From: a virus
DNA: 37,024 nucleotides
Strand: one strand, 5' to 3'
IMG/VR virus record: IMGVR_UViG_3300044633_000612
Span: 1 to 37,024 of that record
Positions 1-37,024 of this stretch are shown here, piece by piece (within the stretch, counting starts at the first letter, position 1; each line of letters starts with the position of its first letter). The notes beneath the pieces are model-generated. The model ran no database searches, was not told where the DNA came from, and saw nothing but the letters and a program-made list of their open reading frames with translations. A program made the translations under genes and the position numbers.

Positions 1-380
1 TTCAACATAATGTCAATATCTTCTTTAGAAGCTTTGCTTTCAATTAACTTGTTCAATTCTGCCTTTGAATTGTCATTCTTGGCATTGTAATAAGCAGCTA
101 AATCTTCAGCAGAGCCATTCTCAATTAGCTCAGTTAATTTCTCAGCAGATAATTCTTTGAACTTTCCTTCTACCATAAATACTGGGAGAACAGTTGCTAA
201 GGAGATTCCAGCGCCTATTGCAGCACCCTTGTCCATCTTGCTGAAGTCAGCATTGGCAATTCCTATTCCGGCAAATAACATCACTACAAATAACAAGAAA
301 CGTCCTAGAGACTGCTTCTTCTTTGCATGACTGATTTTTAATGTGTTTGAGTTACAAACTTTGTAATTAAGCTCTTTCAT
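1..380 (-). CDS. Major capsid protein, N-terminal part (copy A, cut by window edge)
   Basis: This is the 5' end of a second copy of the capsid gene found complete at 35051-36547; its 3' end lies beyond the left edge. The start ATG at 378-380 has the same leader (AACCAAAATCAAAATG) as the complete copy. About 126 codons are visible, covering the basic N-terminus, two hydrophobic segments and the start of the helical delta-like region. Six bases differ from the other copy. Three change residues (Ala26 to Gly, Ser42 to Ala, Ile64 to Val), all in or next to the hydrophobic segments; three are silent. It follows the protease gene in the usual portal-protease-capsid order, so it is probably the same locus reached again after closing the circle rather than a true paralogue. 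Confidence 0.85.
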   Translation of the reverse strand, partial: MKELNYKVCNSNTLKISHAKKKQSLGRFLLFVVMLFAGIGIANADFSKMDKGAAIGAGISLATVLPVFMVEGKFKELSAEKLTELIENGSAEDLAAYYNAKNDNSKAELNKLIESKASKEDIDIML

Positions 381-857
381 TTTGATTTTGGTTTTAGATT
401 TGGTTTTTAATTAATTTAGATAATAATTGTTTGGTTTTTACTCTTGCTTCTTGCAGTGATTTCTCGGCTGCTGCTTTTTGAGTGGCGTCTGCCGGCTCAA
501 TTTCTTTTGGTATGTTGACAGATATAGTAGGAGTGGCGTAGTTGCTTCCTTTTAATACTGCGGAACCTTCAATGATTTTTGCTTCAGTTACTGCCCAAAA
601 ATGACCTTCTGATTCAATGTCAGATTTGTTAGCTACAAAAGGGAAATACTTGTCCCAGTTTGCTTTTTCTTCAGCAAAATATTTGTCAGTAGTGTTCAAG
701 CATAGGAATAGATTAATATATCTCATTCCTACTGAATGCTCTTTCACCCATCCTTGAATGTACTGATTAAACATGAACTCATTTCTGTTCTTGTTGATAG
801 CAGCTTCAAAGATGAGAGCTTCTGTCTCTCCGTCTAGCTCAACTCCTAAGACATCCC
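1..857. repeat. Terminal duplication, left copy (pairs with 36168-37024)
   Basis: Bases 1-857 align without gaps to 36168-37024 at a constant offset of 36,167. By hand count, 1-470 has about 7 mismatches (98.5% identity) and 471-857 about 94 (roughly 76%). The duplicated block covers the first 126 codons of the capsid gene and the C-terminal half of the prohead protease gene. Confidence 0.95.
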
Positions 858-1245
858 AGTTCATCTTCTTAGTGAATGCTTTAACAGTGTCACTGATGAC
901 AGAGCTGAAGTTCATTCTATGCTCTTGCAACAGATAAAAACCTTTAGGAGCATCTTTCAGAGACTTCTTCCATATTCCCGGGATATGACAGTCATCATGA
1001 GAATCTACTATGTTAGTTGTGTTTATAACAACTTTCACAAGGATTTCATCTACTTCTATGGGAACAAGAGCTTCCGTCTCACTGAGAGCTTTAAAAGCAC
1101 CTTCTTTCTTATATTCAGTTGGTAGAGCAAATGAAACACATTCAGCATATTTAATAGCTGACTTCTTACTGTCAACAATTAGCTGCTTGTTCTGTTTCAA
1201 GAACTTGAACTTTTCTTCTTTACTTTTGAACTGAGGTAGATTCAT
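394..1245 (-). CDS. Prohead maturation protease (HK97/S78-like), copy A
   Basis: A 283-aa protein between portal and capsid genes, the normal place for the protease that removes the scaffold-like delta domain from capsid subunits during prohead maturation. Family resemblance includes the N-terminal strand region with DSHDDC (81-86), a likely catalytic His in LLQEH (H109), and a C-terminal segment IIEGSAVLKGSN with S228 in the position of the S78 nucleophile. The last 40 residues are Lys/Gln/Ala-rich and probably helical. A partial, diverged copy (about 86% identical over 126 residues) is at 36561-37024. The start ATG follows an A-rich leader and overlaps a 35-codon ORF upstream. The assignment is by motif and synteny; catalytic residues are inferred. 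Confidence 0.82.
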   Translation of the reverse strand: MNLPQFKSKEEKFKFLKQNKQLIVDSKKSAIKYAECVSFALPTEYKKEGAFKALSETEALVPIEVDEILVKVVINTTNIVDSHDDCHIPGIWKKSLKDAPKGFYLLQEHRMNFSSVISDTVKAFTKKMNWDVLGVELDGETEALIFEAAINKNRNEFMFNQYIQGWVKEHSVGMRYINLFLCLNTTDKYFAEEKANWDKYFPFVANKSDIESEGHFWAVTEAKIIEGSAVLKGSNYATPTISVNIPKEIEPADATQKAAAEKSLQEARVKTKQLLSKLIKNQI

Positions 1246-1327
1246 TTTTATTTACTATTTTATTAAGTTTAGCGGCAGTTCTAGCTTTTAGCTGCTCTTT
1301 CTGTTTTTTAGTTAGTTGCTTTCCCAT
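1220..1327 (-). CDS. Small Lys-rich protein (35 aa) ahead of protease gene
   Basis: A 35-codon ORF (begins MGKQLTKKQKEQ, ends STSVQK) fills the gap between portal and protease genes. It overlaps the first 26 bases of the protease gene in another frame. It is highly basic and probably helical; no family was recognised. Its ATG lies four bases after a TATATTTG promoter-like box, so it could be the first, leaderless cistron of a protease-capsid transcript. It may instead be a short translated leader coupling ribosomes to the protease start. Support is its position and promoter alignment only. Confidence 0.45.
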   Translation of the reverse strand: MGKQLTKKQKEQLKARTAAKLNKIVNKNESTSVQK

Positions 1328-1331
1328 GTTG

Positions 1332-1339
1332 CAAATATA
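1332..1339 (-). promoter_or_regulatory. Putative promoter -7 box TATATTTG, leaderless type
   Basis: On the minus strand this reads TTATATTTGCAAC-ATG. TATATTTG matches the Bacteroidetes -7 consensus TAnnTTTG, and the ATG of the 35-aa ORF begins four bases later, about where transcription would start. The same ten-base core, TTATATTTGC, occurs before the portal gene (2661-2670) and the 306-aa tail gene (23537-23546). No convincing -33 TTG is visible. Confidence 0.5.
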
Positions 1340-1346
1340 ATCAATT

Positions 1347-2639
1347 TTAGGACTGGCTTGAAGTAGCACCTATCTCAGAAGCTAAAGTTGTTGAAATAAT
1401 TAACTTGTCAGCATTCTCATCAGTTGAGATTTCTTCTCCGAGCTTCAATCTCACTTCATTAGCAGTATAGATTCCTTTTATCTTCAAATCTGCTAAGATA
1501 GTTGACTTCTCTTTCAAGTTCTCTTGTAGGCATTCAACTTTACTGAAATCTTGTCTCATTCTTACTCTTTTGCCGGGAAAGTGATTTGAGCAGAGATAAG
1601 AAGAATAGCTTTCACTCATCTTGTCAGAAAGTGGAATGATGCAATTTGTGAACATAGCTTTCTCAGCTTCTACTCTGTTATTGAATGTCTTGTTGGCTGG
1701 GTCATTGAACAAGCTTGAATCTAGTCCTAAAACATTGCAGAGAGTTCTAGTTGTGACAACCCCTTTCTCTAGCAACTGCAAGTCAGAGGGGCTCAACCCA
1801 ATAGGAATGTATTTCAAAGCTTTATTAGTTGTGATAATCTGACCAAACTTCCTAGCTCCTCCAAATCTATTTCTGAGTTTGTCATCTATCACTTTAACTT
1901 CATCTGGAAGCAGTGGGACATTTGATTCATCAGATAACAACCCAACAACTGCTCTATTCCCTAAGATAGAAGCATCAGCAGTCCATCTCTCATTGCCTAC
2001 TTGAACAACATTTGCAGCTACTTGAATTGGACTTAATCCATAGTTAAATCTCTGAACATTGGGATTGTAGAATCTAATATGCTTGATTTCTTTCTCAGTG
2101 TAAGTTCTTTGACTAGCTCCAAGAGAAAATTGATAGATAATCTCTGGATTGAAGAAGTCTTGATTCATGTTATAAATGTTGATGCAATTTGATGGCAATA
2201 CTTCTAGAGATTCAATCAGTTGACTGTTCAATCTAGTTCCGCCTGACAAGTAGGTATTCCCAGTGATGAGCAAGTAAAGCAGAGACATTTCTTCAATGTC
2301 ATTCCAAGTATATCCTTTTAACAGATTGGGTTCATCTAACAGTTCATGAAGTGATGTGTTTCTAAGCTCTATCCATGCTCCTTGACTGTCTTGTTGTTCT
2401 ATAATCCAAGGAATAGATTTGCTGATGTCAACAATCTTCTTCACAATAGAAAAGACATCAACATTTTTCAAATATCCATCATTAATTTGAGCATTTGAAT
2501 TGTTTTCAAAGTTCAAAGGTATCCAACTACCAAATAGACTTTGCAAAGTTTGTCTATCCTGCTCAGTTAGTGGGATTGAGTTATTAAATCCGAGAGCTTT
2601 TATAGCTATTTTTCCAATCACTTTCTGAATGTAATTCAC
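1347..2639 (-). CDS. Portal protein (HK97-type)
   Basis: A 430-aa protein resembling the Phage_portal family that forms the dodecameric DNA-entry ring at one capsid vertex. Supporting segments include YLLITGNTYLSG (near 122-133), a NYGLSPIQVAANVV stretch (near 199-212) and a C-terminal stem-like region with KTFNNRVEAEKAMF (near 318-331). Length fits the roughly 400-residue HK97-type portals. It sits directly between large terminase and prohead protease. The initiation codon read here is GTG at 2637-2639, 23 bases after a TATATTTG promoter-like box; an ATG one base upstream is out of frame. Confidence 0.88.
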   Translation of the reverse strand: MNYIQKVIGKIAIKALGFNNSIPLTEQDRQTLQSLFGSWIPLNFENNSNAQINDGYLKNVDVFSIVKKIVDISKSIPWIIEQQDSQGAWIELRNTSLHELLDEPNLLKGYTWNDIEEMSLLYLLITGNTYLSGGTRLNSQLIESLEVLPSNCINIYNMNQDFFNPEIIYQFSLGASQRTYTEKEIKHIRFYNPNVQRFNYGLSPIQVAANVVQVGNERWTADASILGNRAVVGLLSDESNVPLLPDEVKVIDDKLRNRFGGARKFGQIITTNKALKYIPIGLSPSDLQLLEKGVVTTRTLCNVLGLDSSLFNDPANKTFNNRVEAEKAMFTNCIIPLSDKMSESYSSYLCSNHFPGKRVRMRQDFSKVECLQENLKEKSTILADLKIKGIYTANEVRLKLGEEISTDENADKLIISTTLASEIGATSSQS

Positions 2640-2661
2640 ATTAATAAGATTTAAGTTTGTG

Positions 2662-2669
2662 CAAATATA
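2662..2669 (-). promoter_or_regulatory. Putative promoter -7 box TATATTTG upstream of portal gene
   Basis: The minus strand reads TTATATTTGCAC in the 60-bp gap between large terminase and portal genes, matching TAnnTTTG. The expected start of transcription is about 18 bases before the GTG of the portal gene. It shares a ten-base core with the boxes at 1331-1340 and 23537-23546. A -33 element is not evident. Confidence 0.45.
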
Positions 2670-2699
2670 ATTTATTTTAAGCTTAACCTAAGCAGTTAG

Positions 2700-3896
2700 T
2701 TAATCACTGCTAATAGCTAGAGAGCTTTGAGGAACTAGATAATCAAATCCATATCTAGCTGGGTCAATTTGATGGTTCCAGGCGTCAATCGGCATCTCTG
2801 ACCTCTTATCATGCCAAACATATCTTCTCAGCTCATTGATAGTGTTCAAGCTATCAGCAGTGACTATGATTTCAAAGTCCTGCATTCTTTTGATGCCGTT
2901 TCTGACTGAATCCGGGCCTTTTCTTGCTGGAATAATATTGATGTTTTTTGAACGGATATCATTGATAGTTCTTGGGTCAGCAGAGTCAGCTATTATCAGT
3001 GAGTTAGGCTTGTCTAGATGGTATTTGATTAGCTCAATGAGCTGATTAGTTGAGTTGCCTGTTTTATAGAACTTTTCTTGAAGATAGATTTTGCTTCTTT
3101 TCCTGTCAACTGCCACTCTGACCATACTGTCCGGGTCATTGCTGAACCCAAAGTCTAGTCCATAAACTGATGGAATAGTCTCATCAAACTCTCCTATCAC
3201 CCAGTTCTGAAAGATAGCTCCTTGAAGAACTCCTACTTTGCCATCAACATAGACTTTGCACCAGTTAGCCCAAAAGATGTTCTTGATGTTAGTTGGGTCA
3301 TCTCTGTCCGCTGCTGGGTCATGATAAGCTTTGTCAATCTTGATGTTAATTTCTGCAAGAATCTCTTTTGGTAGAGCTTCATTGTCTTTGTAAGTGAGCA
3401 GCAAGAACTCAGAGTCATGGTCAGGAATTACTTCAGTATGAGCCCAAAAAGGATTGTCAGGATTGAAGTCAATCCAAGTCTGCTTAGAACGTACCATCAG
3501 AGCATCAGCAATGACAAAATCAATGTGGTTAGCTTCATTGATGAACAAGATGTCTCTTTTCCCAGCAGCTTTAGCTTTCCCGGCGCTATCAAAAGCAGTG
3601 AATTGAATCAGAGTATCATTGAAGAATTTATATTCCATAGGATTCATTCTCCAGCTACTTTCATTCCATCTATTAGTATCTTCCATGACATCTTTGAAGA
3701 TTCTTGCAGCTCCGTTCTTGACTGCTGGAATGCTCTCTGCAACTACTGTGATGACTGACCTTGGGTTCTTAGTTGCCCAGTCTATCAGAATTGGGATAAT
3801 CCCATAAGTCTTCCCAGCAGAAGTTCCGCCTTGAATGACTTTCTTTCTTCCAGTCATTGCTAGAAGCTTGTTGATTGCAGTTGTTCTTTGAAACAT
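2700..3896 (-). CDS. terL: Terminase large subunit (packaging ATPase/nuclease)
   Basis: A 398-aa packaging motor, probably of the Terminase_3/PBSX type. The N-terminal ATPase has Walker A GGTSAGKT at 23-30 and Walker B DILFINE at 115-121. The C-terminal RNase-H-like nuclease has acidic residues at YGLDFGF (D248), IIADSADP (D304, D307) and QIDPARYGFDY (D378, D385). Both halves appear intact. It pumps DNA into the prohead through the portal and cuts the concatemer. It follows a 69-aa ORF by 12 bases, after the small terminase gene, and precedes the portal gene, the classic packaging order. Overlapping plus-strand ORFs are its shadows. Confidence 0.95.
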   Translation of the reverse strand: MFQRTTAINKLLAMTGRKKVIQGGTSAGKTYGIIPILIDWATKNPRSVITVVAESIPAVKNGAARIFKDVMEDTNRWNESSWRMNPMEYKFFNDTLIQFTAFDSAGKAKAAGKRDILFINEANHIDFVIADALMVRSKQTWIDFNPDNPFWAHTEVIPDHDSEFLLLTYKDNEALPKEILAEINIKIDKAYHDPAADRDDPTNIKNIFWANWCKVYVDGKVGVLQGAIFQNWVIGEFDETIPSVYGLDFGFSNDPDSMVRVAVDRKRSKIYLQEKFYKTGNSTNQLIELIKYHLDKPNSLIIADSADPRTINDIRSKNINIIPARKGPDSVRNGIKRMQDFEIIVTADSLNTINELRRYVWHDKRSEMPIDAWNHQIDPARYGFDYLVPQSSLAISSD

Positions 3897-3908
3897 AGTT
3901 AGGATTTA

Positions 3909-4118
3909 TTATTGTCTTATGTGTTTTATTATAATGTCAATAGCTTCTGATAGAACAGAAGGTTGAATTTGCTCTATTTCAGCTCCTTTGCGCCACTTTT
4001 GATGCTTCTCTAATATATTAACGGCATCAGTTAGATTCATGCTCTTAAATGAGCTTATTTTGTTTCTTTTGTTTATCAGCCTCTTTTCTGCTTCTAAAAT
4101 TGCTTTTATATCTTTCAT
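3909..4118 (-). CDS. Hypothetical protein (69 aa) between terminase genes
   Basis: A small, charged, mostly helical protein starting MKDIKAILEAEKRLI and containing EKHQKWRKGAEIEQ. It begins two bases after the small terminase stop and ends 12 bases before the large terminase start, so it is probably translationally coupled to both. No family was recognised. Similar small ORFs often sit between or beside terminase genes, but its role in packaging is only inferred from position. Confidence 0.72.
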   Translation of the reverse strand: MKDIKAILEAEKRLINKRNKISSFKSMNLTDAVNILEKHQKWRKGAEIEQIQPSVLSEAIDIIIKHIRQ

Positions 4119-4119
4119 T

Positions 4120-4638
4120 TTACTTCATGTGTAACAGAGGAGGATTGTCAATGTTGATGACATTTGCCTCAGGAAATAGAGGCTGCTCTTGAATGACTCT
4201 GACATTAGCTTCAATCGGTTTGTGACTTCCGTCCATCCTGTTCAGTTCATTGATTGCTGCTTTGATTTCACTAAATGAGGGCTTTGTCACATACGGATAG
4301 GCAATTCCTTCAAAGAATGCTTCTTGCACAATAGTCATCTCTCCTCTGATAATCTTTGTCAGTATTTGCATCCTCTCAGTTGCTGAAGCAATAGAGCCAT
4401 CTGCTATGTTGTTTGCAGTTTCTTTGTTAGCTAGAGCAACTATCTGAGCCAGTTCATTCTGATACTGCTTGATTCCGTCTTGAACAAGCGGCATCAGCAT
4501 CAGCATAGATGAACAAGTTGAAGCTGAACTTCTGTTCTTTGTCCCGAAAGCTTGAACATAGGCATCAGTCTGAGTAAGCCCTTGAACAACTAGCCGACAG
4601 AACTCTCTCTGCTTTAAATTTAATGTCTTCCTTATCAT
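4120..4638 (-). CDS. terS: Terminase small subunit
   Basis: A 172-aa DNA-recognition subunit. The N-terminus has the helix-turn-helix pattern of the Terminase_2-like small subunits: LNLKQREFCRLVVQG followed by LTQTDAYVQAFG (residues about 6-32), then a helical region likely to form the oligomerisation core. It would select phage DNA and stimulate the large subunit. The gene order (small terminase, 69-aa ORF, large terminase, portal) supports the call. A weak TAATTTTG box lies at 4662-4669 upstream, without a good -33 element. Confidence 0.85.
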   Translation of the reverse strand: MIRKTLNLKQREFCRLVVQGLTQTDAYVQAFGTKNRSSASTCSSMLMLMPLVQDGIKQYQNELAQIVALANKETANNIADGSIASATERMQILTKIIRGEMTIVQEAFFEGIAYPYVTKPSFSEIKAAINELNRMDGSHKPIEANVRVIQEQPLFPEANVINIDNPPLLHMK

Positions 4639-4676
4639 AATTAAACCGTTTTAGGATTATACAAAATTACTATTTA

Positions 4677-5171
4677 TTACTTCAATTCCATTATACCTAG
4701 ATACTGTTTATGGAAGTCTTCAAATGTTTTAGCTATGATATAGATAGCTCCAGAAGCTTCTGTCTTAGCTTGGTATTTCTTTTGAGCTTCTGATTGTCTA
4801 TCAGCTCCGAATTTGACTTCAATCATGACTGGAATTGCAAATCTCATCTGACTGGGTTTAATTTTAGCATGAATGTCAGCAGTTCCGGCAGTTCCCGTTC
4901 CGGGTATAAACTTTCCGCTTCCAATCTTCTTCTTTTGTCCCATCACATTCTCAACAATTTGAGAGTCATCAATGTATCTGCCCATGTTCTTGATTCTTTC
5001 TGCTTGATGTCCTTCAGAAGTTAAGAAAGTGCAAATTGCTTCTTCAAGAGCATTGGCTGAGTTGTCAGATTGTTTCTTGCAGTAGATAGTTTCTTGAGCT
5101 TCCGCAGGCCAATGAGAATATTTTGCTCTCTTGAGCTTCATTAGGTGTTCATTTAGTTCTTTTATGTTCAT
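4677..5171 (-). CDS. VRR-NUC-type nuclease
   Basis: A 164-aa PD-(D/E)XK nuclease of the VRR-NUC kind. The C-terminal half carries GTADIHA (D99), IEVKFG (E118, K120) and SEAQKKYQ (Q130), the D...ExK...Q arrangement of this family; E43 or E44 in ALEEAICTFL is a plausible N-terminal metal ligand. Phage VRR-NUC proteins are thought to act on structured DNA such as branched replication intermediates. It is the first gene after the iteron-bearing non-coding region and precedes the terminase genes, so a role in trimming DNA before packaging is reasonable. Substrate is inferred. Confidence 0.82.
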   Translation of the reverse strand: MNIKELNEHLMKLKRAKYSHWPAEAQETIYCKKQSDNSANALEEAICTFLTSEGHQAERIKNMGRYIDDSQIVENVMGQKKKIGSGKFIPGTGTAGTADIHAKIKPSQMRFAIPVMIEVKFGADRQSEAQKKYQAKTEASGAIYIIAKTFEDFHKQYLGIMELK

Positions 5172-5230
5172 GTTCTTAGGTGTTATAGTGTTTATGGTAC
5201 TTGTTTATTTAACTAGCTGAGAATCAACAT

Positions 5231-5510
5231 TGTAAAAAGTCATTAAAGTTTTTACAAGTTTTTACATACTTTTTACAATTTTTTTACAAGCTATACTCTC
5301 CATTATTACTTAAAAAAATAGAGAAAAGTAGTGTTTTGTAAAAAGTTAGAGCAAAAAAAGTTCATAGATTTTTCATTTTTATAAGAAGTTTGTTTTTGCT
5401 TTTTTTTCCCGGAAATTGTCATTTTTTTCATAAGTTGCTGATTGTTAGTTGTTTATTTGTAAAAAAGTTGTAAAAACCATGTAAAAAGTTGTAAAAAGTT
5501 GTAAAAAACC
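5231..5510. repeat. Two inverted arrays of TGTAAAAA iterons; putative replication origin or operator
   Basis: This is the only stretch over 300 bases (5172-5517) without a gene. Four TTTTTACA copies begin at 5249, 5259, 5270 and 5281. Five copies of the complement, TGTAAAAA, have their G at about 5459, 5470, 5481, 5491 and 5501. Spacing is 10-11 bases within each array, about one helical turn. Single copies lie near 5231 and 5338. The arrays face each other across about 170 bases of very A/T-rich DNA containing a CCCGG island. It lies immediately 3' of the helicase gene. Phased, inverted arrays suggest binding of an initiator or regulator and DNA unwinding; function is inferred. Confidence 0.6.
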
Positions 5511-5517
5511 ACCTATT

Positions 5518-7137
5518 TTAGAACAAGTCTTCATCTTGATTTGAACTAGCATTGTGAATGATTTTGTTGATTGTCTCTGTTACATCTTCCATCTGAGGGA
5601 GTTTTGTGTCTTCTTGAGCATTAAAAATGAATGGCTGCCCTACTTTTGGAGCTGAGCTAGTGTCACCAAATGAATAATATCTCTCAACTCCTTCAGTTAG
5701 GTCTAGCTTCATTTCATCTTTCAGAACTTTCCTGATGTAAGTGACAGAGATTTGATTGTTATTTGCAAACCATTTCTCTTTGACATCTTTAGCAGTTGCA
5801 TGAATTGTCTTAGCTGCAAAATTGTTGAAGAAGTCTTCAGCAAAATATTCAATCTCTTTTCTGAGAGTTGAATGAGATTCAAGCTTGACTCTTTGCAGAG
5901 ATTCAGTTGCAATCTCATCTTGAGTGAACACCATTCTAGACTTGCTGAAGTCAACTTCTGGAAGTTGAGTCAAGAATCTGAGAAAGAGAGGAATCTCTGT
6001 GAACAAGTCAAGCTCAATGTTTGTGTTCTTAGTTCCTTCAATGGGTTTGATTTTTCTGACCCAAAATCTGATTTCTTCTTCATCAATCCTCATGAAGTCA
6101 GTTTCTTTGTTAGTACAGACAATCACTTTCCCGAAGAAAGGTACGGCATAATGAGAGACAAACTTCTGAGATACTGACATTGTCTTTGCAGTTGCAATAG
6201 ACTTCAGCTTCTCAATGACATGAGCTTTGTCAATCACAGTTTCATCAACCATAATGATGTTCTTTGTTGCATAACCATCATTAAAATTAGACATTAAATC
6301 TGCTGGGTTGATGAGAGTTGAGTTCTCTCCGAAAATCATTTGAATCCAGTTCAGAAAGGTTGTCTTGCCCGTTTCTCTTTGTGTTGAGACAAGAGCTAAG
6401 ACTGGGAGAATCTGTCTAGGAAACTCATAGAGAATTTTCATGTACTTGAGTCCTAGTTGCCACTGCTCTCCGAAGATGTGAGTTATCAGCTTGAGAGTTG
6501 TTGGGATATGTTCTGCTAGAACATCTTTTGAAGCTGGGTCATGAGAGAACTTTGAATAAAGGTTATAACAGTTCTTATAGACCGGCAGATATTGAACATT
6601 ATTAGGAAGAATAGTAAAGTCATCAAATTTGAAGATTCTGCTGAGAAGCTGCTTTCCGTGGTCTTCTTTAATCTCATCTTTTTTCCAGGGCTTGAGAATA
6701 GTGTTTATTGCTTCATATCTGTCTGATTTAGTTATTACTTTGAAATAGTCAGTTCCTACTCTGATATATGGAATTTCAGACTTCATCAGTTGAAATGAGA
6801 CATAAGACATTGCAGCAAAATAATCTCCTTTAAACATTACTGAAGACAGAAGCATGAACTTTGAAATCTTGCTACCTTTCGCTAAGTCATACTCATTGTC
6901 TTTGACAACATCAACAAGACCATTATTAAGTATGAATGTAGCTTTGTTCAAATCTTTAGTCAAGTCTTTAGGATTGATGAGAGCAGCTTCATTCTCATTG
7001 ATAGCATTGAAGTTCTTGAGCCCTTCAAAAATAGAGATAAAGTTTCCATAAAAGTTGAAATAATCTACTGGGTTGAGATGCGGACTTGACTCTAGTTTGA
7101 GGAATTTGCTTGAGTCTTTATTTTTATTTTCATTCAT
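5518..7137 (-). CDS. Replicative helicase, SF3/DUF5906-type
   Basis: A 539-aa protein whose central ATPase has Walker A STQRETGKTT (251-260) and Walker B IIMVDE (294-299), followed by a segment ending TNKETDFMRID with the pattern of phage D5/DUF5906 helicases. The N-terminal 230 residues show no recognised motif; the C-terminal 130 are charged and could carry a winged-helix loader. It would unwind DNA at the fork. The gene starts four bases after the primase-like gene, so the pair resembles the primase-helicase fusion of other phages split in two. The iteron region follows directly. Confidence 0.85.
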   Translation of the reverse strand: MNENKNKDSSKFLKLESSPHLNPVDYFNFYGNFISIFEGLKNFNAINENEAALINPKDLTKDLNKATFILNNGLVDVVKDNEYDLAKGSKISKFMLLSSVMFKGDYFAAMSYVSFQLMKSEIPYIRVGTDYFKVITKSDRYEAINTILKPWKKDEIKEDHGKQLLSRIFKFDDFTILPNNVQYLPVYKNCYNLYSKFSHDPASKDVLAEHIPTTLKLITHIFGEQWQLGLKYMKILYEFPRQILPVLALVSTQRETGKTTFLNWIQMIFGENSTLINPADLMSNFNDGYATKNIIMVDETVIDKAHVIEKLKSIATAKTMSVSQKFVSHYAVPFFGKVIVCTNKETDFMRIDEEEIRFWVRKIKPIEGTKNTNIELDLFTEIPLFLRFLTQLPEVDFSKSRMVFTQDEIATESLQRVKLESHSTLRKEIEYFAEDFFNNFAAKTIHATAKDVKEKWFANNNQISVTYIRKVLKDEMKLDLTEGVERYYSFGDTSSAPKVGQPFIFNAQEDTKLPQMEDVTETINKIIHNASSNQDEDLF

Positions 7138-7141
7138 TTTG

Positions 7142-8047
7142 TTAGTTGTTGTTAGTTAAATAGGCTGGGCTAGACATTCCTTGTTTAATCATAGTCTCAG
7201 AAGTTTTAATGTAAACAGAAGCTTTTTGACAAAGATATGAATTTGAGTTAATCATGTTTTTAAGAGCATCAGCAGCATCAGCTTCAACAATATAACCAGC
7301 GCCAACATAGCCTCCCATCAAGTAGGCTGCTGCTCTTAATTGCGGGTGTCCATTGTCAACAATAGCATCAATCTTCTTGCTGATAATCTTCTCAACTACA
7401 TTAGTCTTGTCAGTGATAATGTATTGCTTGACTTGAGGTGCTTGAATTTTAGTTATTTTCTTTGTCCAAGTAGTTGCATTCTGGCGGATTAAAATGTCTT
7501 TGTCATAGCTGATGAACATTGGGAGAATGCAATTTTTGGGAGCAGTATCAAATCCGTTATAGATATTGAGTTTATTTTCGATGGCATTAAAGTAATCTTT
7601 GAACTCAGAAACATTCTCACAAATAGGAATCTTGACTAAAGCTCTGACTCCGTGCCTAGAAGCAGAGAGCCAAGCAGCAATGATGAAATCATGTTCATCA
7701 AAGAGATACTGTTTGAACTCAGCAGCATTGTCAAGCTCTAAATGGTCAAAGTCAAGCACTAGAAGACCAGTGAATTTATTGATGTTTGAATATTTTCTAG
7801 TGCCTTCTTTGTAGCTCTGTGAATGATTGAGAAGAATGCAAGGAGTGAATGAGTAGAGCTTTGTTTTAAGCTGCTGCTTTGTCTTCATATCTTTGCATTC
7901 TTCAGCAATCCTAATCTGTTCAAATATATTTCTAATATCTACCTTAGGAGCTTTAATAGCATTCAAGACATAGTCAAGAGAAACAGACCCAAGAGGGAAT
8001 GATTTCTGAATGTCAGCTTCATAGAAATTGAAAATAATATCTTTCAT
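7142..8047 (-). CDS. Primase-like protein, BT4734/VirE N-terminal family
   Basis: A 301-aa protein with the hallmarks of the BT4734-like (VirE-N) domain, related to archaeo-eukaryotic primases: FTGLLVLDFDHL (acidic pair near 99-101), WLSASRHGVRALVKI (near 126-140) and FDTAPKNCILPMFISYD (near 183-199). This family is characteristic of Bacteroidetes and their mobile elements, usually fused to or next to a DUF5906/D5 helicase, exactly as here. It probably lays primers at the phage origin. The last 90 residues are helical. Its start overlaps the 64-aa gene by four bases. Confidence 0.8.
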   Translation of the reverse strand: MKDIIFNFYEADIQKSFPLGSVSLDYVLNAIKAPKVDIRNIFEQIRIAEECKDMKTKQQLKTKLYSFTPCILLNHSQSYKEGTRKYSNINKFTGLLVLDFDHLELDNAAEFKQYLFDEHDFIIAAWLSASRHGVRALVKIPICENVSEFKDYFNAIENKLNIYNGFDTAPKNCILPMFISYDKDILIRQNATTWTKKITKIQAPQVKQYIITDKTNVVEKIISKKIDAIVDNGHPQLRAAAYLMGGYVGAGYIVEADAADALKNMINSNSYLCQKASVYIKTSETMIKQGMSSPAYLTNNN

Positions 8048-8238
8048 TTATTGCTTTTTTTTATCATTTTTTTATTGAGCTTTCCATAGTCAGTTTCAGT
8101 GTACTTGAAATCTTCTTCTCTAATAGCTTTTTGAATAGCATGAGAGAGACTTTCAGCATTGACTGGAATACTTCTTCCAGAAAGAGATTTAATGATGAAC
8201 AGAGACATCTTTTCAGTTGTTTTCTTTGAATTGCTCAT
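8044..8238 (-). CDS. Hypothetical protein (64 aa) between queC and primase
   Basis: The longest frame begins at 8304, inside queC, but the start at 8236-8238 (MSNSKKTTEK) gives a 64-aa protein with a more ordinary 26-base overlap. The protein has a short beta-like stretch (MSLFIIKSLSGRSIPV) and a basic tail ending KKMIKKSNK. It contains no recognisable domain. Tight overlaps on both sides place it in the modification-replication operon. Confidence 0.68.
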   Translation of the reverse strand: MSNSKKTTEKMSLFIIKSLSGRSIPVNAESLSHAIQKAIREEDFKYTETDYGKLNKKMIKKSNK

Positions 8239-8884
8239 AACCAGCAGCTCTAAGCTCACAAGCTGGGCAAGTCCCACAACCATATCCCCATTGATGAAGT
8301 TCATCTCTTACTCCATTATAGCAAGTATGAGAGAATTTAATTATTTGACTTAAAACTCCTAAATCTTTAGACATTTGCCAAATCTTAGCTTTAGAAAGCC
8401 ACATCAAAGGAGTTTCAATAATGATATGAGAATCAGAGCCTAGATTTGAAGTCATTCCAATCATTCTTATGAAGTTGTTTCTGCAATCAGGATACCCACT
8501 GAAGTCAGTTTCACAAACTCCTGTCACTAGAACAGTAGCATCAATCTTCTGAGCAAAAGCATGAGCTAGAGTTATGAATAGCTGATTTCTATTTGGCACA
8601 AAAGAATCTGGAAGACCTTTAGAGTTAATCTTGTTCACATCTCCGTTAGAAGTCAGAGCAGAATCAACTAAAGTAGATAAGAAAGAGACATCAACAATAG
8701 TCTGTTTGATATGCTCAATTTTGCAGATTAATTTTGAGCATTCAATTTCTACAAGGTGCTTTTGACCATATTGAAAAGTGATTGCTTCTACTCTTTGGTA
8801 TTTGCTAATTGCCCAATAAAGGCAAGTAGTAGAATCTTGACCCCCGGAAAAGATTACTACGGCAGTTTTATTAATCTTCATCAA
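8213..8884 (-). CDS. queC: 7-cyano-7-deazaguanine (preQ0) synthase QueC
   Basis: A 223-aa ATP-dependent enzyme that converts 7-carboxy-7-deazaguanine and ammonia to preQ0. The PP-loop SGGQDS is at 13-18, and the C-terminal zinc site is complete: C188, C203, C206 and C209 in the HTCYNG and GCGTCPAC motifs. FVPNRNQLF and GVCETDFSGYPDCR are family-typical. Length matches the bacterial enzyme and no key residue is missing. The start overlaps the end of the ParB-like gene by 14 bases. With queD, queE, folE and queF upstream, it completes preQ0 synthesis for DNA modification. Confidence 0.96.
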   Translation of the reverse strand: MMKINKTAVVIFSGGQDSTTCLYWAISKYQRVEAITFQYGQKHLVEIECSKLICKIEHIKQTIVDVSFLSTLVDSALTSNGDVNKINSKGLPDSFVPNRNQLFITLAHAFAQKIDATVLVTGVCETDFSGYPDCRNNFIRMIGMTSNLGSDSHIIIETPLMWLSKAKIWQMSKDLGVLSQIIKFSHTCYNGVRDELHQWGYGCGTCPACELRAAGYEQFKENN

Positions 8885-9344
8885 ACATAGATATTTGAGT
8901 TGTTTCTACTTTTGGGTTGAAATTTGCCCAATTAAAGTTCATGATATTCTTTATCTCAACAAGCTCAGCAATATTGAAAGCAGTGACTTTCTCAATGTCA
9001 GAGATGTCAATGACTGAGAGAAGCTGATTGACAAGCTCAGAAACTGCCACAAAGTTATACTCATTGACAGAAATAGTCTGCAAGTATATCAGCCAAGCTT
9101 GATGCAATGAGATGTCTCCTAAATCAAAGCACCATACTTCAGTGAATCCTTCTTCTCTCATCATTTCAAGGATAGTATTTCCTTTCACCACTTCATAATT
9201 TCCGTCACTTAATTTCCTGACAATGATGTTCTTAATCTGACCAGTTTTGATTAATGAAGCTCTAAGCTTATTGCTGACTTCTGCTGCTCTGTTCTTGCAG
9301 TGATACTCATTTGTTTTAATTAGTTTTATTGGTATTAATTCCAT
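8871..9344 (-). CDS. ParB/sulfiredoxin-fold protein in the DNA-modification cluster
   Basis: A protein of 157 aa if started at M8 of the longest frame (ATG 9342-9344), which leaves only a 10-base overlap with dpdA and is preceded by a GGGGGAT stretch; the longer start at 9365 is possible. The N-terminal 75 residues match the ParB N-terminal/sulfiredoxin fold: LIPIKLIKTNEYHCKNRA, LRASLIKTGQIKNIIVRK, then YEVVKGNTILEMMREEGF, where ParB proteins have DGxHR-type residues. There is no obvious DNA-binding HTH afterwards. Such domains bind or hydrolyse nucleotides. Its place between dpdA and queC suggests it works with the transglycosylase, perhaps as cofactor or specificity subunit. That role is inferred. 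Confidence 0.72.
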   Translation of the reverse strand: MELIPIKLIKTNEYHCKNRAAEVSNKLRASLIKTGQIKNIIVRKLSDGNYEVVKGNTILEMMREEGFTEVWCFDLGDISLHQAWLIYLQTISVNEYNFVAVSELVNQLLSVIDISDIEKVTAFNIAELVEIKNIMNFNWANFNPKVETTQISMFDED

Positions 9345-10051
9345 TTTATCCCCCTTTTTTCCCATAAGTTAGTAATTTGTTGCTCCATGTTTAAGAACTC
9401 TTTTATTCTTTGTCTGAGGTAGAAGTTGAAACATTTCTGATTCCAAAACTGCTCTCCGTTTATCTTGAATCTTTTATAGGATATACTGTCAACACTAAAG
9501 AAAGGATATAAAGCTAATCCCTTGAAGCTGCTATACCCCAATCCGTGGCATTTTACATCAGCTTTAGTAATATTGAAGACAGTGTTCAAGAACTCTCTCT
9601 TGATGTTCTCATGAGTATCATTAGCAGGGGAAATTCCAATATAATCAGTATGTTCCATATATTTCTTTAACCACATGATATTATCTCCATAATGATATAC
9701 AGGCATGACTATCCCTTTGACTCTTTCTTTTAGGTAGAGAAAATTCTCAAAGCTCTGCTCACAACATTTGTCAATATCTTTCTGTTTGCTTCCTGTTTTA
9801 GGGATAACATCTAGATTGATGAAGGTATAGTTGGAGTTTCTAGAGTTACAAAATTCCAAATATTTATCAATGTCAATTGTTCCTCCTTTGTTCCAAACAC
9901 TGAAAGCACCACTGTCAATTATAACATTGTCAAGAGGATTGATGTTGCTCATTTGCTTAGCATCAACGGCAAAGGAGAAAAGATAGTTCTTTGCTCCTAG
10001 CTCTTGAAGCATCTTGTAGGCAATTGTTGCCGAAGAAAAGTAGTATCTCAT
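9335..10051 (-). CDS. dpdA: DpdA-type DNA guanine transglycosylase
   Basis: A 238-aa TIM-barrel protein related to tRNA-guanine transglycosylase but shorter and lacking its zinc-binding region, as expected for phage DpdA proteins that exchange guanine in DNA for a 7-deazaguanine. VIIDSGAFSVW (D46) matches the TGT motif DSGGFQ. FINLDVIP (D81), YIGISPANDT, and KCHGLGYSS (H169) followed by YPFFSVDSISY (D188) match the substrate and nucleophile regions. D188 is the probable nucleophile that links to DNA. The neighbours queF (1-base overlap) and queC supply the base, probably preQ1. The protein is compact and may need the adjacent ParB-like protein. DpdA subfamily was not determined. Confidence 0.87.
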   Translation of the reverse strand: MRYYFSSATIAYKMLQELGAKNYLFSFAVDAKQMSNINPLDNVIIDSGAFSVWNKGGTIDIDKYLEFCNSRNSNYTFINLDVIPKTGSKQKDIDKCCEQSFENFLYLKERVKGIVMPVYHYGDNIMWLKKYMEHTDYIGISPANDTHENIKREFLNTVFNITKADVKCHGLGYSSFKGLALYPFFSVDSISYKRFKINGEQFWNQKCFNFYLRQRIKEFLNMEQQITNLWEKRGIKWN

Positions 10052-10452
10052 TATAATTCCCCCTCAATGCAAGTAGTGTCAAACCCGCCTCTAGTATTGT
10101 AGATAGTTGTCACTTTGACTTTTTTGTTCTTCAATACATTGCTTAAATCTTTGTAGATTCTAGCAGTGACTCCTTCTTGATAGATTCCGACATTTCTGAA
10201 TGAAGTGAAATAGTATTTCAAAGACTTCAGCTCAACACAAAGTCTAGCTTTAGGCTTATATTCTATTTTTACATAAGCAATGTCAGGAAGCCCACTGAAA
10301 GGACAAACTGCTGAGAACTCTTTTGTCTCAGTGATAATAGTTTGATTTATGCTATCAAATTTGAAAGCTTTCAATTCACTTGTTAATATTTCACTTTCAG
10401 GTAAGAAGCTGAAAGATTTACCTTCAGCTTCTTGGTTAACAGTTACGTCCAT
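10051..10452 (-). CDS. queF: NADPH-dependent preQ0 reductase QueF
   Basis: A 133-aa single-domain QueF reducing the nitrile of preQ0 to the aminomethyl group of preQ1. The catalytic Cys lies in FSAVCPFSGLPD (C50) with the proton-donor Asp at D57. The family signature ELKSLKYYFTSFRNVG spans 74-89, followed by YQEG with the conserved Glu at 93; a Gln stands where Bacillus QueF has His. The enzyme looks functional. Its presence predicts that preQ1, not preQ0, is the base offered to DpdA. It overlaps dpdA by one base and follows an unknown 87-aa gene. Confidence 0.92.
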   Translation of the reverse strand: MDVTVNQEAEGKSFSFLPESEILTSELKAFKFDSINQTIITETKEFSAVCPFSGLPDIAYVKIEYKPKARLCVELKSLKYYFTSFRNVGIYQEGVTARIYKDLSNVLKNKKVKVTTIYNTRGGFDTTCIEGEL

Positions 10453-10465
10453 TTGTTTATTGTTT

Positions 10466-10729
10466 TTAAGAGTTAGTAATTAGTTCTAAAACAGCCGTAT
10501 GGTGGCTATTTACTTTTAAAGCGCCATCAATAAATTGACCACGAGAGTCCCTTGTTTCTATAATTTTAGTAAGGACATAGCCAGGGTGATTTTCTATTGC
10601 TGGATAATGCTTTGAACCAACGCCATATTGGTATGGCTGTGGGTCGTAGTAAGTAACAATAAGAGCGCCTTTAATTTCTGAGTGCGGCAAGCCAGTGTAG
10701 AAGCTGCCAATTTTGAAGTCTTTGTTCAT
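10466..10729 (-). CDS. Unknown protein (87 aa) inside the deazaguanine cluster
   Basis: An 87-aa protein starting MNKDFKIGSFYTGLPHSE and rich in Tyr, His and Gly (PYQYGVGSKHYPAIE). It looks like a small beta-rich domain without membrane segments. No family was recognised. It begins three bases after folE and ends 13 bases before queF, so it is co-transcribed with the pathway genes. A role in processing or regulating the modification is possible but unsupported by motifs. Confidence 0.68.
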   Translation of the reverse strand: MNKDFKIGSFYTGLPHSEIKGALIVTYYDPQPYQYGVGSKHYPAIENHPGYVLTKIIETRDSRGQFIDGALKVNSHHTAVLELITNS

Positions 10730-10732
10730 TTT

Positions 10733-11281
10733 TTATTTATTTGTTAGGGTTAAAAATTCATTTCTACAATCATGCTCAGTTTTGAATGTTCCGAGCATCT
10801 TTGATGTAATAGTTAAAGCATCATGTTTCTTGACTCCTCTCATACACATACAGAGATGTTGAGCTTTCAATGTGACTGCCACTCCTAGAGCACCAGTCTC
10901 AAGCATGATTCTCTCAGCTACTTCAGTTGTGATTCTCTCTTGATTTTGCAGTCTATTAGCATACAAATCAACACATCTTGCCAGTTTGCTTATTCCTAAT
11001 ATCTTTCCATTTGGGATATAAGCTACTGAAGCAGTGCCAAAGAAAGGAGCTACATGATGCTCACAAAGAGAATAGAACGGAATATCTTTAAGAATAACCA
11101 TTTCATCAGTTTGTTCACTGTCAAAAGTAGTGAACTCAAACTCTGTGGGAGTTAAGAACTCTCTGAGAAACTTGATGTATCTCTTTGGAGTTTCTTTCAA
11201 TCCTTCTCTGTCTGGGTCTTGTTTAAGAGCATAGAGAATCTGTCTGAAGTGCCACTCTGGGCTATTTATAGAATGTTCCAT
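10733..11281 (-). CDS. folE: GTP cyclohydrolase I
   Basis: A 182-aa type I GTP cyclohydrolase making 7,8-dihydroneopterin triphosphate from GTP, the first step of both folate and 7-deazaguanine synthesis. Zinc ligands are visible in [13 protein letters not shown] (C73, H76) and QHLCMCMRG (C144), with catalytic-region motifs [16 protein letters not shown] and QERITTEVA. Length and domain are complete. It sits between queE (16-base overlap) and the unknown 87-aa gene, which ties it to preQ0 production rather than to folate. A phage copy would lift supply of the precursor during infection. Confidence 0.96.
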
Positions 11282-11874
11282 ATTTTATGATTTTGAAGTG
11301 AAAGTCTCCATTTAGGATTTGAAAGACATAAATCAATACAATGCTTCATGTTATCACTGTTGATATTGAAGCCGTCAGAGTGCGGAGAGAGCCAATAATA
11401 CTTTGCAATAGTTAAAGGTTTAGGAACATCTTGTCCTTTATGTCTGACATATCTCAGCTCATGAACACCTAAAGGGAAATTCTTTGCTACAATATGCTCA
11501 GCAACTTTAGGAGAAACGCAAACAAAATCAATTCCTGCCGGGCAGCTATTGAGTCCACTTGTTTCAATAGCTTGATAGAATCCTAATACTTTGAAATATT
11601 TCACTATTTCTTCCGTCAGTTGGTCTGTTGGTTCGCCTCCAGTCCAAGTTATCTCTTTAGAATTAGCATTCATCAATATCCATTCATGAATCTCTCTCAG
11701 AGTCATGTCTTTTCCGCTTTCAAACTCAGTGTCACATTTGATTCCAGCAGCGGCACAGGCAAACTTAGCTTTACAACCTGACAATCTGATGAACACTGTG
11801 GGAGTTCCTACTCTAGCTCCTTCTCCTTGTAGTGAGTAGAAGATTTCTGATACTCTTAGTTTAACTTGGTTCAT
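11266..11874 (-). CDS. queE: 7-carboxy-7-deazaguanine synthase QueE (radical SAM)
   Basis: A 202-aa radical-SAM enzyme converting 6-carboxytetrahydropterin to 7-carboxy-7-deazaguanine. The ATG at 11872-11874 ([10 protein letters not shown]) is preferred over 11916 because it reduces the overlap with queD from 56 to 14 bases. [23 protein letters not shown] is QueE-like, [11 protein letters not shown] is the SAM-binding GGEP motif, and a VSPK motif follows. The cluster cysteines are C34, C40 and C47 in [18 protein letters not shown], a spacing of CX5CX6C instead of CX3CX2C. A lengthened cluster loop is known in some QueEs (CX14CX2C), so activity is plausible but the spacing is unusual. Confidence 0.93.
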
Positions 11875-12220
11875 AACGGCATAAAGTTTTAGGAGTTTCT
11901 GACATTTCAATTGCATAGATTAGAGGATAAATAGCATTGAATTTATTGAATAGAACTCTGCTCATATTTTCAACAGTTGTGTTCATTGTAGGAAAGATGT
12001 CATTCAAGTTTCTATGGTCAAGAACATTGTCAACATATTTCTTGATGGCACCAAGCTCTCCATAGTCTTGAACAAATCCTTGTTGATTGAGTTCTTGACT
12101 CTTTAAAAATACAGTTAATACATAGTTATGACCATGAAGTCTTCCGCACTGATGCCCGTCAGGAAGCCCATGCAACTGATGAGCTGAAGAAAAGTGAAAT
12201 TCTTTTGAAATTGAGTACAT
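11861..12220 (-). CDS. queD: 6-carboxy-5,6,7,8-tetrahydropterin synthase QueD
   Basis: A 119-aa member of the PTPS/QueD family, converting dihydroneopterin triphosphate to 6-carboxytetrahydropterin. Zinc-binding histidines are H14 (SSAHQL), H29 and H31 (GRLHGHNY); the catalytic Cys is C25 in HQCGRLHGH; the LDHRNLND motif carries D69 and H70, and TTVENMSRVL is family-typical. All key residues are present. It is the first pathway gene, lying two bases after the exonuclease gene, and overlaps queE. Confidence 0.95.
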   Translation of the reverse strand: MYSISKEFHFSSAHQLHGLPDGHQCGRLHGHNYVLTVFLKSQELNQQGFVQDYGELGAIKKYVDNVLDHRNLNDIFPTMNTTVENMSRVLFNKFNAIYPLIYAIEMSETPKTLCRYEPS

Positions 12221-12222
12221 AT

Positions 12223-13017
12223 TTATTTTATTTTAGTGATTACTGACTTAAAATTTGTCCCTAGATGTGTTTTTCCGATTGTCTGAGATACTTTCTCATG
12301 ATGTTGGGCTAAATATATCCGAGCAGCAATTATCCTCTCTCTAAGACGGCTCAAAATGCTTTCATCATATTCAAACTCAAAATTGATGAATCTTTCATGG
12401 TCAGCTAAATCAGAGTAGATGACTTCTTGTTTGCTATACATAACCTCCGCAGGAGTATCTTGTAGTCCATAGAACAAGTTGAACTTCTTCTTCTTGTATA
12501 TTTCCATATAAACTTGACCTTGTAGCTCATAAGCTTTGTCATAGCCGTTAACACATACATCAAAAAGAGTCTTCTTGCTCCAGCAAGATTTCACATCTGA
12601 AACTCTGTCTTTCATAACAACATCAGCAGTTCCGGCAAAATAGTCATCAGAAGCAAAGTCAACATTTTTCTGAGCAAAACCAAAGTCAAGAACTTTAGCC
12701 ATGAAGTCAATGTTGTCAATCTCAACCATATTTCCTTTAGCAGTGTATTTGCTCCAAGCTTCTTCTCTTTCATCAGCATACCACTCATTCAAGAATGTCT
12801 TTGCAGTTTGTGGGAGTTCAGGATTTAGATGAGCTAAAACTAAAGCATGAAGTTCATCTTTCATGTTGTCAGTTAGTGGTTTGATAGCAGCTTCTTTTCT
12901 GTCTTGAAGCTCTTTCATTTTAGCAAGTTGGCTCTCTGTTAAGCCCCATTGCCCATCAAGCTTTGAAGCTTGAGAGGCATGAAGTAGGAATATTTTATTT
13001 GTCATTTGATTTGTCAT
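12223..13017 (-). CDS. PD-(D/E)XK exonuclease (RecB/YqaJ-like)
   Basis: A 264-aa nuclease with the RecB-like active site: YFAGTADVV (D132), SDVKSCW (D141, K143) and the Q-Y motif ELQGQVYMEIY (Q166, Y170). It resembles phage exonucleases that resect ends for strand-annealing recombination. Upstream lie a coiled-coil protein and an OB-like protein, making a plausible recombination module. Two starts, at 13017 (MTNQMTNK) and 13005, lie within a duplicated 12-bp unit, each with the same CAAATCAAATG context, so the true start is uncertain. The upstream gene overlaps by 23 or 11 bases. Confidence 0.8.
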   Translation of the reverse strand: MTNQMTNKIFLLHASQASKLDGQWGLTESQLAKMKELQDRKEAAIKPLTDNMKDELHALVLAHLNPELPQTAKTFLNEWYADEREEAWSKYTAKGNMVEIDNIDFMAKVLDFGFAQKNVDFASDDYFAGTADVVMKDRVSDVKSCWSKKTLFDVCVNGYDKAYELQGQVYMEIYKKKKFNLFYGLQDTPAEVMYSKQEVIYSDLADHERFINFEFEYDESILSRLRERIIAARIYLAQHHEKVSQTIGKTHLGTNFKSVITKIK

Positions 13018-14191
13018 TTGATTTGGTTATTAATTGTTTCAAGTCATAAATTGTATTTTCAAGCTGAAGCTTTACTTCATCAACTATCTTCTGAGATTTC
13101 TTTGTCTTAACAACAGGCATCTCAGTGATGAGTTTTCTGATAGATTGACCAATCTGAATCAGCTTTTCTTTGTCAGGAGCTGCTTCTGCTGCTTCAATAG
13201 CATCAGATTCAGCTTTAGCTTTAGCTGCTTCTGCTGCTTCTTTTGCTCTTATTTCTGCTTGAACTTTAGCTGCTTCTGCTGCTGACTTATCTGCTTCTGC
13301 TTTTGCTGCTGCAATAGCTTTGTCAGATTCTTCTTTTGCTTTAGCTGCTGCTTCTGCTGCTGACTTAGCTGCTGCTGCTGATGCTTCTGCTGCTTTAGCT
13401 GCTGCTTCTTTTGCTGCTGCTTCAGTTTCTCTAGCTAATTTGAAAGCAGCTTCAGCTTGAGCTTTAGCTTCCGCTGCTGCTTTCTCTGCTGCTTCAATTT
13501 GAGCTTTCTTGAGAGCTTCTGCTTCTGCTTCTGCTTGAGCTTTAGCTGCTTCTGCTGCTATTCTTAATGCTTCTGCTTCTGCTTTTGCTGCTGCTGCTTG
13601 TAAGTTAGCACCTTTCAACAATTTGTCAAAGTCTTCTTGACTTAGTCTTCCAAGCTCTAGCCCAATAGGAATGAACTCTTTAACATTCTCACATTGATTG
13701 ACTCTAAGCTGATTCAGTTGAGCTTCTTCTTGCTGCTGCTTGATTTGTCTGTTCTTCTCTACTTGAAGGTATTTTTCTTCATCAAGAAGACAGTCTGACT
13801 TAATTAAATTGAATGCAGCTTGTTCAACATTAGCTTTAAGAAGATGAATCTTTTTTCTGTTGTCTTTGATAGCCTCACAACTTGTTCTCACTTTGACAGT
13901 TCTCAATCTCAAGTCTCTAGCACAACCTTCATCTATTAGAGTTGGGTTCTCATAATTGATTCCAGCCGCTATTGCTTTTATCTCAGCTAACTGTTGAAAA
14001 AAACTAGTGTATGACTGTTTTATCAAAGTAGCTTCATCAGTTGGGAGGTTAGATTCAGCAACAACTGAATCAAGCTGCTCTGAGTTATAAACTACAAGAG
14101 AAGTAGAATCTTCTGAGACTTCTTCAGCAATCACAACAACTGCTTCAACTGATTTAACTTTTTTGGGCGCTCTAGGCTTCTTTGGTTCCAT
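12995..14191 (-). CDS. Coiled-coil protein, DUF1351-like N-terminus and Ala-rich tail
   Basis: A 398-aa protein in three parts: an acidic N-terminus (1-50); a helical region (50-200) with ARDLRLRTVKVRTSCEAIKDNRKK, resembling the DUF1351-type proteins found beside phage recombination genes; and a long Ala/Glu/Lys coiled coil (about 200-340) with hendecad-like AEAxxAA repeats, before a short Lys-rich end. It overlaps the OB-like gene upstream (20 bases) and the exonuclease gene downstream. It may organise or tether DNA-processing enzymes. The repeat is encoded by imperfect GCT/GCA tracts, whose antisense gives a spurious Ser/Cys-rich plus-strand ORF. Confidence 0.7.
   Translation of the reverse strand: MEPKKPRAPKKVKSVEAVVVIAEEVSEDSTSLVVYNSEQLDSVVAESNLPTDEATLIKQSYTSFFQQLAEIKAIAAGINYENPTLIDEGCARDLRLRTVKVRTSCEAIKDNRKKIHLLKANVEQAAFNLIKSDCLLDEEKYLQVEKNRQIKQQQEEAQLNQLRVNQCENVKEFIPIGLELGRLSQEDFDKLLKGANLQAAAAKAEAEALRIAAEAAKAQAEAEAEALKKAQIEAAEKAAAEAKAQAEAAFKLARETEAAAKEAAAKAAEASAAAAKSAAEAAAKAKEESDKAIAAAKAEADKSAAEAAKVQAEIRAKEAAEAAKAKAESDAIEAAEAAPDKEKLIQIGQSIRKLITEMPVVKTKKSQKIVDEVKLQLENTIYDLKQLITKSNDKSNDK
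13001..13024. repeat. 12-bp tandem duplication spanning a stop/start overlap
   Basis: The unit GTCATTTGATTT occurs twice in a row. On the minus strand it encodes the C-terminal KSNDKSNDK of the coiled-coil protein in one frame and the N-terminal MTNQMTNK of the exonuclease in another, so both proteins carry a duplicated motif and the exonuclease has two candidate starts. Confidence 0.9.
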
Positions 14192-14675
14192 TTTCTTGAA
14201 TTTTATCTGTTAATATTTTTTCCATGTTTGCATCTAAAGTGAATTTTGTCTTCACTTGTTCAATAGTAAAGCCATTTAAAATAGCTTTTAAGCATTTATT
14301 ATAATCTTCAGAATCTGCTATCAGCTTAGGTAGTTTATAAGGTGTTTTAACTACTCTTATAGCATCATGAACGGCACCAAAAGCACTAACTTTCTCAACA
14401 TAGAGAACTAACTTCTGACCAACCCAATCTTCTACAAACACTGATTTCACTGACTTAGCAATTGCTTTTCTATTTGTGCTATTAGCTATGATAGGTTTGC
14501 ATTCATTAAGCTCAATGACCATACAGTCAGTCTCTCCTCCGTTTCCGTCATGAACTTTTTTCACAACTACTGCTTTGATTGTTACAGTTTTTTTGATGAA
14601 ATTGCCTTCAGCATCCATCAAGTCCCAGCTACCTAAATAGTCCGGGTTGACCATTTTCTTGAAATGTGTTTTCAT
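14172..14675 (-). CDS. Phage protein of probable DNA-recombination module (167 aa)
   Basis: A 167-aa protein with a beta-rich core: NPDYLGSWDLMDAEG (9-23), TVTIKAVVVKKVHDG, MVIELNECKPIIANST and GQKLVLYVEKVSAFG, followed by a helical C-terminus. The NPDYLGSWDL opening and strand pattern resemble OB-like phage proteins encoded near annealing proteins and exonucleases, but this is a resemblance by eye only. The leader CTAACAAAATG precedes the ATG. It heads the recombination genes, overlapping the coiled-coil gene by 20 bases. Confidence 0.62.
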   Translation of the reverse strand: MKTHFKKMVNPDYLGSWDLMDAEGNFIKKTVTIKAVVVKKVHDGNGGETDCMVIELNECKPIIANSTNRKAIAKSVKSVFVEDWVGQKLVLYVEKVSAFGAVHDAIRVVKTPYKLPKLIADSEDYNKCLKAILNGFTIEQVKTKFTLDANMEKILTDKIQENGTKEA

Positions 14676-14694
14676 TTTGTTAGATTATTGTTAT

Positions 14695-14868
14695 TTATTT
14701 AGTTAATACTTCTGTCAATTCTTCCATTGTTCTATGAGATAAGGAAATTTCTTTTCCGTCTTTGCTAGTTATATCTGTTAAGACATAACCAGCATTTATT
14801 CCACATTCTCTGTCTTCATCTTCCCATTGAAAGATGAATTTTATATCTACTATTAAATCTTTAGGCAT
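14695..14868 (-). CDS. Small acidic protein (57 aa)
   Basis: A 57-codon ORF beginning MPKDLIVDIKFIFQWEDED and ending EELTEVLTK, with a Gly/Tyr turn in the middle (ECGINAGYVL). It lies between the SSB gene and the OB-like gene, filling an otherwise empty 220-bp gap. The ATG at 14866-14868 follows an A-rich leader (AAAAATTAAACAG). Codon use looks like that of its neighbours. No family was recognised. Confidence 0.68.
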   Translation of the reverse strand: MPKDLIVDIKFIFQWEDEDRECGINAGYVLTDITSKDGKEISLSHRTMEELTEVLTK

Positions 14869-14894
14869 CTGTTTAATTTTTAAGTGATTATTTA

Positions 14895-15284
14895 TTAAAA
14901 GGGTAAGTCATCAGGTTCATTAGCTGCTCCGATGTTCAGCTCTGTTGTAGCTGCTGGAGCTGCTGCTGCAGGAGCTTTAGTTGCTGATTTAGCGGGAGCT
15001 GCTGCTCTCTGCGGCTCTAAAGCAGTTGCTTCAATCTTCCAGCCCTCTACATTAGTGTACCACTTATCATTATACTCTCTGCTCTTGATGTTGATGCTGA
15101 CTTCAACTTCTTGACCTTCATTCAAGTTGTCAGCTAGACCTACTCTGTCTTGAGTTAAGTCAAAAGCTATGAAGTTCTCATATTGACCAGGGATTGATAG
15201 CACTACATTTCTTTTTTGGAACTTCTCAGATACAACTTGGGTATCTGAGACAAGATGAATAGTTCCTTTGATTTTTAATGACAT
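14895..15284 (-). CDS. Single-stranded DNA-binding protein, DUF3127-like
   Basis: A 129-aa protein with an OB-fold core (1-86: KIKGTIHLVSD, FQKRNVVLSIPG, NFIAFDLTQDR, EVEVSINIKSREY, WYTNVEGWKIEA). An Ala/Pro/Thr-rich linker follows, then a terminal EPDDLPF, the acidic tip that SSB proteins use to recruit partners. DUF3127 is a Bacteroidetes family of SSB-like proteins, which supports the host assignment. It would protect single strands in replication and recombination. The leader AAAACCAAAAACAAATG precedes its start. Confidence 0.88.
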   Translation of the reverse strand: MSLKIKGTIHLVSDTQVVSEKFQKRNVVLSIPGQYENFIAFDLTQDRVGLADNLNEGQEVEVSINIKSREYNDKWYTNVEGWKIEATALEPQRAAAPAKSATKAPAAAAPAATTELNIGAANEPDDLPF

Positions 15285-15310
15285 TTGTTTTTGGTTTTAT
15301 AGGTTAATAA

Positions 15311-16111
15311 TTATTTAGCTTCTTCTACTACTGTCAAAGTATTGATTGACTTCAATAGCTTGATGAATTTGCCTTCTTCAGTTGATTCTACTGCTACATA
15401 AGCGGCTGGTTTCAAAGTATCACTGAAGACAGTTAAAGAAGTGACAACTCCCTCACATTCATCTTCTGAACGGTATAGGTTGAATCTTACTTTGTCTCCA
15501 ACTTTAATCAATAAAGCTGCTGCTTCTTTAGCTGCTTTAGCTGCTGCTGCTTTAGTTTTAGCTTCTTCTGCTGCTTTTACTGCTTCTTCATTTATATTAG
15601 CTTTAGTTGCTGCTGCTTTAGCTTTAGCTGCAATCTTAGCAGCAAGAGCATCAGCTTTAGCTTTGTCTGCTTCTGCTTTAGCTGCAATCTTAGCGGCTTT
15701 TGCTGCTGCTAGTTTATTAGCTTCCACTTTAGCTTTTTCCTCTGTTGTAGCTGCTTTATTTGCTTTTTCAGCATCAGCTTTAGCTTTAGCTGCTGCTTTA
15801 GCTGCTTTAGCTTCTTCTGATTTCGCTGGAGATTTAGCTTTAGCTGCTAAAGCTTCTAAAGACTTAACTCCTTTAGCTGCTGCTGCTGCTTTTTCTTCAT
15901 GGGTTGCTTTAGTAGCTGCTAACTTATCAGATGACTTCTTCTCTGCTGCTGCTTTTTTGTCAGCATTCTTAGCGGCTAGGTCAGAGATTGCTTTGTCTGC
16001 TGCTGCTTGAGCTTTAGCTGCTTTAGCTTCTGCTGCTGCTGCTTTGTTACTTACTACATCAGTAATTGTGGGAACTGAATTGTCTGCTGGATTTTGATTT
16101 TTTGTTGACAT
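15311..16111 (-). CDS. Ala/Lys-rich histone-H1-like protein with C-terminal beta-barrel domain
   Basis: A 266-aa protein if started at 16109-16111 (MSTKNQNPADN), which has the AACCAAAATCAAATG leader; a frame-compatible start at 16183 adds 24 residues lacking that context. Residues about 20-200 are a low-complexity Ala/Lys/Glu repeat (AAKAKADAEKANKAA-like) resembling histone H1 or Hc1-type nucleoid proteins. The last 65 residues (VGDKVRFNLYRSEDECEG to INTLTVVEEAK) look like a compact SH3/KOW-type barrel. It may bind or compact DNA. It could instead be a purely structural coiled coil. Confidence 0.72.
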   Translation of the reverse strand: MSTKNQNPADNSVPTITDVVSNKAAAAEAKAAKAQAAADKAISDLAAKNADKKAAAEKKSSDKLAATKATHEEKAAAAAKGVKSLEALAAKAKSPAKSEEAKAAKAAAKAKADAEKANKAATTEEKAKVEANKLAAAKAAKIAAKAEADKAKADALAAKIAAKAKAAATKANINEEAVKAAEEAKTKAAAAKAAKEAAALLIKVGDKVRFNLYRSEDECEGVVTSLTVFSDTLKPAAYVAVESTEEGKFIKLLKSINTLTVVEEAK

Positions 16112-16188
16112 TTGATTTTGGTTTTTTGGGGTTATTATTAAATTATTAAAAACTTGTTTAAGGAGTTGGCTTTTTATATTCATGAATT

Positions 16189-16632
16189 CTAGTTATTTGA
16201 AGCTGGATAAAACATTACAATCTTGTACTCACATTGATTTCCACTTTTGATGTCATCAATCATGTTTTGACAATACATTGCTAGAGCAACATTGATAGAC
16301 TGAAAATAAGGAAATCTAACAGGCAAAGCAAATACCCAGTTGGAATCTTTGTACTTGAAGCAAAGCATGAACTTTTTAGAGTCATCAGTGATGCTAACTT
16401 TCTCAGATGGCAATTCCATAGCTTCAACTCTGATTTCTTCTTCAAACTGAAGCTCTACAATAGCAGCTTCAATCTGATTTTTATACTTAGCTTTGAAACT
16501 AGCAAAAGCATCACCAGACATTCCAGCAGCTATGATGAATGAGTAAGGTTTCCCTTTTGATGGGTTGTTTGTGATTGTCACTTTTGAATTGATAGCAATT
16601 CTTTTAGAGATTTTTGATGTAGTTGTTGACAT
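16189..16632 (-). CDS. Hypothetical early protein (147 aa)
   Basis: A 147-aa protein, MSTTTSKISKRIAINSK at the start, with a beta-rich middle (KPYSFIIAAGMSGDAF, FMLCFKYKDSNWVFALP) and a helical C-terminal part (INVALAMYCQNMIDD). No family was recognised. It is preceded by a leader with repeated CCTAACAA units and by a terminator-like hairpin that separates it from the 89-aa gene. It is probably cytoplasmic: no signal or membrane segment. Confidence 0.72.
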   Translation of the reverse strand: MSTTTSKISKRIAINSKVTITNNPSKGKPYSFIIAAGMSGDAFASFKAKYKNQIEAAIVELQFEEEIRVEAMELPSEKVSITDDSKKFMLCFKYKDSNWVFALPVRFPYFQSINVALAMYCQNMIDDIKSGNQCEYKIVMFYPASNN

Positions 16633-16658
16633 GATTTAGGTTGTTAGGTTGTTAGGGT

Positions 16659-16692
16659 TAAAAATGCTCTAGCTGCTAATTGCAACTAGAGC
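16659..16692 (-). terminator. Terminator-like hairpin after the 89-aa gene
   Basis: An 11-bp stem pairs 16666-16676 with 16682-16692 around a 5-base loop, with one G-T pair. On the minus strand it is followed by a short T tract (ATTTTTAA). It lies between the 89-aa and 147-aa genes and could terminate or attenuate transcription from the promoter at 17020-17049. Confidence 0.65.
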
Positions 16693-16706
16693 TTGTTAGT
16701 TATTAA

Positions 16707-16976
16707 TTATTTAATGAATATTATTTGGTCCAAGCCGCAAACTCTAGCTCTCTGAACTAATTGATGGTATTTCCAATTGTCTGCAATTCGGTCAGCTTCT
16801 GCTCTTGATATTTTATAGATGTTCTTCAGTTCTTCCACTGTGGCATTATTTCTTGTCACATTAGAACCTTGCTTTTGTGCATCTCTTATAGATTTGTAGC
16901 CCCATTGCTTTGCTTGAGCAGTCTCTAATTTGCTTTTGAACATCTCTGGAGTAATATTAGCGGCAGTTGTAGTCAT
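16707..16976 (-). CDS. Hypothetical early protein (89 aa)
   Basis: An 89-aa helical protein beginning MTTTAANITPEMFKSK and including ATVEELKNIYKISRAEADRIADNW, which looks like a helix-rich module; DNA binding is possible but not shown. It is the first gene downstream of the strong early promoter at 17020-17049 and is followed by a terminator-like hairpin, so it may be transcribed alone at high level soon after infection. Leader CCTAACAAAAATG precedes the start. No family was recognised. Confidence 0.75.
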   Translation of the reverse strand: MTTTAANITPEMFKSKLETAQAKQWGYKSIRDAQKQGSNVTRNNATVEELKNIYKISRAEADRIADNWKYHQLVQRARVCGLDQIIFIK

Positions 16977-17019
16977 TTTTGTTAGGTTTTTAATTGTTAG
17001 TAGTTGTTGTTTGTTGAGG

Positions 17020-17091
17020 CAAATGTAGTTATAGGGATTTGATATGCAAATTCTAGCTGGTAAAGTTTTTTCATTTTAACAAATATTAACA
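17020..17091 (-). promoter_or_regulatory. Early promoter with upstream element (copy 1)
   Basis: On the minus strand: a 19-bp element (complement of ATTTTAACAAATATTAACA, 17073-17091), 23 bases, TTG (17047-17049), 19 bases, then TACATTTG (17020-17027). TTG and TACATTTG match the Bacteroidetes consensus. The promoter at 18918-18989 has identical motifs and spacings. The element contains GTTAA twice, ten bases apart, suggesting a regulator site or UP-like element. It drives the 89-aa gene. Confidence 0.85.
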
Positions 17092-17092
17092 A

Positions 17093-17467
17093 TTAAAAGA
17101 AATTAGACATGATTACTTTAACAAGCTTTCCAGTTATTGGGCAAACATTAGATTGAAGATTGTTTGCATAAATATGACGGCTTCTGCATCTTCTTTCTAC
17201 TTCTGAATAATCTTCTTCTAATTGCTGAGCAAGTTCACTCTCTTTCTGCTTAGCTGCTAAAACATTAACCACTTTGGTTATTATTTTAGAAACTTGCCAA
17301 GCAGGAATATTCATCAAAGCTCCAATCTCATAGTGATACAGACCTTCATTTGTTTGTTCCCAAGCTTTCCATTCTTCATCAGTAAGCTCACTAGGTTTCA
17401 ATACATTTCTAAATTGCCTGTGGACTATTCTAGCAGGTTTCCGCTTCCAATCATTATCTCTTTTCAT
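17093..17467 (-). CDS. Helix-turn-helix protein, candidate early regulator
   Basis: A 124-aa protein starting at ATG 17465-17467 (MKRDNDWKRKPARIV); the longer frame opens only with TTG. Residues about 45-70 (HYEIGALMNIPAWQVSKIITKVVNVL) resemble an HTH of the sigma-region-4 or Trp-repressor-like kind, where YEIGALMNIPAWQVS would be the helix-turn-helix. A basic N-terminus and a C-terminus with CPITGKLVKV follow. It lies between the two twin promoters, which makes it a natural candidate for their regulator. DNA binding is inferred. Confidence 0.7.
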   Translation of the reverse strand: MKRDNDWKRKPARIVHRQFRNVLKPSELTDEEWKAWEQTNEGLYHYEIGALMNIPAWQVSKIITKVVNVLAAKQKESELAQQLEEDYSEVERRCRSRHIYANNLQSNVCPITGKLVKVIMSNFF

Positions 17468-17669
17468 TGTAAACAGTTTTGATGTTGCTTCTGCTATCAA
17501 ATGTACTTGAAATCCTTATTCTTCTTTGCTGCTGCTTATTATAATAAAAAGCATCATGAAACTCTTTGAAGCTGAACTGTTGAATGAACTCTTTGAAAGA
17601 TAATTGCTGAGCTAGTTCAGTAGCTGCTGACTTGATTTGAGTTGAGAACTCTTTGAATAGATTTTTCAT
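17454..17669 (-). CDS. Hypothetical protein (71 aa), Phe/Gln-rich
   Basis: A 71-aa protein (MKNLFKEFSTQIKSAATE) with two near-repeats, QQLSFKEFIQQ and QQFSFKEFHD, and a basic, Gln/Arg-rich second half (NKQQQRRIRIS). It overlaps the HTH gene by 14 bases, suggesting coupled translation. The leader CTAACAAAATG precedes it, after the hairpin at 17709-17743. No family was recognised. Confidence 0.68.
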   Translation of the reverse strand: MKNLFKEFSTQIKSAATELAQQLSFKEFIQQFSFKEFHDAFYYNKQQQRRIRISSTFDSRSNIKTVYNEKR

Positions 17670-17708
17670 TTTGTTAGATTTAAGAGGGTTTAAAATAGTT
17701 TTAGATAT

Positions 17709-17743
17709 AATCTCAGCAGCTAAGATAGAAAGCTGCTGAGATT
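17709..17743 (-). terminator. Long perfect hairpin between early genes
   Basis: A 13-bp perfect stem pairs 17709-17721 with 17731-17743 (core CTCAGCAGCT/AGCTGCTGAG) around a 9-base loop. It follows the 99-aa gene by six bases. No strong T tract follows on the minus strand, so it may be a weak terminator, a processing site or a 3'-end stabiliser. Confidence 0.55.
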
Positions 17744-17749
17744 TGATTT

Positions 17750-18049
17750 CTATGCTGGACAGTTATATTCTAGCTTCTTAGCACAGATATTGTTAAACAA
17801 AGCATATTCACATAAAAAATGAAAACAAGCTGAGTTCTTCCAACTTGATGCCCAGTTGTTAGCATCATAAGCTTTTTGATATTCTTTATTAAAGTCAATG
17901 ATTATAACTTCTTTTATAGAAAAATCAGCGGACAAATTTTCTTCTATTTTTATGGAAATTATATCTCTTAAAACTTCTTTAACTTCAAAGGTTAAAAAAT
18001 TATACTTTGAATAAGATGACTGGTTATTTACTTTGATTATTGCTTTCAT
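17750..18049 (-). CDS. Hypothetical early protein (99 aa)
   Basis: A 99-aa protein opening MKAIIKVNNQSSYSKYNF, with a beta-rich first half (LTFEVKEVLRDIISIKIEE) and a Cys-containing helical end (SACFHFLCEYALFNNICAKK). No family was recognised. Its 27-base leader is identical to that of the 154-aa gene upstream, implying matched translation. A perfect hairpin follows the stop. Confidence 0.7.
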   Translation of the reverse strand: MKAIIKVNNQSSYSKYNFLTFEVKEVLRDIISIKIEENLSADFSIKEVIIIDFNKEYQKAYDANNWASSWKNSACFHFLCEYALFNNICAKKLEYNCPA

Positions 18050-18073
18050 GTTGTTAAGTTGTTAGTTGTTGTT
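18047..18073 (-). repeat. 27-bp leader repeat, copy 1
   Basis: Bases 18047-18073 are identical to 18544-18570. Each covers the start ATG of a gene plus 23-24 bases of leader with repeated AAC units (minus strand TAACAACTTAACAACATG). Confidence 0.92.
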
Positions 18074-18081
18074 GTTATTAA

Positions 18082-18546
18082 TTAAATTGTAACTGAAAAT
18101 CTTCTGATTGAATATTTTGAGCCATAGCATTCAAAACAAATTCCGTTGCAATAGTAGCTGAATGCTTCAATTATTCCCTTTCCATGACATCTGCCACATT
18201 CACAAGTTTCCCAGCCGTTCAATGTAACAAAAGACTGATGCTGCTCTGCAACTTTAGTATTTTGCAAAAAAGCACCCACTTCTTTTAAAACATCATTTGC
18301 ATTCATTTCTGGAATAAAAACTCTCCTAATCATTCCATATCCCTCAATTTTTACATTGAACTTCTTCAAATTGCCGTCTTTATCAATAAAGTTTTTATTT
18401 GTCCAGTAAAAATCTTTTTCATTAATCTTAATACTGATAAATCCATCATGTAAAACTTTGTTTAAAGTTTTTACAAAATAGCTTCTGTTATCTCCTTGCT
18501 CTGCTCTATTGGCAGCTAAAAACATTTTATTTACTAAATTTTCCAT
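18082..18546 (-). CDS. Protein with DnaJ-type zinc-binding cysteines (154 aa)
   Basis: A 154-aa protein with an N-terminal alpha/beta region (about 1-108) and a C-terminal cysteine cluster: CECGRCHGKG (C115, C117, C120) and CNGICFECYG (C133, C137, C140). The CxxCxGxG-like pattern resembles half of the DnaJ zinc domain and rubredoxin-like knuckles, so zinc binding is likely. No J domain is present. It lies in the early operon with the duplicated AAC-rich leader. It could be a host-takeover or chaperone-mimic protein; function is unknown. Confidence 0.75.
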   Translation of the reverse strand: MENLVNKMFLAANRAEQGDNRSYFVKTLNKVLHDGFISIKINEKDFYWTNKNFIDKDGNLKKFNVKIEGYGMIRRVFIPEMNANDVLKEVGAFLQNTKVAEQHQSFVTLNGWETCECGRCHGKGIIEAFSYYCNGICFECYGSKYSIRRFSVTI

Positions 18547-18570
18547 GTTGTTAAGTTGTTAGTTGTTGTT
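18544..18570 (-). repeat. 27-bp leader repeat, copy 2
   Basis: Identical to 18047-18073 and placed the same way, covering the ATG and leader of the 154-aa gene. Identity in a non-coding leader suggests recent duplication or selection for a translation signal. Confidence 0.92.
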
Positions 18571-18586
18571 TATTGGGTTTATAAAT

Positions 18587-18605
18587 GGGGAGTAATTAGC
18601 TCCCC
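18587..18605. terminator. GC-rich hairpin between early genes
   Basis: Stem GGGGAG (18587-18592) pairs with CTCCCC (18600-18605) around a 7-base loop, in an A/T-rich gap between the 86-aa and 154-aa genes. The plus strand is followed by a long T tract; the minus strand by only ATTTATA. It may partly terminate minus-strand early transcripts and fully block any plus-strand transcript. Confidence 0.55.
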
Positions 18606-18634
18606 TGATTTTTTATTTTTTTATCTATCTTGAC

Positions 18635-18895
18635 TTATAAGTTCATATAAGGATATTTTGTTTCTGTTTTTGGAGTATATTCATTCGCAAAACCCTTAAC
18701 AACATTCCCCTTTGTGTTTATTATAATATCACAGTAAATTGTAGTTCTAACAAAATCAACATTATCTCTTACATTAAAAACTAATAAACTAATATGCCCT
18801 TTTAAAATATTATGCATACTAACTCTTTGTTTTCCGTTCAATCTTTCAATTCTTGCTACTATTTGATTTACTGTGTTTGTTTGTGAGGTTGTCAT
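18635..18895 (-). CDS. Hypothetical early protein (86 aa)
   Basis: An 86-aa protein with a polar N-terminus (MTTSQTNTVNQIVARIERLNG) and an alternating beta-like pattern afterwards (ISLLVFNVRDNVDFVRTTIYCDIIIN). It is the first gene after the early promoter at 18918-18989, so it is likely one of the earliest and most abundant products. No family was recognised and no membrane segment is evident. Confidence 0.72.
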   Translation of the reverse strand: MTTSQTNTVNQIVARIERLNGKQRVSMHNILKGHISLLVFNVRDNVDFVRTTIYCDIIINTKGNVVKGFANEYTPKTETKYPYMNL

Positions 18896-18917
18896 AATTT
18901 CTTTGTGTTTGTTGAGG

Positions 18918-18989
18918 CAAATGTAACTATAGGTTTTTAACCTGCAAGTTTATTTTCATTTATTTTTTATATTTTAACAAATATTAACA
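18918..18989 (-). promoter_or_regulatory. Early promoter with upstream element (copy 2)
   Basis: Minus strand: the same 19-bp upstream element (18971-18989), 23 bases, TTG (18945-18947), 19 bases, TACATTTG (18918-18925), then GCCTCAAC as at copy 1. It lies just downstream of the late terminator and begins the early operon with the 86-aa gene. Matching motifs and exact spacings make it a confident Bacteroidetes-type promoter. Confidence 0.88.
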
Positions 18990-19005
18990 TATTGATTCAA
19001 CCCAC

Positions 19006-19034
19006 AAAAAAAGCAGCTCTAAGACTAGAGCCGC
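19006..19034 (-). terminator. Intrinsic terminator of the late operon
   Basis: An 8-bp stem with one mismatch pairs 19013-19020 with 19027-19034 (GCAGCTCT/AGAGCCGC). On the minus strand it is followed directly by seven T residues. It lies after the spanin-like gene, separating late genes from the early promoter at 18918. Confidence 0.85.
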
Positions 19035-19038
19035 CTTG

Positions 19039-19059
19039 TTGCGGTTAACAACTCCGCAA
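19039..19059. other. Second hairpin next to the late terminator
   Basis: Stem TTGCGG (19039-19044) pairs with CCGCAA (19054-19059) around a 9-base loop, four bases from the main terminator stem. It probably strengthens termination or protects the 3' end of late transcripts. Confidence 0.55.
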
Positions 19060-19111
19060 ATTCACCTAACAAAATGAATCTCTGCAAAGTTAAGATTAAT
19101 TTGCTCTATGC

Positions 19112-19753
19112 TCAATTAAATAATGAATTTACTCCTGAGCCAATGACAGTGCCGAGTCCGAGTCCAGTCCAGAACTTAACTTTTCCTTTTTTCTCAGTGA
19201 GTTCAACTTGTTCAATCAGTTTTTTGTTCTCATTCTTCAAGCTATCTAGAGAGAATAGGTTCTTTTTCAACATTAAACTGTCTGAAGATTGCAAACATTC
19301 CATCTCTGAAATCAAGCTATCTCTCTGCTGAATGTTAGTGAACATAATGAACATCAAACTATCTAGAACAGTGACTCTGTTGTCACATATTTTCTTCATA
19401 GCTTCAACACTAGCTCTAGAACTGTCTCTTGTTGCTGCTAAGAGCTTTTTGAAGTCTATCTGATATACTTGTTCAGAATGAGCTAATAAGTCTGGAAATA
19501 GAGCTTCATTTGCTTTCAATACTTTGATTGAATCTTTCCTGATGTTTATTGACTTAGTTTTTGCTTCTCTATTGTGCCAAAAAACTTTCTGAGCTTCAGA
19601 ATAGCTTGAAATTATTCTTGATTGCTTTCTGAAGTAGTAAACTTCTGAAGCTGCTGAGAAGATGAATGAAATAGCTATCAAAAAAACTGCTAAAGTTAAT
19701 AAAGCTCTATACTTGTTCGGAAGTGGGTTTGGGTTCATTTGTGGAGTTGTCAT
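19112..19753 (-). CDS. Membrane-anchored coiled-coil protein, spanin-like candidate
   Basis: A 213-aa protein if started at ATG 19751-19753 (MTTPQMNPNPLPNKY), preferred over 19798 because it overlaps the holin gene less and has an ACTAAACCC leader. One N-terminal membrane segment (about 18-38, LLTLAVFLIAISFIFSAA) is followed by a long helical region with Ser/Asp-Leu repeats and a Gly-rich hydrophobic C-terminus (FWTGLGLGTVIGSGV). Its position after endolysin and holin, one membrane anchor and a periplasmic coil recall an inner-membrane spanin. No partner outer-membrane lipoprotein was identified. It is the last gene before the late terminator. Confidence 0.68.
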   Translation of the reverse strand: MTTPQMNPNPLPNKYRALLTLAVFLIAISFIFSAASEVYYFRKQSRIISSYSEAQKVFWHNREAKTKSINIRKDSIKVLKANEALFPDLLAHSEQVYQIDFKKLLAATRDSSRASVEAMKKICDNRVTVLDSLMFIMFTNIQQRDSLISEMECLQSSDSLMLKKNLFSLDSLKNENKKLIEQVELTEKKGKVKFWTGLGLGTVIGSGVNSLFN

Positions 19754-20027
19754 TGGGTTTAGTTTTGTTGTTAAATAGCAGAATGATAATCTGTTCAACT
19801 GTAATGATTCCCAAACAAGTTAGAATGAAGACTTGCCATGAATAAAGAGCATGAAGTGACTCTGAAGCTGGGACTATTTTGATTGTTACATAAGCAGCAA
19901 TCAACATCCCCGCAAAAGCAGAGAGCTTTCTTGCAGACCAGCCATCTTTCATGTTGTTGAAAGAACTCAGAAGATTCTTGACAGTTGATGCAAGAAACTC
20001 AGTCAATTTAGACCACCACTTTTTCAT
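19707..20027 (-). CDS. Holin-like membrane protein
   Basis: A 106-aa protein starting at ATG 20025-20027 (MKKWWSKLTEF); the longer frame opens with TTG. Two membrane segments are visible, about 35-53 (LSAFAGMLIAAYVTIKIV) and 63-84 (WQVFILTCLGIITVEQIIILL), with a polar Asn/Pro/Lys-rich C-terminus. The WSARKLSAF and GIITVEQII motifs look like a holin family found in Bacteroidetes phages. It overlaps the endolysin gene by 20 bases and would time lysis by permeabilising the inner membrane. Confidence 0.78.
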   Translation of the reverse strand: MKKWWSKLTEFLASTVKNLLSSFNNMKDGWSARKLSAFAGMLIAAYVTIKIVPASESLHALYSWQVFILTCLGIITVEQIIILLFNNKTKPNDNSTNEPKPTSEQV

Positions 20028-20457
20028 ACTTAGCAAATTTAGCAAATTTAATATTCCTCTTTCTTCTCATCACTGAGCCTCCGTTTGACTGATTCTTTAA
20101 TGAAGTATTGCCTTCAATACACCAAAAGAAATTGTCATCAATCTTGCTCTCATAAATTCCAGTATGGTCAAATCTTCCGTCAGAGTTCCAATCAAAGAAG
20201 ACTATATCTTCTGGCTGAGGATTATCTGTCAATAAATCTTTGTCTTTGAAATATTTGAAAGCAGTTTGACATCCAGCAAATCCCTTAGAGAATCCTATTT
20301 TAGGCAGTTGCTTATTTGCTTGAGCAAAGCACCAAGAAACAAACATTCCGCACCAAGCTACTCCATTCAGCCCAAACCACTTTCCATATTTAGTCTTATT
20401 GCCTTCTTCTTCAGAATAGCCTATCTCAGCAGTTGCAATTTTAATCAATTCCGACAT
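20008..20457 (-). CDS. CHAP-domain endolysin (amidase/peptidase)
   Basis: A 149-aa peptidoglycan hydrolase consisting only of a CHAP domain. The catalytic Cys is C36 in GVAWCGMFVSWC, the His is H98 in GRFDHTGIYES, and E115/N117 in CIEGNTS are the likely third residues. PEDIVFFDW is family-typical. There is no signal peptide, so release probably depends on the holin encoded next. A short repeat near the end (KFAKFAKYEK) reflects a duplicated AGCAAATTT. Confidence 0.9.
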   Translation of the reverse strand: MSELIKIATAEIGYSEEEGNKTKYGKWFGLNGVAWCGMFVSWCFAQANKQLPKIGFSKGFAGCQTAFKYFKDKDLLTDNPQPEDIVFFDWNSDGRFDHTGIYESKIDDNFFWCIEGNTSLKNQSNGGSVMRRKRNIKFAKFAKYEKVVV

Positions 20458-20914
20458 TTTGTTGTTGTTTTAATTTTGTATAAATTAAAGGAAGAAAAGT
20501 AATAGGAAAATCTATTTCTCTGTTGCTTGGTTCATCTTCTTCAGCATAAGGATTCAGAACATAACCGATTGAACAAGTCTTCATCTGCTTGAAGTTTACA
20601 TCAGCTCTATATTTCAAACAACCGACATAACCAACTGAGACAGTTGTTTTGTCTTTCTCAAATGTGAGAACGGCATGAGCAATTCTTCCCTCTTTCCATT
20701 GACCAGCTATTCTCACATTGATTGTCTCTTTATTGATGTGAGAATAGTTTGAAAAGACAATATAATCATTCTCTTTTCTTATGCCTAGTCTGACAGAGTT
20801 GTTCATGTGATGCCCTCTTGAAAATCCTCTCACTTTTTGAGTTCCTTCAGTCGGATCCATCTTAGGAATAACAAAACAAAATTCTTGTTTAGTTGGATTG
20901 ATTAATAATTTCAT
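20441..20914 (-). CDS. Hypothetical protein (157 aa) before endolysin
   Basis: A 157-aa soluble protein, MKLLINPTKQEFCFVIPK at the start, with several beta-like stretches (VRLGIRKENDYIVFSNYSH, HAVLTFEKDKTTVSVGYVG). Its stop overlaps the endolysin start by 17 bases, linking it to the lysis module. No family was recognised. It might be a lysis accessory or a virion-associated protein; evidence is positional only. Confidence 0.7.
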   Translation of the reverse strand: MKLLINPTKQEFCFVIPKMDPTEGTQKVRGFSRGHHMNNSVRLGIRKENDYIVFSNYSHINKETINVRIAGQWKEGRIAHAVLTFEKDKTTVSVGYVGCLKYRADVNFKQMKTCSIGYVLNPYAEEDEPSNREIDFPITFLPLIYTKLKQQQNVGID

Positions 20915-21126
20915 TTATTAAAACTATCAATCTCATTGATTACTGCAAAAACAAACATGATAATAAAATAAATTAGCAATATTGAAATTCCTAATATCAT
21001 AGTCCAGAATCCAATATCAAGCTTGTCTTCAGTGTTTTGAGCAACTAAGCCGCCTACTACTGCTAAGATAACTCCTAGAAGCATTCTTCCGTAATGAGTT
21101 GTAAATAATAATTTGATTTTTTTCAT
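20911..21126 (-). CDS. Small membrane protein (71 aa)
   Basis: A 71-aa protein with two membrane segments, about 13-29 (GRMLLGVILAVVGGLVAQ) and 41-64 (WTMILGISILLIYFIIMFVF), and a basic N-terminus (MKKIKLLF) consistent with cytoplasmic N and C termini. It overlaps the next gene by four bases (ATGA-type). It could be a second holin or an antiholin, or act in superinfection exclusion. No family was recognised. Confidence 0.72.
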   Translation of the reverse strand: MKKIKLLFTTHYGRMLLGVILAVVGGLVAQNTEDKLDIGFWTMILGISILLIYFIIMFVFAVINEIDSFNK

Positions 21127-21137
21127 TTTGTTTGGTT

Positions 21138-21338
21138 TTAGTTATTGTTATTGTTGTGATTATTGTTTCCTAATATAATTGCTAAAATTAATGCAGCAGT
21201 GGCATGAACTGACTTAAAAAAGCTTTTTATTTCTTTTTCTACTTCTCTATTGTGAAAATACATTAATACAATAATTCCAATCACAATCCCACCTATAACA
21301 CATACTTGTCTGATTATAATTATATCATTGTTTGACAT
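21138..21338 (-). CDS. Small membrane protein with Asn/His tail (66 aa)
   Basis: A 66-aa protein with a hydrophobic segment at about 8-28 (IRQVCVIGGIVIGIIVLMYF), a weaker one near 44-57 (HATAALILAIILG), and a terminal low-complexity NNNHNNNNN encoded by AAT/AAC repeats. It is one of three adjacent small membrane proteins. Its role is unknown; a lysis or envelope function is plausible from position. Confidence 0.65.
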   Translation of the reverse strand: MSNNDIIIIRQVCVIGGIVIGIIVLMYFHNREVEKEIKSFFKSVHATAALILAIILGNNNHNNNNN

Positions 21339-21339
21339 A

Positions 21340-21540
21340 TTATTTATTTTTTGTTGCTACCCTGTAGGAAGCCCAAATTGAAGCAGCTAAAGCTCCTAAT
21401 TTAGCTGAATTATAAAGAAATAAATATATTCCATCTAGTGTTATATTAGAAGCCCAGTCATTGAGCCAAATTCCAACTTGTAGAATAAAGCTCATGATTA
21501 TCATTAAAATACTGTTATCATGTGTATTGGTGTGTGCCAT
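21340..21540 (-). CDS. Small membrane protein (66 aa)
   Basis: A 66-aa protein starting MAHTNTHDNSILMI with a hydrophobic stretch near 10-28 (SILMIIMSFILQVGIWL) and another at about 39-60 (YLFLYNSAKLGALAASIW). It begins the run of membrane proteins that leads into the lysis genes and stops one base before the next gene region. No family was recognised. Confidence 0.65.
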   Translation of the reverse strand: MAHTNTHDNSILMIIMSFILQVGIWLNDWASNITLDGIYLFLYNSAKLGALAASIWASYRVATKNK

Positions 21541-21569
21541 AAATCATTTATCTTTTTAGTAGTTTACAA

Positions 21570-22607
21570 TTATTTTTTCATCAATCTTGCAGTACCATGG
21601 ACTCTTATATCACCACTACCAGTTGCAGTGACAAAATCTATCATAACAACAAGCTTTTCATCTTCTATTATTGTTGCATTTACAGTTAGGTCATTTCTTT
21701 TTAGTTGTCTCCAAACTTGAACTGTTTGATTTAATATAGATAAAGCATTGTCCCAAAATTGTCCTCTACTAAAAGAAGCAAACCCAACTTGAATCAATGC
21801 TGATGCTCCATAAGAAGTACCGCTATCCCTGTCAACATTTGCCGATAATACTTCCCAAGCATACCCATCAGGAGGTTTAGGACATTCCACAATATCCACT
21901 TCTATTAGAGAAGTTGCAGTATTGATAGTTGCAGCATCTATTTCAGTTCTAAAATGAACAATATCATGAACAAAGACATCATTGATTGGGTCATATTTAC
22001 CCCAATAACCTTGAACATCTGGAGTATTTCCGCCATCTTGATTTCCTGGCATCATTGCAGCAACTGAAGTAGAGTTTGAATCAGTTGTGAAGACTCTGAC
22101 TGCGCCTTGAGCAGCATCGTTAAGCTCAAAAGTTTGTCCTTTCTTAAAATATCCTCCATTGAAATATAACAACAAACTAAGATAATTAGATACTGAGATA
22201 TTATCAACTGGATAAAAAATATCCCATATAATGTCATACCTTCCAACACTACTGTAAATAAAAGCACCTCCAGGGTTGTTTAATAAATAGCAGTAATCAG
22301 TGATAGTGTTCACTGAAGTAGCATAGACCACAACTTCTTTAGTAGCTCCCTCAGCATCAGTTATAATATATTTTGCATTTATAATCAAGTTACTAGAAGA
22401 AATCAGACTCTGCAATGATGCTCTGGTGAGAGTGAATTGTCTCACAAAAAGACTTGTTATAAATGCAACCACCATAGCATACAAAGTGGCTGGGCTGAAC
22501 CATCTTGATTGATAAGTTGAAACTCCTGTTTTTTGAGAGATGTCAAATTTGTCATCTACTCCGAAAGATGTTGCTTGATTTGGATATTCTGTGATTTTGC
22601 CTGCCAT
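21570..22607 (-). CDS. Tail appendage or baseplate protein (345 aa)
   Basis: A 345-aa protein opening MAGKITEYPNQATSFGVDDKFDISQK, an N-terminal style common in phage appendage proteins that dock on the tail tip, followed by a beta-rich body (DNISVSNYLSLLLYFNGG, GSGDIRVHGTARLMKK). It is the last of three consecutive large genes after the tape measure, so a receptor-binding or tail-tip role fits. The end is basic. Identification is by context; no domain was recognised. Confidence 0.6.
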   Translation of the reverse strand: MAGKITEYPNQATSFGVDDKFDISQKTGVSTYQSRWFSPATLYAMVVAFITSLFVRQFTLTRASLQSLISSSNLIINAKYIITDAEGATKEVVVYATSVNTITDYCYLLNNPGGAFIYSSVGRYDIIWDIFYPVDNISVSNYLSLLLYFNGGYFKKGQTFELNDAAQGAVRVFTTDSNSTSVAAMMPGNQDGGNTPDVQGYWGKYDPINDVFVHDIVHFRTEIDAATINTATSLIEVDIVECPKPPDGYAWEVLSANVDRDSGTSYGASALIQVGFASFSRGQFWDNALSILNQTVQVWRQLKRNDLTVNATIIEDEKLVVMIDFVTATGSGDIRVHGTARLMKK

Positions 22608-22612
22608 TAGTT

Positions 22613-23533
22613 CTAGTTTCTATGTTTTTTATAATTATTAAATCTTTGTTTAACTTGCAATTCAACTGGAGCTAACTTGCTGACAAGCGGTCTCCATGCT
22701 GGTTTATACTCAGTTTGAAACATTATTTCTTTATTCACATATTTCTCAGCATTAACAGAGTTATAGTCTGTGATTTTGCATCTATCAGATTGCATGATTG
22801 AGACTCTGAAAAGATTGTGAATCTGAGCTGGGATTCTCTTTGTTTTTAAGATGTAGATAGGTTCTTGTTCATCAAATGTCCACTCTCTAGCTCCGTTCCG
22901 ATATTGAATTGTTTCTTTTGTATATTCAGCCGAAGGATAACCAAAAAATCCGGGAATCCTAATCTGATTCTTCCAGTTAGTGTTCAAATAATCAACTGTT
23001 AACAAGTCATCTTCAGAGTTTCCTATTGTACCTTTAAGAGTCCACTCTAGTCTGATTGTGCCTTCAGCTCTGTCTGGTCTATACTCACAGAGCTTGAACT
23101 CAAAAGAAAAGACAGAAGAATTTCCTAATAAAGCATCAGTAACAGAGAACCCAACTTTGTAAACTCCAGCTCCGTGTAAAGCTAGAACTTTATACCATTC
23201 TATTTTAAAACCAATTGCGGGTTGATTTAAGACAGTTTGAAAGTTAAATGGATAATCTATTCCATAAGTTGATGAACCACTCAGATTCGCCACAAAAACA
23301 TTGTCTTTGTATAGTTTATAAACTGCTGAGCTAGATGAAGCAGAACAGACATTGTAAAATGAGAAGAAATCATTTTGACTGTCAACTCCGCTAGTATCTG
23401 CTAGAGATAGCAACTTGAAATCAGAGCAGCAATCCCAAAGCTCTTTGTTCGGTAGAACAAGAGTAGGCACCACTGATGCTGGTTGTTGCAATGTGTAAAA
23501 AAGTTGAACTGCTGCTTCTCCGTCAAAATCCAT
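22613..23533 (-). CDS. Tail protein (306 aa)
   Basis: A 306-aa beta-rich protein beginning MDFDGEAAVQLFYTLQQPAS. It lies between the large tail-fibre-like gene and the appendage gene, with spacers of 5 and 27 bases. No domain was recognised; it is probably a structural component of the tail tip. Its ATG lies four bases after a TATATTTG box, making it a candidate leaderless gene and the first of a sub-operon covering the distal tail and lysis genes. Confidence 0.6.
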   Translation of the reverse strand: MDFDGEAAVQLFYTLQQPASVVPTLVLPNKELWDCCSDFKLLSLADTSGVDSQNDFFSFYNVCSASSSSAVYKLYKDNVFVANLSGSSTYGIDYPFNFQTVLNQPAIGFKIEWYKVLALHGAGVYKVGFSVTDALLGNSSVFSFEFKLCEYRPDRAEGTIRLEWTLKGTIGNSEDDLLTVDYLNTNWKNQIRIPGFFGYPSAEYTKETIQYRNGAREWTFDEQEPIYILKTKRIPAQIHNLFRVSIMQSDRCKITDYNSVNAEKYVNKEIMFQTEYKPAWRPLVSKLAPVELQVKQRFNNYKKHRN

Positions 23534-23537
23534 GATG

Positions 23538-23545
23538 CAAATATA
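23538..23545 (-). promoter_or_regulatory. Putative leaderless promoter box TATATTTG before 306-aa tail gene
   Basis: The minus strand reads TTATATTTGCATC-ATG, nearly the same as TTATATTTGCAAC-ATG at 1325-1340. The box matches the Bacteroidetes -7 consensus and would place the transcript start at or next to the ATG. No clear -33 TTG. Confidence 0.5.
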
Positions 23546-23560
23546 AGTCTTTAAAAATGT

Positions 23561-26005
23561 TTATTCTAGTATTTTTTGAGTTCCGTCTTCCATTAATTTA
23601 TAAGTCCCATCTTCCATCTTTTTAAAGTCTTCAGGATTAATAGGCGCTGGAACTTCATAGATTCTAGCTACTATTGAATAAGTGAAATTCCCAGCTGGAA
23701 GCAAATTGTGGTCAAGAACTGCTCTTGCTTCTACTGTTGTTGGGTTAACTTGAGAAATGACAACTTTGTCAGCAGAACCAGAAAAAGGGATAAACCAAGT
23801 TAAAGGATTAGTTGTTTCCCAAACACTAGAATATCTGACTCTGCCATTAATTCCACCTTGTTCATATATTTCTATTCCAAAAACAATTCTGCTATTAGCA
23901 ACTAAAAGTCCTGCTGCTTTTGCAAATGTAGCTTTAACAACTGTGGGAGCAAAAGATTGAATAAAGTTTGTTCCTCCAGCAAACAATTGAGTTCCTGCAA
24001 GATTGAAAGTCTCAATTGTTTTAGCAGAATAATCAGGATTGGTAGCATAGTCATTTATTTCAATTAAAATGTCTTTGCTAAATGAGAAGCTCCCTCCCTC
24101 ACTTACTCCATCAACACTAGAGCGGAAATATATTTTCCAAGTAAAGTCTTGATAATGCTCCCAGTCTTGATTCTGACCATTCTGTTGTTGTGCTGGATTG
24201 AAGAAGTCACTATTTGCAGTGATTAATTGAATCCAGTTCTCCCATCTTATCATGAACGGATAAGATACTTTATACTTCCAATCTCCTCCTATGTTTACAG
24301 TTTGAATAGTTATGGGCTTTCTGATTTCAGATTGAGGGATTCTGAAGACTCTGTTTGTGGTGTAATTCATGAAAGGATTTCCTTGCTGCCATATTGCAGT
24401 GAAAGGGAGCTGCCAATCTTCTATTATAAACTCATTTCCATCAGCTCTGATAGCCACAATTTGTTGAATTATATTAGTCAAATTAGCTTCACCTACTGCT
24501 GGAATCTCAGCAAAATCTCCACTAATTAAACTTTCCATAACACATTCATCATTCTTGAATGTAGTAATTTTCCCAGCAATACCAGCATCAGCAGCATCTT
24601 CATAATGCCTTTTATATGTTTGGTTGATGTCTATACTTGACGGAGTTTTTATAACTTGATAGTCATAGATTTCAGTCCAACAGACTTCTTTATTTTGATT
24701 ACTAGCTAAAGTTAATGCTGGGTTTGAAACAGTTGCATAAAACAAGAATCTAGGAATCGGACTTTCTTGCATAATTGCAAAAGCTCCGGCGCCTATATTC
24801 AAACTAATTACAACATGAACTTTATTAGCATTTATAAAAGTTGCATTGAATTTCTGAATAGTAAAATTGTCATAAGAAAAACCAGTGGCATAATTGTCAC
24901 CTCCGTTAGCAAATCCACCGATTAATTGAAAGAGAAAATTCTCATCCATATATCTTCCGTTGTTCTGATACTCACTGTCATTGTTGGGACATTTTATCAT
25001 TCCCACAGTCATCTTCATTCCAGATGCCATTTCACTAGTAGAAGATTCAATATCAAACTCAATAAATTGCCCAGTTCCTTGGGCTAGTATTATATTAGGC
25101 TGAACTGAGGAGCCCAGCTTGAACACTACATTTGTAATCTCAAACTTTGAAGCTCCTCCATTGAATATTTCATTTCCCCAGCCAGAATTTCCAATTTCAT
25201 TGAGACTCTGCCCAATTTGAGCCATATTTGGATTAAATAGATTTGTCATTCCAGAGAATCTATAAACATACTTCAAGCAATTTGCATTCAAGAAGTAGTT
25301 AGGGGCAATTCCTTGCTGAAAATCATTGTACTGAGAAGCTAAGAAGATTGGAGTTATTAAAATAGTATGAGTTATTTTAAAAACTTGTTTTCCATTTCCA
25401 GAATTATAGCTCATCCTGTAGCAGGAATTTATAATTCCAAGATTTGAACTCCATTTCCATTCATTGTTTCCTTGTTGAACCATCAAAACTGGGCTGAACA
25501 AGCTTGATAGATGAACATTTGAAGCAGTTAAAGTCTGAATACTGCCATCAATCTTAGAGTTAAAGTTTAAAGATTCACTGTTCTCAATTAAGTTGAAGTC
25601 ATACCTTATGTCTTTAATCTCAGTTAAGTTGTTCAGCTCAACATCACTGAATGACAAACTAACAGGCAGCGGATTACCCATATTAGATAATGAGACAATA
25701 ATAGTGTTATTGTTAAGCTTGTTTATAATAGTGAAAATAGTGTCAGTGTTGAAATACCCAGTAGGTCCACTTATCTTGATAATATCTCCAGTTGAAAAAG
25801 AAGCAAATTTTCCGCTTGAGTTAAATAATTGCTGATTTCCATTGCCCGTTACTAATGGAGCTGGTGTAGTGAAAAATATTGAAGTAAAGACTTCAAAAAT
25901 ACTTTTTACAACAATTGTATCACCTACCGAAAACAAAGACCAATCAACTGAGCTACTTGGCCTTAATCTATCAACAAATTCTCTGCTTGTTAAAGTTACT
26001 GACAT
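23561..26005 (-). CDS. Large tail protein, fibre or tip (814 aa)
   Basis: An 814-aa beta-rich protein, the largest after the tape measure. Its sequence consists of Asn/Ser/Thr/Gly-rich strands without coiled-coil or catalytic motifs, as expected of a tail-tip or fibre protein contacting the host surface. It ends with a short repeat, KKMEDGTYKLMEDGTQKILE, similar to C-terminal tags of phage structural proteins. It follows the 62-aa gene by one base. Host-range function is inferred from position and composition. Confidence 0.65.
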   Translation of the reverse strand: MSVTLTSREFVDRLRPSSSVDWSLFSVGDTIVVKSIFEVFTSIFFTTPAPLVTGNGNQQLFNSSGKFASFSTGDIIKISGPTGYFNTDTIFTIINKLNNNTIIVSLSNMGNPLPVSLSFSDVELNNLTEIKDIRYDFNLIENSESLNFNSKIDGSIQTLTASNVHLSSLFSPVLMVQQGNNEWKWSSNLGIINSCYRMSYNSGNGKQVFKITHTILITPIFLASQYNDFQQGIAPNYFLNANCLKYVYRFSGMTNLFNPNMAQIGQSLNEIGNSGWGNEIFNGGASKFEITNVVFKLGSSVQPNIILAQGTGQFIEFDIESSTSEMASGMKMTVGMIKCPNNDSEYQNNGRYMDENFLFQLIGGFANGGDNYATGFSYDNFTIQKFNATFINANKVHVVISLNIGAGAFAIMQESPIPRFLFYATVSNPALTLASNQNKEVCWTEIYDYQVIKTPSSIDINQTYKRHYEDAADAGIAGKITTFKNDECVMESLISGDFAEIPAVGEANLTNIIQQIVAIRADGNEFIIEDWQLPFTAIWQQGNPFMNYTTNRVFRIPQSEIRKPITIQTVNIGGDWKYKVSYPFMIRWENWIQLITANSDFFNPAQQQNGQNQDWEHYQDFTWKIYFRSSVDGVSEGGSFSFSKDILIEINDYATNPDYSAKTIETFNLAGTQLFAGGTNFIQSFAPTVVKATFAKAAGLLVANSRIVFGIEIYEQGGINGRVRYSSVWETTNPLTWFIPFSGSADKVVISQVNPTTVEARAVLDHNLLPAGNFTYSIVARIYEVPAPINPEDFKKMEDGTYKLMEDGTQKILE

Positions 26006-26006
26006 T

Positions 26007-26195
26007 TTATATGTTTTTAAGTTGGTTTTTGGCTTCTTCTATCTTGCTGACTATGCCGCTGCTTTTTAAAGCATTTAAGAACTCTTTTTTCTGTTCTGGT
26101 GTGTTCATCTCTTTTTCTTTTTCTGCTATCGCATTCCCAGCGAAATTAAGCAATTCAGCAAGATTTTTAGTTATTTCTTTAAGATTATTCTCCAT
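26007..26195 (-). CDS. Small helical protein (62 aa) in tail operon
   Basis: A 62-aa, highly charged helical protein (MENNLKEITKNLAELLNF, then EKEKEMNTPEQKKEFLNALKSSG). The ATG at 26193-26195 is preferred; the longer frame opens with TTG. It overlaps the stop of the 608-aa tail gene by 11 bases and ends one base before the 814-aa gene. It could be a tail assembly helper; no family was recognised. Confidence 0.65.
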   Translation of the reverse strand: MENNLKEITKNLAELLNFAGNAIAEKEKEMNTPEQKKEFLNALKSSGIVSKIEEAKNQLKNI

Positions 26196-28011
26196 TTGTT
26201 TCAATATGAGTTTTGATGAGATTAGTTGTGTAAATATACGGCTCTTTTGATATAATAGTTGCCAAACTATTATAAGGATTAAATTTAACAGAAACTAATT
26301 TTGCAACAATCCCATCAGGAGTGATAGCTCTAGGGTTGTTTTTTACTTGAAGATAGTCTGTCAAAGTGAAAGGAATTTCTTCCCAGTTTTTTATTTTATA
26401 CTGATTAAAATTTTCAAAGTCATAAAATTCATTATAAACTTGCTTGGCGCTTGGCTGAGGTTGTCTCAGCTTATAATCTCCCGAAGTAAGCCACAATACT
26501 TTATCAACTTGAAAACTGTCTTTTTCTAGAGACAACATTCCTACTCTGTTCTCTATAATATCAGACAAGTCAATAGGCTCAAATGGCTCAATATTCGGAA
26601 TGTCAGGCACATCAAAATCAAATCCAACTAAACCTCCTAAATCTTCAAAGAAGTTTATAAAAGCATTGATTCCGTCTAGTATTGCATTAATAACAGAAAC
26701 AAAAGTATTAATAACAAAAGCAGCTCCAGAAATTAATACATCAATGACTTGAGCTAAATCTTTTATAATTTCTTCAACTCTTGTAAGGTCATTTTTTCTT
26801 TTTCCTAAAGCATAATCAAGCTCTATTCTCTTAATCCCTTTCATCAAAACAAAATTCTGATTAATTACAGTTTGTGGTTTGAAAATTGTTTGGTAAGAAG
26901 TTCCAATATATTCAGTTATTGTGTTGCTCTCACTTAAATCAGTTTGATAAGAGATTAACATATTGCTGACAAAATCTCCAGAGTTCAAAGTATAGTCATC
27001 ATTTATGATATTAGGAAGATTTAATTGAGGGGTTCCGCTATAAAAGTCAATCCTTTCAAATAGCATTGTATTCCCGTCAAATAATATTTTTCCATTATAT
27101 CTTGTTTTTTGCTTTGTGATAAATTCAGCAAATGTCTCATCAGGATACCCATATTGAACAAATTCATTAGGAGAGAAAGCTCCTAGAACTCCATAATTAA
27201 ATTGATTTTGAGGATTCACAGGAACACTTCTTTTCTTAGGCAAAATGTATTCATCTTCAGAAATAATACTTGATTGGAAAGTTAATCCTAAATGTTGACA
27301 AGCTCTTTCAAATATCTTTTTCACTTGCATACCTTTATGGTATTTCACTGATTGAATCAATAAAAATATTATCCTTCTTAGCAGTTTGATTGAAGCAATC
27401 ACTAAGGTAGTGAATTTCAATATTTCTCCTACTAGTATAAAAATCTGACTCCAATCTGGAGAACCAGAAGCAACTGCTTCAATAGCTGCGGTTAAGCTAA
27501 CAATTGAAGCGGATAAATCATTTATAATCAAAGTAAACCCTATAACTGCCGTCACTGCTGACTTATAATCAGGAATTGAAGATATTACATAAGCAATATC
27601 AACAAAATCTGATTGAGTGATGACTCCTATATTATAGAGATATTCAAAGCTGAATCCACTTGCTACATCATTAAGCCAGTCAAGTGAATATTCTGGAACT
27701 GACTTTGCTGAAATAGCAAACTCTCCAAACTTGACTTCTTTAGATAAGTCAATATACCCTTTGAATAGTATTTCCGTGACTCCTGTTGAACTTATTTGTT
27801 CAATACGGAACGGAATGCCTTCAAAGATATATCCAGCGGTAATCCAAGCATTTATAGCATCAATGTTCTCTCTTACAAAATCCCAGTCATTAATGTTCAG
27901 TTGTTCAGTCTTGAACTCTCCGTCTTCAAAATTGACTTCTATTTCTATCTGCCTCCAATTTCTAGGAGGGTTTATTAGTAAATTATTCAAATAAAATTGA
28001 GGAGCATTCAT
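26185..28011 (-). CDS. Tail protein after tape measure, with hydrophobic segments (608 aa)
   Basis: A 608-aa protein in the distal-tail/tail-associated position. The N-terminal 130 residues are beta-rich (NAPQFYLNNLLINPPRNW), as in Dit-like hubs. They are followed by strongly hydrophobic stretches at about 151-182 and 189-222 and another near 415-465 (ISGAAFVINTFVSVINAIL), ahead of a beta-rich C-terminal part. Membrane-seeking segments are unusual for a hub protein and could help DNA cross the host envelope. It overlaps the tape-measure stop by one base (TAATG). Confidence 0.68.
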   Translation of the reverse strand: MNAPQFYLNNLLINPPRNWRQIEIEVNFEDGEFKTEQLNINDWDFVRENIDAINAWITAGYIFEGIPFRIEQISSTGVTEILFKGYIDLSKEVKFGEFAISAKSVPEYSLDWLNDVASGFSFEYLYNIGVITQSDFVDIAYVISSIPDYKSAVTAVIGFTLIINDLSASIVSLTAAIEAVASGSPDWSQIFILVGEILKFTTLVIASIKLLRRIIFLLIQSVKYHKGMQVKKIFERACQHLGLTFQSSIISEDEYILPKKRSVPVNPQNQFNYGVLGAFSPNEFVQYGYPDETFAEFITKQKTRYNGKILFDGNTMLFERIDFYSGTPQLNLPNIINDDYTLNSGDFVSNMLISYQTDLSESNTITEYIGTSYQTIFKPQTVINQNFVLMKGIKRIELDYALGKRKNDLTRVEEIIKDLAQVIDVLISGAAFVINTFVSVINAILDGINAFINFFEDLGGLVGFDFDVPDIPNIEPFEPIDLSDIIENRVGMLSLEKDSFQVDKVLWLTSGDYKLRQPQPSAKQVYNEFYDFENFNQYKIKNWEEIPFTLTDYLQVKNNPRAITPDGIVAKLVSVKFNPYNSLATIISKEPYIYTTNLIKTHIETNGE

Positions 28012-30782
28012 TAGAATCTATTTTTTTGGTTTATTATTTCTTTAACTTTTCCCTTTACAGTTGTGGTAATTATATCAGGAAAATTGCTGAAGTCATTTGA
28101 TATAACTGGCTTGTTTCTGATTTCTTCAGCTATTGAATCAAGCTTTGAGAGCATTATCATAGCATATTTGTCAGAAGTTTGACTGTTTGTTGATTCTGCT
28201 TGAACATTCCCATAGTTGAATAATATACCTTTGTCATAAGCTTCTAAGATGTTAGCTGCTTCATGATTTGAGATGTCTCCGATTCTTTTGTTGTCTTCTC
28301 CAGTGAAAATTCTCTCATCTCCGTCAGCTCTTATGATGTAGCCATCTCTGCCGCTGCTGAATTTGTTGCCGCTCAAGTCATCAGATACTTTCTCAGTTCC
28401 TACATAAAAAGAACCAGCAATTAACTCAGCTAAAATAGTGTCAAAAGTAGCTTTCTGTAAAGCAGTTGAAGGGTCAGTCTTAGCATAACTGGAAAATAAA
28501 TTATAGAAAGAGATTATTTTCTGCTGCTTGATTTCTTTCTCTTGCTGCTTCTTTCTTTCTAGCTCTAGCTTTGCAGCTTTAGCTTCTTCAAAAGCTAGAG
28601 TATTAGCAAAGCCTCTCTCAGCTAGTCTCTGCTGGGTGTCAATAGCTTTCTGGTTCTCATCAATCTCCTGTTTGAGGGAATCTTGCTGCTTTTGGTACTT
28701 TAACTTTAACCACTTATCGGTAGCAGCAACTAGCTTGTCTGTTTCTGTTAGAGCTTCTTTGACTCTCTTATCTGTGGCTTCTTTGTTAAGCTCATCAATC
28801 TTCTTCTGAGCTTCATGTTTAATGATATAGACTTCATCTTCTGTCAAGTGAGCATTGGTCAACAAGATGTCTCTCTCTTCTTCAATTGCGGCTATTTTAG
28901 CTGCCAGAAGTTCTTTGTCATCTTTCTCACTTTGATAAATTCTGACAAGCTGAGCATCATGACGGATTTTTGCTTCTTCAACAAGTCTGTCTTTTAAGTC
29001 TTTTTCAACTTCAGCAGTTGCTTCATCTTGATACTTGTCAAGCTCATTCTGAAGCTCAGCAATCATAGCAATCTGGAGAGCCGCTTTCTTTCTGTAAAAG
29101 TCCATTTCTAAAGCTAGAAGGTCATCATGTTTTGATTTTGTTGTTGCTTTAGCTGATTGAATTTCTTTAATCATGTTTAAATTTTCAGCTTCTAAAGCAG
29201 CAACATTTCTCAGGTATTCATCTTCAATAGCATCAGCTTTCAGCTTGGCAGTTTGTGCTATGATTCTAGCTTCATCAGAATAAAGGTCTTTTTTCTCTTT
29301 TGCTGCTTTTTCTCTTGCTTTCTTAGCTGCTTCTTCTGCTTCTTTATCAAACTTCTGCTTAGCATCAACAAGCCTCTCATTAAGAAGCTCTCCAGCTTTA
29401 GCTTCTGCTAAGTCATATTGGTTCCTCATTCCTAAAAGTCTTGAATTAGTTGCTTGAACTAGATTAATTTCTTGCTCTGAAAAGTCTCTCCTAGTTATTC
29501 CCTTTTTAAAAGCAACTGAATAAACTCCAGCAATTTCTTGAGTCTGCAATTTAGATAAAAACTCAACTCTGTCCTCTTCATCTGAAATAGATTCAGCAGC
29601 AGCTTTAATCTGCTCATCTGCTGCCTGTTTTCTGAGCTTTGTGATATTGTCTAGATTCTTTTCATACTCATCAAAAGCATTGGCTCTGGCTAAGTCCATG
29701 TCATTCAAAGTACCTTCAAGCTTCAGTTCTCCTTTGATTATCTCATCAACTTGATTTTGTAAGTCAGTTAATGCTTCTTTGTTTCTTTCTATTGCTTTTG
29801 TGTTCTCATCAATTGCAGCAGTTCCATCAGAGAAAGCTTCATTTGCACTGAACAAATTTCCGATAAAAGTTATCATTTTGCCTCCGTATATGGTTAGCAA
29901 TGTCACTCCCACTGATAGAGCGGTCTGCCAAGAGAATATTCCACTCAATACTTGCTTGAATGCTGATGTGGTAGGCTGACCAGATTTAGCCAGTTCAACA
30001 TTTGCTTTTTTAATCTTGTTTATTTCATCAAATAATTGAGGCAAGTTGTTTGATATTGCCATGAATCCAGTGTTTATGCTATTAGCGAAAGCCGGCATCT
30101 CTCTGCTCAGTTGATTGATACTATTTCCTAGTCCATTCCAACCACTTGCATAGTTCCCAACATTTCTCTGAAACTCTCCAACACTTGTTTCCGCTCCTCT
30201 CACTCTAGCATCAAGCTCTTTGAACTCTAGTGATAAAGCTTTGTAAACCTTTCCACTTGTTCTGCCAGTAAACTCAAGTTCTTTCAGTTGCTGCTTAACT
30301 GCTGCAAGAGCTTGAACTCCCTTTTTATATTCTCCATTAACAGACCGCAGTGATTGTTCATTCTTTCTTCTTGCTTTCTCCTCTTTCTCTATTGCAGAAG
30401 TGAGAGCTTGGTCTGCTTTCAGTTGCTCTTTGCTCAGCTTGACTTTTTCTTGAGTCAACTTGTTGTCAAGAATTGAAGACCTTATCTTGTTAGCTACAAG
30501 GATTTCCTGCTGCTGAAGAACTTTCTGCTCTGCTATCTCTAGAGCTTGTTTCATCTTGATAAGCTGAGCCGTTTCTTTGAGCTGAATGTTCAAGTTCTTG
30601 ACATCATTGAAAGTATTGACTTTGAATGCTGATACAAACTGTTTTTGGGCAGCTAGAGAGTTGTTCATCTCAGTTCTAGTGTCTTTGATGACTTTGAGAA
30701 ATTGCTCTCCGCCTTTTATAGCTTCAGAGAAGACATCTTTCTCAAATAAATCACTGCTTTTTAATGCGGAACCTTGTGTCAT
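28011..30782 (-). CDS. Tape-measure protein
   Basis: A 923-aa protein, the largest in the window, with long coiled coils (residues about 30-205 and 470-745), a central hydrophobic portion (around 280-310, SWQTALSVGVTLLTIYGGKM) and Asn/Gly-rich turns near the end. The GRTSGKVYKALSLEFKELDARVRGAE and SVGEFQRNVGNYASGWN segments are typical of tape measures. It sets tail length and exits ahead of DNA on infection. At roughly 1.5 angstrom per residue it predicts a tail near 140 nm. Preceded by a small gene in the chaperone position. Confidence 0.9.
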   Translation of the reverse strand: MTQGSALKSSDLFEKDVFSEAIKGGEQFLKVIKDTRTEMNNSLAAQKQFVSAFKVNTFNDVKNLNIQLKETAQLIKMKQALEIAEQKVLQQQEILVANKIRSSILDNKLTQEKVKLSKEQLKADQALTSAIEKEEKARRKNEQSLRSVNGEYKKGVQALAAVKQQLKELEFTGRTSGKVYKALSLEFKELDARVRGAETSVGEFQRNVGNYASGWNGLGNSINQLSREMPAFANSINTGFMAISNNLPQLFDEINKIKKANVELAKSGQPTTSAFKQVLSGIFSWQTALSVGVTLLTIYGGKMITFIGNLFSANEAFSDGTAAIDENTKAIERNKEALTDLQNQVDEIIKGELKLEGTLNDMDLARANAFDEYEKNLDNITKLRKQAADEQIKAAAESISDEEDRVEFLSKLQTQEIAGVYSVAFKKGITRRDFSEQEINLVQATNSRLLGMRNQYDLAEAKAGELLNERLVDAKQKFDKEAEEAAKKAREKAAKEKKDLYSDEARIIAQTAKLKADAIEDEYLRNVAALEAENLNMIKEIQSAKATTKSKHDDLLALEMDFYRKKAALQIAMIAELQNELDKYQDEATAEVEKDLKDRLVEEAKIRHDAQLVRIYQSEKDDKELLAAKIAAIEEERDILLTNAHLTEDEVYIIKHEAQKKIDELNKEATDKRVKEALTETDKLVAATDKWLKLKYQKQQDSLKQEIDENQKAIDTQQRLAERGFANTLAFEEAKAAKLELERKKQQEKEIKQQKIISFYNLFSSYAKTDPSTALQKATFDTILAELIAGSFYVGTEKVSDDLSGNKFSSGRDGYIIRADGDERIFTGEDNKRIGDISNHEAANILEAYDKGILFNYGNVQAESTNSQTSDKYAMIMLSKLDSIAEEIRNKPVISNDFSNFPDIITTTVKGKVKEIINQKNRF

Positions 30783-30792
30783 GTTTTATGTT

Positions 30793-31248
30793 TTAATTGT
30801 AGGTTTGATTCTTGCTTTGTTCTTCAGAATAAGTCTTGACATAAGAATACCATTCTGAAATTGTTGTCTCTTTGCTATTTATTTTCACTCTGAGCCACTT
30901 TTCTAGTGTCACCCTTATTAGTTCATGCGGCATTGATTTAACCCCTCTTAAATCGCTCAATTCTTGCTTTAGAGCTTCAATGAACAAATTGTGGAACTTC
31001 TCTCCAGTGATTGCAACTTCAATCTCAAGCTCACAAATCTCCTTTCTCAGCTCTACTTCTTGAATGAAGCTCTCACTGAACCCAAACTGTTTGACAATCT
31101 GACTCTGAATGACTTCAAGAGCTGCTTCATGATTCTTGATTAATCCCCTTTTTGTGACTAGATAAGAGAAGTCTGCTTCATTAACTACCTTGAAGTAGTT
31201 GAAAATAGGCATAGTGTCAATGTTGGTATAGTATTTTGTAAATATCAT
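30793..31248 (-). CDS. Tail assembly chaperone candidate (151 aa)
   Basis: A 151-aa helical protein immediately before the tape-measure gene, the usual place for tail assembly chaperones. It has no membrane segment; the middle is Glu/Leu-rich (QEVELRKEICELEIEVAI). The start at 31246-31248 overlaps the previous stop as ATGA; a second ATG at 31212 (MPIFNYFK) is possible. No obvious slippery sequence for a frameshifted longer product was seen. Assignment is by position. Confidence 0.6.
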   Translation of the reverse strand: MIFTKYYTNIDTMPIFNYFKVVNEADFSYLVTKRGLIKNHEAALEVIQSQIVKQFGFSESFIQEVELRKEICELEIEVAITGEKFHNLFIEALKQELSDLRGVKSMPHELIRVTLEKWLRVKINSKETTISEWYSYVKTYSEEQSKNQTYN

Positions 31249-31703
31249 AATATTTGACTTTTTATGTAATCAATAGCAATAGGCTTAGATTTTTCTACCA
31301 GAATCTCTTTGCTGAACTCATCTAGTCCAATGAATTGTCCCCAAATCTTTTGAAGGTCTTTCCCACCTTTCATAGTGTCTGCTTCATTTATTAACTCATC
31401 AGCAACAACTTTAGTCTTGAATGTACTATAAAGGGCTCCAGTGTCTCTCATTGTGACTCTGTCAGTTGGTTGTCCTTTTTCTCTTTTTATTGCAATAGTG
31501 TTATCACTGTAAACATTAGAACCACGGGCAAAACTTGACCTCATTGAAACTCCATAAACATCAACTCCTTTTTTGTAGAGCTGAAAGTCTCTGTTCAAAA
31601 CAATAGACTCAATCTGAATCTCTTTTTGTAGGATAACATGACGGAACACCTTGAACTCATTGAGTTTGATGACTTTTCTAGTTATGACTTCCGCGTTCCA
31701 CAT
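31245..31703 (-). CDS. Conserved phage structural-region protein (152 aa)
   Basis: A 152-aa protein starting at ATG 31701-31703 (MWNAEVITRKVIKLNEF); the longer frame begins with TTG inside the promoter-like sequence. The GQPTDRVTMRDTGALYSTFK segment (about 92-111) looks like a conserved phage motif, but no function was assigned. It is the first gene after the terminator following the major tail gene and is preceded by TACTTTTG, four to five bases before the ATG. A role in tail assembly is inferred from context. Confidence 0.65.
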   Translation of the reverse strand: MWNAEVITRKVIKLNEFKVFRHVILQKEIQIESIVLNRDFQLYKKGVDVYGVSMRSSFARGSNVYSDNTIAIKREKGQPTDRVTMRDTGALYSTFKTKVVADELINEADTMKGGKDLQKIWGQFIGLDEFSKEILVEKSKPIAIDYIKSQIL

Positions 31704-31708
31704 TGATA

Positions 31709-31716
31709 CAAAAGTA
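31709..31716 (-). promoter_or_regulatory. Putative promoter box TACTTTTG just before an ATG
   Basis: The minus strand reads TACTTTTGTATCA-ATG; the box matches TAnnTTTG and the ATG is five bases later. A TTG lies at 31738-31740, 21 bases upstream, inside the loop-side of the terminator hairpin. Transcription would restart directly after termination. Confidence 0.55.
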
Positions 31717-31719
31717 AAC

Positions 31720-31752
31720 AAAAAAAGCTCGGTAAATCAATACCGAGCTTTT
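31720..31752 (-). terminator. Intrinsic terminator after major tail gene
   Basis: A perfect 12-bp stem pairs 31723-31734 with 31741-31752 (core AGCTCGGTA/TACCGAGCT) around a 6-base loop. On the minus strand it ends in a run of seven T residues. It lies 20 bases after the major tail gene stop and probably limits transcription of downstream tail genes relative to capsid and tail-tube genes. Confidence 0.9.
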
Positions 31753-31772
31753 ATAATTAAATGGAATTTTAA

Positions 31773-32729
31773 TTAAACTATAACTCCTGTAGTTCCTAAC
31801 ATTGTAGCAGCATCTAATCCGTTCTTTTTGATTAATGGCTGAACTACATTTGCAACAGTTTGGGAAGAATAAACAAGAGTATATTGACCAGGTACAGTTG
31901 TTGATTCTGTCACTGTTGTCAAAGTGATGTCTGCTGCCGTTGTTGTGTTTCTCATTTTAGAAGTTGCTCCCGTTACTGAAGAAACAAAATCAGCAACAAC
32001 TAACCCTTCAACTGGGTAATTGGTAACAATATTGCCGAACTTAGCAAATACTTTAACCACTGAAGAAGTCTGACCGCAGCTAACTACTGTGACATAAACA
32101 TTCATCAATCCTTTAACTGCTGCTAAGTTAACTCCAGTGATTGATGAAGCAAGAATCATTCTCAAGTCTTCATCTCTCTGGTTGTTTTCCCATTCAAAAG
32201 AAAGCATTAATTTCTGAACTGCTGAATCATTTGTGAAAACCAATTTTGAGTAAAAAGTAGAAGCTTCAATTTGAATCGGATACAAATATCCGTCATCATT
32301 AGCAGTTTTGCCGAATACTGAGCCGTTGGCATCAATAATATAAACTCCAAATTCGGAGCATCTATTAGAGTTCAATAGAGCTAACAATTCCGGGCCTTTT
32401 TTCAAGATTAAAGCAGTTACAGTTCTTACTCCTGGGCGGATAAATTCTTTTGATTGGTCATCAAAAGTCTCATAAAGAGGGTCAGCTCTTTCTCCAGCTA
32501 CATTTTTTAAAGCTCCAGTTGGGTAGAATCTTTTTGAGTCATCAGCTTGATTAATTAAAGCAGTAATCCAAGCCAAGTCTAGAGTTCCGGCTGGGTCTAT
32601 TTTGTTATAAGTTCCGTCATTAGCAATGAGAGGAACAAGAATAAATTGTTTTGTTACTCCGAATACTGGAGAACAAGAAGGAGAGCCTGTATTTTGTAGT
32701 GATACATCACATGAGCATAAGTTTGACAT
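31773..32729 (-). CDS. Major tail (tube) protein candidate
   Basis: A 318-aa protein with a Cys/Ser-rich start (MSNLCSCDVSLQNTG), a beta-rich body and a C-terminal Ig-like part (about 225-300, VYVTVVSCGQTSSVVKVF onward), as in many tail-tube proteins with a surface domain. It lies between head-tail joining genes and the tape-measure region and is isolated by a strong terminator, fitting a highly expressed structural subunit. Family membership was not established by sequence alone. Confidence 0.68.
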   Translation of the reverse strand: MSNLCSCDVSLQNTGSPSCSPVFGVTKQFILVPLIANDGTYNKIDPAGTLDLAWITALINQADDSKRFYPTGALKNVAGERADPLYETFDDQSKEFIRPGVRTVTALILKKGPELLALLNSNRCSEFGVYIIDANGSVFGKTANDDGYLYPIQIEASTFYSKLVFTNDSAVQKLMLSFEWENNQRDEDLRMILASSITGVNLAAVKGLMNVYVTVVSCGQTSSVVKVFAKFGNIVTNYPVEGLVVADFVSSVTGATSKMRNTTTAADITLTTVTESTTVPGQYTLVYSSQTVANVVQPLIKKNGLDAATMLGTTGVIV

Positions 32730-32783
32730 TTTTTTTAAGATTAAATTGTTTTTAAATTATTTGATTTATTGGTTTTTTTTTAA

Positions 32784-33461
32784 TTAACAAGAGCATGAAA
32801 AATCTTTGTTGAATGGAATGTTTATAATCATTTCAGTTCCAGACAAATTGTCTGCAAATATCTTAGATTCATTCCCTCTGACAGTTACGTTCCCAAAGTT
32901 TGCATAGTCATTCTCTATCCATGTCAATTTGTTCTCATCATTGGTAGCTGGGTAATCTAATAGAGCTTTGATGAACCATTTTGCAAGTGACTTCATCTGC
33001 TTGATAGCATTCTCAATATGGTCTCCTCTAAGCCAGTTCTCTGGATTACAGTCAACCATGAAGTAGATAGCACAATCAGCAGTAAAATCAACAGTAGCTT
33101 CTTCATCTGAATAGCTTTCTGGAGAGTTCATGTGTAAATAAATGAACGGCAGCTTGTCAATAGAGTCAGGCTTCTGAATTAATTCAGAATTTGCTTCTAG
33201 AAAAGTCCCATAGTAGTAGAAAGGTAATATAAGAGAATAAATCCCAGGAAGTGGCTCAGTTGCTGATTCCACAATGATATATTCATTGTAAACAACTGAA
33301 ACAATAGTCATTCCAGATAGTTTCTTGCCCACTGTTGCCCATTTAGTACAATCTGAGAGCAGTTTCCACCCTTCAGCTACAACTTGTACCGATTGAACGG
33401 AGATAGTTGTGTCAATAGAGTTTATGACATTTCTGATATGTTCTGAAGTTATTAAGCCCAT
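32784..33461 (-). CDS. Head-tail joining or tail-completion protein candidate (225 aa)
   Basis: A 225-aa protein starting MGLITSEHIRNVINSIDTT. It overlaps the connector candidate by 10 bases and precedes the major tail gene, the place of tail terminator/completion proteins. Its mixed alpha/beta character and size are compatible, and it ends in FSCSC. No diagnostic motif was recognised. Confidence 0.6.
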   Translation of the reverse strand: MGLITSEHIRNVINSIDTTISVQSVQVVAEGWKLLSDCTKWATVGKKLSGMTIVSVVYNEYIIVESATEPLPGIYSLILPFYYYGTFLEANSELIQKPDSIDKLPFIYLHMNSPESYSDEEATVDFTADCAIYFMVDCNPENWLRGDHIENAIKQMKSLAKWFIKALLDYPATNDENKLTWIENDYANFGNVTVRGNESKIFADNLSGTEMIINIPFNKDFSCSC

Positions 33462-33958
33462 GACATTGATTCTTTTTTTATTCCTTTGTAAGTAGGATAA
33501 TCAGCTATGTTTTCCTCAATAAAATACTGAATTGAATGGTAGCTCTCTATCATTTTGTTGAAATCCAACACTAAAGAAGTAAAGCTCATAATTGATGGAG
33601 TAGCTATTGTTCCTGGGCTAGTTGTATTTCCTTGAATAGTATTAGCTTGAGGCTGAGTTCTAACAAAGTGAAATCTAACCCACTTCTTTACAAGCTCTTT
33701 CATGCCAATACTAGAATAAAGATATTTTTCATCTTGCTTGATGAAAGCATTATAAATAGCTAGATAAATAGCTGAAACAGGAACTCCAGAAACTAAATCA
33801 TTAATGAAAAGGGCACATAATTCAACTCCAAGAAGCTCAGAGAGAATCTGTTGTTCATGAACAGAGATAGCTGATGTTATTTTTGCAATAGTGAAAGCAT
33901 CACCAGCAATGATAGTATCTCCTGTTTTGAAGTCATCTGAGTTGATTAATATGCCCAT
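33452..33958 (-). CDS. Head-tail connector candidate (168 aa)
   Basis: A 168-aa mainly helical protein (MGILINSDDFKTGDTIIAG; SVHEQQILSELLGVELCALF), with KELVKKWVRFHFVRTQ in the middle. It resembles gp6-type connector proteins in size, helical content and position after the capsid genes, and would bind below the portal. The similarity is by eye. It is followed by an overlapping tail-completion candidate. Confidence 0.62.
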   Translation of the reverse strand: MGILINSDDFKTGDTIIAGDAFTIAKITSAISVHEQQILSELLGVELCALFINDLVSGVPVSAIYLAIYNAFIKQDEKYLYSSIGMKELVKKWVRFHFVRTQPQANTIQGNTTSPGTIATPSIMSFTSLVLDFNKMIESYHSIQYFIEENIADYPTYKGIKKESMSWA

Positions 33959-33963
33959 TTCAA

Positions 33964-34764
33964 TTAATTATTAAGAGATACTGAACCTTTGATTGAACAA
34001 GACATTGTGCCGCTTCCAGTATAACTTAGTCTATAATACCTGTAAGGACTAGAAGTGACTGTCATGAATTTAGTGGTTGTGGTTACGTTTGTTACCGTCA
34101 TTGTTACTGATGTAGCATAATCAGTTGAAACAGTTACATAATTAACTCCATCAACACTTCCTTGGAGAGTAACAGTACCAGCAGCAGTTCCAGAAATCTT
34201 AGTGACAACTGCTTGAAATTGTGCTTTATGCCAATATTTATTCAAGTTTGTTTGTAAATAAGTTGTTCCAGTGTTTGTTGCAGTATCTGAAGTCAAAGAA
34301 TAGCTTGAAAGCATCTGAACAGATGTCTTCTCATTATATAATCCAGAGCCCCAAAAATATCCATTAATACCAGTGGATTGAGTTCCTCTTCCTATCACTG
34401 CTATTCTATAATAAACAGATTTACCATGTGTTATTGTGAAAACTTTAGTTTGAGTGGTTACATTAGCAATGGACAAAGTATCAGCGGCATCATTGTCAAT
34501 GAAATTGATTCCATCATTGCTGCTTTGCAACTTTGCAATCCCATCAGGAGTTCCGGTTATTTTAGTTAAAACAATTTGGAAAGAACAAACTTCATAAAAG
34601 TTACTTGGATTTAAAGTCAAATACTCGGTGGCAGCATCATTCACTTTGCTTTCAGTTGCTTCCATTGCTACATATTTGCTTTGGCTAGGATTTTCCCCAC
34701 CTTGAGCAAATATAAACGAGGAACAAGCTAAGATAAATGATAATATAATTGATGTTTTTTTCAT
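33964..34764 (-). CDS. Secreted-type protein with two beta repeats, capsid operon (266 aa)
   Basis: A 266-aa protein with a clear signal-peptide-like N-terminus (MKKTSIILSFILACSSFIFAQ), likely cleaved after residue 20 or 21. Two related repeats follow: residues about 45-140 (FQIVLTKITGTPDGIAKLQSS ... YYRIAVIGRGT) and 158-262 (FQAVVTKISGTAAGTVTLQGS ... YYRLSYTGSGT). The repeats look like jelly-roll or Ig-like domains. It lies between a small gene after the capsid gene and the connector gene. It could decorate the capsid, or be exported to the host surface. An exported protein here is unusual. Confidence 0.8.
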   Translation of the reverse strand: MKKTSIILSFILACSSFIFAQGGENPSQSKYVAMEATESKVNDAATEYLTLNPSNFYEVCSFQIVLTKITGTPDGIAKLQSSNDGINFIDNDAADTLSIANVTTQTKVFTITHGKSVYYRIAVIGRGTQSTGINGYFWGSGLYNEKTSVQMLSSYSLTSDTATNTGTTYLQTNLNKYWHKAQFQAVVTKISGTAAGTVTLQGSVDGVNYVTVSTDYATSVTMTVTNVTTTTKFMTVTSSPYRYYRLSYTGSGTMSCSIKGSVSLNN

Positions 34765-35012
34765 TATTTCACAAGGTTTTTAAGGATTAATACTTCAGCT
34801 ACATTTTTAGAAGTAGTTAGCTTGGTTCCTACTTTTAATCCATTAAATTCTTTTATCACTTCAATCTCTTGCTCTTTAGTTGACTGAGATAGTTGCTGGA
34901 ATTTATTAGCTTCTGCTTGTACTTCATTAGCTTCTGAAGCTTCTGAAGTAGCAGTTTCAAGCTCAGGAGATTCCTGAGCTTGAACTGACTTTGGTGCTAC
35001 TTTTATTTTCAT
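34764..35012 (-). CDS. Small protein downstream of capsid gene (82 aa)
   Basis: An 82-aa protein: a polar Glu/Ala/Ser-rich first half (SPELETATSEASEANEVQAE) and a compact second half, EFNGLKVGTKLTTSKNVAEV, ending in LILKNLVK. The second half resembles the small domain often encoded right after capsid genes, possibly a decoration or assembly factor. It overlaps the next gene by one base (TAATG). Function is not established. Confidence 0.65.
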   Translation of the reverse strand: MKIKVAPKSVQAQESPELETATSEASEANEVQAEANKFQQLSQSTKEQEIEVIKEFNGLKVGTKLTTSKNVAEVLILKNLVK

Positions 35013-35050
35013 TTCTTAATTGTTAAGATTTTGATTTGATTTGTTTAAGA

Positions 35051-36547
35051 TTAAACTGTTTCAAGAGCTGCAATGTCAGTGGCAAATACACCTTTAACAA
35101 AAGCAGTTCTGTTGTTGTTCTTAGTTACTAAAGCACCTCTCCACTCAGCAATGATAGTTCTCAAGTTCTTAGTCCAGTCATTACCGTCAAGACCAATATT
35201 AATCATGATTCCGTCCATCTGATATAAAACAGATAAATCAAAGTTTCCAACTAAATATTCTCCAGATGTTACTAAAGTAGTTCCTATCATTGGAACTCCA
35301 TCAAGAGTAAGAGTAGAACCAATATAAAGCAATCTATCAATGTATCTTCTATCAGTTGCAGAAACTTTCATCAACTTTAATTTAGTGATGTCATTTGGAT
35401 TCATTAAGATAGCATTCGGAGCCTCTTGATTAGCTAAAGCAATCTGATTCATAGCTACAACTAGAACATCAGCATTATTAGCATTGTCAACAGTAGCGGC
35501 AAAAGCACCAGCAGCAAAAGCAGTAGCAACAGTTCTAACTCCGTTTAATGCTGGAGGAGTATTGTTTCCGCTATAAGCAGTTAACTCAACATCTAGCAAA
35601 AGCTCTCTCATTAACTCATTTCTGATTTCACTTTCAATGAAGTCAATGTCATCTAGCATCTCAGTAGAAACCTTGATGAATGCAGTTCTTTTGCAAACAT
35701 TTTGAGAAGCAACAACTAAATCAAAATCAATTTGATTCTTAGTTGCACCTTCTTCAGTACCACCAGCAGCTCCGTCTTTGTTAGCTTGGTAAACCCATGA
35801 GATAACATTTGAAGTTGTGTTTCCTTTAGCAAATAAATCAATCAAACGGATTCTTCTTGTTGCAATAACATTCAAGCCCGGGATTCTTTGTTCAACTGGA
35901 ACATTTCCTCCACTCACATTAGTAGATTCTAACATTGTTCCAACCGTCTTGAATGCAAACCCAGCTCCTACTGCTGCTGATTTGTCAGTTGATTTAAGAG
36001 CTGCTAACTTTTCTTTGTTAGCTGCAAAAGCTTCTTTAATGCTTTGACCATTCTGAATAAGTGAATTTCCAGCATTCTTTTTGTTTAAAGATTCAATAGC
36101 TAAGCCATACTCTTTTAAAGCTTTGTTTAATGCTTTAAATTGGTCAACTTGGTCATCTTTGATAGCTTTCAACATAATGTCAATATCTTCTTTAGAAGCT
36201 TTGCTTTCAATTAACTTGTTCAATTCTGCCTTTGAATTGTCATTCTTGGCATTGTAATAAGCAGCTAAATCTTCAGCAGAGCCATTCTCAATTAACTCAG
36301 TTAATTTCTCAGCAGATAATTCTTTGAACTTTCCTTCTACCATAAATACTGGGAGAATAGTTGCTAAGGAGATTCCAGCGCCTATTGCAGCACCCTTGTC
36401 CATCTTGCTGAAGTCAGCATTGGAAATTCCTATTCCGGCAAATAACATCACTACAAATAACAAGAAACGTGCTAGAGACTGCTTCTTCTTTGCATGACTG
36501 ATTTTTAATGTGTTTGAATTGCAAACTTTGTAATTAAGCTCTTTCAT
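35051..36547 (-). CDS. Major capsid protein, HK97 fold (complete)
   Basis: A 498-aa capsid subunit. Residues about 1-175 form an unusual delta-like region: a basic start (KISHAKKKQ), a signal-peptide-like segment (28-44, FLLFVVMLFAGIGISNA), a second hydrophobic stretch (52-70), then charged helices (75-175). The HK97 core follows, with GLNVIATRRIRLIDLF, ISWVYQ, a KVSTEMLDDI region and PNAILMNPNDI. The upstream protease would remove the N-terminal region. A GENE copy with the same beginning is at 1-380. The leader AAACCAAAATCAAAATG precedes the start. Confidence 0.9.
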   Translation of the reverse strand: MKELNYKVCNSNTLKISHAKKKQSLARFLLFVVMLFAGIGISNADFSKMDKGAAIGAGISLATILPVFMVEGKFKELSAEKLTELIENGSAEDLAAYYNAKNDNSKAELNKLIESKASKEDIDIMLKAIKDDQVDQFKALNKALKEYGLAIESLNKKNAGNSLIQNGQSIKEAFAANKEKLAALKSTDKSAAVGAGFAFKTVGTMLESTNVSGGNVPVEQRIPGLNVIATRRIRLIDLFAKGNTTSNVISWVYQANKDGAAGGTEEGATKNQIDFDLVVASQNVCKRTAFIKVSTEMLDDIDFIESEIRNELMRELLLDVELTAYSGNNTPPALNGVRTVATAFAAGAFAATVDNANNADVLVVAMNQIALANQEAPNAILMNPNDITKLKLMKVSATDRRYIDRLLYIGSTLTLDGVPMIGTTLVTSGEYLVGNFDLSVLYQMDGIMINIGLDGNDWTKNLRTIIAEWRGALVTKNNNRTAFVKGVFATDIAALETV

Positions 36548-37024
36548 TTTGATTTTGGTTTTAGATTTGGTTTTTAATTAATTTAGATAATAATTGTTTG
36601 GTTTTTGCTCTTGCTTCTTGCAGTGATTTCTCGGCTGCCGTTATTTGAGTAGATAAATCTGGCTCAATGCTTTTTGGAATGTTTACTGATATTGTTGGAG
36701 TAGCATAGTTGCTTCCTTTTAGAACTGCACTACCTTCAATGATTTTAGCTTCTGTCACTGCCCAGAAGTATCCTTCTTCTTCAATGTCATCTTTATTAGC
36801 AACAAAAGGAAAATATTTATCCCAATTTGCTTTCTCTTGAGTATACAATTTATCAGTTGTATTGATGCAAAGAAAGAGATTAATGTATCTCATTCCCACT
36901 GAATGCTCTTTTACCCAGCCGTTCAAGTATTGATTAAACATGAATTCATTTCTGTCAGAGCTTACTTTAGCTTCAAAGATTAATGCTTCAGTATCTCCAA
37001 GAAGTTCAATTCCTAAAGATGCCC
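36168..37024. repeat. Terminal duplication, right copy (pairs with 1-857)
   Basis: Aligns without gaps to 1-857. The capsid part (36168-36637) is almost identical; the protease part (36638-37024) has about one mismatch in four. The switch is abrupt at about 36627-36638, inside the 3' end of the protease gene. Confidence 0.95.
36561..37024 (-). CDS. Prohead maturation protease, C-terminal part (copy B, cut by window edge)
   Basis: The reading frame is open to the right edge of the window, so the 5' end is missing; 27 codons precede the first visible Met, and they align with copy A (LGIELLGDTEALIFEAK against LGVELDGETEALIFEAA). The remaining 126 residues are about 86% identical to copy A, whereas the DNA is only about 76% identical outside the last 25 codons, so most changes are silent. 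S228 of copy A is retained in IIEGSAVLKGSN. It is a functional-looking allele, followed by the capsid gene. Confidence 0.88.
   Translation of the reverse strand, partial: ASLGIELLGDTEALIFEAKVSSDRNEFMFNQYLNGWVKEHSVGMRYINLFLCINTTDKLYTQEKANWDKYFPFVANKDDIEEEGYFWAVTEAKIIEGSAVLKGSNYATPTISVNIPKSIEPDLSTQITAAEKSLQEARAKTKQLLSKLIKNQI

Follow-up and report, generated by a model that had tools for sequence, protein, structure and literature searches.

The exchange of guanine for 7-deazaguanines in phage DNA has been followed chemically in several phages. By LC-MS, 2'-deoxy-preQ1 (dPreQ1) was measured in Dp-1, which carries DpdA and QueF, at ~1.7% of G, and in HVTV-1, which carries a viral QueF, at ~30%; dPreQ0 was measured in both CAjan and Rosebush, and CAjan loses its DNA base when dpdA is deleted (PMC6884629). 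In bacteria, DpdB is a ParB-like ATPase that powers the insertion (PMC12839542), and a gene of the ParB superfamily found beside DpdA in a mycobacteriophage has already been suggested to be DpdB (PMC6392294). Genes for queuosine synthesis have also been described in Cellulophaga viruses grown in culture and in the genomes of marine viruses of Bacteroidetes (PMC7198788).

Here we describe an operon in a viral stretch of 37,024 nucleotides (IMG/VR record IMGVR_UViG_3300044633_000612; hereafter the window). The same cluster, annotated as queuosine genes, is present in the Cellulophaga phages phi38:2, phiSM, phi3:1, phi47:1 and phi3ST:2, with DpdA 65% and QueF 62% identical to those of the window. 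Shared features are the dpdA-parB-queC order, a Gln-type QueF and a degenerate ParB motif (region gp48-gp57 in phi38:2). The arrangements differ, in that queD and queE of phi38:2 follow queC and its folE lies farther up, whereas the window begins with queD-queE-folE; phi38:2 also carries a Lys/Ala-rich gene and, separating QueF from DpdA, a further gene of the YkgJ type, where the window instead has an orphan gene for a protein of 87 aa. Streptococcus phage Dp-1 shares FolE, QueD, QueE, QueC, QueF and a DpdA of the DpdA1 type (phrog_887) with the window, but has a His-type QueF, a larger DpdA (311 aa) and a QueT transporter gene, and its cluster is without a ParB gene. Arthrobacter phage Mufasa8 and Mycobacterium phages Knocker and PenguinLover67 resemble the window in having ParB beside or near DpdA together with preQ0 genes, although their DpdA proteins are larger; Mufasa8 and Knocker also have QueF, with Cys at the position of His96 in the Bacillus subtilis enzyme, whereas the cluster of PenguinLover67 is without QueF. 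The bacterial Dpd system likewise combines a DNA insertase of the TGT fold with a partner of the ParB superfamily (PMC12839542), and includes the structure 7ui4 that matches the fold of the window protein. However, bacterial DpdA has ~400 aa, the window protein is missed by the NCBIfam model for that family, bacterial DpdB is an ATPase (model of 352 positions) whereas the ParB protein of the window is short and has lost the motif, and no DpdC was seen in the window.

Results and Discussion

The window encodes the terminase subunits, portal and major head protein of a tailed phage. Since the ends of the contig match, if imperfectly (1-788 against 36168-36955, 91% match, with the first 470 bases nearly identical), the window is probably a near-complete, circularly permuted genome of ~36.2 kb, closed by a variant copy; the topology call for the IMG/VR record is linear. 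The operon is flanked by primase genes (5518-8047) on one side and by an exonuclease gene (12223-13017) on the other. Related degenerate repeats (families D1 and D2) make up two long ORFs (12995-14191 and 15311-16183) that are Ala-rich and coiled-coil-like. The nearest relatives of the terminase are from Elizabethkingia and Flavobacterium phages, and a VirE-N/primase-like gene has matches only in Flavobacterium, Cellulophaga and Maribacter phages, so that a flavobacterial host is well supported, which backs the Bacteroidetes host proposed in the initial annotation of this DNA.

A Single Operon for Predicted preQ1 Synthesis

All five enzymes that the initial annotation had listed for the route from GTP to preQ1 (FolE, QueD, QueE, QueC and QueF) were recovered on the minus strand by HMM searches against Pfam, PHROG and NCBIfam. 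They form a single operon (8213-12220) of overlapping or nearly touching genes in the order queD, queE, folE, the 87-aa orphan, queF, dpdA, a parB-like gene and queC. QueD, a 6-carboxytetrahydropterin synthase of 119 aa (11861-12220), scores 89.5 bits against TIGR03367 (cut-off 89.25), matches PF01242 and has the conserved C25, HGH and D68-H69. FolE, a GTP cyclohydrolase I of 182 aa (10733-11281), scores 192 bits against TIGR00063 (cut-off 181.6), exceeds the cut-off of PF01227 and has the conserved C73, H75, H76 and C144. QueC, a preQ0 synthase of 223 aa (8213-8884), reaches 239.6 bits against TIGR00364 (cut-off 150.3) and is intact, with the SGGQDS motif and the cysteine cluster C188, C203, C206 and C209; PADLOC reported QueC in the window and otherwise weak matches only.

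The QueE-like radical-SAM protein, a 7-carboxy-7-deazaguanine synthase of 216 aa (11266-11916), matches phrog_2076 (E 3e-21) and stays under the equivalog cut-offs of NCBIfam, its match to TIGR04508 included. In an alignment with 13 QueE sequences the three cluster cysteines are kept, spaced as C48-x5-C54-x6-C61, a spacing also found in two further viral loci (L014 and L018). Elsewhere the spacing is C-x3-C-x6-C (phi38:2 and loci L012 and L017) or, in several other relatives, C-x3-C-x2-C. FolE, QueD, QueE and QueC thus all carry their catalytic motifs, with the cysteine spacing of QueE being unusual. The earlier statement that key residues are present holds for FolE, QueD, QueC and DpdA, and needs qualification for QueE (C-x5-C-x6-C) and for QueF, which has Gln92 at a position discussed below.

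Two genes within the operon had gone without mention: a ParB_N gene (8871-9365) and the 87-aa ORF (10466-10729, minus strand), the latter without a match in Pfam, PHROG or NCBIfam, or in 50,697 phage records at E 1.

A Compact DpdA of the DNA-Modifying Family

The predicted DNA guanine transglycosylase DpdA (9335-10051, minus strand) is compact, with 238 aa, and matches phrog_887 (E 2.9e-51). This family holds the DpdA proteins of the window, 9g, CAjan, Dp-1, Salmonella phage 7-11 and phi38:2, with DpdA2 of nt-1 assigned to phrog_10773; judged by its sequence, the window protein belongs to the 9g/CAjan/Dp-1 family (DpdA1). Among 125 viral DpdAs, those of 9g and CAjan included, D46 and D188, which had been named correctly beforehand, are each kept in 123, and H120 and H169 in 123-124. 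H169, D46 and D188 align with 9g and CAjan, where the conserved histidine is His196 of 9g (PMC6884629); DpdA2 of nt-1 does not align. In the DpdA phylogeny phi38:2 is sister to the window (support 87), both within a clade of nine rows (support 99).

The AlphaFold model (pLDDT 93.1) is led in its Foldseek matches by TGTs, and these matches include 7ui4, the bacterial DNA preQ0 insertase DpdA, so that we are confident in a predicted fold of the TGT-like barrel type. The structural and family assignment proposed earlier for this protein has accordingly yielded a TGT-like fold and a place with DpdA1 rather than DpdA2, in a comparison that covered DpdA1 and DpdA2. A scan of viral contigs with the single DpdA sequence gave no match, and the sequence searched against the PDB returned coiled-coil artefacts only.

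A ParB-Fold Neighbor of DpdA

Between dpdA and queC, and overlapping the end of dpdA by ~30 bases, lies the gene for a protein of 164 aa (8871-9365, minus strand) that matches PF02195 (26.6 bits, cut-off 26.3) and phrog_16545 and whose predicted structure matches the ParB/Noc/KorB fold in Foldseek. The nucleotide-binding motif GxHR, which reads GEHR or GNHR in most aligned relatives, is degenerate in the window (KGNTI), and is also lost in its nearest relatives (phi38:2 and loci L012, L016 and L017). Given this loss across the clade, we infer that nucleotide use is unlikely there and that the sequences point to a binding role for the flavophage protein. The loss of the motif in this clade is what the present analysis adds to earlier reports of DpdA with ParB.

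The gene could serve phage partition or regulation, unrelated to dpdA, and lie beside it by chance. ParB-like genes are commonplace in phages, and the protein of the window has lost its C-terminal part along with the GxHR motif. The neighborhood counts, too, come from profile HMMs built in this analysis: a ParB gene lies within 1.5 kb of DpdA in 27 of 120 non-redundant DpdA loci, and 37 of 48 ParB matches in the fetched loci adjoin DpdA on the same strand (31 downstream, 6 upstream), the latter a count that keeps redundancy and is biased because the profile was trained on DpdA neighbors. Against a chance neighbor, the two genes again lie side by side in phages of Cellulophaga, Arthrobacter and Mycobacterium and in numerous IMG/VR contigs, usually with overlapping ORFs; mapped on the DpdA tree, the ParB label requires 10-11 changes, at least five of them forced by strongly supported branches, so the pairing recurs at several independent points of the tree. 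Bacterial DpdA, moreover, also works with a ParB-like protein, DpdB (PMC12839542). A chance neighbor thus seems to us unlikely, if not lightly set aside, and the ParB-fold protein is probably a partner of DpdA that, by analogy, resembles bacterial DpdB in role. The direct comparison by hhalign with DpdB-like DGQHR proteins covered 49 columns at a probability of 69.5, those proteins being themselves below the DpdB cut-off.

We tentatively extend the partner role one step further, to a scenario that we find rather doubtful: in the flavophages, a catalytically dead ParB-fold protein might act as a subunit dedicated to DNA targeting for a minimal DpdA of 238 aa, and insertion would then proceed without the nucleotide-driven DpdB step and might be site-selective.

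QueF and the Base in the DNA

QueF (10051-10452, minus strand) is a Gln-type preQ0 reductase, unimodular in build, that scores 99.0 bits against TIGR03139 (cut-off 86.9), and its match is to the QueF-II HMM, over the cut-off. Aligned with the B. subtilis QueF structures, it keeps Cys50, Asp57, Glu74 and Glu93 and an intact NADPH-binding QueF motif (ELKSLKYY), and has Gln92 at the position of His96; the QueF of phi38:2 has Gln there too. The residues described as defining QueF are Cys55, Asp62, Glu97 and the QueF motif with Glu78 in B. subtilis numbering, His96 not being among them (PMC5372742), and their counterparts are all found in the window (C50, D57, E93 and ELKSLKYY). The Cys, Asp and both Glu residues are near-invariant among viral QueF sequences (102/105). 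The viral residue at the His96 position varies among H, M, Q, G, C, Y, A, T, V and I.

The Gln-type QueFs of phages share one clade of 20 rows (support 100) with cellular QueFs from Neomarinimicrobiota, Gemmatimonadota, Spirochaetota and others. In 10 of 10 bacterial genomes with a Gln-type QueF it is the one QueF that exceeds the family cut-off, although these genomes are metagenome bins, of which incomplete ones could miss a second QueF, and two of them (L181 and L186) fall outside the 20-row clade; TGT is present in all ten and QueA in nine. The Gln-type QueF is therefore, most simply, probably an ordinary preQ1-making reductase, as judged from these sequences, with other chemistry unlikely, and the prediction of dPreQ1 stands.

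Loss of His96 was rejected as a sign of a new chemistry or of an action on DNA-bound preQ0. In the raw counts a non-His QueF is associated with an adjacent ParB gene (20/23 against 17/57, Fisher p 3.6e-6); the association is gone once relatedness is corrected for, the residue almost never differing in five independent pairs on starred branches. Kinship thus removes the association, and the Gln-type enzyme is the sole QueF of queuosine-type bacteria.

A base other than dPreQ1, such as dPreQ0, dG+ or a further derivative, would result if the Gln-type QueF had other chemistry (a QueF-L-like amidotransfer, or weak reduction) or if an unrecognized gene, for example that of the 87-aa protein, modified preQ1. 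The Gln shared with phi38:2 would fit such an outcome, QueF and QueF-L are hard to separate on similarity alone (Hutinet 2019), and a YkgJ-type cysteine-cluster gene beside QueF/DpdA in relatives suggests tailoring in some of them. We nevertheless consider another base improbable, given the bacterial genomes above, the intact NADPH-binding motif and QueF-II match, and the absence of a YkgJ-type gene from the window, where one was searched for. YkgJ-type CxxCxxCC proteins do occur beside QueF/DpdA in unrelated phages: phi38:2 gp53 (L003, 11963-12616), Pan1 gp55 (L011, 5587-6237) and Knocker gp4 (L008, 2544-3188). They are candidate tailoring enzymes for preQ1 DNA, and extra tailoring of the base is therefore likelier in those phages than in that of the window. 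In Microbacterium phage Megan (L257, 670-2543), two adjacent DpdA-like genes are both annotated as queuine tRNA-ribosyltransferase.

A Proposed Pathway

In the pathway that we propose, GTP would be converted to preQ0 by FolE, QueD, QueE and QueC, preQ0 would be reduced to preQ1 by QueF, and DpdA would exchange guanines in the phage DNA for a 7-deazaguanine. QueF and DpdA could act in either order, with free preQ1 being inserted or preQ0 being inserted and then reduced. The product would be mainly dPreQ1 or a simple derivative, which may blunt host restriction, and the overlapping ParB-fold protein would most probably work with DpdA on the DNA in recognition or tethering, taking the place of bacterial DpdB. 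It is very improbable that the operon instead serves tRNA, with the DpdA-like protein acting there to give more host queuosine (or preQ1-tRNA) for translation: a possible role in translation was raised for marine Bacteroidetes virus genes annotated as queuosine synthesis (PMC7198788), but the window DpdA groups with DNA-modifying DpdA, has 238 aa against ~360-380 aa in the tRNA TGT chains among its Foldseek matches, and has as its neighbor a ParB fold, which is typical of DNA-binding proteins.

We put the probability at roughly 0.78 that the operon makes preQ1 and places mainly dPreQ1 or a derivative in the phage DNA, with a ParB-fold helper and against restriction, as predicted from sequence, models and analogy. 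This reading is favored because the six enzymes stand in one operon, because of the family and fold of DpdA, because Dp-1 and HVTV-1 provide precedents, because QueF retains its defining residues, because of the comparison with bacterial Gln-type QueF, and because ParB recurs beside DpdA. Counting against it are the QueE score below the equivalog cut-offs, the odd spacing of its cysteines, the degenerate motif of the ParB-fold protein, whose helper role is drawn from gene neighborhood and analogy, and the low level in Dp-1, the proven case with DpdA and QueF, where no more than ~1.7% of G is exchanged. On the same grounds of family, fold, precedent and Gln-type QueF, the self-contained preQ1 route, the DNA transglycosylase and the dPreQ1 product of the initial annotation are retained, and its implied novelty is not: the same gene set is already present in Cellulophaga phages, and phages with DpdA and QueF and with measured dPreQ1 have been published.

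Conclusion

Clusters of DpdA and QueF are common in viral contigs. DpdA lies near QueF in 80 of the 105 non-redundant viral QueF genes examined, a fraction that is biased upward since some of these loci were fetched via their DpdA. Together with the Cellulophaga clusters and the chemistry of Dp-1 and HVTV-1, this indicates that the gene set is common and that its likely product has already been measured elsewhere; the operon of the window is a good, if unremarkable, instance of the known strategy of swapping DNA bases. With it, an uncultivated flavophage joins the phages in which preQ1-type DNA is expected, and the operon could help to settle whether the free base or DNA is the substrate of QueF, a question left open by the 2019 phage study. 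The recurrent pair of DpdA and ParB is a useful lead, being a compact two-protein system suited to reconstitution in vitro, from which it could be learned how phage DpdA locates its guanines.
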